Positions 1 through 64,000 of a stretch of DNA of 64,000 nt are shown piece by piece. Every line of letters starts with the position of its first letter. Within the stretch, counting starts at the first letter, position 1. Under the pieces are notes generated by a model that was not told where the DNA came from, searched no databases, and saw only the letters and a list, made by a program, of their open reading frames with translations. Origin of the DNA: Trissonchulus latispiculum (Eukaryota > Nematoda > Enoplea > Enoplida > Ironidae); assembly GCA_030248195.1 (NCBI GenBank), contig JASAND010004308.1:1-64000 (forward strand), written 5' to 3'. Position numbers and translations under genes: made by a program.

Positions 1-400
1 GTAAATCGACTACGTTCGTTTTAATGGGCATATCGCCGAAACCGACGGAAGTGACCACTGGTCACTACAGCCTTTGGGGCCTAGCGTCAACTGGTCAAAC
101 GGCCTAAAACTGCGTTTTTTTTCGGCATTTTGGGCGGGGGCATCTATAGTAAATCGACTACGCTCGTTTCAATGGGCATATCGCCGAAACCGACGGAAGT
201 GACCACTGGTCACTACAGCCTATGGGGCCTATTGACCACTGGTCAAACGGCCTACACTGCGTTTTTCGGCATTTTGGGCGGGGGCATATATAGTAAATCG
301 ACTACGCTCGTTTCAATGGGCATATCGCCGAAACCGACGGAAGTGACCACTGGTCACTACAGGCTACGGGGCCTATTGACCACTGGTCAAACGGCCTAAA
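1..400. repeat. 144-148 bp tandem satellite, about 2.8 copies
   Basis: The unit starting GTAAATCGACTACG recurs at 1, 149 and 293. Copies 2 and 3 are 144 bp apart and nearly identical; the first is 4 bp longer. Each unit contains the short inverted motif GACCACTGGTC twice. The array is cut by the window edge, so its true length is unknown. Because 144 is divisible by three, one frame stays open across copies and gives a 48-residue repeat, but no gene context supports translation. Confidence 0.85.
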
Positions 401-627
401 ACAGCGTTTGGGATGAACCGGATTTAGAGTTACCGTTCGTTCTCTTCGAATGGCACTCAAAAAAATATGTCTTTAGTCAGCGCTTATATTTAAATGGCTG
501 AAATTATTGTTAACTGGATCACTGCTGTCATAGCTTACTGAGCCTGATTTGCAGGTTGTGTATAGTTTATATGCTTACACAAATGGCGTAATGCCCTGAT
601 GCATTAGACGCTTGGAGGAGAATCTTT

Positions 628-2083
628 AAAAGGACAGAAGGACAAGAAACAAAAATGCTCCTCTGGAGCATGAAAAAAGTAATATGGGTGATGGTGAGGT
701 TGCAAAATCAAGAGAGGACTAGTCTTTAAAATGCTTAATATGGGGCTAGGTTCAAAAATAGAAGAGGACTAGGTTGTGAGCGAATTAATATGGGCACAGC
801 TTCGCCGAACAACCCATATTCGCGGGATTTCACGCTTCGTCTTAGCTTTTGTCGCATACAGAGCTATCAATTTCAGTCAGTAATAAGAAAGTTAAGAAGT
901 TGAATACGTACTCATTGAATACAGTTGTTTGCATATACGTACTCTGTTAGACTGGCTAGGAATGCATATGTGCGTAAATTATCATCATTTGGTCGGGTTT
1001 AACTGCGGCAAGCAACGAGAAGACATCTAAGGACATGAGGCTAAAGCTATTGGTTCAAGCAGGGAGGAAATAGAAGGTCAGAGTCCTAAGATTATTCTTG
1101 AAATATAAATTTTCCGTAGAAATGAATAAAGCGCACTGGTTAGTATAAAACGTTTCTCGAAGAAAAAGTTTAAACTAAACGTAGCGTGGATGGATATGCA
1201 TACTGATATACATTTATAAACCGCGAATATGGGTTGTTCGGCGAAGCTGTGCCCATATTAATTCGCTCACAACCTAGTCCTCTTCTATTTTCGAACCTAG
1301 CCCCATATTACTTTTTTCATGCTCCAGAGGAGCATTTTTGTTTCTTGTTTCTACTTTCTCCGATCTCGCTGATTTTCACATATTTAATTGTCCAAATGGT
1401 ATATTTTAACGAGTTTTTAAAATTAAAGTCGTAACTCTTACGGTTGTCGAGTAATTTCACCTCAAAGTTGAGATTTCATGTTTTAAACATAGGAAATTTA
1501 GAAAGTTGTCATTTTGTCGCGTGCGCCAAAAAAATCTCCCGACAAACGTTGATAAATCTGGACAAATTATACATTAAAATAACGCTGAAATGTTAAACTG
1601 CGGTATCTTGGAATTAGAATTTTAACTTAGGCCTTTAAAATTTTTTAATTAATTTTTGAAGAATTAAAATTTAACGTGATGCTAAAATCGTGTTAAATTT
1701 TTATTCTTCAAAAATTAATTAAAAAATGTTAAAGGCCTAAATTAAAATTCTAATTCGAAGATACTGCTGTTTAGCATTTCAGCGTTATTTTAGTGTATAA
1801 TTTGCTCAGATTCATCAACGTTTGTCGGGAGATTTTTTTGGCGCACGCGAAAAAATGACAACTCTCTAAATTTCCTATGTTTAACACATGAAATCTCAAC
1901 TTTGAGGTGAAATTACTCGACAACCGTAAGAGTTACGACTTTAATTTTAAAAAACTCGTTAAAATATAACATTTGGACAATTAAATATGTGAAAATCAGC
2001 GAGACTGGAGAAAGTAGAAAAAATGGCCAAAAAATGGACCCCCCCTCTTAAGTCTGCTCCTAAGCGCGCTTAGGAGTGTACTC
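628..2083. mobile_element. Composite of two foldback elements upstream of the ITPA exon
   Basis: Two long inverted repeats lie side by side. In the first, 651-829 pairs with about 1221-1345 (for example GCGAATTAATATGGGC against its complement near 1250). In the second, about 1349-1660 pairs with 1700-2023 around a centre near 1690. The whole block is bracketed by an exact 12 bp direct repeat, AGGAGAATCTTT, at 616-627 and 2084-2095. No transposase frame is present. The superfamily is not clear because 12 bp is an unusual duplication length for a DNA transposon. Confidence 0.6.
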
Positions 2084-2131
2084 AGGAGAATCTTTTGAAA
2101 CGCCTCCCTGAATCTTTTATTTTCATTTCAG

Positions 2132-2457
2132 GTGTTTATGTCAAGTGGTTCCTGAAGAAACTGGGCCCTGCAGGTTTGCATAAGCTGTTGACGGGTTGGG
2201 AAGATAAGTCAGGCTATGCCCTCTGCACCTTTGCTTACACTCATGGACCCTCGGAACCAGTCAGACTCTTTCAGGGTCGTTGTGATGGGCAGATTGTAGA
2301 GCCAAGAGGCCCCCCTGATTTCGGATGGGATCCCTGTTTTCAGCCTGACGGTTTTGAACTGACTTACGCTGAAATGTCCAAAGAACAGAAAAATCAGATC
2401 TCACATAGAGCTCGTGCTCTCGCCAAACTGAAATCCGATTTGCTGACAATATCTTAA
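2132..2457 (+). CDS. ITPA: Inosine triphosphate pyrophosphatase, last coding exon (partial)
   Basis: ITPA hydrolyses ITP, dITP and XTP to monophosphates in the cytosol, keeping deaminated purines out of nucleic acids. The exon encodes the C-terminal half of the HAM1/ITPA fold. Visible family hallmarks are [15 protein letters not shown], the [13 protein letters not shown] strand, [17 protein letters not shown] (substrate-binding loop with the FGWDP signature) and SHRARAL near the end. The acceptor is TTTCATTTCAG ending at 2131; the exon enters in phase 1 (GT completes a Gly codon) and ends at TAA 2455-2457. A possible poly(A) signal ATTAAA is at 2630-2635. The 5' exons were not found in 1-2131; they probably lie to the left. 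The foldback block at 628-2083 ends only 48 nt before the exon. Confidence 0.93.
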
Positions 2458-2777
2458 CATTTTGCAGTATTTGTGTTGCCAGTTTTCCTTCAATTGATGC
2501 TTCTTTTATGACAGTTATTTTGTCACCTTAAACGTAAATTTCTGTTTTGCGCACATTAAACATGTTCGTAGTTTCAAGTTTACTGCAACGGCTTTAGTTA
2601 AACATTTGCTATGTTAATTTAGTGTATATATTAAAATATTGTTATTTTCAAGTGAGGGTAAAAAGTAATGAGCTATGCACTCGTGTTGTGTAGTGAGCGA
2701 GGCACTTTCTATTTCAGAAAATATGCTTCAGAGAATGTTAGTGTTCATTCCACTGCTTATGACTGACTGGTCCGTTA

Positions 2778-2894
2778 AGCCCATACTTGTCCGTATGGAG
2801 GTGTCAGTCTGGGCGTAAGAAAAGTTGAACAGTGTTGAACATTTTCTTACGCCCAAACGAACAGACGGCCAAACGGACAAGTATAAACCGGGCT
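2778..2894. mobile_element. Small Harbinger-like MITE
   Basis: A 117 bp inverted repeat starts AGCCCATACTTGTCCG and ends CGGACAAGTATAAACCGGGCT, flanked by TTA on both sides (2775-2777 and 2895-2897). The centre also folds (CTTACGCCC... pairing). A TTA duplication fits PIF/Harbinger miniature elements. Confidence 0.55.
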
Positions 2895-3019
2895 TTAGGC
2901 TTAGTGCGCCTTCACTTTTTGCCAGACGAATGTTAGGTCTTAGGTTGTATGTTTTGGCTAGATGAGTCATTTGCAAGGCCTGTATTGTTATTATTGTGAA
3001 ACCACTACTGACTAATGCG

Positions 3020-3330
3020 TACGTAGTGTTGTTTCAGCAGGCGGTTTTAGTTAGTGTATTTTCAGTAGCCCATTGTAGTTTCAGCTTCAGTCGGATACCA
3101 AAAATAATTTTAGTTTCAGTCGCCGGTTCAAATTAATTTCGGTTTGAGTCCATGACGCAAAATAGTTTCAGTTTCAGTCGGTGACGCACAATAGTTTCAG
3201 TTTTATGCCGAGTTTAAAAATAATTTCAGTTTAAGTCACCGCAAAAAATAAAAATTTCAGTTTCCGCATGTATTTAGAATTTAAAATTGTTGAAGTTCAG
3301 TCCAATTTTTATATCTAAGCTTCTTCAGTT
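3020..3330. repeat. Degenerate TTTCAGTTTCAGTCGG array
   Basis: Irregular copies of AGTTTCAGTTTCAGTC, spaced 30-45 bp, follow a TAGTGTTGTTTCAGC start at about 3025. A similar array ending GTTGAAACATCACTA lies at 11640-11887. The TAGTG/CACTA ends resemble the hAT-like elements of this window, but matching target duplications were not found. Confidence 0.4.
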
Positions 3331-3899
3331 CTAAGTAAGACTTCATCTAATATACTTTACTTGCAACCCTTGGACATACAATCATTTTGTTATATAGTAA
3401 AGACAAATAAAATAAGATCCGCTGTGAAATAATTGCTTGCTGCATTGATTTTCTTTTTAAATAATTATCTAAAACAGCTTCGGTGATTTGCTTTAGTCTA
3501 ACCGGTTTATGTATATAGGTTAGAAACAACGACTGTGTGTGTTTTAGTGATGTGGATCGGATCGGATCGGCAGCTAAAATCAGCTACCGGTCCGATGCAG
3601 CCCCGGGTCGGACCGATCCGATCCGACCATAATGTCAATTTTCAATTGTAGACACAAATTGCTATATTTTCCGATTTCCCCTTATTTTGCAAATCTCTTC
3701 ATCAAACTTCTCACCTGAATCATATTGAATAATTCTGAAAGTCCGTATCAGAAACTGCAGCTGCAGAATGATGTGTGGCCACTTTTAAAAATAACGATTT
3801 GTTTTGTTTTGGGTGTTTAAGTTCTAGTGAGAACTACACAAAACACAGTGAGAAATGAGAATTATACAGGGATAAGATAAAATTGAAGAAACTAGGGTG

Positions 3900-6413
3900 T
3901 TAGACCAAAAAATGTGCATACAAACTTTGGTAGTATTTATAAGCAAGCAATGTATGTATATGTTTTAAAATCATTCGGAAATGGAGACGACATGAAAAAT
4001 ATACGGAAATTATATAATATATATATAATATTATATAATTTTATTATATAAAACGGTTTTATGTACGGAAAATCTAAAATGTACAAAGGTTTGCTAAGAT
4101 TTACGCACTGACGATTTAGTTTTTTTCGTGATCAAATAGATCTGGTTCCGCGTCATATTGTTGCACTTACAACCTTTTCAACCAAAGAACACCCAAGTTT
4201 CGGGTTTTTAAAATGTAAATATTTTAATGCTCACGATATGGTTATCATTTAGAAGCTCTTGACAATCTGAACACGTTTAATACAATCATTTCCCAAAATG
4301 CACTCGATTCCCAAATTCACGAAAACAAGATTTTTTCCGGATTTAAGTGTTTTCCAGGCCCAAATCCGTTATCCGGCAGGTGCACAAATATTCGTGCAAC
4401 GTGACTGCACAACTCCAAAATTTGTGCACAATTAAATTTTCAATTAAATAGCGATACTTTCGTAACGTTTATGTGAGGTCAAAGTTATGCAGGAGCCGAT
4501 ACATGCAAGAACCGTTAATGTCTTAATCCAAAATTCGGCAGATTACTGAATTGTCATTATATGTTTGTGCAGTACAAAAATTTCGTCATTCCCGAAGGGC
4601 CTTGTGAATTTCTGGGGAAATCCCACACTCACATACATATTCACTGACGGTACACAATCTAACTTCTTCATTCCCGAAGGGCCCTTTGCTATTTTATAAA
4701 ACCTATTTAATGCATGCTGCAGATAAGCCCCATCTTAAATCTTTTTGCAGCCTGTCACTAAATCATTTTCTCCATCTTTCGTTTCATACTAGCAGTCGAC
4801 CTGCCGGAGTTTTCCATATATGGAAAATCCGGCAGGTTTACATGTTAAAGATAGGCGCAATAGTGGAAAATCTGCCGGATCTGGCAGGTAGCATTTTTGT
4901 ATCAATCTGAAATTTCTTTGATGCAGAAATGTTTAACTCGATGCTGGCTTCTATTTTAAACTATTTTCAGAACAGAAAGTGTCCAAAAATGGGCCTGGCA
5001 GATCCGGCAGATTTTGTACTATTCTGCCTATCTTTAACACGTAAACCTGCCGGATTTTCCATATATGGAAAATCCGGCAGGTTCTTCAAGTTAGTTAAGG
5101 CACAGGAAGAAGTATGCACATAGCTTCTTCTGTTTTCACTTCAAAAGCAAAGCGCGAACATAAAGTGACCTGCCGGATTTTCCATATATGGAAAATCCGG
5201 CAGGTTTACATGTTAAAGATAGGCGCAATAGTGGAAAATCTGCCGGATCTGGCAGGTAACATTTTTGTATCAATCTGAAGTGTCCTTGATGCAGAAATGT
5301 TTAACTTGATGCTGGCTTCTAAACTATTTTTAGAGCAGAAAGTGTCCAAAAATGGGCCTGGCAGATCCGGCAGATTTTGTACTATTCTGCCTGTCTTTAA
5401 CACGTAAACCTGCAGGATTTTCCATATATGAAAAATCCGGCAGGTGCTTCAAATAATTAAGGCACAGAAAGAAGTATGAACATAGCTTCTTCTGTTTTTA
5501 CTTCAAAAGCAAAACGCGCACTTAAAGTGACCTGCCGGATTTTCCATATATGGAAAATCCGGCAGGTCGGCTCCTAGCATAAAACATTGAGAAATGCTTT
5601 AGTGACAGACTACATTAAAGGTTTAAGATGGGGCTTATCTGCAGCATACCTTAATCAGATTTTATAAAATTGCATAAGGCCCTTCGGGAATGAAGAAGTT
5701 ACATTGTGTACAGTCAGTGAATATGTATGTGAGTGTGGGATTTCCCAAGAAATGCACAAGGCCCTTCGGGAATGAAGAAACTTTTGTGCTGCACAAACAT
5801 ATAATGACAATTCAGTAGCCTGCTGGATTTTGGATTAAGACGTTAGTGGAACTTGCAGGTAATGGCTCCTGCATAAAGCTGGGCTCACAGAAACGACATG
5901 AAAGTAGTACTATTTAGTTGTAAATTAAATTCTGCACAAATTTTCAAAGTTGTGCAAGTGCTCTGCACAAAGATTTGTGCACCTGCCGGATAACGGATTT
6001 GGGCCGTTTTCCATCATGAACAAGCCATGGGTCTTGACTCGAAAGGCCTTGACGAGCTGAACAACCTTTGCAATACAACTAGATCCCAGAAATGACCCCT
6101 GTTCTCGAGATTCACAAAAACTTCCATCCATGAATAGTGAACTCGATAATTTGGAACATTTTCAGGTATTGGTTGCAGCTAGACATCACGGATACAAAAT
6201 TTTGAATGTGGTAAAATTTGGAGAAATTAAATATTTTTAATAAATTAAATAATATTAAATATTAAATATTTTCCGTGATTCAATCCCGATACGCAGGTTG
6301 TTCAAAATCTCCAGTTCAGGACTAAAGATTCTAAAAAATATATATTGTTGGGGTTTGCTCTGAATTCATAAGTTCGCAATAAACGATACCATATAATACC
6401 CAATTTTGGTCGC
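3900..6413. mobile_element. Nested foldback element related to the one at 10068-10935
   Basis: The left arm begins GACCAAAAAATGTGCATACA; the right arm ends with a diverged complement, ACCCAATTTTGGTCGC. Internal arms also pair, for example AAATCCGTTATCCGGCAGGT near 4363 with its complement near 5980. The element at 10068-10935 shares the GACCAAAAAATGTG end and the ATATTGTTGGGGTTT segment. The middle (4798-5567) holds five palindromes listed separately. No coding capacity is seen. Confidence 0.6.
4798..5567. repeat. Five copies of a near-perfect 36 bp palindrome
   Basis: A self-complementary block with left half CCTGCCGGATTTTCCATA and centre CATATATG occurs at about 4799, 5048, 5170, 5409 and 5530. 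Copies alternate with about 120 and 240 bp spacers, which are themselves repeated (TTACATGTTAAAGATAGGCG near 4838 and 5206). Some copies have one or two substitutions. Confidence 0.8.
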
Positions 6414-7009
6414 ACAATAGCATATACAAAAGTGCATCCGGCGGATTTTGCAGGCTTTCCACTTCTCAGCAAACGCACTTTGGCAAACATTTTTCTTTCA
6501 ATTTCTGACAACGTTCCTATTAGTTGAGAACTTTTAATCATACCAGAATAAGTCACTCTCAGCGGTCAGCGGTACTGCAGTTAAAAAGCGGAACAGACTG
6601 TCCAAAAATTAATTAGCAGGAAATATTAGAGAGCAACCCCATTTGACTTTTTTTATATGTGCGTATAAAAAATTTATTTATCCAGTGAGAGAACATAAAA
6701 CAAAAACATGAACAACAGAAAATTCAAAATTTGAACAAAACTCCGAAAAGACTTTAAAAATTTCTTCGAAAAAATTTTTGCAATTTTGTCAAAAATTGGT
6801 ACAAATTTTCAAAATTTGCTTCATTTTCTGGATCGGCGATCCGGAAAACTCACCGATCCGATCCGGTCGATCCGATCTGAAAATTTGTCGATCCGATCCG
6901 ACCCCGGATCGGTCGATCCGATCCGATCCATATCACTAGTGTGTTTGACTGCTATATAACTAAGGCGTGACTGTGTTTATCTTAATCTTTATCCCCTTTT
7001 GAGTTCCAG

Positions 7010-7560
7010 ATTGTGTCCCCCCCCATGACATTTCTAGTTCCCCAAGATCTTAAAAACATTCCCCCTTGGCCTTGACATTTAGGCCCGTCTTGTTTTGCAG
7101 ATCCGTGCGTCACCGAAAACACTTAATTAACCCCAAAATAGTCGGGGATGACATTTAGGTTGACATTTGAAGGAAGCCTTCAAAGGGCACCGCTCGCCTA
7201 TAAAAGAGGGGAACCTCTCATTATTTTTGGTCTTGATCCTAACTCTAGGTGTGCGCTTGCCCCGATTGGTTCAGTTCTCTACTCTAACCCGCTGTGCGGT
7301 GCGCTATTGTGTCTGTTTGTGTTTGGGTGTCTTGAAGCCAGCTTAGCTTGGCAGACGTGGTCAGTATTGGCTAGACGGACTGACCTACTTGTGTTTTTGA
7401 TACTGTGTCAAGTTTATTCAATAAATGGTAGGCGCTACTTTTAATGTTGTTGATTAACTTAGGAGGAATTGAATTATCTGCAGTAATCCGTATTCATCTG
7501 TAGAAACCTACCGTACGCATTAACAGCGCACACTGCCGTACGGCCACGATCAACACTACC
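7010..7560. mobile_element. Possible solo LTR or Pol II promoter-like remnant
   Basis: A TATAAAAG box at 7199-7206 is followed about 220 bp later by AATAAA at 7421-7426, the spacing expected for U3/R/U5 of an LTR. The segment is more GC-rich than its flanks. An open frame at 7148-7444 has no recognisable domain. I could not find clean TG...CA ends or a target duplication, so this is a suggestion only. Confidence 0.25.
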
Positions 7561-7615
7561 TTCTTCGCAGGGTGGACCACTTAACCATACAATCAACCTA
7601 GCAACCTTACACTAG

Positions 7616-9308
7616 GGGCCAGTATAAAATGCAGACGCAGACCAGCAGACTTGGGTATAAAACGCAGACCAGCAGACTTGGGTATAAAACGCAGACTTTG
7701 ATGCAGACGCAGACTGGGGTATAAAAAGCAGACGCAGACCGTACTAAAAGTATAAAATGCAGACTTTCTTGCAGACTTGCAGACTAGGGTATAAAAAGCA
7801 GACCGGGGTATAAAATGCAGACTTTGGTATAAAATGCAGACTTTTGAGCAAACTTGCAGACCGGGGGGTATAAAACGCAGACTTGGGTATAAAATGCAGA
7901 CTTTTGAGCAGACTTGTAGACCCAGGTCAATTCTCTTATAACACTGTTTATTGACTCTAGGAAGCAAGAAATTTAGTGTTATATTGCTCTAGTTAAGCAC
8001 AGCGTAAACGATTTGGCGTAGTAATTTTGCATGCTTAAGTGACTTGGTCTAGGTTCACGTGACCTTAATCAGGGTCACGTGACTGCTCAAAAATTTTATT
8101 TCAAAGTCCAGGAAGCCTAAAAACTTGCCTATATAGGTTTTTCGGCGTAGAATTCAAATTTGGCATGAATTTTCATGTAGCTTTAGCGCACTTATGTGAT
8201 CCTGGCTTATCTTGACTCGTGTCTTGTGATCCTCCCTTGGTGTCCGGTGGGTCGGGGCCATGACTGAGCCGGTCACTGAGTCAGACGGGTCTGAGGTAGC
8301 TAAATACATGTGCCATATAGGCTTTCGGCGTCGCACCGCTCGAATTTGGCGTTAGTTTTGCTGTAACAGCCACCCCGCACCTTTTTACAAAAAGTTGTGG
8401 GTGATGATTTTGCGAAAAAGTTCGCAAAAAATGTCCCGCCGTGGGCCAGCCCAGAGGTCATGGCAACGTATTCAATACATGGCTAGATAGTGCAGAGCGT
8501 TGGCATGCTACATGCATAATAGGAGGTTAGCTAGTTCGCTAATCGACGTCCGTAGTGAGTATATAATAGCAAAATATTCAATTTTGGTTCGGAGTTGTGT
8601 TTTGGGGTGGGCTGGCTTATTTTTGCTGGGGGGGCGCCCCCCCATTCGGCGACCTCCCCCCCCATTCGAGGTTCCCCCCATAAATTTCGAGCTCCCCCCA
8701 TAACCCCCCCGTAACCCAAAAAATTGCCAATTTGTATCATTTTTACCCTAAATTTTTGAAAAATTTTCCGGCGTCGCCGAATTTTTATAGAAATTTTCAC
8801 TATTTTCAAACACCTAAAATTATTCATTTTTTAGCGATTTTTGGCATTTTTTTACACAAAAAACGTAAAAAATTAGCAAAATATTTCCAAAAATATGCCC
8901 CCCTTTTTGGTGAGAATGGGGGGGGGGAACTTCGAGCCCCCCCCATAAATTTTGGCCTAAAAATAAGCCAGGTGGTCAACTGTTTTGGGTATCCTGGTCG
9001 AACTGAGGGGCTGGGCGGATACCGGGCCTGCGGTCTGCTCAAAAATCTGCATTTCACACCCGGGTCTGCTTTGTAAGCGCGGGTCTGCACGTCGGCTCAA
9101 GAGTCTGCATTTTATACCCAAGTCTGCTTTTATACATCAGTCTGCCGGTTTGCTCAAAAGTCTGCATTTTATACCCCAGTCTGCAAGTCTGCTCAAAAGT
9201 CTGCATTTTAGACCCGAGTCTGTTTTCAGGTCTGCGTTTTATACCCGAGTATGCGTGTGCATAAGTCTGTTAAGTCTGCTGGTCTGCGTCTGCAGTTTAT
9301 ACTGGCCC
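7616..9308. mobile_element. hAT-like element with GCAGACT arrays
   Basis: The left end GGGCCAGTATAAAATGCAGA matches the complement of the right end TCTGCAGTTTATACTGGCCC. Both flanks carry the 8 bp duplication TACACTAG (7608-7615 and 9309-9316). The outer about 300 bp on each side is built from short units of GCAGACT with TATAAAA spacers, in opposite orientation at the two ends. The open frames that cross these arrays are by-products. A second element is nested at 8612-8971. Confidence 0.8.
8612..8971. mobile_element. Nested small element with G/C runs, copy 1 of a family
   Basis: The ends CTGGCTTATTTTT and AAAAATAAGCCAG are inverted repeats. Next to them lie runs of G or C (for example CCCCCCATTCGG). 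The core contains AAAATTTTCCGGCGTCGCCG, shared with the element at 20577-21014. Flanks give at best a 4 bp match (GTGG). Confidence 0.6.
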
Positions 9309-9316
9309 TACACTAG

Positions 9317-10067
9317 TGTATACGCGAGTGCGCATCAGCGAATTGTTGTGTGGGTAGGAAGCAATTACCATTATCTTGTACGTGTACAGAATCGGGGATA
9401 TGGGCGCGAAACACTTGCGAATAGGGTCTAGCCAGCCACAGATCCTCACCGGCCGTTTAGCCAACGAAACACGCTCTCCCCGAAACAGTTGTCGCTTGCG
9501 TAGCCTAAGGACCCAAGCGATACCTGTTTACAAGTAAAACATATCATCCCTTCAAAATGTAATGGTTGGTTGGGGGAATAATAATGGTTCATTGCTGCAA
9601 TTGAATGCTTTGCCTCATTGGCCGCAGATTGTAGAGGTGCCACAGCCACATCAGCAACCTGCAAATGGCAATCAGCAGTGTGCTTTAAAAGCTATCTAAG
9701 GCAATTGCACGACAGCATAACTTCTAGTTCTATTAGATAAACTGACAGTAAATGATCTAAAAGTAACATTGCTAGCTAATATATAATATGAGAGGCAAAA
9801 ACTGGACACATTCATTCAATCTTTCGCAAGGAAGACTATGATTGGTAGGTAATTTGCAATAGTCTTTTCAAGGAACTTAAGCATACGCCGAGACTGAAAT
9901 AGTTTCAGTCTCAGCACGAGCTGAAACCTGTCCAGCGAGCAAGAAAAGCTTCCGGCTTTACGCTGAGACTGAAATAGAACCACCAGAGGGCATCCTTTTA
10001 AATGGCGTGATCCGAAAATTAACCTGACCGTTGTTAAGAATCTCTTTCACAACAGCGCAATATCTAT
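9317..10067. other. No gene seen
   Basis: No exon with good splice sites or family motif was found. A short inverted repeat GAGACTGAAATAGTTTCAGTCTC lies at about 9890-9912 in diverged repeat sequence. Confidence 0.5.
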
Positions 10068-10935
10068 AGTACGACCAAAAAATGTGTGTACAAGCTGTGA
10101 CCGTTCAACCTTTTGAGTAAACGCCAACAATGTATATATTTTTAGAATCCTCAGGAACCAGAGATTTCGAGAATTCGGAAAAATCCGGAATTCCGGGTTT
10201 CACTCACGGAAAATCTAAAATTTTAATTTTTCACCCAATTTTTAGCGCAATCAAAATTTTGTTTTCCGATCGAATAGAGCTGGTCCCGCTGCATATTTTG
10301 CTCCTAGAAATTTTTCACAAAAATGCACCCAGTTTCCGTGATTTCGGGTTTTCAAAATTTCCGGATTTTCAAAATTTTCTCCGACATCCTACAATATGGC
10401 TATCATTCGAAAGCTCTTGATGACCTGAACAAATCTTGTAATAGAACCAACTCGCAGAAATGAGCACAGTTCTCGGAATTTGCTAATACCTTCCAAGCTA
10501 GAGTGAAATCCGGAATTCGTGAATTTCGGAAACTGGGTGCATTTTGAGACCTTACAAGATTTATTCAACTCATCAAGAGCTTTCGAATGATACCCATATT
10601 GTGGGGTATTGCAGAAAATTCTTAAAATCCGGACATTTAGAAAACCCTGAATTCCGGAAATTTCGTGAAAAATTTCTGAGAGCAGAAATATGCTGCGGGA
10701 CCAGCTCTATTCGATCCTGAAAACAAAATTTTGATTGCGATAAAAAGTGGGCGAAAAACTAAAAATTTTAGATTTTCTGTGAATGAAACCCGAAATTCCG
10801 GATTTTTCCGGATTTTCGAAATCTGGGTTCCTGAGGATTCTAAAAATATGTATATATTGTTGGGGTTTACTCCAAAGGTTAATCTGGTATAAACGGTCGA
10901 TGTTTGTACACACATTGTTTGGTCGTACTATAGTT
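10068..10935. mobile_element. Foldback element with GACCAAAAAATGTG ends
   Basis: The left arm ATAGTACGACCAAAAAATGT pairs with the right arm ending ATTGTTTGGTCGTACTAT. Inside, AGAATCCTCAGGAACC pairs with GGTTCCTGAGGATTCT, so the whole 0.87 kb is close to a palindrome. The interior is rich in GAATTCCGG and AAATTTTC. It is related to the nested element at 3900-6413. Flanks are consistent with a short TA-rich target, too short to classify. Confidence 0.7.
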
Positions 10936-11260
10936 GGAATGCTTTACCGCAGGAAGTTGGAATCTCGTGCAGAAATGCTGCACTTGCTTATTTCTTTATG
11001 TTTTTCTTGTTTGTTTAATTAAATAATAATAATTTAACTACTTTCAGTTTCCATTTTTTTCGATTTTCGAAATCCTTTGATCTTTGCCGCTTTTTCGAAT
11101 TTGACTGGCTACTACTCGTGATTCCCTCAATGGAAAAATTTTTCGATTAGGTTTTCGGGACCGCCTAGGCGTTCGAAAAATACCACTTTTTGACCCAAAA
11201 TTTCGGCAAAGCAAACTTAGCAAAGCTGAGTAAAAATAAATCATAAAGTTCAAGCTGAGC

Positions 11261-11487
11261 TGAATCCAACGATATAAAGATTTTGTGGCTACGAGTACGA
11301 CATATATTGCGCCAGCAATAATTTCTCTTTTTTCAGCTGGTTTTTCCTAGTTGACACTGGCTCAGGCAAATCAAGGCGGCAACTTCAAAGAGAGCCAAAA
11401 ACCACCTGAAATAAGGGAAATTGTTTGAAAAATCATTGCGGACGCAATATAAGTCGTAGCCACAAAAACTTTATATAGTTGGATTCA
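11261..11487. mobile_element. Short foldback MITE
   Basis: TGAATCCAACGATATAAAG at the left pairs with CTTTATATAGTTGGATTCA at the right, and TGGCTACGAGTACGACATAT pairs imperfectly with its complement near 11440. It is about 227 bp and non-coding. Confidence 0.6.
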
Positions 11488-11639
11488 ATTGCTAACAATA
11501 TTTGACCTGGTATTAATTTAAGGCGAAGCATGATCTGAAAATTGTATTTTCAGGCTAAGCGACGAAATTATAGTTTTGAGGCGAAGCGTTGTCTGTCTGA
11601 AATAAAGTTGTTGGTACTTTCAGGCCATGCAAGAGCTTA

Positions 11640-11890
11640 AATTATTTTCAGATTCAATGGTCGTCTGAAATTATTTCTGTTTTAGATTTGTTTGCTTCAT
11701 AATTTCAGTTTCAGAAGGCAAAGCAAAATATATAATTGTAGTTTCAGTTTTATCTTCAGTCGTCGATTTTTTGCATTTTCAGTTTCAGACGTCGAGCTCT
11801 TCTATTTTCTGTTTCAGTTTTAGGTGGTGAAACTGAAATATGTTCTAACGGAAAATATTTTCAGTTTGGGTGTTGAAACATCACTAGTGG
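11640..11890. repeat. TTTCAGTTTCAG array ending CATCACTA
   Basis: Diverged TCAGTTTCAGACGTCG units resemble those at 3020-3330, here ending GTTGAAACATCACTA. It lies about 170 bp upstream of the dehydrogenase start codon, so some promoter elements could fall in or beside it; none is recognisable. Confidence 0.4.
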
Positions 11891-12055
11891 AGGTTTCGCA
11901 GTTACCCTCCCAGTTGCAAAGCGTAGTTAATGGTTCCTTTAAAACGGTAAAATAATACTTAATTTTATGTGCATTTTAGATTGAGTCGTAACGCCTAGCC
12001 TTGTTAATTTGCGTACACAGTTCAGATCTATTCACACGGATCTTAACTTTTAAGC

Positions 12056-21311
<9,256 letters not shown>

Positions 21312-21335
21312 TTTGCTCCTAATTGCTTCATTAAA

Positions 21336-24300
21336 GTTAAAGAGCGGGTTGTTTACAGTGCTGGCGTGTTGACCGATTATGTACGTGTGGGAGACCTTTT
21401 CAGGAACCAGTACAGTAATGGTGTAAAATTATTTTCTCCGCTATGACCGTACCTCTCTTTTAATTCTGTTTGTTACTTATCAAGGATCAATACTCTTTTG
21501 ATGTACCTTCACTTTTATATATAGACAGTACTAGAAAAATTTTTTGATTAATTTCTTTTTTGTTTATCTACAATGTTAGAAGATTAATAATTCTGATTGT
21601 TTTATGTCTCTTTGATTGTTTGCGTAAGAGAATTGTTCATGTAGATGGTTTCACTCACATTGATTAATTTTGCTCGACCTCGGCCTCTTCTCTTACTGAT
21701 TCAGTACCCTGTCAGGAAGAGTGGCAGTCTAAGCTTCTCAAACCACGTTGGATGGTAACTCTGAACAGGGGTTCTGTGCTAAAAAGTGGGACGGGTTTCT
21801 CTCTTCTAGTGGGGGGGAGGTAAATATAGGGGAGAGGGGGAGTGGTTTAAAATCACTGAATAAGTAGTAAAATTGAGGCCACAAATGCAGGGCGATTATC
21901 CTATTTTCCACACGTATACTGCTATAACTAAGCTAAAATGAGCTCATAAACGCAGTATTATTGCCACCAAACTTGACGGTTTTGGACCGAAAAGTTACGG
22001 TGTCACGACACGACATCGTAACATTTTTGAAATTTTAGACCAAAATTATTGATATTTTCTGTGTAGCTTCAAGGTACACACCTCAAGGTGAGTATGGTTG
22101 CTCAAAAAGGAGGGGACGGGGCCACGTGGGGGAAGCTTAAAACTCTCCAATAGCAAAAAACCAGTTCAGTTACGACTCAAGTGGGCTATAAAGATTCTCT
22201 GCGAATATGATGCGGCGTTTAACTGCAATTAAAGTCAAACAAGAGGTTACAAGTTTCGATTTATTTATATTCATGAAAATTGACCAGAATTAATTTTGTT
22301 GACTTTGACGCTATGTTAGTAATAACTATTATCGGCTTTACAATGCTAGATATTGCGTATATTTTACACGTGAATGTAGGAAAGAGAAAAAGGGAAACTC
22401 TTCGGTATCAGAAACTGCAGAAAGGCTCAGGTTGTGACACTTTTATATTCAAATTTGACCTTTTTCTTATTGAAACCTACTCATTACAATTGTGATAGTT
22501 CTCTTTTATCTTCGTTAAAAAATGACAGGCTGTAATTAAGAGTTCTGAAAATTCACATGGGAAGTCTCCGTAGGTTAGTCACTAAAGGAAAGGTGTATTT
22601 GTTTAATAAAAGTAGGTACGATTTTAATTATCCTTAGCCTAAGTTTTTGTCTTTCTATGGTTTATCTCTTCAGTCAATGTTTGTTGAATATTCTGGTACA
22701 TGTATAGCTATGTACGTACAGACTCAGGTGTTATCGCAGTTGAGTGTGTTTCAGCCACGTGGCATGGCAAAGGTTAGGACTGTTAATATTTGCATTATTG
22801 CATTGTTAGCCCGATAAATAAGAATGAGTGTTGTTCAATGAAACCCACAGCTTGAAAATAATTGAAAAGCTGTATGCGAGGAACATCTAAATAATATCAG
22901 GGCTTATCTGTTTCTCTGTACCTAGTTATTTTGAGCAATAATATCATGTTGAATTTCTTAAGCTGTTAGAGTGTCATCATTTTATGTAAGTTCTGTTAGA
23001 GGTGAAGAAGGTTAAGGGAAGGAGGAATACTCTACCTTTGTTTGAACTAACCCGTTTTGTTACCTTGGTAACTTGATCATATCTGCAATTGCTTTTGCCT
23101 GATTATTAAATATTAAATAATCTTTTGTAGCCTGGATTACGTAGATAACCTCCAACAGTAGTTTCATGTTGCAGGGTGAAACCCTGAAACCATAAGTAGG
23201 GTAAAACAAAGACCGCATAATTGCACTATTTCGTAAAAGTGAAGTAAGCCTCTAGGACTAACGTTCATTAAATTCCATAACGGGGCTCCTATCAGAATGA
23301 ATGTAGTTTCATTCACACGCAGCCAGCAAGCCAATCAGATTGCAAGAAACCCCTGTCCATTGGGATTGTGGCAATTTCAGTTTGTTCCCAAATCCATTCT
23401 CTTTAAAGGGGTTGCTTTAAAAAGTATCACATTTAGGGACCATTAGAGACAGGTCCATGCTTGGGGAGATTATGGCCAGCGTCCAACGAAACTGGTTTAA
23501 ACTCTTTCCAGGGGAGGTGGTTTGAGATTTGAATGCGTTTTTACGACTTATTTTATCAAATTGGCAAAAGTTCAAAGACCAAAGCAGGTTTCACACCTCC
23601 AGTTTCGCTAACTTATCTATTTAATTTTCAATTTTTTGCGATTTCTGTCCTAAGCGAATAAGGGTTCAAGTCAATCCAAAAAATGGGAACTAGTTGAATC
23701 TACTAAATACGGATTAGTCCTGGTCCAAACGCTTATGTTTGATAAATTGGATTTACGACGGGATTCAGTCGGTCAGTTTTAGATCCCCTCATTGGTTCGT
23801 TCCGGATTTAAGGCAGTTATTCCCTTTGGAGCCATCAACTTAAGCATTGTTATTTGTTCATTTTTTTGGAACGGAGTAGCCATCAGCGTATCAGAATGTA
23901 AATGAACATTTTTCTCTTTTTAGTGCATACAGTGAACCTGATAGTAGGTAATATTTCAACGAAATTTTGAGCAAGTGCAGTTTTCTAGATGTTTTTGCAG
24001 ACTAGTATGTACATTTTTTATCATCGCGAGATATCTTTTATATCAGTCGATACTTCCATGAAATAGCAGGGGAGTCGTTTTAGTTATTAATAGCTTTTCA
24101 TTAATGGAGAAATTTACTAAGCATGGGCACGAATATCGATGTTTTAGCGATAATGCTATATTCGCGAATATATACCACCAATATTCGAATAGTCGTTTAC
24201 TGTTCGCGAACAGTTAACGAATAATTCGATGAACGGATATTTAAATTATTCGTAAAAATTAATGAAATGAAATTAATTTAATACTTTTAGTATTTTGTTC

Positions 24301-24462
24301 ATTTCTGAGTATTATTACTGAGGCGAATTGTCGGACTTATTGCTGGCTTCTGAATTACATTTAGGTTAAACTCAACCTATACAAAGAATAGATTATATTT
24401 TGTCACTAAGCTTGCAAAATACAAAAAAGGTGTGTGTGGTGTGTGTGCGTGTGTGTGTGTGT
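21336..24462. other. Intergenic, no gene seen
   Basis: Between the dehydrogenase and the next element I see no exon with family motifs. A decayed copy of the CAAGAG foldback family lies at about 23210-23400 (CATAATTGCACTATT, CCAATCAGATTGCA). Near 24140-24250 is a TTCGCGAATA-rich repeat remnant. A GT microsatellite occupies about 24430-24462. Confidence 0.5.
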
Positions 24463-25579
24463 CAGAGATGAAACAGGATCACTATTTGCTGACCCGGTGA
24501 CCCGGTCGACGCCTGACCCTGTGACCCGGTATTTTTGAAAAGTCAGGCTTTAAGCTTGGAAAAATTAAAAATACTTATATTGGGGTGCGGTGCGTGTTTT
24601 TTACCTTTTTTGACATTTTTTGCATCTAAAATAAGTCGGGCAAAATTTTTAATTTCCTTAAAGTAGTAAAATTGGAAAGTAAATATTGTAAGTAAGCCGA
24701 AAAAAAATCAAAACTGATTTGCACGATATCGCACTCAATGTGATGTGAAGTAAACTACATAGCTTTTTGAATCACACAAATTCGAACAAAATACATATAT
24801 ACTTCAGCAAAGTCTTTACTTCATCTAATATCTAATTCTAATCATGAGCTTAACATTTGCACTTTTGTGTTTTATCATTATTTTAGCAAAATATTTTTAG
24901 TTGTATGGTTAACGGTTTCACTCAGCAAAAAAGTCTTTGGAAATATTTTTGCTAATGGCTAGGATGCAGACAATATATTCTAAAAACGAAAACAATCACA
25001 ACTCCATTAGTTCCTGAAGGTAGTAAGCCACAACAATTAGAAAAATGCAAAGCAAAACTCAGAATCTGTAAACCTTGTTTTGCCGAAATTTTCCTTCTTA
25101 CCGACATTTAAAACACACAGTCTGACCCCCTCCTTCCAAAAATGATAGCAGCGGCCAAAAATCACTTACAGTAGATGGAGCATGGAGAATTTCATATTTT
25201 AAAATAAAAATTTCAGACTCCCATGTAATAATTTTCATTTTCTAGTTAAGATTCAAAGCAATCATTGTAGTTTCAAGCCTAGATCTAAGCTCGATAAGTC
25301 AGTACAAATATTATGAGGACACTACAGTGACAAGCATTTAAAAAAACTGCACGATTAATTTAACAATATTTCTATTGCTAGTTTTTGAGTACTAATTGAA
25401 GTTTTCAGTTGGTTAAAACTGGCAAAACTCTGAAAAATAAGCTATAACAGTAAAAAATTCCCCCAATCAAAAATACCGGGTCAAGACCGGGTCAGAGCTC
25501 GTGACCCGGTGACCCGGTGACCCGGTCCATATAGTTACCCGAACTGACCCGGTGACCCGGTGACCCGGTTTCATCTCTG
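24463..25579. mobile_element. hAT-like element with GACCCGGT arrays
   Basis: The ends CAGAGATGAAAC and GTTTCATCTCTG are perfect 12 bp inverted repeats. The element is inserted in a GT microsatellite, so the flanking GTGTGTGT on each side is compatible with an 8 bp duplication but not proof of it. Direct copies of GTGACCCGGTGACCCG lie near both ends, in the same orientation. CAGAGATG resembles the hAT terminal consensus. No transposase frame is seen. Confidence 0.75.
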
Positions 25580-25626
25580 GTGTGTGTGTGTGTGTGCGTG
25601 TGCGTGTGTGTGTGCGTGCGTGTGTG
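25580..25626. repeat. GT-rich microsatellite
   Basis: GT/GC dinucleotides (GTGTGTGCGTGTGCGTG) continue the tract interrupted by the element to the left, which begins at about 24430. Confidence 0.85.
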
Positions 25627-27608
25627 GGGGGGGCTGGAATACATAGTTGAATGAAGCGTTACATTTTGTGAAATTACTGAATCGATCTAAAGTTCTCCGT
25701 TTGTTGTCCGGAGCTTTTCTGGGCGCGTGGGAACAGAACTGGGAAAACAATCTAAAACGGAAACTTAAAACCAGCCGCCTTAAAACACCACGCTCAGGGT
25801 AAGGCAGAATCACTGGTCTGGTAGGTGCAATTCTGCTAGGTCACAATTCTTACGTCATTACGCAATTGGGTGCAGATTGGGTACTGCAGTTCCTCGAATA
25901 ATGAAAAACGTTAGTTATTATAGTGAAGTTCAGCTCTCTGGTTTAATACACCTTCTGTTTAATTTTGGATGAATGGATGGATGGACTCACCAAGGTTTAA
26001 AATATTGTCATGGTAGGACAGCTTGCTCAGAGTTTGAAGTAACTACTAACTAAATGGAGTTTGTTTTGCAATCGTTACTTCAATCGCAAAAATTAGAACT
26101 GTCCTGGAAGTTTGGGAGTGCGAAAATGTCATTTATGAGTTAATCGTATTAAGCTTTGCACCTGGCTAATATCAGATTCTGTAAGTTTCTTTGAGCTTAA
26201 AAAGTTTGCAGTCACTTCAGAAGAATTAGTTTGCATGAAAGCTCAGAATTTCCAGACTATTTCAATTTCTTTTTATCTCTGCTGAATAGAACCTTTGTCG
26301 TGTCATTTACGTCAAAATTCTGAGTCTTGCTTTAATTTCTATAGAAATTTTTATTTTTGTCCCCCCTTTGGAAGTCCCACCGTCGAACACTGTTTATTCT
26401 TTTTCAATAGTTCAGCTCAGATCTCATCAGTAATCAAGCGTGAAGGGATGTAGTCTGCAAACTTTGTTTTTAATGTATAGCTCTTAGGCTGCTTCCTCAA
26501 AGCTCGATTGTGGTGAGGGTTGTTTGTCTTATGTTAAGCAAACAACTTTGGGAACAGCAACATCGCAACAATTAAGGTAAAAACATGAACCTATGTAGGG
26601 GTCGGGTCGGGAGGCGGTTGAACAACCCCTCTTCTGGACGGGCGGTCTATCTCTTAGTGTGGGTGAAACACACGTTTGCTTGGAGTACCTATGTACTGTA
26701 CATCTAGACAGCTGAGAAATGAGGATGAAAACCTTAAATGCATTCTGTCTTGTCCCGATTAACAGGAGAATTAAATCTATGGTAGTGTCGGATTTCGACG
26801 GCATTAAAGAGTAATAAACATACATTACTTACATGCGTAGCCCTGGGTGGCTTCTTCAGAAAAATTATAAGGGGATGTACGTTGAATCCAAATTTTCGAG
26901 GGGCTTTTGCCATGTGCATCAATCAATGTAATTTTTCACAAAATTAACTTTACTATTAATAAACATTTCTATTAATGCTTTGAAGAAAATTTAAAATGTT
27001 CGTCAGTTTTTATGAAAAAACCTCGAAGTTCACCATAGTGCAGAAACTATAGTGCAAAAATTACTTTTCTGGCCATTTTTGCTTACCCCTTGTCATTTTT
27101 TACCCCTTGCCACTGACGGCAGTATGACTTCTTGTATGCCTTGTCTGGGCTGAGGTGGGTATATGGACCTTATCGACCTCCTTACCTCTCCGTCTTCTTC
27201 TATGTTATATATAAGGTTTAAACAGCTTTAAAATGAGCCGAATTAAAATTGTAATAAACATTTCCAATAATGCTTATTGTTCTTTAGTAACGGATTAAAT
27301 GGTTTAAAACTAATTTAATTTAGTCCGGCTATAACCTATATATTGTAATTTCTAACCCGTTTAAGGGGGGGGGGGTTCGCCGGGCACCAAATTTTCAGTC
27401 TCCGATTTTGCTCATTTTCGGATATAATATGCTTCCATATGTGTCCAAAAGCAAGACAAATTTTTTGAGTCCAGGTTCAATCCAGTTAAGAGATATTGCA
27501 GTTCAAATCATTGCAATTTTGTATTTACGTCATTTTGAAGTCGCGCAAAGATGACAAAAGCCTTACGGCATGACAAATACCTATGTTTAAATACTCTATA
27601 TACTTGTA
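25627..27608. other. Intergenic, no gene seen
   Basis: Open frames on either strand are short and lack family motifs and splice context. A G run at about 27365-27376 with the nearby TTCGCCGGGCACC looks like the end of a G/C-run repeat. Confidence 0.45.
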
Positions 27609-29822
27609 CATAGCTAGAGGCCTGCACGGGCCGAATTTTTGCGGCCCGACCCGGCCCGTGAAAAATTTAGGTCGGCCCGGCCCGGTAAAAATTTTTTCCA
27701 ACCCATCCGGCCCGACCCGTTGAGTTTTATGCGCATAAATATATATATACAATTTCCATTTTTTTGAAAAGCTGATTTGTGTATCAGACTACTGCTATAA
27801 GTAATTTTCTGGTCCAACCAAACTTCCAAAGGAAACCGTTTTATTAAAGTTGGAATAAATAACTAACTATATACATAATAACTAACTTTCACTAAGCCTT
27901 CGAATGCTTTCACTTTCACTTTGAATGCATTTTAAATTTAAAATTTTATTGAACTGCAACGCTCTGTATAGATTCGAGCAGCATGAATGTTGAGTATAAC
28001 ATGTATGCATGCATCAGAAATATTCCACTCCCTGTCATCACAATAGAGGCCTGCACGGGCCGAATTTTTGCGGCCCGGCCCGGCCCGGCCCGTGAGAAAT
28101 TTTTCTCGGCCCGCCCGGCCCGGCCCGTCAACTGCTTCGGCCCGGCCCGGCCCGGCCCGTCAGATGCTTCGGCCCGGCCCGGCCCGGCCCGTCAAAATTT
28201 TCGGCCCGCCGGAGCCGCGAAATTTTTTTGTCCCAAAATTCAAAATTGCGTAAATATTTTTCTTAAGCTTGTTTTTCCAAACAGAATCTCTGCTTTTCAG
28301 TGATTTTTCTAGGAAAAGTGTGTTTTTCCTAAAAAATGATTTTCTAGTTTTTAATGGTTTTTAAACGCAGTTTTAAGGACACAATTTTTGTCGTTCTGCA
28401 AATGAAAGCAAATAGATACTGACGTGTATTGACAATTTGTATGACTGGAGCGTTAGAAAAACAAAAACATTTAAAATTCCCTAAAAGGTTACAGTGGCAG
28501 CATTTAAATATTGTACTCTTATTAAACCAGTTGAAATTCCGTAAAGTGCACATTTTTATTAGAATTAGTCGAGAATTAAACGCATTATAATTAGAAATAA
28601 AGAACTTTAGAAAGATGCAAATGCGCAGAAGGATCAATTTCAAAGAATAGTAAATCTTTGCTTCAGAAATCCAAAACTTTGATTCTTTAAACAGCGTTTT
28701 CTAAGAAATGTAAGGTTTTAAAAAGACATTGCGAACACATTAAAACCAAACCAAATCAAAAATACTTACACTGTTCCTAATACCGTATATTACCCTAATT
28801 CAAAGTTTTATGTTCTTATGTAGTAAACGCTAAACTGACTTAGATGAATTGAGGATTTGACATCAAAGATGAAACTGGCGACAAATACATATTAATCATG
28901 AAAATAAAATGCTGAAGTTAACTGCGGAAAATCAGGGTTACAGTGAACGAAACATATTTCGGAAACACAAAACCTTTTAAGCTAAAATATGAGTTACTGT
29001 TTTACAGTTAAATCATTCAAAAAACTGATGGCGGGCCGGACTGTCGGCCCGCGGCCCGGCCCGGCCCGTGAGCTTCGCCCCGCGGCCCGCCCCGGCCCGT
29101 GAACTTTGGTCGTCGGCCCGCCCGGCCCGGCCCGCGGGCCGGGCCGGGCCGGGCCGGGCCGCGGGCCGTAATGCAGGCCTCTACATCACAACGCTTCGTA
29201 ATTTAAAATGTAAGAATATTTACTTGACAATAAGTAATTACAGCAATTTTCGTAAAATTTAATAGCAAAATTTTACCGGGTTTCAAATAAAGTTTAAAAA
29301 ATTTTTGGTGCAAATGTCCAAGTCCATTTTCCTGTTATTTGTTGCTTCTGCTTCCCGGTTACAATTTATAATTTCTGGACATTTTCGAATTGTATTAATT
29401 TGTCTGCAATAAAGAACCGTTAATTAAATTCATATGGTAATTAGTTGAAATTATTGTAGCAACTGTAAAGTACACAAATGCAAGTTAAACTAACTGGCGC
29501 AGTTCCAGACTAAATGCAGCCAAAAATCAAATTTCACAGCAAGAAAAATTAAAATTTTCTGCAATAAATAAAAAGATGTACAGATAATAATTGACTTAAA
29601 TGGTAAGAAACCAAGCTTGAAACTAAATTTAAATCTAAAACTTAAATATTCTAATTTAATTTAATTTTATAGATTAGAAAAATGTGGAAAAGTCGATCAC
29701 GGGCCGGACATTCGGCCCGTGGCCCGGCCCGGCCCGTGAGCTTCGGCCCGCGGCCCGACCCGGCCCGTAAACTTTGGTCGTCGGCCCGCCCGGCCCGGCC
29801 CGCGGGCCGAAATGCAGGCCTA
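27609..29822. mobile_element. hAT-like GGCCCG element, outer copy, split by an inner copy
   Basis: The left end contains TAGAGGCCTGCACGGGCCG (from 27615) and the right end is CGGGCCGAAATGCAGGCCTA. The flanks carry TACTTGTA (27601-27608 and 29823-29830), an 8 bp duplication; six extra bases (CATAGC) precede the left terminal repeat. Both ends hold GGCCCGGCCCG arrays. A second, more intact copy is inserted at 28044-29183. Reading frames through the arrays give Pro/Gly/Arg-rich peptides and are not genes. Confidence 0.75.
28044..29183. mobile_element. hAT-like GGCCCG element, inner copy
   Basis: The perfect terminal inverted repeat TAGAGGCCTGCA / TGCAGGCCTCTA has the exact 8 bp duplication CATCACAA (28036-28043 and 29184-29191). 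About 160 bp of GGCCCGGCCCG array sits at each end around an AT-rich core of about 0.8 kb. The same core is present at 48394-49480. It is non-autonomous. Confidence 0.9.
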
Positions 29823-30050
29823 TACTTGTAGCTGTAGCTGATTACTGCATAAATTACAATAACATGCCAAGCAAGCCAAGCCAAACGAGGTGTGAACACT
29901 TTGGTCAAGCTCATTCCGATTGTTATTTAGTTCAAACTATAACTTGCTCTAACGAGTAAATGTTTTTACATATATATAGTTTTCAGGAAAAGATGCGTTG
30001 TGTAGACTTAATGAACAACCTTGTAAGTAAAATTTTCACATTGCAGAATC

Positions 30051-30068
30051 ATGTTATCGTATAAATAA
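30051..30068 (+). promoter_or_regulatory. Five-codon upstream ORF overlapping the selenoprotein start
   Basis: ATG at 30051 opens a five-codon frame whose TAA (30066-30068) shares its last base with the main ATG (TAATG). A TTGCAG acceptor-like site ends at 30046, so the 5' UTR may be spliced just before this. The arrangement suggests that translation of the main frame depends on reinitiation or leaky scanning; this is inference from sequence only. Confidence 0.4.
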
Positions 30069-33000
30069 TGACAGAATTGACTGCGGATATTGAAGAACTC
30101 AAGTGTTCACATGAACACTTGATCAGTACTTTGCACGATCTCAGTAAAGAGTTGGAATCAAGGCTTCAGATTACACAGGAAGAATTTAAGGAGGCGAAGG
30201 AACAAGGAAAGGAAGCTGTTGAAGAATTCGTTGCCAAACACTTTGGATTTGACGATGTCTTATATAATGTGCCCTCCGCTTATGTCACAGCTCTGGAAGA
30301 AATGGGAGTCATAAATTTAGACGAATTTGAGGAAGTAATCTCTGAAGGTGCCAACAATAATTGTAAGTTTTCAATACTACTAGAAGACGATTGTAAATTT
30401 TGATGCTCTACTAGATTTAAGGGGGGGGGGGGCGACTAAAATGGGGTGCCCCGAATTTGTCCGATTGGTCTACTTTTTGGTGAAGTTATAGAGCATGGGT
30501 ATGGTCAAAAAATACTTGGTCGTTGGTTCTTAGCTGCCTTCCAGCCATGTGCAGAGGTCGCCTTTATGTGCGCGACACACCTTTTTCACAACTACCAACA
30601 TAATTAGTTAAAATTCTCTGCTGGCAGCAAGACCCTAGCTTCAAGCTTGTCATTGGCCAATATGATTTGGCACATGTGCCCCTATCTGCGGAAAAATACC
30701 AGACGTCTGTATCTTATCTGTATCTAAGGGAATTACTGTTCAAAGTTGAAGTTTCGGCAAAATTTTGAAAATTTTTTGCTAACGAAAGGAATATGTATTT
30801 TATTACTGGTGCGAGCTATAAGGCTGTAATTTGGCCCATACAGAGGCCCTATAGGAGTACTCATTTGTGCCGAATAGCAAGAAATTCTTCCGCGTAAAAA
30901 AAATTTTATGTCAACTTTAATCTTCAAAAATTGCCAAAATCGCCATTTTCAATGTGTCGGATCCTGTGTAAAGGCTTTCTGCAGCCATAGAAGTAGCAAA
31001 CCTTCACTAATCGAGCTGAAATCGTTTGTGAGTGTGTGTTCAACCACGCTGAGTTCAAATATCTCAAATTTAAATTTCAAAAAATTTGATTTTTTCGATT
31101 TCTGGGGTACTATTGCAAAAAAATGGCTATTTTGTCAATTTTTAAAGATTAAAGTTGACATAAAAATTTTTTCACGCGGCAGAATTTGTTGCCATTTGGC
31201 ACAAATGAGTATTCCTGTAGGGCCTCTGTATTTGCCAAATTACAGCTTTATAGCTCGCACCAGTAATAAAATATTCCTTTCGTTTTCTCAAAATTTTGCC
31301 GAAACTTCAACTTTGAACAGTAATTCCCTTAGATGCAGATAAGATATAGACGTGCGGTATTTTTCCGCAGATAGGGGCACATGTGCCAAATCATATTGGC
31401 CAATGACAAGCTTGAAGCTAGGGTCTTGCTGCCAGCAGAGAATTTTAGTTAATTATGTTGGTAGTTGTGAAAACTGGGGGGTCGTGCACATAAACGCGAC
31501 CCCTGCACGTGGCTGGAAGGCAGCTAAGAACCAACGACCAAGTATTTTTTGACCACACCCGTGCTCTATGACTTCGCCAAAACGTAGGCCAATTGGACAA
31601 AGTCGGGCAAAAGTTTAGTCGCCCCCCTTAACATCATTTATTTTCAACTCGGAAATCGAGTTCAACACCGAGTTTGACAGCTGATCTAGTGGATGAATGG
31701 ATGGATGAGGTCCGTGGTATTTTCTCATTCTTATGCTTTAGCCAAAAACCAACTCGTCCCGTGTGGGTGTTTTAGACGTATGCCTGAGCGATTCAGTTAG
31801 ATGACTAACCAGGGAGACGGGAGGGGGTCTGATGCCCCGAGTACCGTCGAAATAGGGCCAAAGAGAGAGATAGAGATAGGGGAAGCTTAGAAATTCAGTA
31901 TCAGGACTGGAACTAAACAAGTGGTTGCATCCGAGATCGAACCAGGTCGCTACTTCTCTAGTGTGAAACGTAATACTGCTACACCGCAGAACCAGCAGAT
32001 TAACTGCTAATTCAGGCTGTATCAATCTTTTCTACCTCTGCTTTCGTCACATCATCACTATTCATGACATTACATGCATTCTCTTTCTCTAAAACCCATC
32101 CTGTTTCTGCCGTCCCCGTTTTTTTGTGCGCAGAAATAAACTAATCTGCTTGACTTTTGGATTTACGCAAGGTTATTGTAGTGTTGGCACTGCGTGCCGC
32201 GCAACCAACTTAGATGATGGTAGTAACTTTAATGAATAATGAATACCAACTTATTCAAACTCTATCACAGTTACGATCAGATCGTTCTAAGGTAGAACTC
32301 TAACCGTGATAGATGGAATCCCCAGTTACAACATTTCCCCCCTTGTTAAGAAACACAAAGTTCACAACACAAAAACGTAACAATACAGCAAATTTCCGCG
32401 GTAGTAGTAGATATGTACTACAGTTACAAAGTTGAAGAGGATTTGTTACGTATATTTACAAAAGAAGTTAGGTCTTATGAGATTAAATTTCAAGGATAGG
32501 TGTGTAAACATTTCGGTTTTCATCAGTTTCTTTTCTCCTCCAGAAAGTGTTATAATGGTATCGTTCGATGATTCTTGATTGTCCGATGGTTGGTTGAGTA
32601 GGTCGGCATTTGACGGATGGCTGGTTAAGCTGATCGGAATCTGGCGGATAAAACTAAGAACAAGGTTATGCCGTCTTAGATTTTGGTGTGATCAAACCTA
32701 TTAGGTACTGACTGACTCCCTCGGCGACACAAAAGTCAGGCCATGACTTGCGGTAACGGTAGTGAAGCACGATGGTCGATGCTTCGGTAACGGTAGTAAG
32801 AAAGCGCGATGGTCGATGCTTCCTCCTGTGTCCCGAGAAAGTAGCACCAAACGATCAGATGAAATACCGCTTTGATTTAAAGGCAGAGTGCTAGATTTAG
32901 AGTATGGTGGTAAATACTGGTAGATTTTCACGACGGTCGATACGTCTCAAAACCGACCCAACGCTTGTTCATTCGCCGGTATGGCGACATCATGCTTTGA

Positions 33001-35066
33001 TGGTAGAAACGCACACCATACCATCAGTTATCTACCGGCAGAGATTGCATGGGTGCCTTAGCAACCCTCGTCGCCATAAATGTAGTGTTGGCACTGCGTG
33101 CCGAGCAACCAACTTAGATGATGGTAGTAACTTTAATGAATAACGAATAACAACTTATGCAAACTATCACAGTTACGATCAGATCATTCTAACTAAGGTC
33201 TGATTCTAAGGTAGAACTCTAACCGTGATAGATGGAATCCCCAGTTACAACAGTTAAGAGTTTGTCTGAGACTTCGGCTCGGCTTGAAGTCGGTATGCGT
33301 TTATGCAGATGTGTGTAACCTTCTGAATTTTAGCTTTCACACCTGTCGCCGTTCGTCGCTTCGTCTGTTGGCACTGCTAGAACTCTTAGTAAAAAAGCTG
33401 TCGGTTTACAGCCAGGTTACGTCTGGTAAGACAGCAAGATAAGAGTAAGACAGTAAGAAAGAAAGCCTGGCGCAGCAATGGGTGGATAGGTACCTAAAAT
33501 GATATTTTTTGAAAGGCAAAACCTTTTTATTTCAGTTGCTGTCCGAGAACTTCAGGATAAAATACGAATGCAGGAGGAAAAATGGGACGAGTTTTTACGA
33601 AATATTGATGAAAAGGTATTTATGATGAACAGTCCAAAGTCAGGAATTCTAATTCATGCCATTAAGAAGGGTGAGTTTTAAAAGTTTAAAAGTTTATTAA
33701 AAATTTTTGTTTATTCATTATTTACTATGTTAGGTCTACTGGCCTGTAGTGTTTGAGGCCGGCCGGCGGCCGGCCGCCGGCCGACGACTTTTGCTCGCCG
33801 GCCGGCCGCCGGCTGGGATGCAAATCACCAATCAGAAATTTACAAAACAGAGCAACTAAGTTAAAACGCACTCCAAATCTAGTTATGTTAATTTTTTATG
33901 CTATGCTGTGCTATTTTTCCAAGATAACAACCGCAAATAAATATCTTAGCAGTTATGATAACTGCACTGCAAACTGCTCTAGGCCGGCCGCCGGCCGACC
34001 CACGGGCTCACCGGCCGCCGGCCGGCCGGTCCATGGGTTCGGCCGGGCCGGCCGGCCTCAAACACTACTGGCTTGTATATCTACTTAAAACTCTCTTTTC
34101 TTCAAGTAACTTTAGTATTGGATTGTTTCTGGAGCTCATTCATATACATAACATAGTTATGTTGTTTTTGAAACCGTTTTCAACGTTTGATGTTGATTTG
34201 AAGCCATTTAACGTGCACTGCAAATTATTAGCAGCACCTTATTTTAATTAATTTTAATTAATTTTAATTTTAATTAGCAGCGCTTTATTAATTTTATTAG
34301 TTGGGATATGTTTGCTAAGCTTTCACGTTCTGAGATTTTCCAATCTCTACTTGATAGTGTATGGTAAGTAAGCAAGGTCATCAATGAAACCAAAGATTTT
34401 AATTTTGCACTTTGAGCAATGATTTTTTGTATTTCAAATTTTGATATATTTTTAGTTTATTTTTGTTATTTATTAGGCCTAATCAGTGTGATCGACTGTG
34501 ATACTGGAAACAAAATATTTCTGGATCAGTGCCTAAATAATCGTGCTGGCACCTGCACCCTATTTGTCTTCATTCGATTCTATGGATGACCCTACTGTAT
34601 TGATCATGTCAAGGCCCTGCAGGAAACTGTAGCTGACTTTCAACAGGTTAACTGTAACATTGTTGTGGTTTGCAAGGGCAGTGCTCCAGGCGGCATCAAA
34701 TGGCGCCAACTGGCCGGCGTTACCCTCCCCCTTCTGGCGGATACAGAAAGTCTTTTTATCAGCTTTTTGGGATTTCAACGGTCTATTTATAATGTCTGTC
34801 AGACGAAGCTGCAGAAATTATTTGCCTCCATGACCTCAAACGGAAAATCCTTAAACATTCCAAATCTGGTGGATGATAACATTCATGATATTCTACAGAT
34901 GGGCGGTGACGTTATTGTGGATCACAGAACGAAGAAAATTGTTTACTATTTTCAGAGTCAGTTCTCGGAGCAGAGACCTCCTGTTGAGGAAATTTTAGGC
35001 AAAGTTACTGAACATGTCAAACATAGACAGACCAATTCAGGCAGTTCATTCTGCGGTCTTCTATAG
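30068..35066 (+). CDS. SelL/peroxiredoxin-like selenoprotein with in-frame TGA (U-P-Y-C)
   Basis: Exons 30068-30362, 33536-33670 and 34477-35066 join in frame to give 339 residues ending in TAG. The TGA at 34587-34589 (residue 181) is read as selenocysteine: it lies in FIRFYG-U-PYC after a hydrophobic beta strand, exactly where thioredoxin-fold peroxiredoxin-like proteins (PRXL2/AAED1/SelL) have their redox C-x-x-C or U-x-x-U motif. Downstream family features are NCNIVVVCKGS, LPLLADTES and a GGDVIVDHRTKKIVYYF strand. Residues 1-140 are acidic and helical, probably coiled coil, with no signal peptide, so it is probably cytosolic. The last exon stays open on both sides of the TGA and a SECIS-like hairpin follows at 35197. 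The start is the first ATG of a long open exon (A at -3). SelL normally has two Sec residues; here the second position is Cys. A pseudogene is unlikely because everything else is intact. Confidence 0.87.
30417..31631. mobile_element. piggyBac-like foldback element (selenoprotein intron 1)
   Basis: The sequence runs TTAA-GGGGGG...CGACTAAA to TTTAGTCGCCCCCC-TTAA, so the ends are inverted repeats and the flanking TTAA (30417-30420, 31628-31631) is the piggyBac target. Arms of about 0.5 kb pair almost throughout (for example ACTTGGTCGTTGGTTCTTAG with its complement near 31520). No transposase is present. It starts 54 bp after the exon 1 donor. Confidence 0.75.
31738..31999 (-). mobile_element. 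tRNA-derived SINE (selenoprotein intron 1)
   Basis: On the minus strand, the 5' end at about 31995 reads TTCTGCGGTGTAGCAGTATT (A-box-like), followed about 45 nt later by CTGGTTCGATCTCGG (B box), then a non-tRNA body of about 200 bp. This is the layout of a tRNA-derived SINE. The exact tRNA parent and the 3' tail are not clear. Confidence 0.5.
32177..33252. mobile_element. Miniature LTR-type element (selenoprotein intron 1)
   Basis: Two direct repeats, 32177-32333 and 33081-33252, share TGTAGTGTTGGCACTGCGTG at the start and ACCGTGATAGATGGAATCCC before the end ...TTACAACA. They begin with TG and end with CA like LTRs. The right copy is 15 bp longer, with local changes including an extra CTAAGGTCTGATT-type stretch. 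Flanking GTTAT / GTTAA could be a 5 bp duplication with one change. The internal 0.75 kb has no gag-pol frame and contains a local duplication (GCGATGGTCGATGCTTC). The terminal repeat itself can form a hairpin (CTATCACAGTTAC / ACCGTGATAG). Confidence 0.6.
33747..34067. mobile_element. hAT-like element with GGCCGG arrays (selenoprotein intron 2)
   Basis: The ends TAGTGTTTGAGGCCGGCC and GGCCGGCCTCAAACACTA are perfect inverted repeats. Flanks CTGGCCTG (33739-33746) and CTGGCTTG (34068-34075) are an 8 bp duplication with one difference. The ends are GGCCGGCGGCC arrays; the core of about 150 bp is AT-rich. Confidence 0.85.
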
Positions 35067-35196
35067 ATGGAAGATGGAACAACAAAGCTGACAGTAAGGA
35101 TGAAAAATAATCAGAAATTGATGACAATAACTGTGCAGAACTCACCAAAATCCTAACTTTATTTGGTCCAGTTCAGTTCATGTTTTAGCCTACCGT

Positions 35197-35239
35197 ATGA
35201 CAATTCGCAGAAAAACCGCTATGGTGCTGCGAATTTGAT
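35197..35239 (+). promoter_or_regulatory. SECIS-like element in the selenoprotein 3' UTR
   Basis: ATGA (35197-35200) and TGAT (35236-35239) face each other as the SECIS quartet. Between them a perfect 9 bp stem, AATTCGCAG (35202-35210) with CTGCGAATT (35227-35235), closes an apical loop that begins with AAAAA. The quartet-to-AA distance is 10 nt, within the usual eukaryotic range. A short lower helix ACC/GGT is possible. It lies 130 nt after the stop codon. It is required for Sec insertion at the TGA at 34587. Confidence 0.85.
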
Positions 35240-38200
35240 GGTTTCCTTTGATGTTAAGAATGCATTATGATTGTTTTGTACACATATTGTAATTCAAGTT
35301 TGTTCGTGCAAATATGACAACTAATGAAAGCCATAGATATAGGTTTATCAAGTGTATTATACTAATGGTGTTGCTATGAAAATCCGGTTTTCCGGTCGCT
35401 GCCGTCGCCGCTGACTGGCATGCCAGGTAGGAGGGGCGATCGAGAAGAACACCGCCAGGGGAGGCGTCTGAGTCTGTGGTCCATTCGGGTAACATGTAGC
35501 ATTCGGCAACATTCGGCCATCGCAGGCTGCATTTCCCCAGTCTTGCTTCCAATGAAGGTCGAGATTTGTGTTCAATATTAGTAACATGGCCAGCCAGCCT
35601 TAGTCCAAGAATTACGACGCAGGCATCCATTTTCAAAGACTTTCAGTTTACCGATATCGGAGCTGCGTAAAGGTGTTGGTTCTAGGCCGTAAATCCGCTA
35701 CTGCAATTTTAAACTGCTAAAACGGCCTGTTACAGAAAGGCGCGTCGACGATCACAGAGATCGCATACTCTTTCGTACACTAATCACAACGGCGAAGGTA
35801 AATTCAGTTGAAAAAATGAATGTCCATGGACTAAGTGGCTAGAACTAGCGGAGTCAAAATCAAGATGAAATGTTACAGAGGGCCGTGAACCGTTCCCCAA
35901 AAATAGAATGGGGCCGGGCAGTTTAATGGTCCATTACAGGCTCCGAACAACTTTACATTGGCCACTTATATTTGCATTCAACTTCACTGCTTGTAGGCCG
36001 ACCTGTTACCGACTGGGCGGGGCGTTCTGTATTTGATCAGGCAGCCTATTTATGAACAACACTACGATGGTAGTGCATATTGTTGTTTAGAATATATCTC
36101 CCGAACATATATGTAGTGATGGTAACGGTCTTGGCTTTCCGTGTACTGGAAGGTCCTGTGGCAATTTGCAATCACGAATACGGCGGCTACAATACAAACT
36201 AAGCCAGTAATGACAATAGCCAATCAATAGTACATAGTTTGGATGCGGCAATGGTTTACTCTCAATGAATTAAAATAATTAATGCATATATTTCTTAACT
36301 TCTGGGGCAGCAACCAGCATACATTAACACGGGATCCGATTTTGGTTGGTCTACTCTGACTTCAACGAAGAGTATGTACCTCTAAAAAATTACAAAATTT
36401 TCAGAGCGTCTACTCCAAAATTATCAAAAATTGGAAATTTTCACATTTTTTATCCAAAAACTAGGAATTTTAAAACAATTGTTAGCCACTTTTATGAAAT
36501 TTTTGTAAAGAAACACCGCTCAAGTTTTCTTAAAGTGCACACTTTGTGGTAGAAGGGTGCCTCTTTTGCCTCCCGGCTGAGAGATTTTTCTTCCCTTCTC
36601 GCCGAAGAGGGTCTATTTTTCGGTTTGAGGAGGTGGGCTTTTCACCTTCCGACCTGGAATTTTAAGACAACTAGCAGCACTGTCGCGTCGCCGATGGAAA
36701 TAGTTTCTTTTGCATATGGCATCTAAACCTTTCAGATTTTGGTATTTTAAACGTTAGGATGAACAATGTAAGGTCGATTATTCAATTCGTAGACGATACT
36801 AATATAGACCTTTGTCTTCCGCGCCGGTTGCCGGTTGTAGGCGTTCGGTGGACGGTCGGCCCACACTAATGGTCCGGATGACTGCCTTTCTTGACCATCA
36901 GTTCTCAAGCACAGACTGAGTGTTACCCATGAAACTAAGGCTCATGGAAGATTGAAAAAACGGAAGCAGACATTTTAACTTTCTTGTTATCGAGAACCTG
37001 CTGACTGTAATACCGTATCGTATCGTAATACAATAACTAAAATTGTGAAAAGTGTGACATTCTTAGTTATCAGCTGGCAGTGTAGCTGTACAATAACGGC
37101 TGGCTGACCCCCAAAACTGAGCTTCACTTCAAACAGTTTTGCGCGATATACGATTGCGTGTTGTAGCTCAAAGCAGGCACAAATTTCGCAAACGAGTAGT
37201 GCTGCTTGCGAGCTTCAACACGTAAACGTAGAGCGAGTGAGCGTACTACACAAACTGGGTATTCAGTTGTGGAGAGGTCACTAGGTACTCACTTGTGGGG
37301 GGGTAAGCCGTTATTGTGAAGAGATGATGTGTGCCAGCTGATAACTACGCTTGTCATACTCGGCACTCTGTAGCGCTCGAGAAGGACTCATGTTCTGGAT
37401 TTGCCAATTTATATCTAAGAAATATATCTCAAGAGACTATTAGAGAAAAACTAAACTTTTATTTTTCAGCCTTCGTCATTTGAAACTCATCTTTTCATCT
37501 ATTTCTTAACATTCCTTCACAACTTTTGTCATCACAAAACAAAGGAAACTTTCATCAGCCAACCGATTTATTAACCAGCTAGGTCTACTGTGTGACTTTG
37601 TGAAACTAAAAAGTGTTATTTTCAAATTCTTTAATTTGCTACGATGGAGTGCAATAAACAATCATAGATTATGTATTCAATATTAGATTTCTAGCTGAAT
37701 TATTGAAAAACTTATCTTGTATTACTGTGAGGTCTTTCCCTTCTTTGCTCTCACTAAATTGTTTCCTTTCACTTTTCTAGTGTTTTCTTTTGCTCATCTT
37801 TTTCTAGTCAATTAAAGTGAATCTCAGAATAAATATGGAATATCAGTTTATTTGCCAATCTCAGTGTTGAGGAGACTCGCTCTTTCAACTGTTAAAGCTT
37901 ACCTATGAAGGCTTGACGGAAATGCGTACGTACGGAACAAGAACGTAGAGGTATGCCTAGGCTTTAGAGACCAGACTAGACAGGGAAAAATAACATGATT
38001 CACAATATTGAACCAAGAGGCGAGCGCCCTTTGCCATTCCATTCATTCAATTTGCTTCTGCTGTAGTAAGCAGGTCCGTATAGCTATTTCAGGTTTGGAA
38101 GCTCTTCTCTGCTCTCCAGCGGCAAATCCTTCCCCCCCCCTTTCCTATCAAGCGACAGATTTTATACCAGTTTCTTTTCCTAAAGGTAATTTTGTATTCA

Positions 38201-39600
38201 TGTTAGCTGGTGTTAGACGACAGCTTAGTGGTTTTAATGATTGTGTCAATAGGAATCAAATTGTCTTCCTGTGACCATACTTTTTGGTTCATTTTATTTT
38301 CAGAACAGACGGCAAGTCTCTGACATGTTTTTTGACTTGACTTTTTGGTTTGTGAATTGTATATTTGTGAGTTTCAGCTTATCTCAAATTGTCGCTCTAC
38401 TACCGCATAATTTTAGATATTCTACCAAATATCTAAAAAGAGACTGTGTCGACGAAATGGTCCCTCCGATTTTGGGGAGGACTCAAAAGAGCTAATCTGA
38501 ACTACAAAAACGCCTTCCCGTTGATTGCGGGACATCGATGGCTTGTTTTAAACTTGTAATGTGTTTGTGCCTCCAAAGTTTGAAGTAGTATTACGATAGC
38601 CCCCCATGGTAGCCCTGACTTAAGCCAGTCCCTCAACTTTTTGGAACTATTTTTGCATTTCCCAATTCCTTCGCACCAAGGTTAAGTTTCTGGAATTAAA
38701 TTTGTTTTATGCCTTCCACCCGACCTGTTCAGTGGCAATACGTTTCAAAATTTCAGCTCAACCGTTTTAATTCACATTCGGTCATATCCCTAACCTCCAG
38801 AGAAAATGCCACATATATGAGCTTCGTGTCGAATTTTATTGCATCAATAGCTATATGTTTTAAGCTGAAAACTTTGCACATAGACGCAGTTTAACGTTGA
38901 AGATTGCATTATTACCAGTATACAGATAATGTGCAGCTGTGCACACTTCAGAGCCTGCCTTTAGCTACTTGAGCAAACTTTTTCTGCTTTCTTTCCAATA
39001 AACTGAAAGTTTTGATTGTTTTGTGTCAGTTTTATGAAAAGAACTAAGATTTGATTGTTTATATGTGCCAGGTTGTTTCAAAAACACTGGTAGGGATTTT
39101 TTCCCAACAAATTTTTATTCGGCATTCGACCACTTGCTAAATTTGGTTATTAAAATGCTCAATATCCTGTTATCGAGTGTTGAGATGATGCTGTAAATAA
39201 TTTATGCCATTTGGCACAGACGTTTTTGAGGTTGATTATAACGTCATGACATTTTTAAATTTTTAGCAGTGGTAGATGTTATGAGATGTTTCACAAGTTA
39301 TTTATGTAATGCAGCATGAGTAAAACTTCTGTTTCGCTGCAATTCAGCTTCGGTAAAACTGAAAATAAGAATCTGAAAGTGAAAAGATTGATAAAGTATA
39401 AATTCGGACCGGAAATAAGAACATGTACTGAATCCTCAATCCATAAAGCACGTTTTGGACTTAGTTCTCGTACAGGAATTTTACAGAAATACCAAATCAT
39501 TCAGAATATTAGATTTAGCTGTAGAATGGAAAGTAGACCGTGAATTTTTTAATCTCTCCAAGCTTTTATAATTTTATGACATTTTCTTTATTTGCAATTT
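35240..39600. other. Intergenic, no gene seen
   Basis: No exon with recognisable motif or paired splice sites was found on either strand. The sequence is mostly unique-looking and AT-rich; the longer open frames (for example 35265-35636 on the minus strand) have no domain I recognise. Confidence 0.45.
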
Positions 39601-39711
39601 TCAGTTCGATTCAGTGTAATTTGTTTCAGAGCCACCATTACGTGCCAAATTTGAACTACTTTATAAATTACTGGTGCTCTAATAGTAACTGCCCAATCGG
39701 TCGCTGGTCCA

Positions 39712-42700
39712 ATGCAGCCTTTGTTGGAAAGTGTGGAAAGCAATAGTACTGCTACGACAGAGACTTCGCTAAATTCCACCGTTCAATCAGCTCATTCTAA
39801 TCGATTTCGAGTTGTTCCAGTCAGCGATAATAATCAGAAAAACTTCAGAAAAAGATACAGTCTAACGTTTGCCCATCCAGCCCTGAGAAATGAAGATCCC
39901 AATGCCACCCTTTCAACCATAACGGTAAACGTTTGTAAATATTTATCTATTTAAGGAGAGAAGACGAGAAATCTACCCATTTTTGTTTCTCGTTTTTTAT
40001 GTCTGAACGTGTCCCTAGCTGGTTGGATAGCAAAGTCTAATTATAATTACCTATTTAATGTAACGGTATATGTTGTATAAGTTCAAGAACAAATTTTCTA
40101 ATTTTATATTCGCTATGTTAATCGTCGACATATTTTTCCGAAATTTCAGTCTGATTTGACAAAATATGAATAATGTGAGCTTAAATGATTGACAAGCATA
40201 ATTGAAGCTTGTGGGAACTGAAAAATTCAGGGAACTCGAAGTATGTAAGTAAATCTAGCCTGGACTGCAGTTAGGCTTGCATTATTTAGTTAGTTCAGAA
40301 ATATAAAGCAGGCGCCTGAAATAAAGTTTCTCAAATACTGTCTTTTACTTGACATTAATTTCTGACTTCAATCCTCCGGAAGTTGGAAGTAGTGCAGTCA
40401 AAACACCCTTATTTAATCGATCCAGGTATATTCAACCAGCTAACAATGTTAAGTAAATTTACATTGGAAATTCAGTTCTGTATAGCTCAGGACGTATATC
40501 TAATCTATATCCCCTGAAACAAACTTAAATGAAGTCCTAGCTAGCGTGCTTTGTCTAAGTTTCAACATAATAATTACTTGCATTTATTTCTCCTGCGCGG
40601 CCGTGTTTTTGCTAAGGCTCGAAAAAATGACATTTTTTGAAAAGAAAGTTCACTAGAACTTCTAGTTTTAGATATTAAGGCAAGTATAAATCACTTTACA
40701 AAATGCAAGATTGTGTACTATCAAATTTCGAAGTTTTGTGGGTTTTTCTGCTAGAACGTGAATCGCATATATTCAGCTGAACATTTAAATATTACTGGTT
40801 TGATTGTGATTTTTTTCAAAGATCTAGAAAATTCGAATTTTAGCATAGGTTACTTTCAAGAGTTCATAATTCTTTTATAAGAAGAAGAGTAAGCCACTAG
40901 AGACATTCTTCTTGGCATTGCGTAACGGTGCTCCGTCCACAACACGCGAATGTTCTCCCGTTTGGTGGAGGTAGACCAAATCGAAAGCGCACAGTTACCC
41001 CCCTCCCCGTTTGGTGGTGGGCGGGTAACCGAGAAAAGGTCTTCGTTTGGGGGGTTTCCTCAACAGCCATTCAGATTGCAAAAACCCCCGCTTCGTTTGG
41101 GGAGGGGGGGTTAGCAAGGGATTACGGTAATTTCATCTTATTTCCAAAAAGGGTCCCCGTTGGGAGGGTCGCTAAAAGTAGTCCCAGTTTGGGGGGCACC
41201 AACAGCCAATCAAAATGAGCCAAACTTAGCCTGCTTGAGCGACTACCTCCCGACGGGGACCACTTTCGGCTAACCCCCCACTAAGCGGAGAAGGGGTATG
41301 CCTGTCTACCCCCCCCCCAAATGGGGGACATTCGCGTATTGTGGTGGATACACCATTACACAATGCCAAGAAGATGAGCCCTGTAGTGGCTTACTCCTCT
41401 TCTATGTACAAAGGGAAAAATTGTGGACTCTTATTATTGATTTATTAATGTTTAGGTATAAGTACAATCCCTAACATTGTAAAATTTTGCGCAAATAGAA
41501 CACCCAAGGTAGGGAGGAAAAGGGGAGGGGTGAGGTGACTATCGCTCAATCCTTTTAACAGCATTAAATACGTATAGAACATTAAAGCACCGGATGATAA
41601 TTGCCTCATTTGTGATGTCAAAAATAATCAATTTTGCTCACTGAATTAATTTTGAACGTGTTTTGTCAGATCGAATTTCCACTCCTTGGCTCCGGAAACA
41701 TTTTGGCCTCTGATCTATGCTGTACAATAGGAACAGCTGTTTATTGTTTAGCAAACTATCAAATTTTGATGAAAATTAGCATTCATTGTCCACGAGGCAT
41801 ATAAAACGGCATCAATACAATCGATTTATTGTCTCATAATTCCATTAATGCTTAGTCGCACCAGATCTTTACTGGTCAGACAACGATGCCGCGGAGTAAG
41901 AAAATTAATGGAATAATTTTAGTTAATAAAATCTGTTAAGTTAAGTTGCAATTTATGTAGCAATTAAGAAGCGTTGAAGATTCTTTCTTGCAAACTGTGT
42001 TAAAATGAACTTTCGTTTTTCAAATCTGATTAAGGGTGGATCACTTTGGTCAAAAATTGATAGTCATGGATTTAGCTCATTTTCACGTACCTATGTTACG
42101 CCCGATTATGTTCTCAAAACAGACAAAATATTAGAGTTTGAAATCAGACTGTGACCGAGTTATGCAGGCTCATAGCTGGAAAACTTGAAAATTCCGGTGA
42201 TGATTCAGATTCAGATCTGACTCAAATCTTACCTGATCAATTCTTTTTAGTGGGAATCGTGATAACCTCAATGAATATTTTTCACAAATAGAAAGGGGTT
42301 GTGTTGTCGGGCTACCTAAACTTCTAAAGGTCACTAATTCCTCTACTTTCTCCTCCTTTGTCAATCCTGCTCGCAAAAGAAGTTTGGTTATATATTCTCA
42401 CGAAGTTTAGATGATGTGGAGAAGTCAAGAACTGCATTAAGGTTTTGTTTTAGGAATATGGTGGTGTCAATGGGGGAAGAGAAGAGGTGGAAAGATTTCC
42501 AGATGATGTAGAGTCGAATTTGACAAGATATCATTCCATGTTTGAATGGACAACGGCCGGATCCAAGACAGCATCCAATGGCTATGTACCTGGCTGTGGG
42601 AATATGGGTCCTAGAAGGCACAGCGGTAAATAGATGTTTGGGTTGAAAGCGACTATATGCTTTTTGCAAGCGTTTTTGAATCATGCTCAATTGGATTACA

Positions 42701-45297
42701 GAATCTGCAAGTTTTAAGTTCTGTTGAATGTTCAGATCGTCTGGGTTTTTTAGTTGTGTTTGTTCTTATTAGTTTTCCTTCTTCCAAGCCGCAGAAGAGC
42801 ATCTGCTTATTCCGAGAATGCAAATAGTTAATCAAATAAACACTTATAATCCACTTGAAATTTGTCTCCAGCTTGTTTGCCAGGTACTCCAGTTGTCAGT
42901 ATACGTATATATTATTTATCTTGAAAGTTAGATGGTAGATACTAGAAAAATTAGATAAAACTGGTTAAGTCGCAGGCTCTGCAAAGTCTTGGATACATGT
43001 TATGAGACTGAGACAAATGGCTAACCTACGCAAAGGTATTGGAAAGGAGCTCCCGGGGGCAAAGGGCACTTTATGAAGAGGAAAGTATCCAATGAATAAC
43101 ACCTTTCCTTTTCAACTAAGACAAACTTAAGTACCTACATTCTGCAGCCTGCAGCCTGCATTTTGAATCTTATCGTCAAATATGTAGGCTGTTGTACTCA
43201 GTCACAATGGACAATTTTAGTCTGTCTGAGTGCAGAGAAGTTCTTGACATTAGGAAAATAGGAAATATCTGCATCGTTAATGTTCAGCACAATGGCCTGG
43301 TCGAGCTGAGGAAATTTCTAATAATCCTACTTAGTTGCCACCAGACATGTACAGGAGGGGAAGTTTTGGGGGGGGGGGGGAAACCGGCTGCCGGAAGCCG
43401 CCGGAAAACCTATGCTGGTGGTTTTTATCGACGTGTTGCTTAACTAATGATTATGCTTTCTCCCTTTCTTTCCCTGTTGCATGACTAAACATCCCATAAT
43501 CCCAAATATTCTACAATTCTTTCAATCCTAATTTCAACCATCCTGATTAGAATCTTTGAATTTTGAATCTGCATCATTCGCTTGCAAGTCATTCAATTCA
43601 ATTCAGTCAACTTAGTCTATGTTTAAGTTAGCAAACTGTTTACCTAAACCAAACAAAGAAACGTAACTTGAATGAACTGTTTAATCCAATTTGACCCAGT
43701 CATAACAATGTTATCAGTTCTGGTTGGACGCTGGTGTTGGTTAATTACAAAGTGTTTATTTTTCACAAGGGAGCAAGTACTTAACAGCAAATCAATGGAA
43801 ATTTTCAATAACTTGAGCTAAAATTGTTGTTACAATTGTTTTGATGGGCCAGAAGGGTTTCAATTAATTTTAATTTCAGTTTTCACTCACAGTTCATCTG
43901 GTTTAACTAAATTTATCTTTTTCTTGTATTCTACCGGTTAACCCAGGTTTTAACTGATAACAAGGTGGCAAATTTTAATACCAAATTTACACAACGCGCC
44001 TTGACAGCAATTTGTCAACGCTGCAAACTTCGTTACCGCAGGAAACATTTACTATTCAACTAGTACAAAAGTATCTTCATAAATTGTTACCTAACACGCG
44101 GAACTGCAATCTTACAATTGCGTAGGTAACCTGTTTAGTGTTTATTTCAAAATTTTAGGTTTGCAAGTTTTGTAAATCCAGGTATCTGTTTGTCAAAGAT
44201 GATTTTTCACCCCAAATTAAAGTTTTGACTCTGCCAAGAAAAGAATTGCGAAACGTTATTATTAAACAATTAGTTATAGTTAGGACAAACATCTCTGCAT
44301 TGCTTCTAGTATTCAAAACCTCGAAGTTTAGGTTAAAGAAGGTTTTTGCCTAGTGCGCAAAATGTCGTGGGTTCGAGTCCCACCGGAGGTCCGAATTTTT
44401 CGGTCCTTCGGTGGTACATGACTTTCTGCTTCTTTCTCATTTACATAATTTTGAGGGAAGTTCGGACGTACACTAAAGCTCTTTAAAAACTTTATTTTCG
44501 CGAAGTTCATCGACGAATTTCGCGAAGATTTTTCACGAAAACTTGAATTTGCGCAAATTTCTTGGGAAGCTAGCTGAGTTGAACTTCAGCAAAATCACGT
44601 TTTCGTGAAAAATTTTCGTGAAGTTCGCCAAATTTGACGAAAATCGCTACCCTTCGCGAAGTTCGCGGAAAAGGTGGACTTCACGAAAAATAACATTTTA
44701 AAGAGCTGTACTGTACATATGGTTGCAACAACCAGCAACGCTTTTCAACCAATTCTGCTCAGTGCACAATCCGACTGGTACATTACATACAGCAGCTGAT
44801 AAATTTTAAGGATATGGGGGTTTTATTTGAAATACTAATGGAATACTTCTCAGACAAACACTTTAGCTTCAAACCTCAGCCACTTAATATTATTTGCATA
44901 GGCCGATGTTATGTGCTTTCCTTAACAAATTTCAATCTAACCTGTGCGAGCGCTTTACTTAGTACCTTTAGAAGATATTTAGCTATCGAAATTTTAGTAT
45001 CTTTTTAAAGTTTTTAAAACGAAACTATGAGGAACTAGACACCAGCATTTCTGTATCAACGTATATATTACTTGACTGATGATTTTAGTAGATTCCTGCG
45101 CATTCAATATTGTATTGCGTTTATCCAAAAAACTATGGTATATCAAAAAAATTGGACCGAATTCTTAAGTAAATGTATTTCTACGGAACCAACGGTAACC
45201 ACAGAATCTGATGCTGAATCTTGCTATGCATCCCAGCAGCCTCTCTACGTCACCAGTCCTCCAAGACGTCATCGACCCTCTGTTAGAATCGAAAGCG
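39712..45297 (+). CDS. Three-exon 5' coding segment of unknown identity, RFRV motif
   Basis: Exons 39712-39924 (phase 0 out), 42454-42625 (GAA start after TTTTGTTTTAG, phase 1 out) and 45205-45297 (phase 1 in and out) form an open frame of 159 codons plus one base. Exon 1 starts at ATG 39712 with an in-frame stop upstream and is Ser/Thr/Asn-rich, followed by NRFRVVPVSDNN and RKRYSLTFAHPALR. Exon 2 is polar (EYGGVNGGREEVERFPDD, then YVPGCGNMGPRR). Exon 3 has QQPLYVTSPPRRHRPSV. It appears to be a soluble, disordered N-terminal region. RFRV fits the RFxV docking motif for OSR1/SPAK kinases. No 3' end is visible here; the last donor (AGC G|GTAGGT) has the phase needed by Kir exon 2 at 56279, so these may be alternative 5' exons of that gene, or part of a separate gene. 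The exon 3 acceptor is weak. Confidence 0.5.
40857..41432. mobile_element. Foldback element, family copy 2
   Basis: Same family as 17928-18660: CAAGAGTTCATAATT at the left, GTGGACTCTT at the right, inner arms AAGAAGAAGAGTAAGCCACT and AGTGGCTTACTCCTCTTCT, and CCGTTTGGTGG / GGGGGTT runs in the middle. It lies in the intron between the first two exons of the unknown gene. The target duplication is not clear. Confidence 0.7.
44318..44391 (+). pseudogene. Degenerate tRNA-like sequence (Thr-AGT-like)
   Basis: GTGGGTTCGAGTCCCAC forms a perfect T arm and TTTGC-CTAGTGC-GCAAA a clean anticodon arm with AGT in the loop. The acceptor stem pairs in five of seven positions (ACCTCGA with CGGAGGT), and the D arm is poor. 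It is likely a tRNA pseudogene or the head of a decayed SINE rather than a working tRNA. Confidence 0.4.
44469..44711. mobile_element. Foldback repeat rich in TTCGCGAA
   Basis: TACACTAAAGCTCTTTAAAAA at the left pairs with TTTTAAAGAGCTGTACTGTA at the right; the interior is made of CGCGAAGTTC and TTTTTCACGAAAA in both orientations. Non-coding. Confidence 0.5.
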
Positions 45298-46557
45298 GTA
45301 GGTAAACTCAACGTTTTTCCAATGCATTTACAGAACAATTTGGATAACATTCAAGCTTTGTGGAAGGATCAGTGTATCATAAAAGTGGAACCGATATGAT
45401 TTAAAGCTCCAACTCAGTGTAGTCGAAAAATTCGGCCTGGTTGGTTAGTGGTAGAAACTGCAGAAAGTATCATTTACCACTGTTTGTATGAAAACGGTTT
45501 CAAGATTATTTGATTAATTTTTGGTTCACAGAAAACTTTCTATTGGATTATATAATCTGTGTGCTGACTGTAAATTGTAACTGAGAATAGATATCATGTT
45601 AATCTTCGTTCATTTGAGACGCTTCTCCACTTTAGTGGGCTTGTTCAGCCTGTTAAGCTTTAGATAACCAGACCAAAGCCGTCCTAGAAAAAGGCATGCT
45701 GACTCCAGAAATTAAGTTTAGTCGACTTCTAGAAAGCCTTTTTATCTGGTCTACTTGAAAAGCTGACACTTTTTTCATTGTGGCCAGCTTATTTTTCTGC
45801 CTCCCCTTTTCAACTTTTCACAATATTTTTGTCTGCTTTCCAATTCTGACGGTTTTGACAGAATAGTCTAACATTGTCACAGTAGGATCTGTCTGTGGTG
45901 GTATAAAGTTGTTATTTAGGTGAAAGCAAACCTGAATTTTCCTTAGGCTGACTAGTGACTAGTCTATTTTTAGCTACTTCTGTGCAGACAGTTTGAGAAT
46001 GAACCAGATGACCACCCACCACGTAGTTCATATTTAGTGACAACGTTCAAGTAATGTTTAATGTCTCAAATAAATGATACAATATAATTATAATGACGAC
46101 AATACGAAGTACATGCGTATGTAAGATGCTTGTACGATGACATGTTTTTGCTGTTGAACTTAGTGTATCCGATTCTGAGGGGAATAGCCCATCCATGAAA
46201 ACTTTTAAAATTTTAAAGGGTGTAGTGTACCTCAAATTCGGCAACAATTGCTAATTTTTTCATTTCTGGTCAAAATTTTGTAAAAAAGTTGCAATTTTTG
46301 GTAAAATCACCTGAGCGGACCGCCCTTATTCCCTTCTGGACGAGAGCGTCTATTCTCTTTTCAATCTCGCTGAGAAAGTCTATTTGCACCCCCCATTCTT
46401 CCAGGTTTTCCTATGATTGGATCGCATAAGACTGTGCCACTTCATACACAACTTCTTCAAGCTTACTGGCCGGTCAGCGGAAGTTCTTTGTCTAAGTGTA
46501 GTGTTAAATATCAGCAACCCAGAAAGGTTGAAATCAGCGTAATAATCTACTCACAAC

Positions 46558-46641
46558 GTCCGGTGATGTGGCGTAGTGGTAGAGCGTTCTACTTCTTAAA
46601 CCAAAGCTCGGCGGTTCGATCCCCGCCCTGGACACTTTTCT
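46558..46641 (+). other. tRNA-like Pol III unit in the left LTR
   Basis: A box TGGCGTAGTGGTAGAGCG (about 46569) and B box GGCGGTTCGATCCCCGCC (about 46610) resemble tRNA-Ala-type sequence at the 5' side (GGTGATGTGGCGTAGTGG). The T arm is perfect. GTCC...GGAC can close a stem but with extra bases, so it is not a canonical tRNA. A TTTT tract follows. Confidence 0.55.
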
Positions 46642-47047
46642 TCACATCTTTCAGATCCTGATTGCAACCTTTCACATTTGGCGACCGTGCCGTGTCCTTA
46701 CCGCTCTGAGGAGATGAAGTCGTTTGTGATGACTGGGAATTGTGGAATTGCAGGTCCTTGAGATAATTGGTTTGGTATATGGTGGTCCTCGTGGTGCTAA
46801 GGGTTAATATGGTGGTTATTGGTTCTTGTGATTTGATATACAGGCTCCCGGCTTTGAAGAAGAAAGTAATGTGGCCTCGGGTTAGGAGGCAGCCGGGGAG
46901 CCGCCCTTAGACCACATGGTGCTTGAATTTGAGGATCCGACCTGCAATTCCTGGAAATTCGAGGCCGAATTCCAATTAGCAAGGGGAGTATGTTAAATAT
47001 CAGCAACCCAGAAAGGTTGAAATCAGCGTAATAATCTACTCTCAACG

Positions 47048-47130
47048 TCCGGGGATGTGGCGTAGTGGTAGAGCGTTCTACTTCTTAAACCAAAGCTCGG
47101 CGGTTCGATCCCCGCCCTGGACACTTTTCT
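47048..47130 (+). other. tRNA-like Pol III unit in the right LTR
   Basis: Nearly identical to the left-LTR unit. Here the 5' side reads GTCCGGGGATGTGGCGTAG, slightly closer to tRNA-Ala. Same B box and TTTT tract. Confidence 0.55.
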
Positions 47131-47169
47131 TCACATCTTTCAGATCCTGATTTCAACCTTTCACAGTAG

Positions 47170-48393
47170 GCACAATAGTAGTAAGGAAAGACCTCAGTTT
47201 AACCTTTTGTAGATCTCTTTGCGTGGCTATGGTATAAGTAACCCCAGTTATCGTTCTATCAATTTTCTCAAGATCACTTTCACCATATGCTTGGCATGTG
47301 TAAACATAAAAATCTTCGTTCCACTACCAATTATGGAACTACTAAATATGCATGGGACATATAGTATTGCTGTATAAACATCGGATATCGCTTGCTAAGG
47401 TAAACTCTTTAGCCTGAAGATTTGTCGGAGAGGCACCTAGGCAGGTGAAGTTAGCAGAGGCTGGTTAGCTGGGTGGGTTGATGCATTAAATAAGTCGTCT
47501 TATATATTTCAGGAAAACGGGGAATGGAGAAAATATAAATTGATTTCAAGACTCAAAAACTTCTTTAGTTCATTATGAAGGGGCATTTTTCTAGTCTTCG
47601 TGTGAAAATGCTTCCACATACAGAGGCTGAATTTATCTTGGAGGGCTGAGACCCATGAAAAGAAGTCCCCTTCTACTACTTAAGCTGCATCTTTAGACGC
47701 CTAAAAGCATAATAAGCTTAAACTTTATTTTACCCGCCTTTTTATCTTTCCACCGAATCCTGCCCCTGCTTTTATCGAGTAGTAACTTTGTTAATAAGGA
47801 TCGCTAGTAGTTTTTAATGATTTTATTAGTAAACTTTTTTAAATTTTAACTTGACCAGAACTAATTCTACTAAGACTCCAAGACATACTGTAGTCAATTC
47901 AGATGTATGTGAATGTGATAAATTATCATATTAACGTTTTGAAAAAATGTGCAAAGGGAGGTCTGTTAACCCTACTCGATAATTATCGATGCTTGATAAC
48001 GAAATAATTGAAGTGATTGATAAATGGCTTTGAGTGGTTGCCTGCCACAATTAAGCAGTTGGGTATGAAATCACCCGACCTTGTGATTTAGTCTTGATCT
48101 AACCTATGAGGTTCATCGGTTCATGTGGTGAGCAATATAAAAATAAGTTGTGTACAAACAGTATAGTTCACAATTGTTCTGACTTACTTTAGCCTAAATA
48201 TATATATTTATATATAGTTGTGATTGTGCAAAGGCAGAAGCTGAATTCAACTTAGCGTTATGCTTGTACCTGTACTTTAGACCAAGAGTAAATGATAGGA
48301 AGGGTACGACCGTACTTTTCCTAGTGTAATTGGCCTGCAAGATGCTCGGAACATTAAGGACTAGAACGAATCTGATTGGTATGTATTGTGTAC
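47170..48393. other. Intergenic, no gene seen
   Basis: No exon recognised. A fragment GGCCTGCAAGATGCTCGG at about 48331-48348 is a piece of the foldback family seen complete at 62295-62887. Confidence 0.45.
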
Positions 48394-49480
48394 TAGAGGC
48401 CTGCACAGGCCTAATTTTTGCGGCCCGGCCCGGCCCGGCCCGTGAAAAAACTTTCTCGGCCCGCCCGTCCCGGCCCGTCAACTGCTTCGGCAAGGCCCGG
48501 CCCGGCCCGTCAGATGCTTCGACCCGGCCCGGCCCGTCAAAATTTTCGGCCCGCACGGGCCACGAAATTTTTTCATTTGTCCCAAAATGCAAAATTACGT
48601 AAATAATTTTCAGCTTGGTTATTAAAAACAGAATCTCTGGTTTTCAGTGCTTTTTCTAGGAAAAGTGTGCTTTCTAAAAACTGACTATTCGAGTTTTAAT
48701 GGTTTTTAAGCGCAAGTTTTAAAGACAAAATCATTTTTGTCGTTCTACAAATGAAAGCAAAAAGTACCGCAAAAAGATACTGCCTCATGTTGACACTTTG
48801 TATATAAGACTGGAACGCTAGAAAACAAAAAACTGAAAATTCCCTAAAAGGTTACAGTGGCAACATTTAAATATTGTACTTTTAAACCAGATGAAATTTT
48901 GTGAAGTGCGCATTTTTATAAGAATTAGTTGAGTAGAGGACTTTAAAAAGAAGCAATTGTGCAGAAGGAGTAAACTTTCATTTCTTAAGAAGTAGAAAAT
49001 CTTTGCTCCATAAACTCTAAACTTTGATTTTTTAAAACTGCGTTTTTCTAAGTAAAGGCATCGTTTTCCTAAAAAAGAAACGAATACATCAAAACCAAAA
49101 TAAAATACTTACACTGTTACTAATGCCATATATTGCCCTATTCCAAAAGTTTCATATGTAAACGCTAAAATTACTTAGGCGAATTGAGGATTTAATGCTG
49201 TGACGATAAATACATGAAATATTCATGAAAATAAAATGCTAACGTTACTGCGGGAAATCAGTGTTAGTTCGAACGAAACATATTACGGAAACACAAACAT
49301 TTTAAGCTAAAATATGAATTACTATTTTATAGTTAAATCTTTCAAAAGCTAATGGCGGGCCGGACTGTCGGCCCGCGGCCCGGCCCGGCCCGTGAGTTTC
49401 GGCCCGCGGCCCGGCCCGGCCCGTGAACTTTGGTCGTCAGCCCGCCCGGCCCGGCCCGCGGGCCGTAATGCAGGCCTCTA
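48394..49480. mobile_element. hAT-like GGCCCG element, third copy
   Basis: The ends TAGAGGCCTGCA / TGCAGGCCTCTA carry an exact 8 bp duplication TTGTGTAC (48386-48393, 49481-49488). The GGCCCGGCCCG arrays and AT-rich core match 28044-29183 throughout, including CCTAAAAGGTTACAGTGGCA. The arrays have drifted more than in the inner copy. Confidence 0.9.
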
Positions 49481-49488
49481 TTGTGTAC

Positions 49489-50412
49489 ACGTTTGTGGGA
49501 GTGGGGGATCATCCGTTACCGTGCAGAGCATGTGCATGCAGCTGATACCAGAGAGCCTGGTAGCTGTCACACCTTTATATATTATGTAGTCTAGGACTCT
49601 AGGGTCCTGTCCTGGGTTCAGTCGCTTTACCCGGGTTATCTCTGCTATCTTTAACATCTCTACTATTTTTCATATCACCCGAGTGTGGGAATTGATAATG
49701 TTGAAAGAATCCCAATCACGCTGTAGAATATGGATTTATTCACCACTCATTGCTGATGTGGAGTAGAGTTGTAAGCTAAAGTTAAAGCGTTCTGACCTTC
49801 ATGTAAAACTGTGCTGAGTAGCGATTTGACTATTCGTTGACCTTCAATTTCTAAGCAACGCTTATAAGTTGCTATCCTTCTATTCTTTCTTTCTGAAAAT
49901 TATCAGCTGTAGCACCAATGACCTAGATATAGTTATGAAAAAGATGTCTCTCGCCGTTAGATATGGAATAATTATGCACTCTTGGTTACACTGTGGATAT
50001 TAGGAGTGTGTGTACTGTGTATGGTATAAAATTCGTGGCATTTGTTTTAATCATTGTCGTTCAGTTGTTATTATGATTGAGTTCATAAGTATAATAGCTT
50101 GTAAAAAACCGAAACTTGAAACTTGTTTTGCTAAGCTGCTCATTTGCCATTGTTCGAAGAGTGCAATTTTCATTGAAATTTCACTGATTATACAAGTTGT
50201 TTTGTATCGTGTTGGTAGATCGAATAGTGTTGATCAGACATCAGTCATGTCTGGATTAGTTGTACTATTCATGTTATTTACCTTCCTATTGTAAGCATCC
50301 GTTACCTCTGCTTGCTTTCTCTGGATGTTTGTCTGAGGTGAGTAGTAGTTGCTCTACTATCTTAGGATGTAAGTCGGAAAAGCTAGTGCCGTTGTCATTG
50401 GTTAGCTTAGAG
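49489..50412. other. Intergenic, repeat fragment only
   Basis: About 49489-49600 matches, inverted, the repeat arms at 63400-63770 (GAGAGCCTGGTAGCTGTCAC). No exon was recognised in the rest; an open frame at 50010-50294 is hydrophobic but lacks any family motif. Confidence 0.4.
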
Positions 50413-51173
50413 TAGTGTTGTGCATTGGCCGGTGCGGCCAATGGCTGGCCAATGGCCGGCCATTGGCCGGCCAAGCCATTGGCCGTTGGCCGAGAAAATC
50501 TGACCGTTGGCCGTTGGCTGGCCAATGGCCGAGTGCTGGCCAAGATCAAATTTACTCATCTTGTGCGTTAACTATGTTGAAAAATTTAATTTTGCTGCAT
50601 AATATCGTAAACATGTTGCTGTATAAACATTACATTAGATACAGTACTACAGATTTTCTAGATGTTGACAATTTTTATCGTTATTAGAGTTATTTTACAA
50701 TTAAATTTGCTAATTGCGTGCAAATTTTAAGTGTGCTAACAACGCAGTTCTTAAATTTGTCTGGCGGTGAACGTCTCATCACTTTATTGCGGTCCTCCAG
50801 CAAAATTAAGACAGAGTTATCGCGGGTTGGAGCTAAATGTTTGGAAAAACTATTTTACAAATATTGTAAATTGTAAATTGTAAATTGTACTATTGAAATA
50901 AAGTTTAATTAAGTTGACGCCTAATTAAGCACGGTAGACGAATAAAAATAGTAAACTCCAGCTCGCCAACGTTGACAAATAGCTAAAGAACGGCCAATAG
51001 CTTACGGCCAAGAAACAGCCAACGGCCAACGAGCGGCCAACGGCCAACCAGTTAGCCGTTGGCCATTGGCCGTTGGCCGGTCAACGGCCAACGGCCAATT
51101 GGCCGGCCAACTTCAAACTCCGGCCAAGCCAAGCCAAGTCAACCATGGAAATTTTCGGCCAATCCCAACACTA
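50413..51173. mobile_element. hAT-like element with GGCCAATGG arrays
   Basis: The ends TAGTGTTGTGCATTGGCC and GGCCAATCCCAACACTA are near-perfect inverted repeats. Flanks GCTTAGAG (50405-50412) and GCTTATAG (51174-51181) are an 8 bp duplication with one change. Both ends are arrays of GGCCAATGGCC/GGCCGTTGGCC; the core is AT-rich and non-coding. Confidence 0.85.
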
Positions 51174-51181
51174 GCTTATAG

Positions 51182-52977
51182 CCAAACATGACTTTCGCTT
51201 CTTCATTTATTGTCTTATCATTGAAGTAAACTGCGATGATGATCACGACAGTAAGTAGACTGACCGGCAAACTGGAGACAGCAGTACTGTGTGCCTGGAC
51301 GAAAAGAATTACAGTCTAAAACTAGAATCGGTTTAGTGCAGCTTCGTTTTAGAATGGAGAAAATGGAATTGCTTGCATCAGGAAAGAAAGCCCGATTCCT
51401 GATCTATCTGTATCTGTAATAATGTGTCGCTTCAGCCGGTTTTGGACATTACTTAGAGATCTCTTTCGTCACGTACTTCCATCGAATTCAATAGGTATTA
51501 ATGCGACTTGCTTTTAGAAGAGCAAAAGTTTGAAAGGTGTTTTCAGTGCACAGTAGTATACGATGCGCAGCCTACAGTTAGAAAAACAATCAACAAGAAA
51601 TAAATTTAAACAAAATGTACAAAATAAAAACGAAATAAAAAATATTAACTAGAAATAATTTTGTAGTGCTGTTGTTTTATATTTGGTATATATTCATTAT
51701 GATATATCAACAGTAAGGAGTGATTTGGTAAATAATTGACAAATGTTATTACTTATTGTCTTTATTTATTTGTCTTTACTTATTGGCAATTGTAATCACG
51801 AATCATGCATTAATATAAGGTCAGGTCTGAGGGAGGCTTGTCCTAAGAAGATTTGCAGGGGCGTGTCCGTGTACCTCCAGCAAAATACTAGCAAAAAGTA
51901 ACGAAAATAACTAATTAACAAAAGTGACGCTAATTTGATTTTGTGGAAAATTTGACTTTTCGAAATTTGCAACATCTTCAATTTTTAGAAAAAATTCTAA
52001 ATGTTTTGTTAATTTACCTGAAAGATTCAGAATTTGAGCTACAAATTCCGACGAAACCGAAATTTTTTGAAAATTTTAGTGCAAACGTCAATATTTTATT
52101 CGATTGTTACCCATTGTCCACTTTTCGTATCCCCTTGTCGCGACGGCGGTAAGGCATAACTTTGTTCGGGGGGGGGGGGAAGGGGCTTGGACACCAGATC
52201 AATAGTAGTGTTATGAGTTCGGTATCTCTTCCGGAACCATATTAGGACGAACTGGCGGAGCGTTCATATTGAGTGTATCATAGTTGTGCTTATGTTTAAT
52301 GATTACTTGTGCATAGTTACTCAAGACGTGTATTGAAAAGTCTTGACAGATTTGATAGCTAATCCTCTTTATAGCGAATAAATACCATGACTCTACTCAT
52401 AGTAATTTATAGTAAGGTAACTTTAAACGTAAATTATTCCAAGTTGAACGTCTGCTGCTGCTCAAAACTCAATATGGCCCATGTCAAGTTATACCCCCAG
52501 AACCCTCATCACAAAGAAGTAGGTTCTCCAATTTTTTCATGCGTTTGTATATCCAGGACTTTGATTTGTAATGTGACTACGTTGCGGATCCTTTTCTTCA
52601 ACAGGCACTTCAGCAGACATGTTATGCTTATTGAAATGTATATATGTATCTGAGCCATTAAGTTTGTTGCATATAATCGGGGTGTACTTGGGGGGGGGTC
52701 CTCCTGGCTTTTCTCATAAATTTAGACTGAAATTTGTGTGTATGCTACATCCGATATCCACAATATGGGTATCAATCGAAAGCTGACGATACATAGAACA
52801 AGTTCGTCCTAGATCTAATTCCAGACAACGCACACAATTTTTGGTATACCTGGACTCCAGAACCCTCAGACCCTCCAGCAAACACTTAAAACTAGACAGT
52901 AGAGGATCAAATCTTTTGAAAACAATTTTAGAACCCCCAAGAACCCCTATCAACAAATGAAACTAAACATACGGCCG
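51182..52977. other. Intergenic, no gene seen
   Basis: No recognisable exon. The segment 52740-52800 holds a version of the TATCATTCGAAAGCTC module (GGGTATCAATCGAAAGCTGA). G runs at about 52170 and 52690 mark probable repeat ends. Confidence 0.4.
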
Positions 52978-53807
52978 TTTGCACCAAATGTGATTAACTG
53001 TTTGCTTAGCATTTGCTAATTCGCAGAGCAAATGATCAGCTAAACAAGTGCTAATCTTGAGCATTTGCTTAGCAACAACTCCTTTGCACCACTTCTGATT
53101 AGCAATTGATTAACAGATCATCAGTTTTGCAATAACTTGGCAAATGGTTAGCATTGCCAAGAAATGGCCAATGAAAATGTTGGATTTTTGTATTTGAACC
53201 AATCAGCTCGGGGAATTTTATACCATTATCATGTGATTGCAAGAACTGTCGCATCTGTTAATCATTTGCTTAACTTTTTCTCAGGAAATGCACCAGCAGT
53301 CTTCAAATTTGATGCAAGAAATCAATTTTTGAAAATCTGTTGAATTATGCATGTCTCTATCTGACATGAGTACTGGTGTTGTGTTAACTGTAGTATATGA
53401 AACTAAACTAAACTAAAGTAATTTCCAAATTCCAAATATCTAAGAATCTTAAAATGCTTTCATCTCATTAAACTTTGCAATTTGTTTAGCCGCTAAACTT
53501 TAGCGAACTTTTTAATTTGGTTTCTTGCTAGCAGCAATATGGGAAATCTCTAGGTAATTAGCAAACATTTTCGCCATTACGATTTGACTGCAGATAGTAA
53601 TAATTTCGAAAAATTAGCAGGAATTTTGGAGTTAATCCTCCTCCTAAGTAAGATTCAATATTTACTTCTTGAGCACTTGATTAGCATCTGCTTAGCAGTT
53701 GGTTAACTTAATCAGATTTGGTGCAAAGGAGTTTGGGATTAAGCACTTGCTAAGCAATTGCTTAGCACGAAATTCGCTAATCATTTGCTAATCACATTTG
53801 GTGCAAA
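52978..53807. mobile_element. Foldback element with GCTTAGCA motifs
   Basis: The ends TTTGCACCAAATGTGATTA and TAATCACATTTGGTGCAAA are perfect inverted repeats. Inside, TTAGCAATTGATTAAC-like and GCTAAGCAATTGCTTAGC-like units recur in both orientations. No target duplication could be fixed. About 0.83 kb, non-coding. Confidence 0.75.
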
Positions 53808-55032
53808 ATAGTGATAGTTATAGATCAAATCTCTACAAAAAATTAAGAACCCCCAGAACCCCAAGAACCCTCTGAAAATAAAAGCTCCAGGAAAAACAAG
53901 TGGTAGATCAGAACGCATCAAAAAGTTTCTTTTATGTATCTTGACATGGGTAGTTGCCGAATATTATAGATTTAAGACTACATTAAATTGAGCTGTGATT
54001 GAGTATTTTGTACAAACAAACGTCGTCATCCAGTCCAAAAATATTTTCATAACTATATTTCCAAATCAAATTATTCGGAATGTGAGGTTAACAAGGCTTT
54101 CAAGAACTTTCACCTAATAATTAGAACATGGACAGAGAAAAGAAAAAGCTTACCTTAGAGAATTATAAATGTCAACATTCTGAAAGATTAACTTTGGCTT
54201 AGAAGTGAAGGTTGTTTTCCAACATTCCCTGCTTTTAAGCTTTTACTTAACCTCCCGTTTTCTTTTGCCTCTGAACAAATTTCACGAGAAAAATAGCTTC
54301 ATCGTTAAAGAGCGCATGAAAATAGTTGCAGCACCAACGCCCTTTTATGGAAAAGTTCTGGGTTTGCAAGTTTAGAGGTGGCGATTTATGTATTGACTTT
54401 AGCCAATGGTAGAATCATTAACAGCCAATGACGGAGGAACTGACATTGTATATTCGCGGAAGCATTTCAGTCATTTTGCGTCTTTCCATGCCACACTGTT
54501 CAACTATTTTAACTTCTACTCATTTTTTATTAGAATCTTAACTTAAAATTTGAATTTAAATTAAATTTAATTTAATATATTCAAATTATTTGGCGCATCA
54601 TACTCAGATATCTTGACCTACAGCCTTCAATTAAGCAGATAGCAGATAGAATTTTGATCGATTTTAGAATTTTAACGAATTTAATTATTTATTCCATTAC
54701 TTAGATTTTATACTTATATCTTAATGGTCAGTTGGATTAAAGTTTTGACTGAAAAAATTTGATTAGTTAAGGTTCATATTGGTTTCGTTTGCAGTGTTGG
54801 TAATGGTAACCCTTAAAACAAACTGTTTGATTTCTTATGGTCCGCTAATAATAGACAAAGTAATAGACATCATCTATATTATCCCGTTGCGTTGATTGGG
54901 ATTAATAGTCATTTGGATTAAAGCTTGGTTCATAGCGCTTTCAGTTGTAGTGTTAGTAACCTTTAACACAAACCGTATTTGATTTTCTAAATAGTCCACT
55001 AATAATAAGTAAAATATTAGTTATTAGTAAAA
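53808..55032. other. Intergenic, no gene seen
   Basis: AT-rich sequence without recognisable exons. CCCCCAGAACCCCAAGAACCC at about 53851 resembles GAACCCCCAAGAACCCCT at about 52931, so the element at 52978-53807 may have inserted into an older repeat. Confidence 0.4.
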
Positions 55033-55190
55033 GAAAAGGTAAAGGTAACCCCCGGAGAATTCTCCTACCCTTGTCAGGGTCTAGGGTGCCGGTGCTCATC
55101 CCCGGATACACAGCCCTTGAGCCAGGAGTGTCATCTCGAATGATGACTACAACCGTGGAGGAGGGGCCAGCTCCTCAAGTTATTAGTATA
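55033..55190 (-). mobile_element. Possible SINE-like retroposon end
   Basis: On the minus strand a GC-rich block (GGATGAGCACCGGCACCCTAG, AGGAGAATTCTCC) ends in GGGTTACCTTTACCTTTTC, a short 3' tandem tail of the TTTACC type typical of LINE-mobilised SINEs. No A/B boxes were identified. Confidence 0.3.
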
Positions 55191-55360
55191 TATTATTTAT
55201 TTGTCTTGAGTTTCACTCAAACATTTTTCTCAATACTTTTTTACGTTTTCGTGAAACTATTTCAGAGTATCAAAGGTGGGTTGAACATTTCATTTGGATG
55301 CGAGCCATAAATGCTGATACTCTTCGTTATTGAATATTCCAATTTTATTCCACAGCGGTC

Positions 55361-55366
55361 ATGTGA
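55361..55366 (+). promoter_or_regulatory. Start-stop upstream ORF (ATGTGA) in the Kir leader
   Basis: If the acceptor TTTTATTCCACAG ending at 55355 is used, the 5' UTR carries ATG followed at once by TGA, 36 nt before the main ATG. Such minimal upstream frames can stall or reset initiating ribosomes. Confidence 0.4.
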
Positions 55367-55401
55367 GACTGCTTGGTTAACTGATGCCAGTCTTTACCTA
55401 A

Positions 55402-58400
55402 ATGGAAGCAGAAGATCCTTATTTCAGAGAGCCCCAGTCTAGGGCTTCTTCCTTTTTAAATTTTCTTAACTTTAAGCAGCGCCAAAGCTCAGTGCCTCCG
55501 CGTTGTGAAACCATGGGGGCTGAACTAACGCTCCTACAAGTACCACATTCCGCACAAAATCGCACTCCTACGGCTACGCCTAACTGTAAAAGAAGCTGTT
55601 TCGATCAGCTGTCAGCCTACTCTTCGAGAAGTAATCTAAGTAATTTCGCCAGATCTATTGAATGGGGCAGTGCCAGTCCTTGTATCAGATCTCCCATTAA
55701 CGCAGGTGAGGGATTCGTCGTTCGTGGGTTTTTCTCTTTGACCAGACTGACCTTGGCAAACAAAAATTGGGATTCAACATTTCTCTATTTTGCAAAGAAT
55801 AGACACTAGCGGTTTAGTTTTAGCATACACTAAACATACAGGAAAGACGGAATAGTTTTGACAAATTTGCTTCTAGTCATCCCATTTTTTCGTAGTATCC
55901 AACTGGCCCGTGCAAAAGGCCTTAGCAATGATGCCAACGGTTTAATCTTTAATATGGGTACCCAGTTAGTCTGCCGGAGGGGTAGTCTTATTCCAGTTTT
56001 ACAAATATAGTTGGTTTCAGTTGGTTCCAGTTCAGTTTCAGTTTCAGTTTAGTGCAGCTAGCAAAATGACCCAGTTGGACAAGTGTACAGTTGAGTAGCT
56101 AAGTGTTTGTTCGTTATTAGTTGGTGTTTCTGGACTGAACTAGTTGTCTGGTAAGGGAAAGTGAGAAACAACATTGCTTTATACGCACATTGTTACTAAT
56201 TAGTACATATATCACTGAAAATATGCAATATCTGAAAACGTTTTGTAGTGCTTTTCTAGTTTTCTGTTTTTTATTTAGATACTCTGGGCGTAATTGGCGG
56301 TGATAAAACAACAGCTGGTGCCGGATTCTACCGTTCCAGATTGTCCAATCGAAGAATATCTCGCCGTCTTGTCCACAAAAACGGCGAATGCAATGTTTCA
56401 CACGTCAATGTTCCCAAACAAAGAAGAAAATACATACGGTAAATACAGACTGATAAACGAAAGAAAGAATGTCACTACAGCACCTCCGACCCGAAAAATT
56501 CGAAAAGAAATTATAAGCTAAATACGTATCATATGGATTCATAAGTCTTTATTATCTTGGGAACCTCAATTGCTAACGTCTGTCATGCAAACGGCAGTTT
56601 GAACCCACACGGGGTCTTCCTCTACACATTTTCATGCTTGACTCGAGTGCTTTGCGTTCTAATTTCGCAGAATCCGGAAGAAGGAAAGAAAAATGACAAC
56701 CAAGGACAAATTTTCTGAAAGCAGGATCGAAACTATTGCATTAGTGCCCGATTCAAGCATATACGATACAGGCCCGCACCCAGGATTTTGAAAAGGGGGG
56801 GGGGTCCAAGCTAAAATGGAACGGGGGGTCTGGGGGCGGAGCCCCCCAGAAGTTGAAAAATTTTTGCATTTTTGCCAAAAAACAGTACATTGGACGTTAA
56901 TTTCTAGCAAAAAGTAAATTATCGCGCCGAAGGCGCGAAAATTTTTTAAAAATAGCTGTTTTTGCCATAAAAATAGCAAAAATTTTCTATATTGTCATCC
57001 CAAAAGGGGGGGTCTAGACCCCTTGAACCCCCCCCCTGGGTGCGGCCTTGATACGATATAACTTGGTTATTGTGGTATAAAACAACACAGCCAGACGAAT
57101 CAATTTCAACAAAATAGAAGTTAAGGATTTCAACCGAAAAATTCAACTCTTTGCAACCGAATTAAGCGAGGTATTGTTTCCAGGATGGGGTGAGAAGTGG
57201 GTGGGGCAGTTGGGTACCTCGCAGCTACATACATTGCTTGGAACATTAGTATACTACTACTAATTGTTATTATTTTTCATTTTTATCACTTTTCTTGTAT
57301 TTAGGGATATTTTTACAACCCTAATCGACGTGAAATGGCGATGGAGTTTGATGATCTTTGCCGCCGGATTTCTATTCAGTTGGGTCCTCTTTGCTTGGAT
57401 TTACTACCTGATCGCTTTATCCCATGGAGATTTTCACAGAGGAGACGACCCCTCGTGGAAGGCCTGCATTGTGAACCTGGAACCCTACTCATTTACATCT
57501 GTCTTTCTGTTTTCCATTGAAAGTCAACATACCATTGGCTACGGTCACAGGTGAGATTTCAAAAATACTGGTCAATAGTTAAGTCACAAGTAGAACTATT
57601 AAATAATTGATAAATAAATTGATTGATTGCAGCTTATTTATAAATTTAATTTCATATAAATATTAAATTAAATTAATTAATTTAATATAAATAGGGTAAA
57701 ACGGGGTAATAAGGGACAAAAACGCTTCGCATTTCATGAGATTTTATTAAGATGCAACTTTGAACAATTGAATCTGCTTTAATACTCAACAAAATTCCAT
57801 GATTTATACATCAAATTAAAGCTTAATTTGTTCTAAATTTATTTGTATCATTCTTATTTTGCTCAACTGGAAATTCCTTTGAATATATCAATAAGTTTGC
57901 AAAAAATTAATATTTTTAGCAAAACGGAATTTTTAGGGACAACATCAAGGATAATAAGGGACAGGTCTGGGTATTAAGGGACAGCATAGGATTTTGTGCA
58001 TATCAATATAGAATTGGCAATACTGAACGCAACTTTCGCCAAGTAAGCAAAAAACAGACTTTTTAAAAAATCAGTCTTATGTGGTAAAACTTAGACTAGA
58101 TGGTATTTGAGATACAACAACTCCAAAAATAAAAAAATTTTAAAATTTTAAAATTTTTTGAAATTTTAAAATTTTTTAAAAGTTCTGTTTTCTTGTAGAA
58201 CCGAAGACGCTGAATATTTTTTGTCATTGCACCAACCTTTGAAAATGTTTCCTGCGTTCAGTATGACAGTTTTAAAATTTGAAGATCAAAGAAACCTGCC
58301 GCCTTTTATCGTTTAATGTGGAATAGGGATTAACCAGTAATCTTGGTTACACCTTAGCTCCTAACTTTGTTATGGCTCTAAATTACTCATGTGATTAGCT

Positions 58401-61400
58401 AATGAGCGCTGCCCTAACCGTTAATGTACACGATATTAGCTTATAGGCGGCAAGTTTCTTTGATCTCATGACTTTAAAAACCCTGTACAGATCGAAGGAA
58501 AAATTTTCAACATGTGGTTCAAGAAGGAAAAATGTTCAGTATTTCCGAAAGTATCTAATGCAATCAAAAAATTACAATTTAACCCTGTCCCTTAATACCC
58601 TGAATTGTCCCTACTTATCCCCCCAGTGTCCCTTAATAGCAGAAACTGCTGTCCCTTATTATCTGGAAGAGGGCATCTTTCAAACTTGGCCGTAAAACCC
58701 CGGAAAAACAAAATACTTAAAAAAGAGCGACGCTACAATGTTCTGCACATTTTGCTCTTTTAAATGATGCCAGGTTTGCAGTATAAATCGCAAAAATGAG
58801 TATAGTAGCTCAAATTAAAATCTTCGAAATTTGGAAAAACGGGACGCTCTGAGAATAGGGAAAACGACCGCTTCTACATAATTTTTTATATCTTTTGCTT
58901 GGATAGCAATTATCTCGAGGTCGAGACGTCATCCGATAGAGGAGAAATAGGGCTTCTATTTAATACCTAATTAGAAGTATTTAGTTGATTCATGTCATGT
59001 GACCGATGCAAAAACCAAAACATTGTCCCTTATTACCAGGTGTCCCTTATTACCCCGTTTTACCCTATTATGTTAAATTAATTTGTATTAAATTATGCGG
59101 CCAGTAGAAGTGGGACTACCGTCTTGTCCTGTCCTGTCTTGAGTGCAGCTTTTACAATTAAAAAATGTGTGCTGCGATAAATATCGAACAGTTCCGATTA
59201 AAAAATTTCCAAAACACTTTGACCTCGTTTTTTAATTTTTATTTATTTTGATAATTTTATTTGTCCTTTTAGTTTAGATACGTTTTGATCATTATTTTAT
59301 TTTTCAGGTATATCAACAGCGAATGCCCCGAGGCAGTCTTCACTTTGTGCCTCCAGTCCATCGTCGGCGTCATGATTCAGTCCTTCATGGCCGGCGTCGT
59401 CTTTGCCAAACTCGCCCGACCAAAGAAACGAGCTGAGACTCTCATATTTTCCAAAAACGCTGTCATCTATTTGCGTGACAACAAACTGTGTTTTCTGTTT
59501 CGAGTGGGGGACATGCGAAAGTCCCACCTGGTTGAGGCTCACATTAGACTACAGATGATCAAAAAACGAGTAACTGCTGAGGGTGAACTTTTGCCCTTCC
59601 ATCAGTTCGACATGGACGTGGGCTATGACGCGGGCTGGGACCGGATTTTTCTGGTTTGGCCCATCACCATTTGTCACGTGATCGACGAAAATAGCCCTCT
59701 ATTTGAGTACGCTGCAGAGGACCTGTTGACTGCTCGATTTGAAGTCGTGGCGATCCTTGAAGGGATTGTGGAAAGTACGGGTATGACGACTCAAGCCAGG
59801 ACGTCCTATCTTCCATCAGAAATTCTCTGGGGTCACAGGTCAAACGATATGACTGTTTGTGTGTTCAATTTTTGTTGGAACAAATAGCACAAACAGCAAG
59901 TTACCTAAAAAGGATACTGTCTGTCTAACAAGTTTTACATATTCTGCAATTTTTTAGGAATTTGTTGAAATCATATTTTCAATACGAGGTTTTAAGGACG
60001 GGGTATTCAGGGAAAATATACGGCAATTAAAACCAATTCCGCAGTACGCAGTAGTTGTTGTTGTAGTAAGTAACCAATCACGATAATTACAGTGATTTTT
60101 CCTTTTTCAGATTTGAAAAATTGGTGACTTATCAGAGGGAAAATGGAGAATATAAAATTGACTATGCAAGATTCCACAACACTTATCCTGTAGAAACTCC
60201 TTCTTGCTCAGCTAAGGAACTGGAGGAAACTATGGTATGCTCACATAAACTTATAAATTCTTGTATTTTTGACTGTGACGCGACTATTGCCGTAACACCT
60301 TTAATTTTCTTGTGTATTTTTCGGTAAAACCTAAAAGTTTATAACATCTTCAGCCATTCCTGAACTTTACACTAACAATTAGTCTTTAAGTACAAAATTT
60401 AACCTTTAGAAACTTGGGGTACATGGTTTTAGCGGACTCATAAGAGAGCGTGGAAACATCAGCAGAGCATCATGACAAAAAGAGCCACAGTTTCACTTCT
60501 ATACTTTGATTCCTACATTTTCAGATCCATGTAATCAGGTACTAAAATTATAGGCTTCTGTGCCTCTCGTGGGAACCCAACAAAATTTAATCCTTAATGA
60601 CTTTTCTTCCAGCGTTAAGTGGCTGCCTGTTGAGTAAACTTTTTACAGTCTTAACAATAGAGAAGATCAATTCAAGGTCAAATTGAAATCTGCCTATTTA
60701 CAAATGTTACGTTTGTTTCAGTTTCAGTAAAATTACACTTTAGTCTGATTAGTTAAAAGGCTAACAGTCAATACAAGGAAAGAATTATTCATCACTACGT
60801 AGCATTAACTTTATCTATGGATTAGGTAACATTTGTGCAGGTGTGGGGACCTAAATAGGCAGATTTCAATTTGACCTTGAATTGATCTTCTCTATTGTTA
60901 TAAGACTGTAAAAGTTTACTCAGCAGGCAGCCACTTAACGCTGGAAGAAAAGTCATTAAGGATTAAATTTTGCTGGGTCCCCACGAGAGGCACAGAAGCC
61001 AAATTATATTTTAATTTCAGAGCCGAAACGGTTCCAATGACGACGAAAACGGTATCACAACTTTGACCCTGGACGGGGAAACATTTGACGGACTGAGCGG
61101 ATCCTTCAATCAGGAGGTGGTCGATGCCCTTGTAAAGGACCGACGCCTGTCCGCCAACGCTCTGACCGGACAGCTAAGCTTCATACCTCATCAAACGGGT
61201 GTCCTCGGTGCCCAGCTTAACCCTGGTGCTCCCCAGATTTTCCCTGTAAACGGACAAGTTAGACAGTGCCTTTCTGGTGACGGCTCGCAAGATGACTCCG
61301 GGGTGGCTCAGGTCAAGGAGACCTCTGAGGGCACTCCGGCCACTACCCAGGCTGACAACCTCGCGGTTCCAGTTCAACTGGTCAGGCCTCAGATTATCAT

Positions 61401-61482
61401 TCGAAGTCCCTCAGGCGCCTGCATTGAACGCTCCTCGTCAGTTCCCAGTAATTCACTTCTCAGACAACCTGATATTTATTAA
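55402..61482 (+). CDS. Inward-rectifier potassium channel (Kir), six exons
   Basis: A complete 608-residue Kir subunit; four would form a plasma-membrane K+ channel. Coding exons: 55402-55705, 56279-56438, 57305-57550, 59308-59838, 60111-60234, 61021-61482. The N-terminal cytosolic region ends with [10 protein letters not shown] (about 131-140). M1 is about 169-193, the pore helix and filter TIGYGH are at 231-236, and M2 is about 247-271. [11 protein letters not shown] (PIP2 region), [38 protein letters not shown] and ILWGHR mark the C-terminal Kir domain, close to the Kir2 type. Gln261 sits where Kir2.1 has the rectification-controlling Asp172. The extracellular cysteines C209 and C243 are kept. 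The C-terminal 150 residues are polar and variable. ATG 55402 follows an in-frame TAA; an acceptor at 55355 makes this exon start at 55356 with 46 nt of 5' UTR. Poly(A) signal at 61664-61669. Confidence 0.95.
56769..57050. mobile_element. hAT-like MITE in Kir intron 2
   Basis: The ends CAGGCCCGCACCCAGG and CCTGGGTGCGGCCTTG are inverted repeats, and the exact 8 bp duplication ATACGATA is on both sides (56761-56768, 57051-57058). It contains G/C runs near the ends and an AT-rich core with CGCGCCGAAGGCGCG. 282 bp. Confidence 0.9.
57694..59065. mobile_element. Tc1/mariner-like non-autonomous element in Kir intron 3
   Basis: The ends GGGTAAAACGGGGTAATAAG and CTTATTACCCCGTTTTACCC are perfect inverted repeats bordered by TA (57692-57693, 59066-59067). 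The motifs AAGGGACA and TGTCCCTTA recur inside both halves. There is no transposase frame in the 1.37 kb; one open frame (58468-58695) runs through the TGTCCCTTA repeats. Confidence 0.75.
60553..61000. mobile_element. Foldback element beside the Kir exon 6 acceptor
   Basis: The ends GGCTTCTGTGCCTCTCGTGG and CCACGAGAGGCACAGAAGCC are perfect inverted repeats, and the arms pair for about 180 bp. The exact 8 bp duplication is AAATTATA (60545-60552, 61001-61008). The right end is 20 nt before exon 6, leaving only AAATTATATTTTAATTTCAG between element and exon. Confidence 0.9.
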
Positions 61483-61663
61483 TTGCAGTTTATCCCATTT
61501 ACCCGTCGATTGATTGATTGACAGCTAGCTACCTAGTAGTGGGAATGCTAACTTAAGTTCAGATACAATGTGTATCTAGCTATCGCCAGTTCATTGAAAT
61601 TGAAACAACTAAACGTGTGTACTGATGCAATTTTATATTCTAGTTTCTGAAGTTTTGTATGTA

Positions 61664-61669
61664 AATAAA
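61664..61669 (+). terminator. Poly(A) signal of the Kir gene
   Basis: AATAAA lies 182 nt after the stop codon, followed by a T-rich stretch (GGTTATTCTGTTTTTT), a suitable cleavage and polyadenylation context. Confidence 0.7.
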
Positions 61670-61699
61670 AGGTTATTCTGTTTTTTAGCAAATTACGAC

Positions 61700-62294
61700 T
61701 GTTGACATCATGTATCCAAACACAAACCGACGCAGCATACAGCCACTGCCACACGGTATATTATGACACCAAACATCGGAAACACAGTTGAAAGCCTGTC
61801 CCGGAAAAAACTAAGTGAAGTGCTATTAAAATAAGGTCGTATGCGCGTCGACGCATGCCACTGTTATGAAACAGATTATAAGTTTATGAACAATAAACTT
61901 CGTTGGAAAAATTGAACATATCTACTTATGGATCGACTCTGAAGATGAAATTTCATTATCAGAAAAACTTTTTAAACAAAAAATTGAAATAAGCTTCTTC
62001 AAAGAAATTAACAACGTCGGATTATGGGATGCGTTTGTGTTTGAAATTTTTGTCAACGACTGTCAAACCTCCAATATTTTAATAGCTGATTGTCATATCT
62101 TTCGCACTCTATTTGTAAAATTATACCAGAAATTAATATAAAGGTGATTTGGAGAGAGAGGACACCATGTTATGTACCTTCCATTACTGTGCATGTGCAT
62201 ACAAACATCGAAAGGTACGTGGTTCGATCCCCGGCAGAGCCAAATATTAACATTTATTAACTGCGCAACCAAACCTTTTCTTATAATCCTGACC
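61700..62294. other. No gene; tRNA-like B box at about 62217
   Basis: ACGTGGTTCGATCCCCGGCAG at about 62217-62237 is a good tRNA B box with a GGCAGAGCCA tail, but no acceptor stem or A box at the right distance was found. It is probably a decayed SINE or tRNA fragment. Confidence 0.35.
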
Positions 62295-62887
62295 AAGAGT
62301 CTATAATACCAAGAGTGGGAAGCTTGGCCCTTCCTAATGGAAATGGCCTGCGAGATGCTCGGTACATTAAGGCCGAAATCTCGGGGGGGCTACCACTTAC
62401 CATTGTTCAGCATGTGTTTATATGCGTTTGAACTAAAACGCATCTGATTGGCTAATCGCCTACCTTATGTTAAATTTACGTATATAAGCGGACCCCCCCC
62501 CCGAGATCTCGAGGGGGTCCCGCTTAGCGTTGTTAAGCGTGTGTTTATATGCAGTCGAACTGAAATGTATTTGATTGGCTACTTAGCTACCATAGTCCTC
62601 ATCAGTGCATTTCAGTTCGACTGCATATAAACACACGCTTAACAACGCTAAGCGGGACCCCCCCCCCCGAGATCTCGGGGGGGGGTCCGCTTATACACGT
62701 AAATTTGACATAAGGTAGGCGATTAGCCAATCAGATGCGTTTTAGTTCAAACGCATATAAACACATGCTGAACAATGGTAAGTGGTACCCCCCCCCCTGA
62801 GATTTCGGCCTTAATGTGGCGAGCATCTCGCAGGCCATTTCCATTAGGAAGGGCCAAGCTTCCCACTCTTGGTATTATAGACTCTTG
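62295..62887. mobile_element. Long palindromic foldback element
   Basis: AAGAGTCTATAATACCAAGA at the left pairs with TCTTGGTATTATAGACTCTT at the right, and the arms pair almost perfectly for about 280 bp each. TCCTGACC flanks both ends (62287-62294, 62888-62895), an 8 bp duplication. Runs such as GACCCCCCCCCCGAGATCTC occur in the arms. A fragment is at about 48331. Confidence 0.85.
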
Positions 62888-63188
62888 TCCTGACCAATGT
62901 GTACAGCACATGGAAATTTATATTTACTGAGTTTGGACAAATTGATAAAACAAGAAAACGGCAAAACGCAATATAATAAGAGGACACCGTTGCTTATTAT
63001 CACTAAAAAGCATTAACAAAATAACCGGCAAAGCAGCACCAACCATCACCCACAAAAATAAAGACAAATATCGACAGTTAATTATACATTAAATTTCAAA
63101 TGTCGGACTTGAAACTTCAATGACGTTTCTAATTAATATTACTATGTGGTAACTCAGTCAACAGGTGATTGTTGCATAATATCAAATA

Positions 63189-63222
63189 TGCATAATGCAT
63201 AATGCATCATTTGCATAATGCG
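63189..63222. repeat. TGCATAA short tandem repeat
   Basis: Four to five imperfect copies of ATGCATAATGCAT/TTGCATAATGC, mostly self-complementary. Confidence 0.7.
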
Positions 63223-63396
63223 AAAGTTTATAATTTCGAAGTAGCACAATAAGAGAATTAGTAAAGAATATAACTATATAGATCGTGCAGAAGCTGAGTT
63301 GATATAATACGATCAATAGATCAAAAATCATCCATCCATTGACTGTTGAGTTCCATCAACCAAAATTCCTGTAAACATGCATAAGAATAAGTATAT

Positions 63397-63770
63397 ACAA
63401 GAGTGCATAATATATTAGAGTGTGACAGCTGGCGGGCTCTCTGTTAACAGCTGAAGATACAAGCTGTGCACGCTAACGACTGACCCCATCCAACGCCTCC
63501 CCCACAAACTTGTACCCAGTATATACATGTTCCTGTTTGCTCTTTCCCCGTATCCTTCCTTACGTGTTAAGACCCGAAAACACAACGGCTAATTTGTGTC
63601 TGCTTTGAGCGCAAAGACCGCAAAGACAGCGTTCGAATTCGTTTGAAGTGAACATACAGATTTGCGTGGGGGCAGCCGTTAGCGAACCGAGCATTTGCCT
63701 ATGTACCTACTACTCCTGATAACAGAGGGCCTGCCAATTGTCACACTCTTATGTACTCTTGGTATAAAAG
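63397..63770. mobile_element. Foldback repeat, diverged arms
   Basis: AAGAGTGCATAATATATTAGAGTGTGACAGCTGGCGGGCTCTC-type sequence on the left (63399-63442) pairs with AGAGGGCCTGCCAATTGTCACACTCTTATGTACTCTT on the right (63724-63760). Related sequence lies inverted at 49489-49600 and may continue past 63770 to the window end (GAGAGTGGCGGTCTC near 63805). No gene is seen in 62900-64000. Confidence 0.5.
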
Positions 63771-64000
63771 GTTAATTCAGTTTCCGATGCCTATCAAGAT
63801 TGGCAGGAGAGTGGCGGTCTCTATTGTCGGCTTGTGAACATACATACACCCTCTCTCCCACAAATGGTACCCACAGACCCAAAGATGATTGAAATGATTG
63901 AAGCTCGAAACACACTACCGCTGAATTGGTTAATACCAATAATTGGTTGGGAAGCGACTCATGTGCATACGAATGGAGCAGTGAGCATTGCCGAACCGAA

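Follow-up and report, generated by a model that had tools for sequence, protein, structure and literature searches.

The TGA at 34587-34589 very probably encodes selenocysteine (Sec), as an active-site residue of an animal redox enzyme. The gene that carries it, located in the 64,000-nt stretch of Trissonchulus latispiculum DNA analysed here (the window), is in all likelihood a functional three-exon animal selenoprotein gene, with a SECIS-directed Sec181, a U-P-Y-C redox centre and a place in a SelL-like animal branch. The features referred to below are the following:

30068..30362, + strand: predicted coding exon 1, from its ATG; donor GTAAGT at 30363; phase 1
33536..33670, + strand: predicted coding exon 2 (QEEKWDEFLRNIDEK), flanked by acceptor TTTCAG and donor GTGAGT, each in phase 1
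34477..35066, + strand: last coding exon, with the peroxiredoxin-like domain; frame starts at 34479, stop TAG at 35064-35066
34587..34589, + strand: TGA, putative Sec codon, residue 181, first position of U-x-x-C; context FIRFYG-U-PYC-IDHVK
34596..34598, + strand: TGT, Cys184, second position of U-x-x-C; TGA (Sec) at this place in loci C9401, C7887 and C16196
35052..35063, + strand: C-terminal CGLL, CaaX-like tail; sister loci C7887 and C16196 end in CTLL and CSIL
35189..35250, + strand: SECIS-like element in the presumed 3′ UTR; Rfam SECIS_1, 25.1 bits, and pattern scan

Gene structure and the in-frame TGA

Read in frame from 34479, the last exon stays open before and after the TGA, as an earlier sequence-only reading of this DNA had stated. 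Its translation runs LISVIDCDTGNKIFLDQCLNNRAGTCTLFVFIRFYG-U-PYC-IDHVKALQ..., with the TGA as sole internal stop, and the acceptor AG at 34475-34476 bears out the exon start at 34477 given in that reading. The start of the last exon was therefore placed correctly; the SECIS-like element and two coding exons further upstream had been missed. Joined together, the three predicted exons amount to 1020 nt and 339 residues, with the TGA of codon 181 as the single internal stop. Both introns are in phase 1, splice sites and phases are consistent across the three exons, and an in-frame TAA lies two codons before the ATG of exon 1.

The three-exon model is a prediction, with outside support from paralog similarity upstream of the domain. 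The exon 2 motif W-x-x-[FL]-[LI]-x-x-[VIL]-D also occurs upstream of the domain in the host paralogs C9401, C8631, C7887 and C13132; the upstream match of C13132 contains a stop and may therefore reflect an exon edge or chance. Residues 22-96, encoded by exon 1, have a colinear counterpart upstream of C7887 at 26.7% identity (E 4e-5; nine loci compared, low-complexity filtering and composition correction switched off). No family passed its cut-off with the N-terminal region encoded by exon 1 in the family search, and Pfam applied to the three plus-strand frames of 27001-36000 returned only the two families of the domain over cut-off. The last exon is single copy, as judged by a DNA search of the host assembly with the exon and its 3′ flank, which returned the window only.

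Both families of the domain, PF00578 and PF13911, bear on the coding state of the TGA. For PF13911 the part downstream of the TGA passes alone (37.7 bits, cut-off 27), and for PF00578 the score rises from 26.5 to 38.1 bits (cut-off 26) when the TGA is read through, so that both sides of the codon contribute to the match. In alignments the TGA coincides with the first redox Cys of human PRXL2B and with the corresponding position in bacterial relatives and host paralogs. It therefore lies inside the redox motif, a point on which the sequence-only reading had made its claim depend. Each of the eight distinct host loci has TGA at this first position, as do 13 of the 14 bacterial loci.

We also looked for the Sec machinery of the host. 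Four tRNA-Sec loci with anticodon TCA were found (75.8-80.5 bits), and SEPSECS exons gave 14 matches on two contigs of the assembly; the presence of these genes indicates a host that makes Sec. A fifth tRNA-Sec match over cut-off was discarded, being a tRNA-Ser by ARAGORN. Actual insertion of Sec at codon 181 is what we infer from these sequence features.

Host paralogs and SECIS-like elements

A search of the host assembly (733.8 Mb, 21,732 contigs) with NF040769, the curated family of SelL-related redox proteins, gave 13 matches on 10 contigs, none of the 13 over the family cut-off. Two pairs of contigs carry near-identical domains (95% and 98%) and are presumably haplotype copies; merging near-copies leaves eight distinct loci, the others being 30-38% identical to the window gene. 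Five are UxxC, namely the window gene (UPYC) and C5161, C8631, C13132 and C1757 (all UPPC), and three are UxxU: C9401 (ULPU), C7887 (UPDU) and C16196 (UIDU). An exon-level search of the host with PF13911 returned five matches, all on these SelL-like contigs. The CaaX-like tail of the window gene, C7887 and C16196 is absent from the other five distinct loci.

Substitution rates were compared between pairs of loci. C7887 and C16196 keep both TGAs at a Ks of 0.82 upstream and 0.88 downstream, with Ka/Ks of 0.094 and 0.115, respectively. Values of 0.21 and 0.31 were obtained for C9401/C7845; C1757 and C19011, with 4 differences, are too close for a Ka/Ks judgement, and in UPPC pairs Ks downstream is saturated. 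The sole comparison that includes the window gene, with C7887, is a distant one (Ka/Ks 0.51 upstream and 0.29 downstream, Ks 1.0-2.0), and selection on the window copy itself is therefore less well shown.

The SECIS_1 match of the window lies 122 nt past the stop codon on the sense strand, with an E value of 0.077 in 3 kb and a score below the gathering score of 35. Rfam at default threshold gave zero matches across the window; this element is the only SECIS_1 match in the whole window at E up to 10. Its core, ATGAC...TGAT at 35197-35239, includes a perfect 9-bp helix and an A-rich apical loop; no other perfect SECIS pattern whose helix reaches 9 bp is present in the window, whichever strand is read. 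Among 60 dinucleotide-shuffled strands seven such patterns occurred, none with at least 4 GC pairs. The predicted fold of the stretch includes the helix; its energy is only modestly unusual (z -1.57, with 16 of 200 shuffles folding as well). The antisense strand of the 1.5 kb past the stop gave no SECIS pattern.

Similar elements follow the paralogs. SECIS_1 scored 39.6 bits downstream of C7887 and 38.6 downstream of C8631, both above the gathering score, and 28.0 and 28.4 bits downstream of C9401 and C7845, respectively. A sense-strand match of 32.2 bits was found for C16196 at about 3.5 kb past the stop, a distance at which its link to the gene is presumed. The pattern scan added elements at C5161 and C1757, both with GTGA cores, and at C13132. 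SECIS_1 was absent from the Rfam matches (E up to 5) of these three and of C19011, a near-copy for which the pattern scan gave no element either. Conversely, the scan missed the Rfam elements of C16196 and C7887, the latter being found once a bulge was allowed. A SECIS-like element thus lies downstream of all eight distinct host loci, in three cases by pattern alone. With a stricter pattern applied to 1.5 kb past the stop, 6 of 9 sense stretches were positive compared to 0 of 9 antisense stretches.

These observations bear directly on whether the TGA might be a real stop in a pseudogene or a misassembly, the downstream similarity being a relic. That the gene is known from sequence alone, with a sub-threshold SECIS score in the window, would be compatible with such a relic; a relic would hardly be expected to keep 339 codons with no other stop or frameshift and with intact splice sites, to share its TGA with divergent loci throughout the set, or to belong to a family in which the SECIS pattern is restricted to the sense strand and the C7887/C16196 pair shows low Ka/Ks on both sides of its TGAs. 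The host paralogs are free of frameshifts in the domain; the sequence-only reading had named a frameshifted pseudogene in related species as counter-evidence. We consider the pseudogene explanation highly improbable. Coding on both sides of the TGA, the SECIS-like element and the TGAs of the paralogs all support the earlier proposal of a selenoprotein whose thioredoxin-type fold has U-x-x-C as its redox centre.

Fold, wider relatives and family placement

The domain is predicted to adopt a thioredoxin/peroxiredoxin-like fold with its motif at the place of the catalytic CxxC. The best solved relative by profile is PRXL2B (9us9, E 2.1e-6), whose FGCVVC aligns with the U-P-Y-C motif. An AlphaFold model of the domain (pLDDT 88.6, pTM 0.86) places a helix at residues 38-49 directly after Sec and finds PRXL2B again as best PDB match (9usa, E 1.2e-10, TM 0.66/0.78); it matches 528 PDB chains at E up to 0.001, the fold being common to many families. 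A single-sequence search of the PDB gave a poxvirus match only, which we judged to be due to chance.

Bacterial relatives were found by a genome scan on a C-terminal pattern alone, and were therefore not chosen by their redox motif. Thirteen of the 14 loci have TGA first and Cys second (UxxC), L021 is CxxC and none is UxxU; L023 and L025 are near-identical. The alignment used for structure and database searches contained 12 of the 14, without L024 and L025. A protein database search with it returned 343 proteins, 120 of which were listed; single queries yielded nothing useful, either with P0001 at 1e-3 or with the 339-residue protein at E 10. No relative was found on viral contigs, and tblastn against plasmids gave weak generic redoxins, of which four were fetched and three used as controls.

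Twelve database proteins were examined. CxxC is present in six bacterial proteins and one fish protein (Polymixia lowei), W occupies the first position in three of the 12, where a TGA was probably rendered as Trp, and the remaining two begin downstream of the motif. In the ten whose sequence covers the motif, the second position is always Cys. Cys forms are numerous among database proteins, as gene calling would favour. Of the 120 listed relatives, 101 have a length of just 126-158 residues; three of these were examined, and two of them start at or after the redox motif. Such short entries show how these genes escape annotation; SELENOL is reported to be among the worst annotated families in Ensembl (PMC12822975).

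The best curated family for the window protein is NF040769 (E 1e-19, the next NCBIfam match being at 0.079), with a score of 70.8 bits (71.0 for the exon 3 domain) that misses the cut-off of 120. For comparison, PRXL2B scored 54.4, the generic plasmid redoxin L001 67.7 and two other Prx-like proteins 41.9 and 37.7, while the fish CxxC protein P0107 (Polymixia lowei) and the bacterial member P0003 reached 127.1 and 151.3. Since PRXL2B and a generic redoxin score near the window protein, this score alone does not discriminate. A generic ResA/TlpA protein was rejected as an identity, NF040769 being the sole NCBIfam match of the window domain at 0.001.

Individual residues add to this picture. A His three residues past the motif, the D of Q-x-GGD and an RP are invariant in the eight host rows of the alignment, and these SelL hallmarks (H, Q-x-GGD, RP) are common to the window protein, the bacterial rows and P0107; the bacterial rows were fetched by a QxGGD pattern, so that QxGGD is shared there by choice of rows. 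The same His, Asp and RP are absent from the aligned PRXL2B stretch.

It could be argued that the branch belongs to the PRXL2/SelU group, some members of which are selenoproteins, instead of to SelL. PF13911 over cut-off would point that way, as would PRXL2B as best solved structure both by profile and by fold, and the missed SelL cut-off; listed relatives also carry PF13911, which therefore does not discriminate, and SelL remains by far the best NCBIfam match. In a tree with PRXL2B as representative of the PRXL2/SelU group and with generic Prx-like proteins (8 of the 14 bacterial loci, 5 of the 12 database proteins and 3 of the 4 plasmid loci, without C7845 and C19011), the SelL-like group had a support of 52/82 with long branches. 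Joining the seven-row animal branch with PRXL2B did not give the best tree and was not rejected (AU p 0.168), and the position of C9401 is unsettled in trees that include PRXL2B. Given the invariant residues that PRXL2B lacks, we regard a PRXL2/SelU placement as quite unlikely.

Strict SelL membership, as assessed from sequence, is nevertheless not secured. In view of the missed cut-off and the weak group support, we describe the window gene as SelL-like, from a branch of its own, and refrain from classing it as SelL. The earlier assignment to a SelL/peroxiredoxin-like type holds insofar as NF040769 is the best family, and does not as far as strict SelL is concerned (70.8 versus 120 bits); its alternative of a separate branch is supported.

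The second redox position and known systems

The history of the second position was examined in a tree with the two redox columns masked and without the near-copies C7845 and C19011. The eight host rows were apart from bacteria (96/96), seven of them formed a 100/99 branch, and the window gene grouped with two UxxU sisters (97/92). The second redox position changes at least twice on this tree, and a single UxxU group was rejected (AU p 0.0047). By hand parsimony with bacteria outside, two gains of a second Sec require 2 changes, compared to 3 for an animal UxxU ancestor. With a margin of one step, and with UxxU SelL reported from fish, invertebrates and marine bacteria (PMC2397514), two gains are preferred and not proven.

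As one of two options, the sequence-only reading had seen in the window copy an intermediate stage between diselenide and C-x-x-C members; this option is not supported. A one-off Sec loss was considered and set aside. In the Sec-losing scenario the ancestor was UxxU and the window copy lost its second Sec to Cys: TGT is one change from TGA, the closest relatives in the masked tree are both UxxU, the cost is a single extra step, and the bacterial sample may miss UxxU forms such as those reported. Yet Cys is also present in the four UPPC paralogs, UxxU is absent from all 14 bacterial loci, Cys is second in every motif-covering protein among the 12 fetched, and one UxxU group is rejected. We therefore find such a loss unlikely. 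Since UxxC is the state of five of eight host and 13 of 14 bacterial loci, a single UxxU origin is rejected and two gains are cheapest, UxxC would probably be the older state and not an intermediate between UxxU and CxxC. The evidence points to more than one switch, probably towards more Sec, which runs against the usual story of Sec replaced by Cys.

The enzyme could work as follows. A SECIS element in the 3′ UTR would direct Sec into codon 181, so that the first long helix of the predicted thioredoxin/peroxiredoxin-like fold begins with a U-P-Y-C centre. As suggested by fold and position, Sec181 would most likely act as the nucleophile that attacks a peroxide or disulfide, and Cys184 would resolve it as a selenenylsulfide reducible by cellular thiol systems; in the UxxU sisters the product would be a diselenide. 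C-terminal tails of this kind are a geranylgeranylation signal under the CaaX rule, and CGLL, CTLL and CSIL would fit a geranylgeranylated CaaX box, so that the CGLL tail might allow prenylation and membrane anchoring.

Taken together, these elements sketch an undescribed SelL-like branch in animals. Its proteins would have an added N-terminal region, and those of the window gene and two sisters a prenylation tail as well. At least twice across the family in this genome, a second Sec would have taken the place of the resolving Cys, turning a selenenylsulfide into a diselenide enzyme, possibly at membranes. We offer this combined picture as a tentative proposal, about which we have more doubt than confidence. 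If true, one genome holds natural pairs of selenenylsulfide and diselenide chemistries. One-Sec and two-Sec sister genes in the same animal, on one fold, would be useful for asking what the second Sec does.

To our knowledge, the diselenide of SelL is the first in a natural protein. The 2007 SelL paper reportedly already included SelL-like proteins in which Cys takes the place of one Sec or of both. SelL is known for its natural diselenide bond, described as hard to reduce (PMC2397514), and in a marine metagenome survey a Prx-like family was found to contain UxxU (PMC2398784). Reviews list prokaryotic Prx-like thiol:disulfide oxidoreductases as ‘UxxC, UxxU’ (PMC9312934, PMC13188914); these combine both motif states in one Prx-like group, as here, and differ in being prokaryotic. 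With these review entries and the one-Sec forms mentioned above, U-x-x-C alone is not new. A literature search by title found nothing on this animal SelL-like UxxC/UxxU branch; as far as that search shows, what is new is that a branch in animals unites the two motifs with the N-terminal region and the CaaX-like tail. A six-invertebrate survey reported at most one SelL per genome (PMC3473315), against which eight related loci stand out, although UxxC forms may have been assigned to other families there.

Among described proteins, PRXL2B (prostamide/prostaglandin F synthase; PRXL2/SelU, PF13911) shares the fold and the place of the redox motif with the window protein, and differs by its CxxC and by the absence of the His, of the RP and of the D that follows GG. 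MIEN1/Rdx12, a thioredoxin-like member of a selenoprotein family (SelW), is described as prenylated by GGTase-I and offers a precedent for the CaaX-like tail in a different family; human MIEN1 is a Cys form. SelL/SELENOL and the bacterial SelL-related proteins (NF040769) share with the window protein the first-position Sec, the His, Q-x-GGD, RP and the Prx/Trx-like fold. Eukaryotic SelL has in addition a SECIS element in the 3′ UTR, reported as a single one (PMC3316567), as would be the case here. The window protein is distinguished from SelL by U-x-x-C in place of U-x-x-U, by its sub-cut-off family score, by its extra N-terminal region and by its CaaX-like C-terminus.

Redox motif in relatives and paralogs

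Among the database proteins related to the predicted UxxC domain, the fish protein P0107 (Polymixia lowei) carries a CLLC motif, the Cys-only form, and scores 127.1 bits, above the SelL family cut-off of 120 bits. In three others (P0002, P0012 and P0020) the first redox position is occupied by W (GWIPC, GWLPC), which is probably a TGA translated as Trp. Within the host assembly, the paralogs on contigs C1757 and C19011 are near-identical copies (98% protein identity). Only C1757 matched the SECIS pattern; despite this near-identity, the pattern scan gave no match for C19011.

Surroundings of the focal gene

Two features of the window adjoin or lie within the focal gene, and two belong to other genes:

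29986-30021, possible tiny exon flanked by TTTTCAG and GTAAGT, immediately 5' of exon 1
33742-34072, GGCCGGCC-rich element of ~331 bp, in intron 2
2074-2454, + strand, exon of a Ham1/ITPA-like gene (PF01725, E 9.5e-31)
59273-59884, + strand, exon from an inward rectifier potassium channel gene (match to PF17655 at E 3e-61)

The possible upstream exon is perhaps 5' UTR. The intronic element, with inverted repeats GCC(T/A)GTAGTGTTTGAGGCCGGCCGGC at both ends, looks like a small transposable element.

Palindromes and tRNA-like matches

Two strong palindromes (1597-1770 and 18231-18401) matched plant miRNA models on both strands, every score being below the gathering score; they are probably inverted-repeat elements. 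Elsewhere in the assembly, contigs C17841, C17466 and C3629 gave numerous tRNA-like matches to the tRNA-Sec model, all under its cut-off. These are evenly spaced, at ~0.9-1.1 kb or more, as in tandem arrays.
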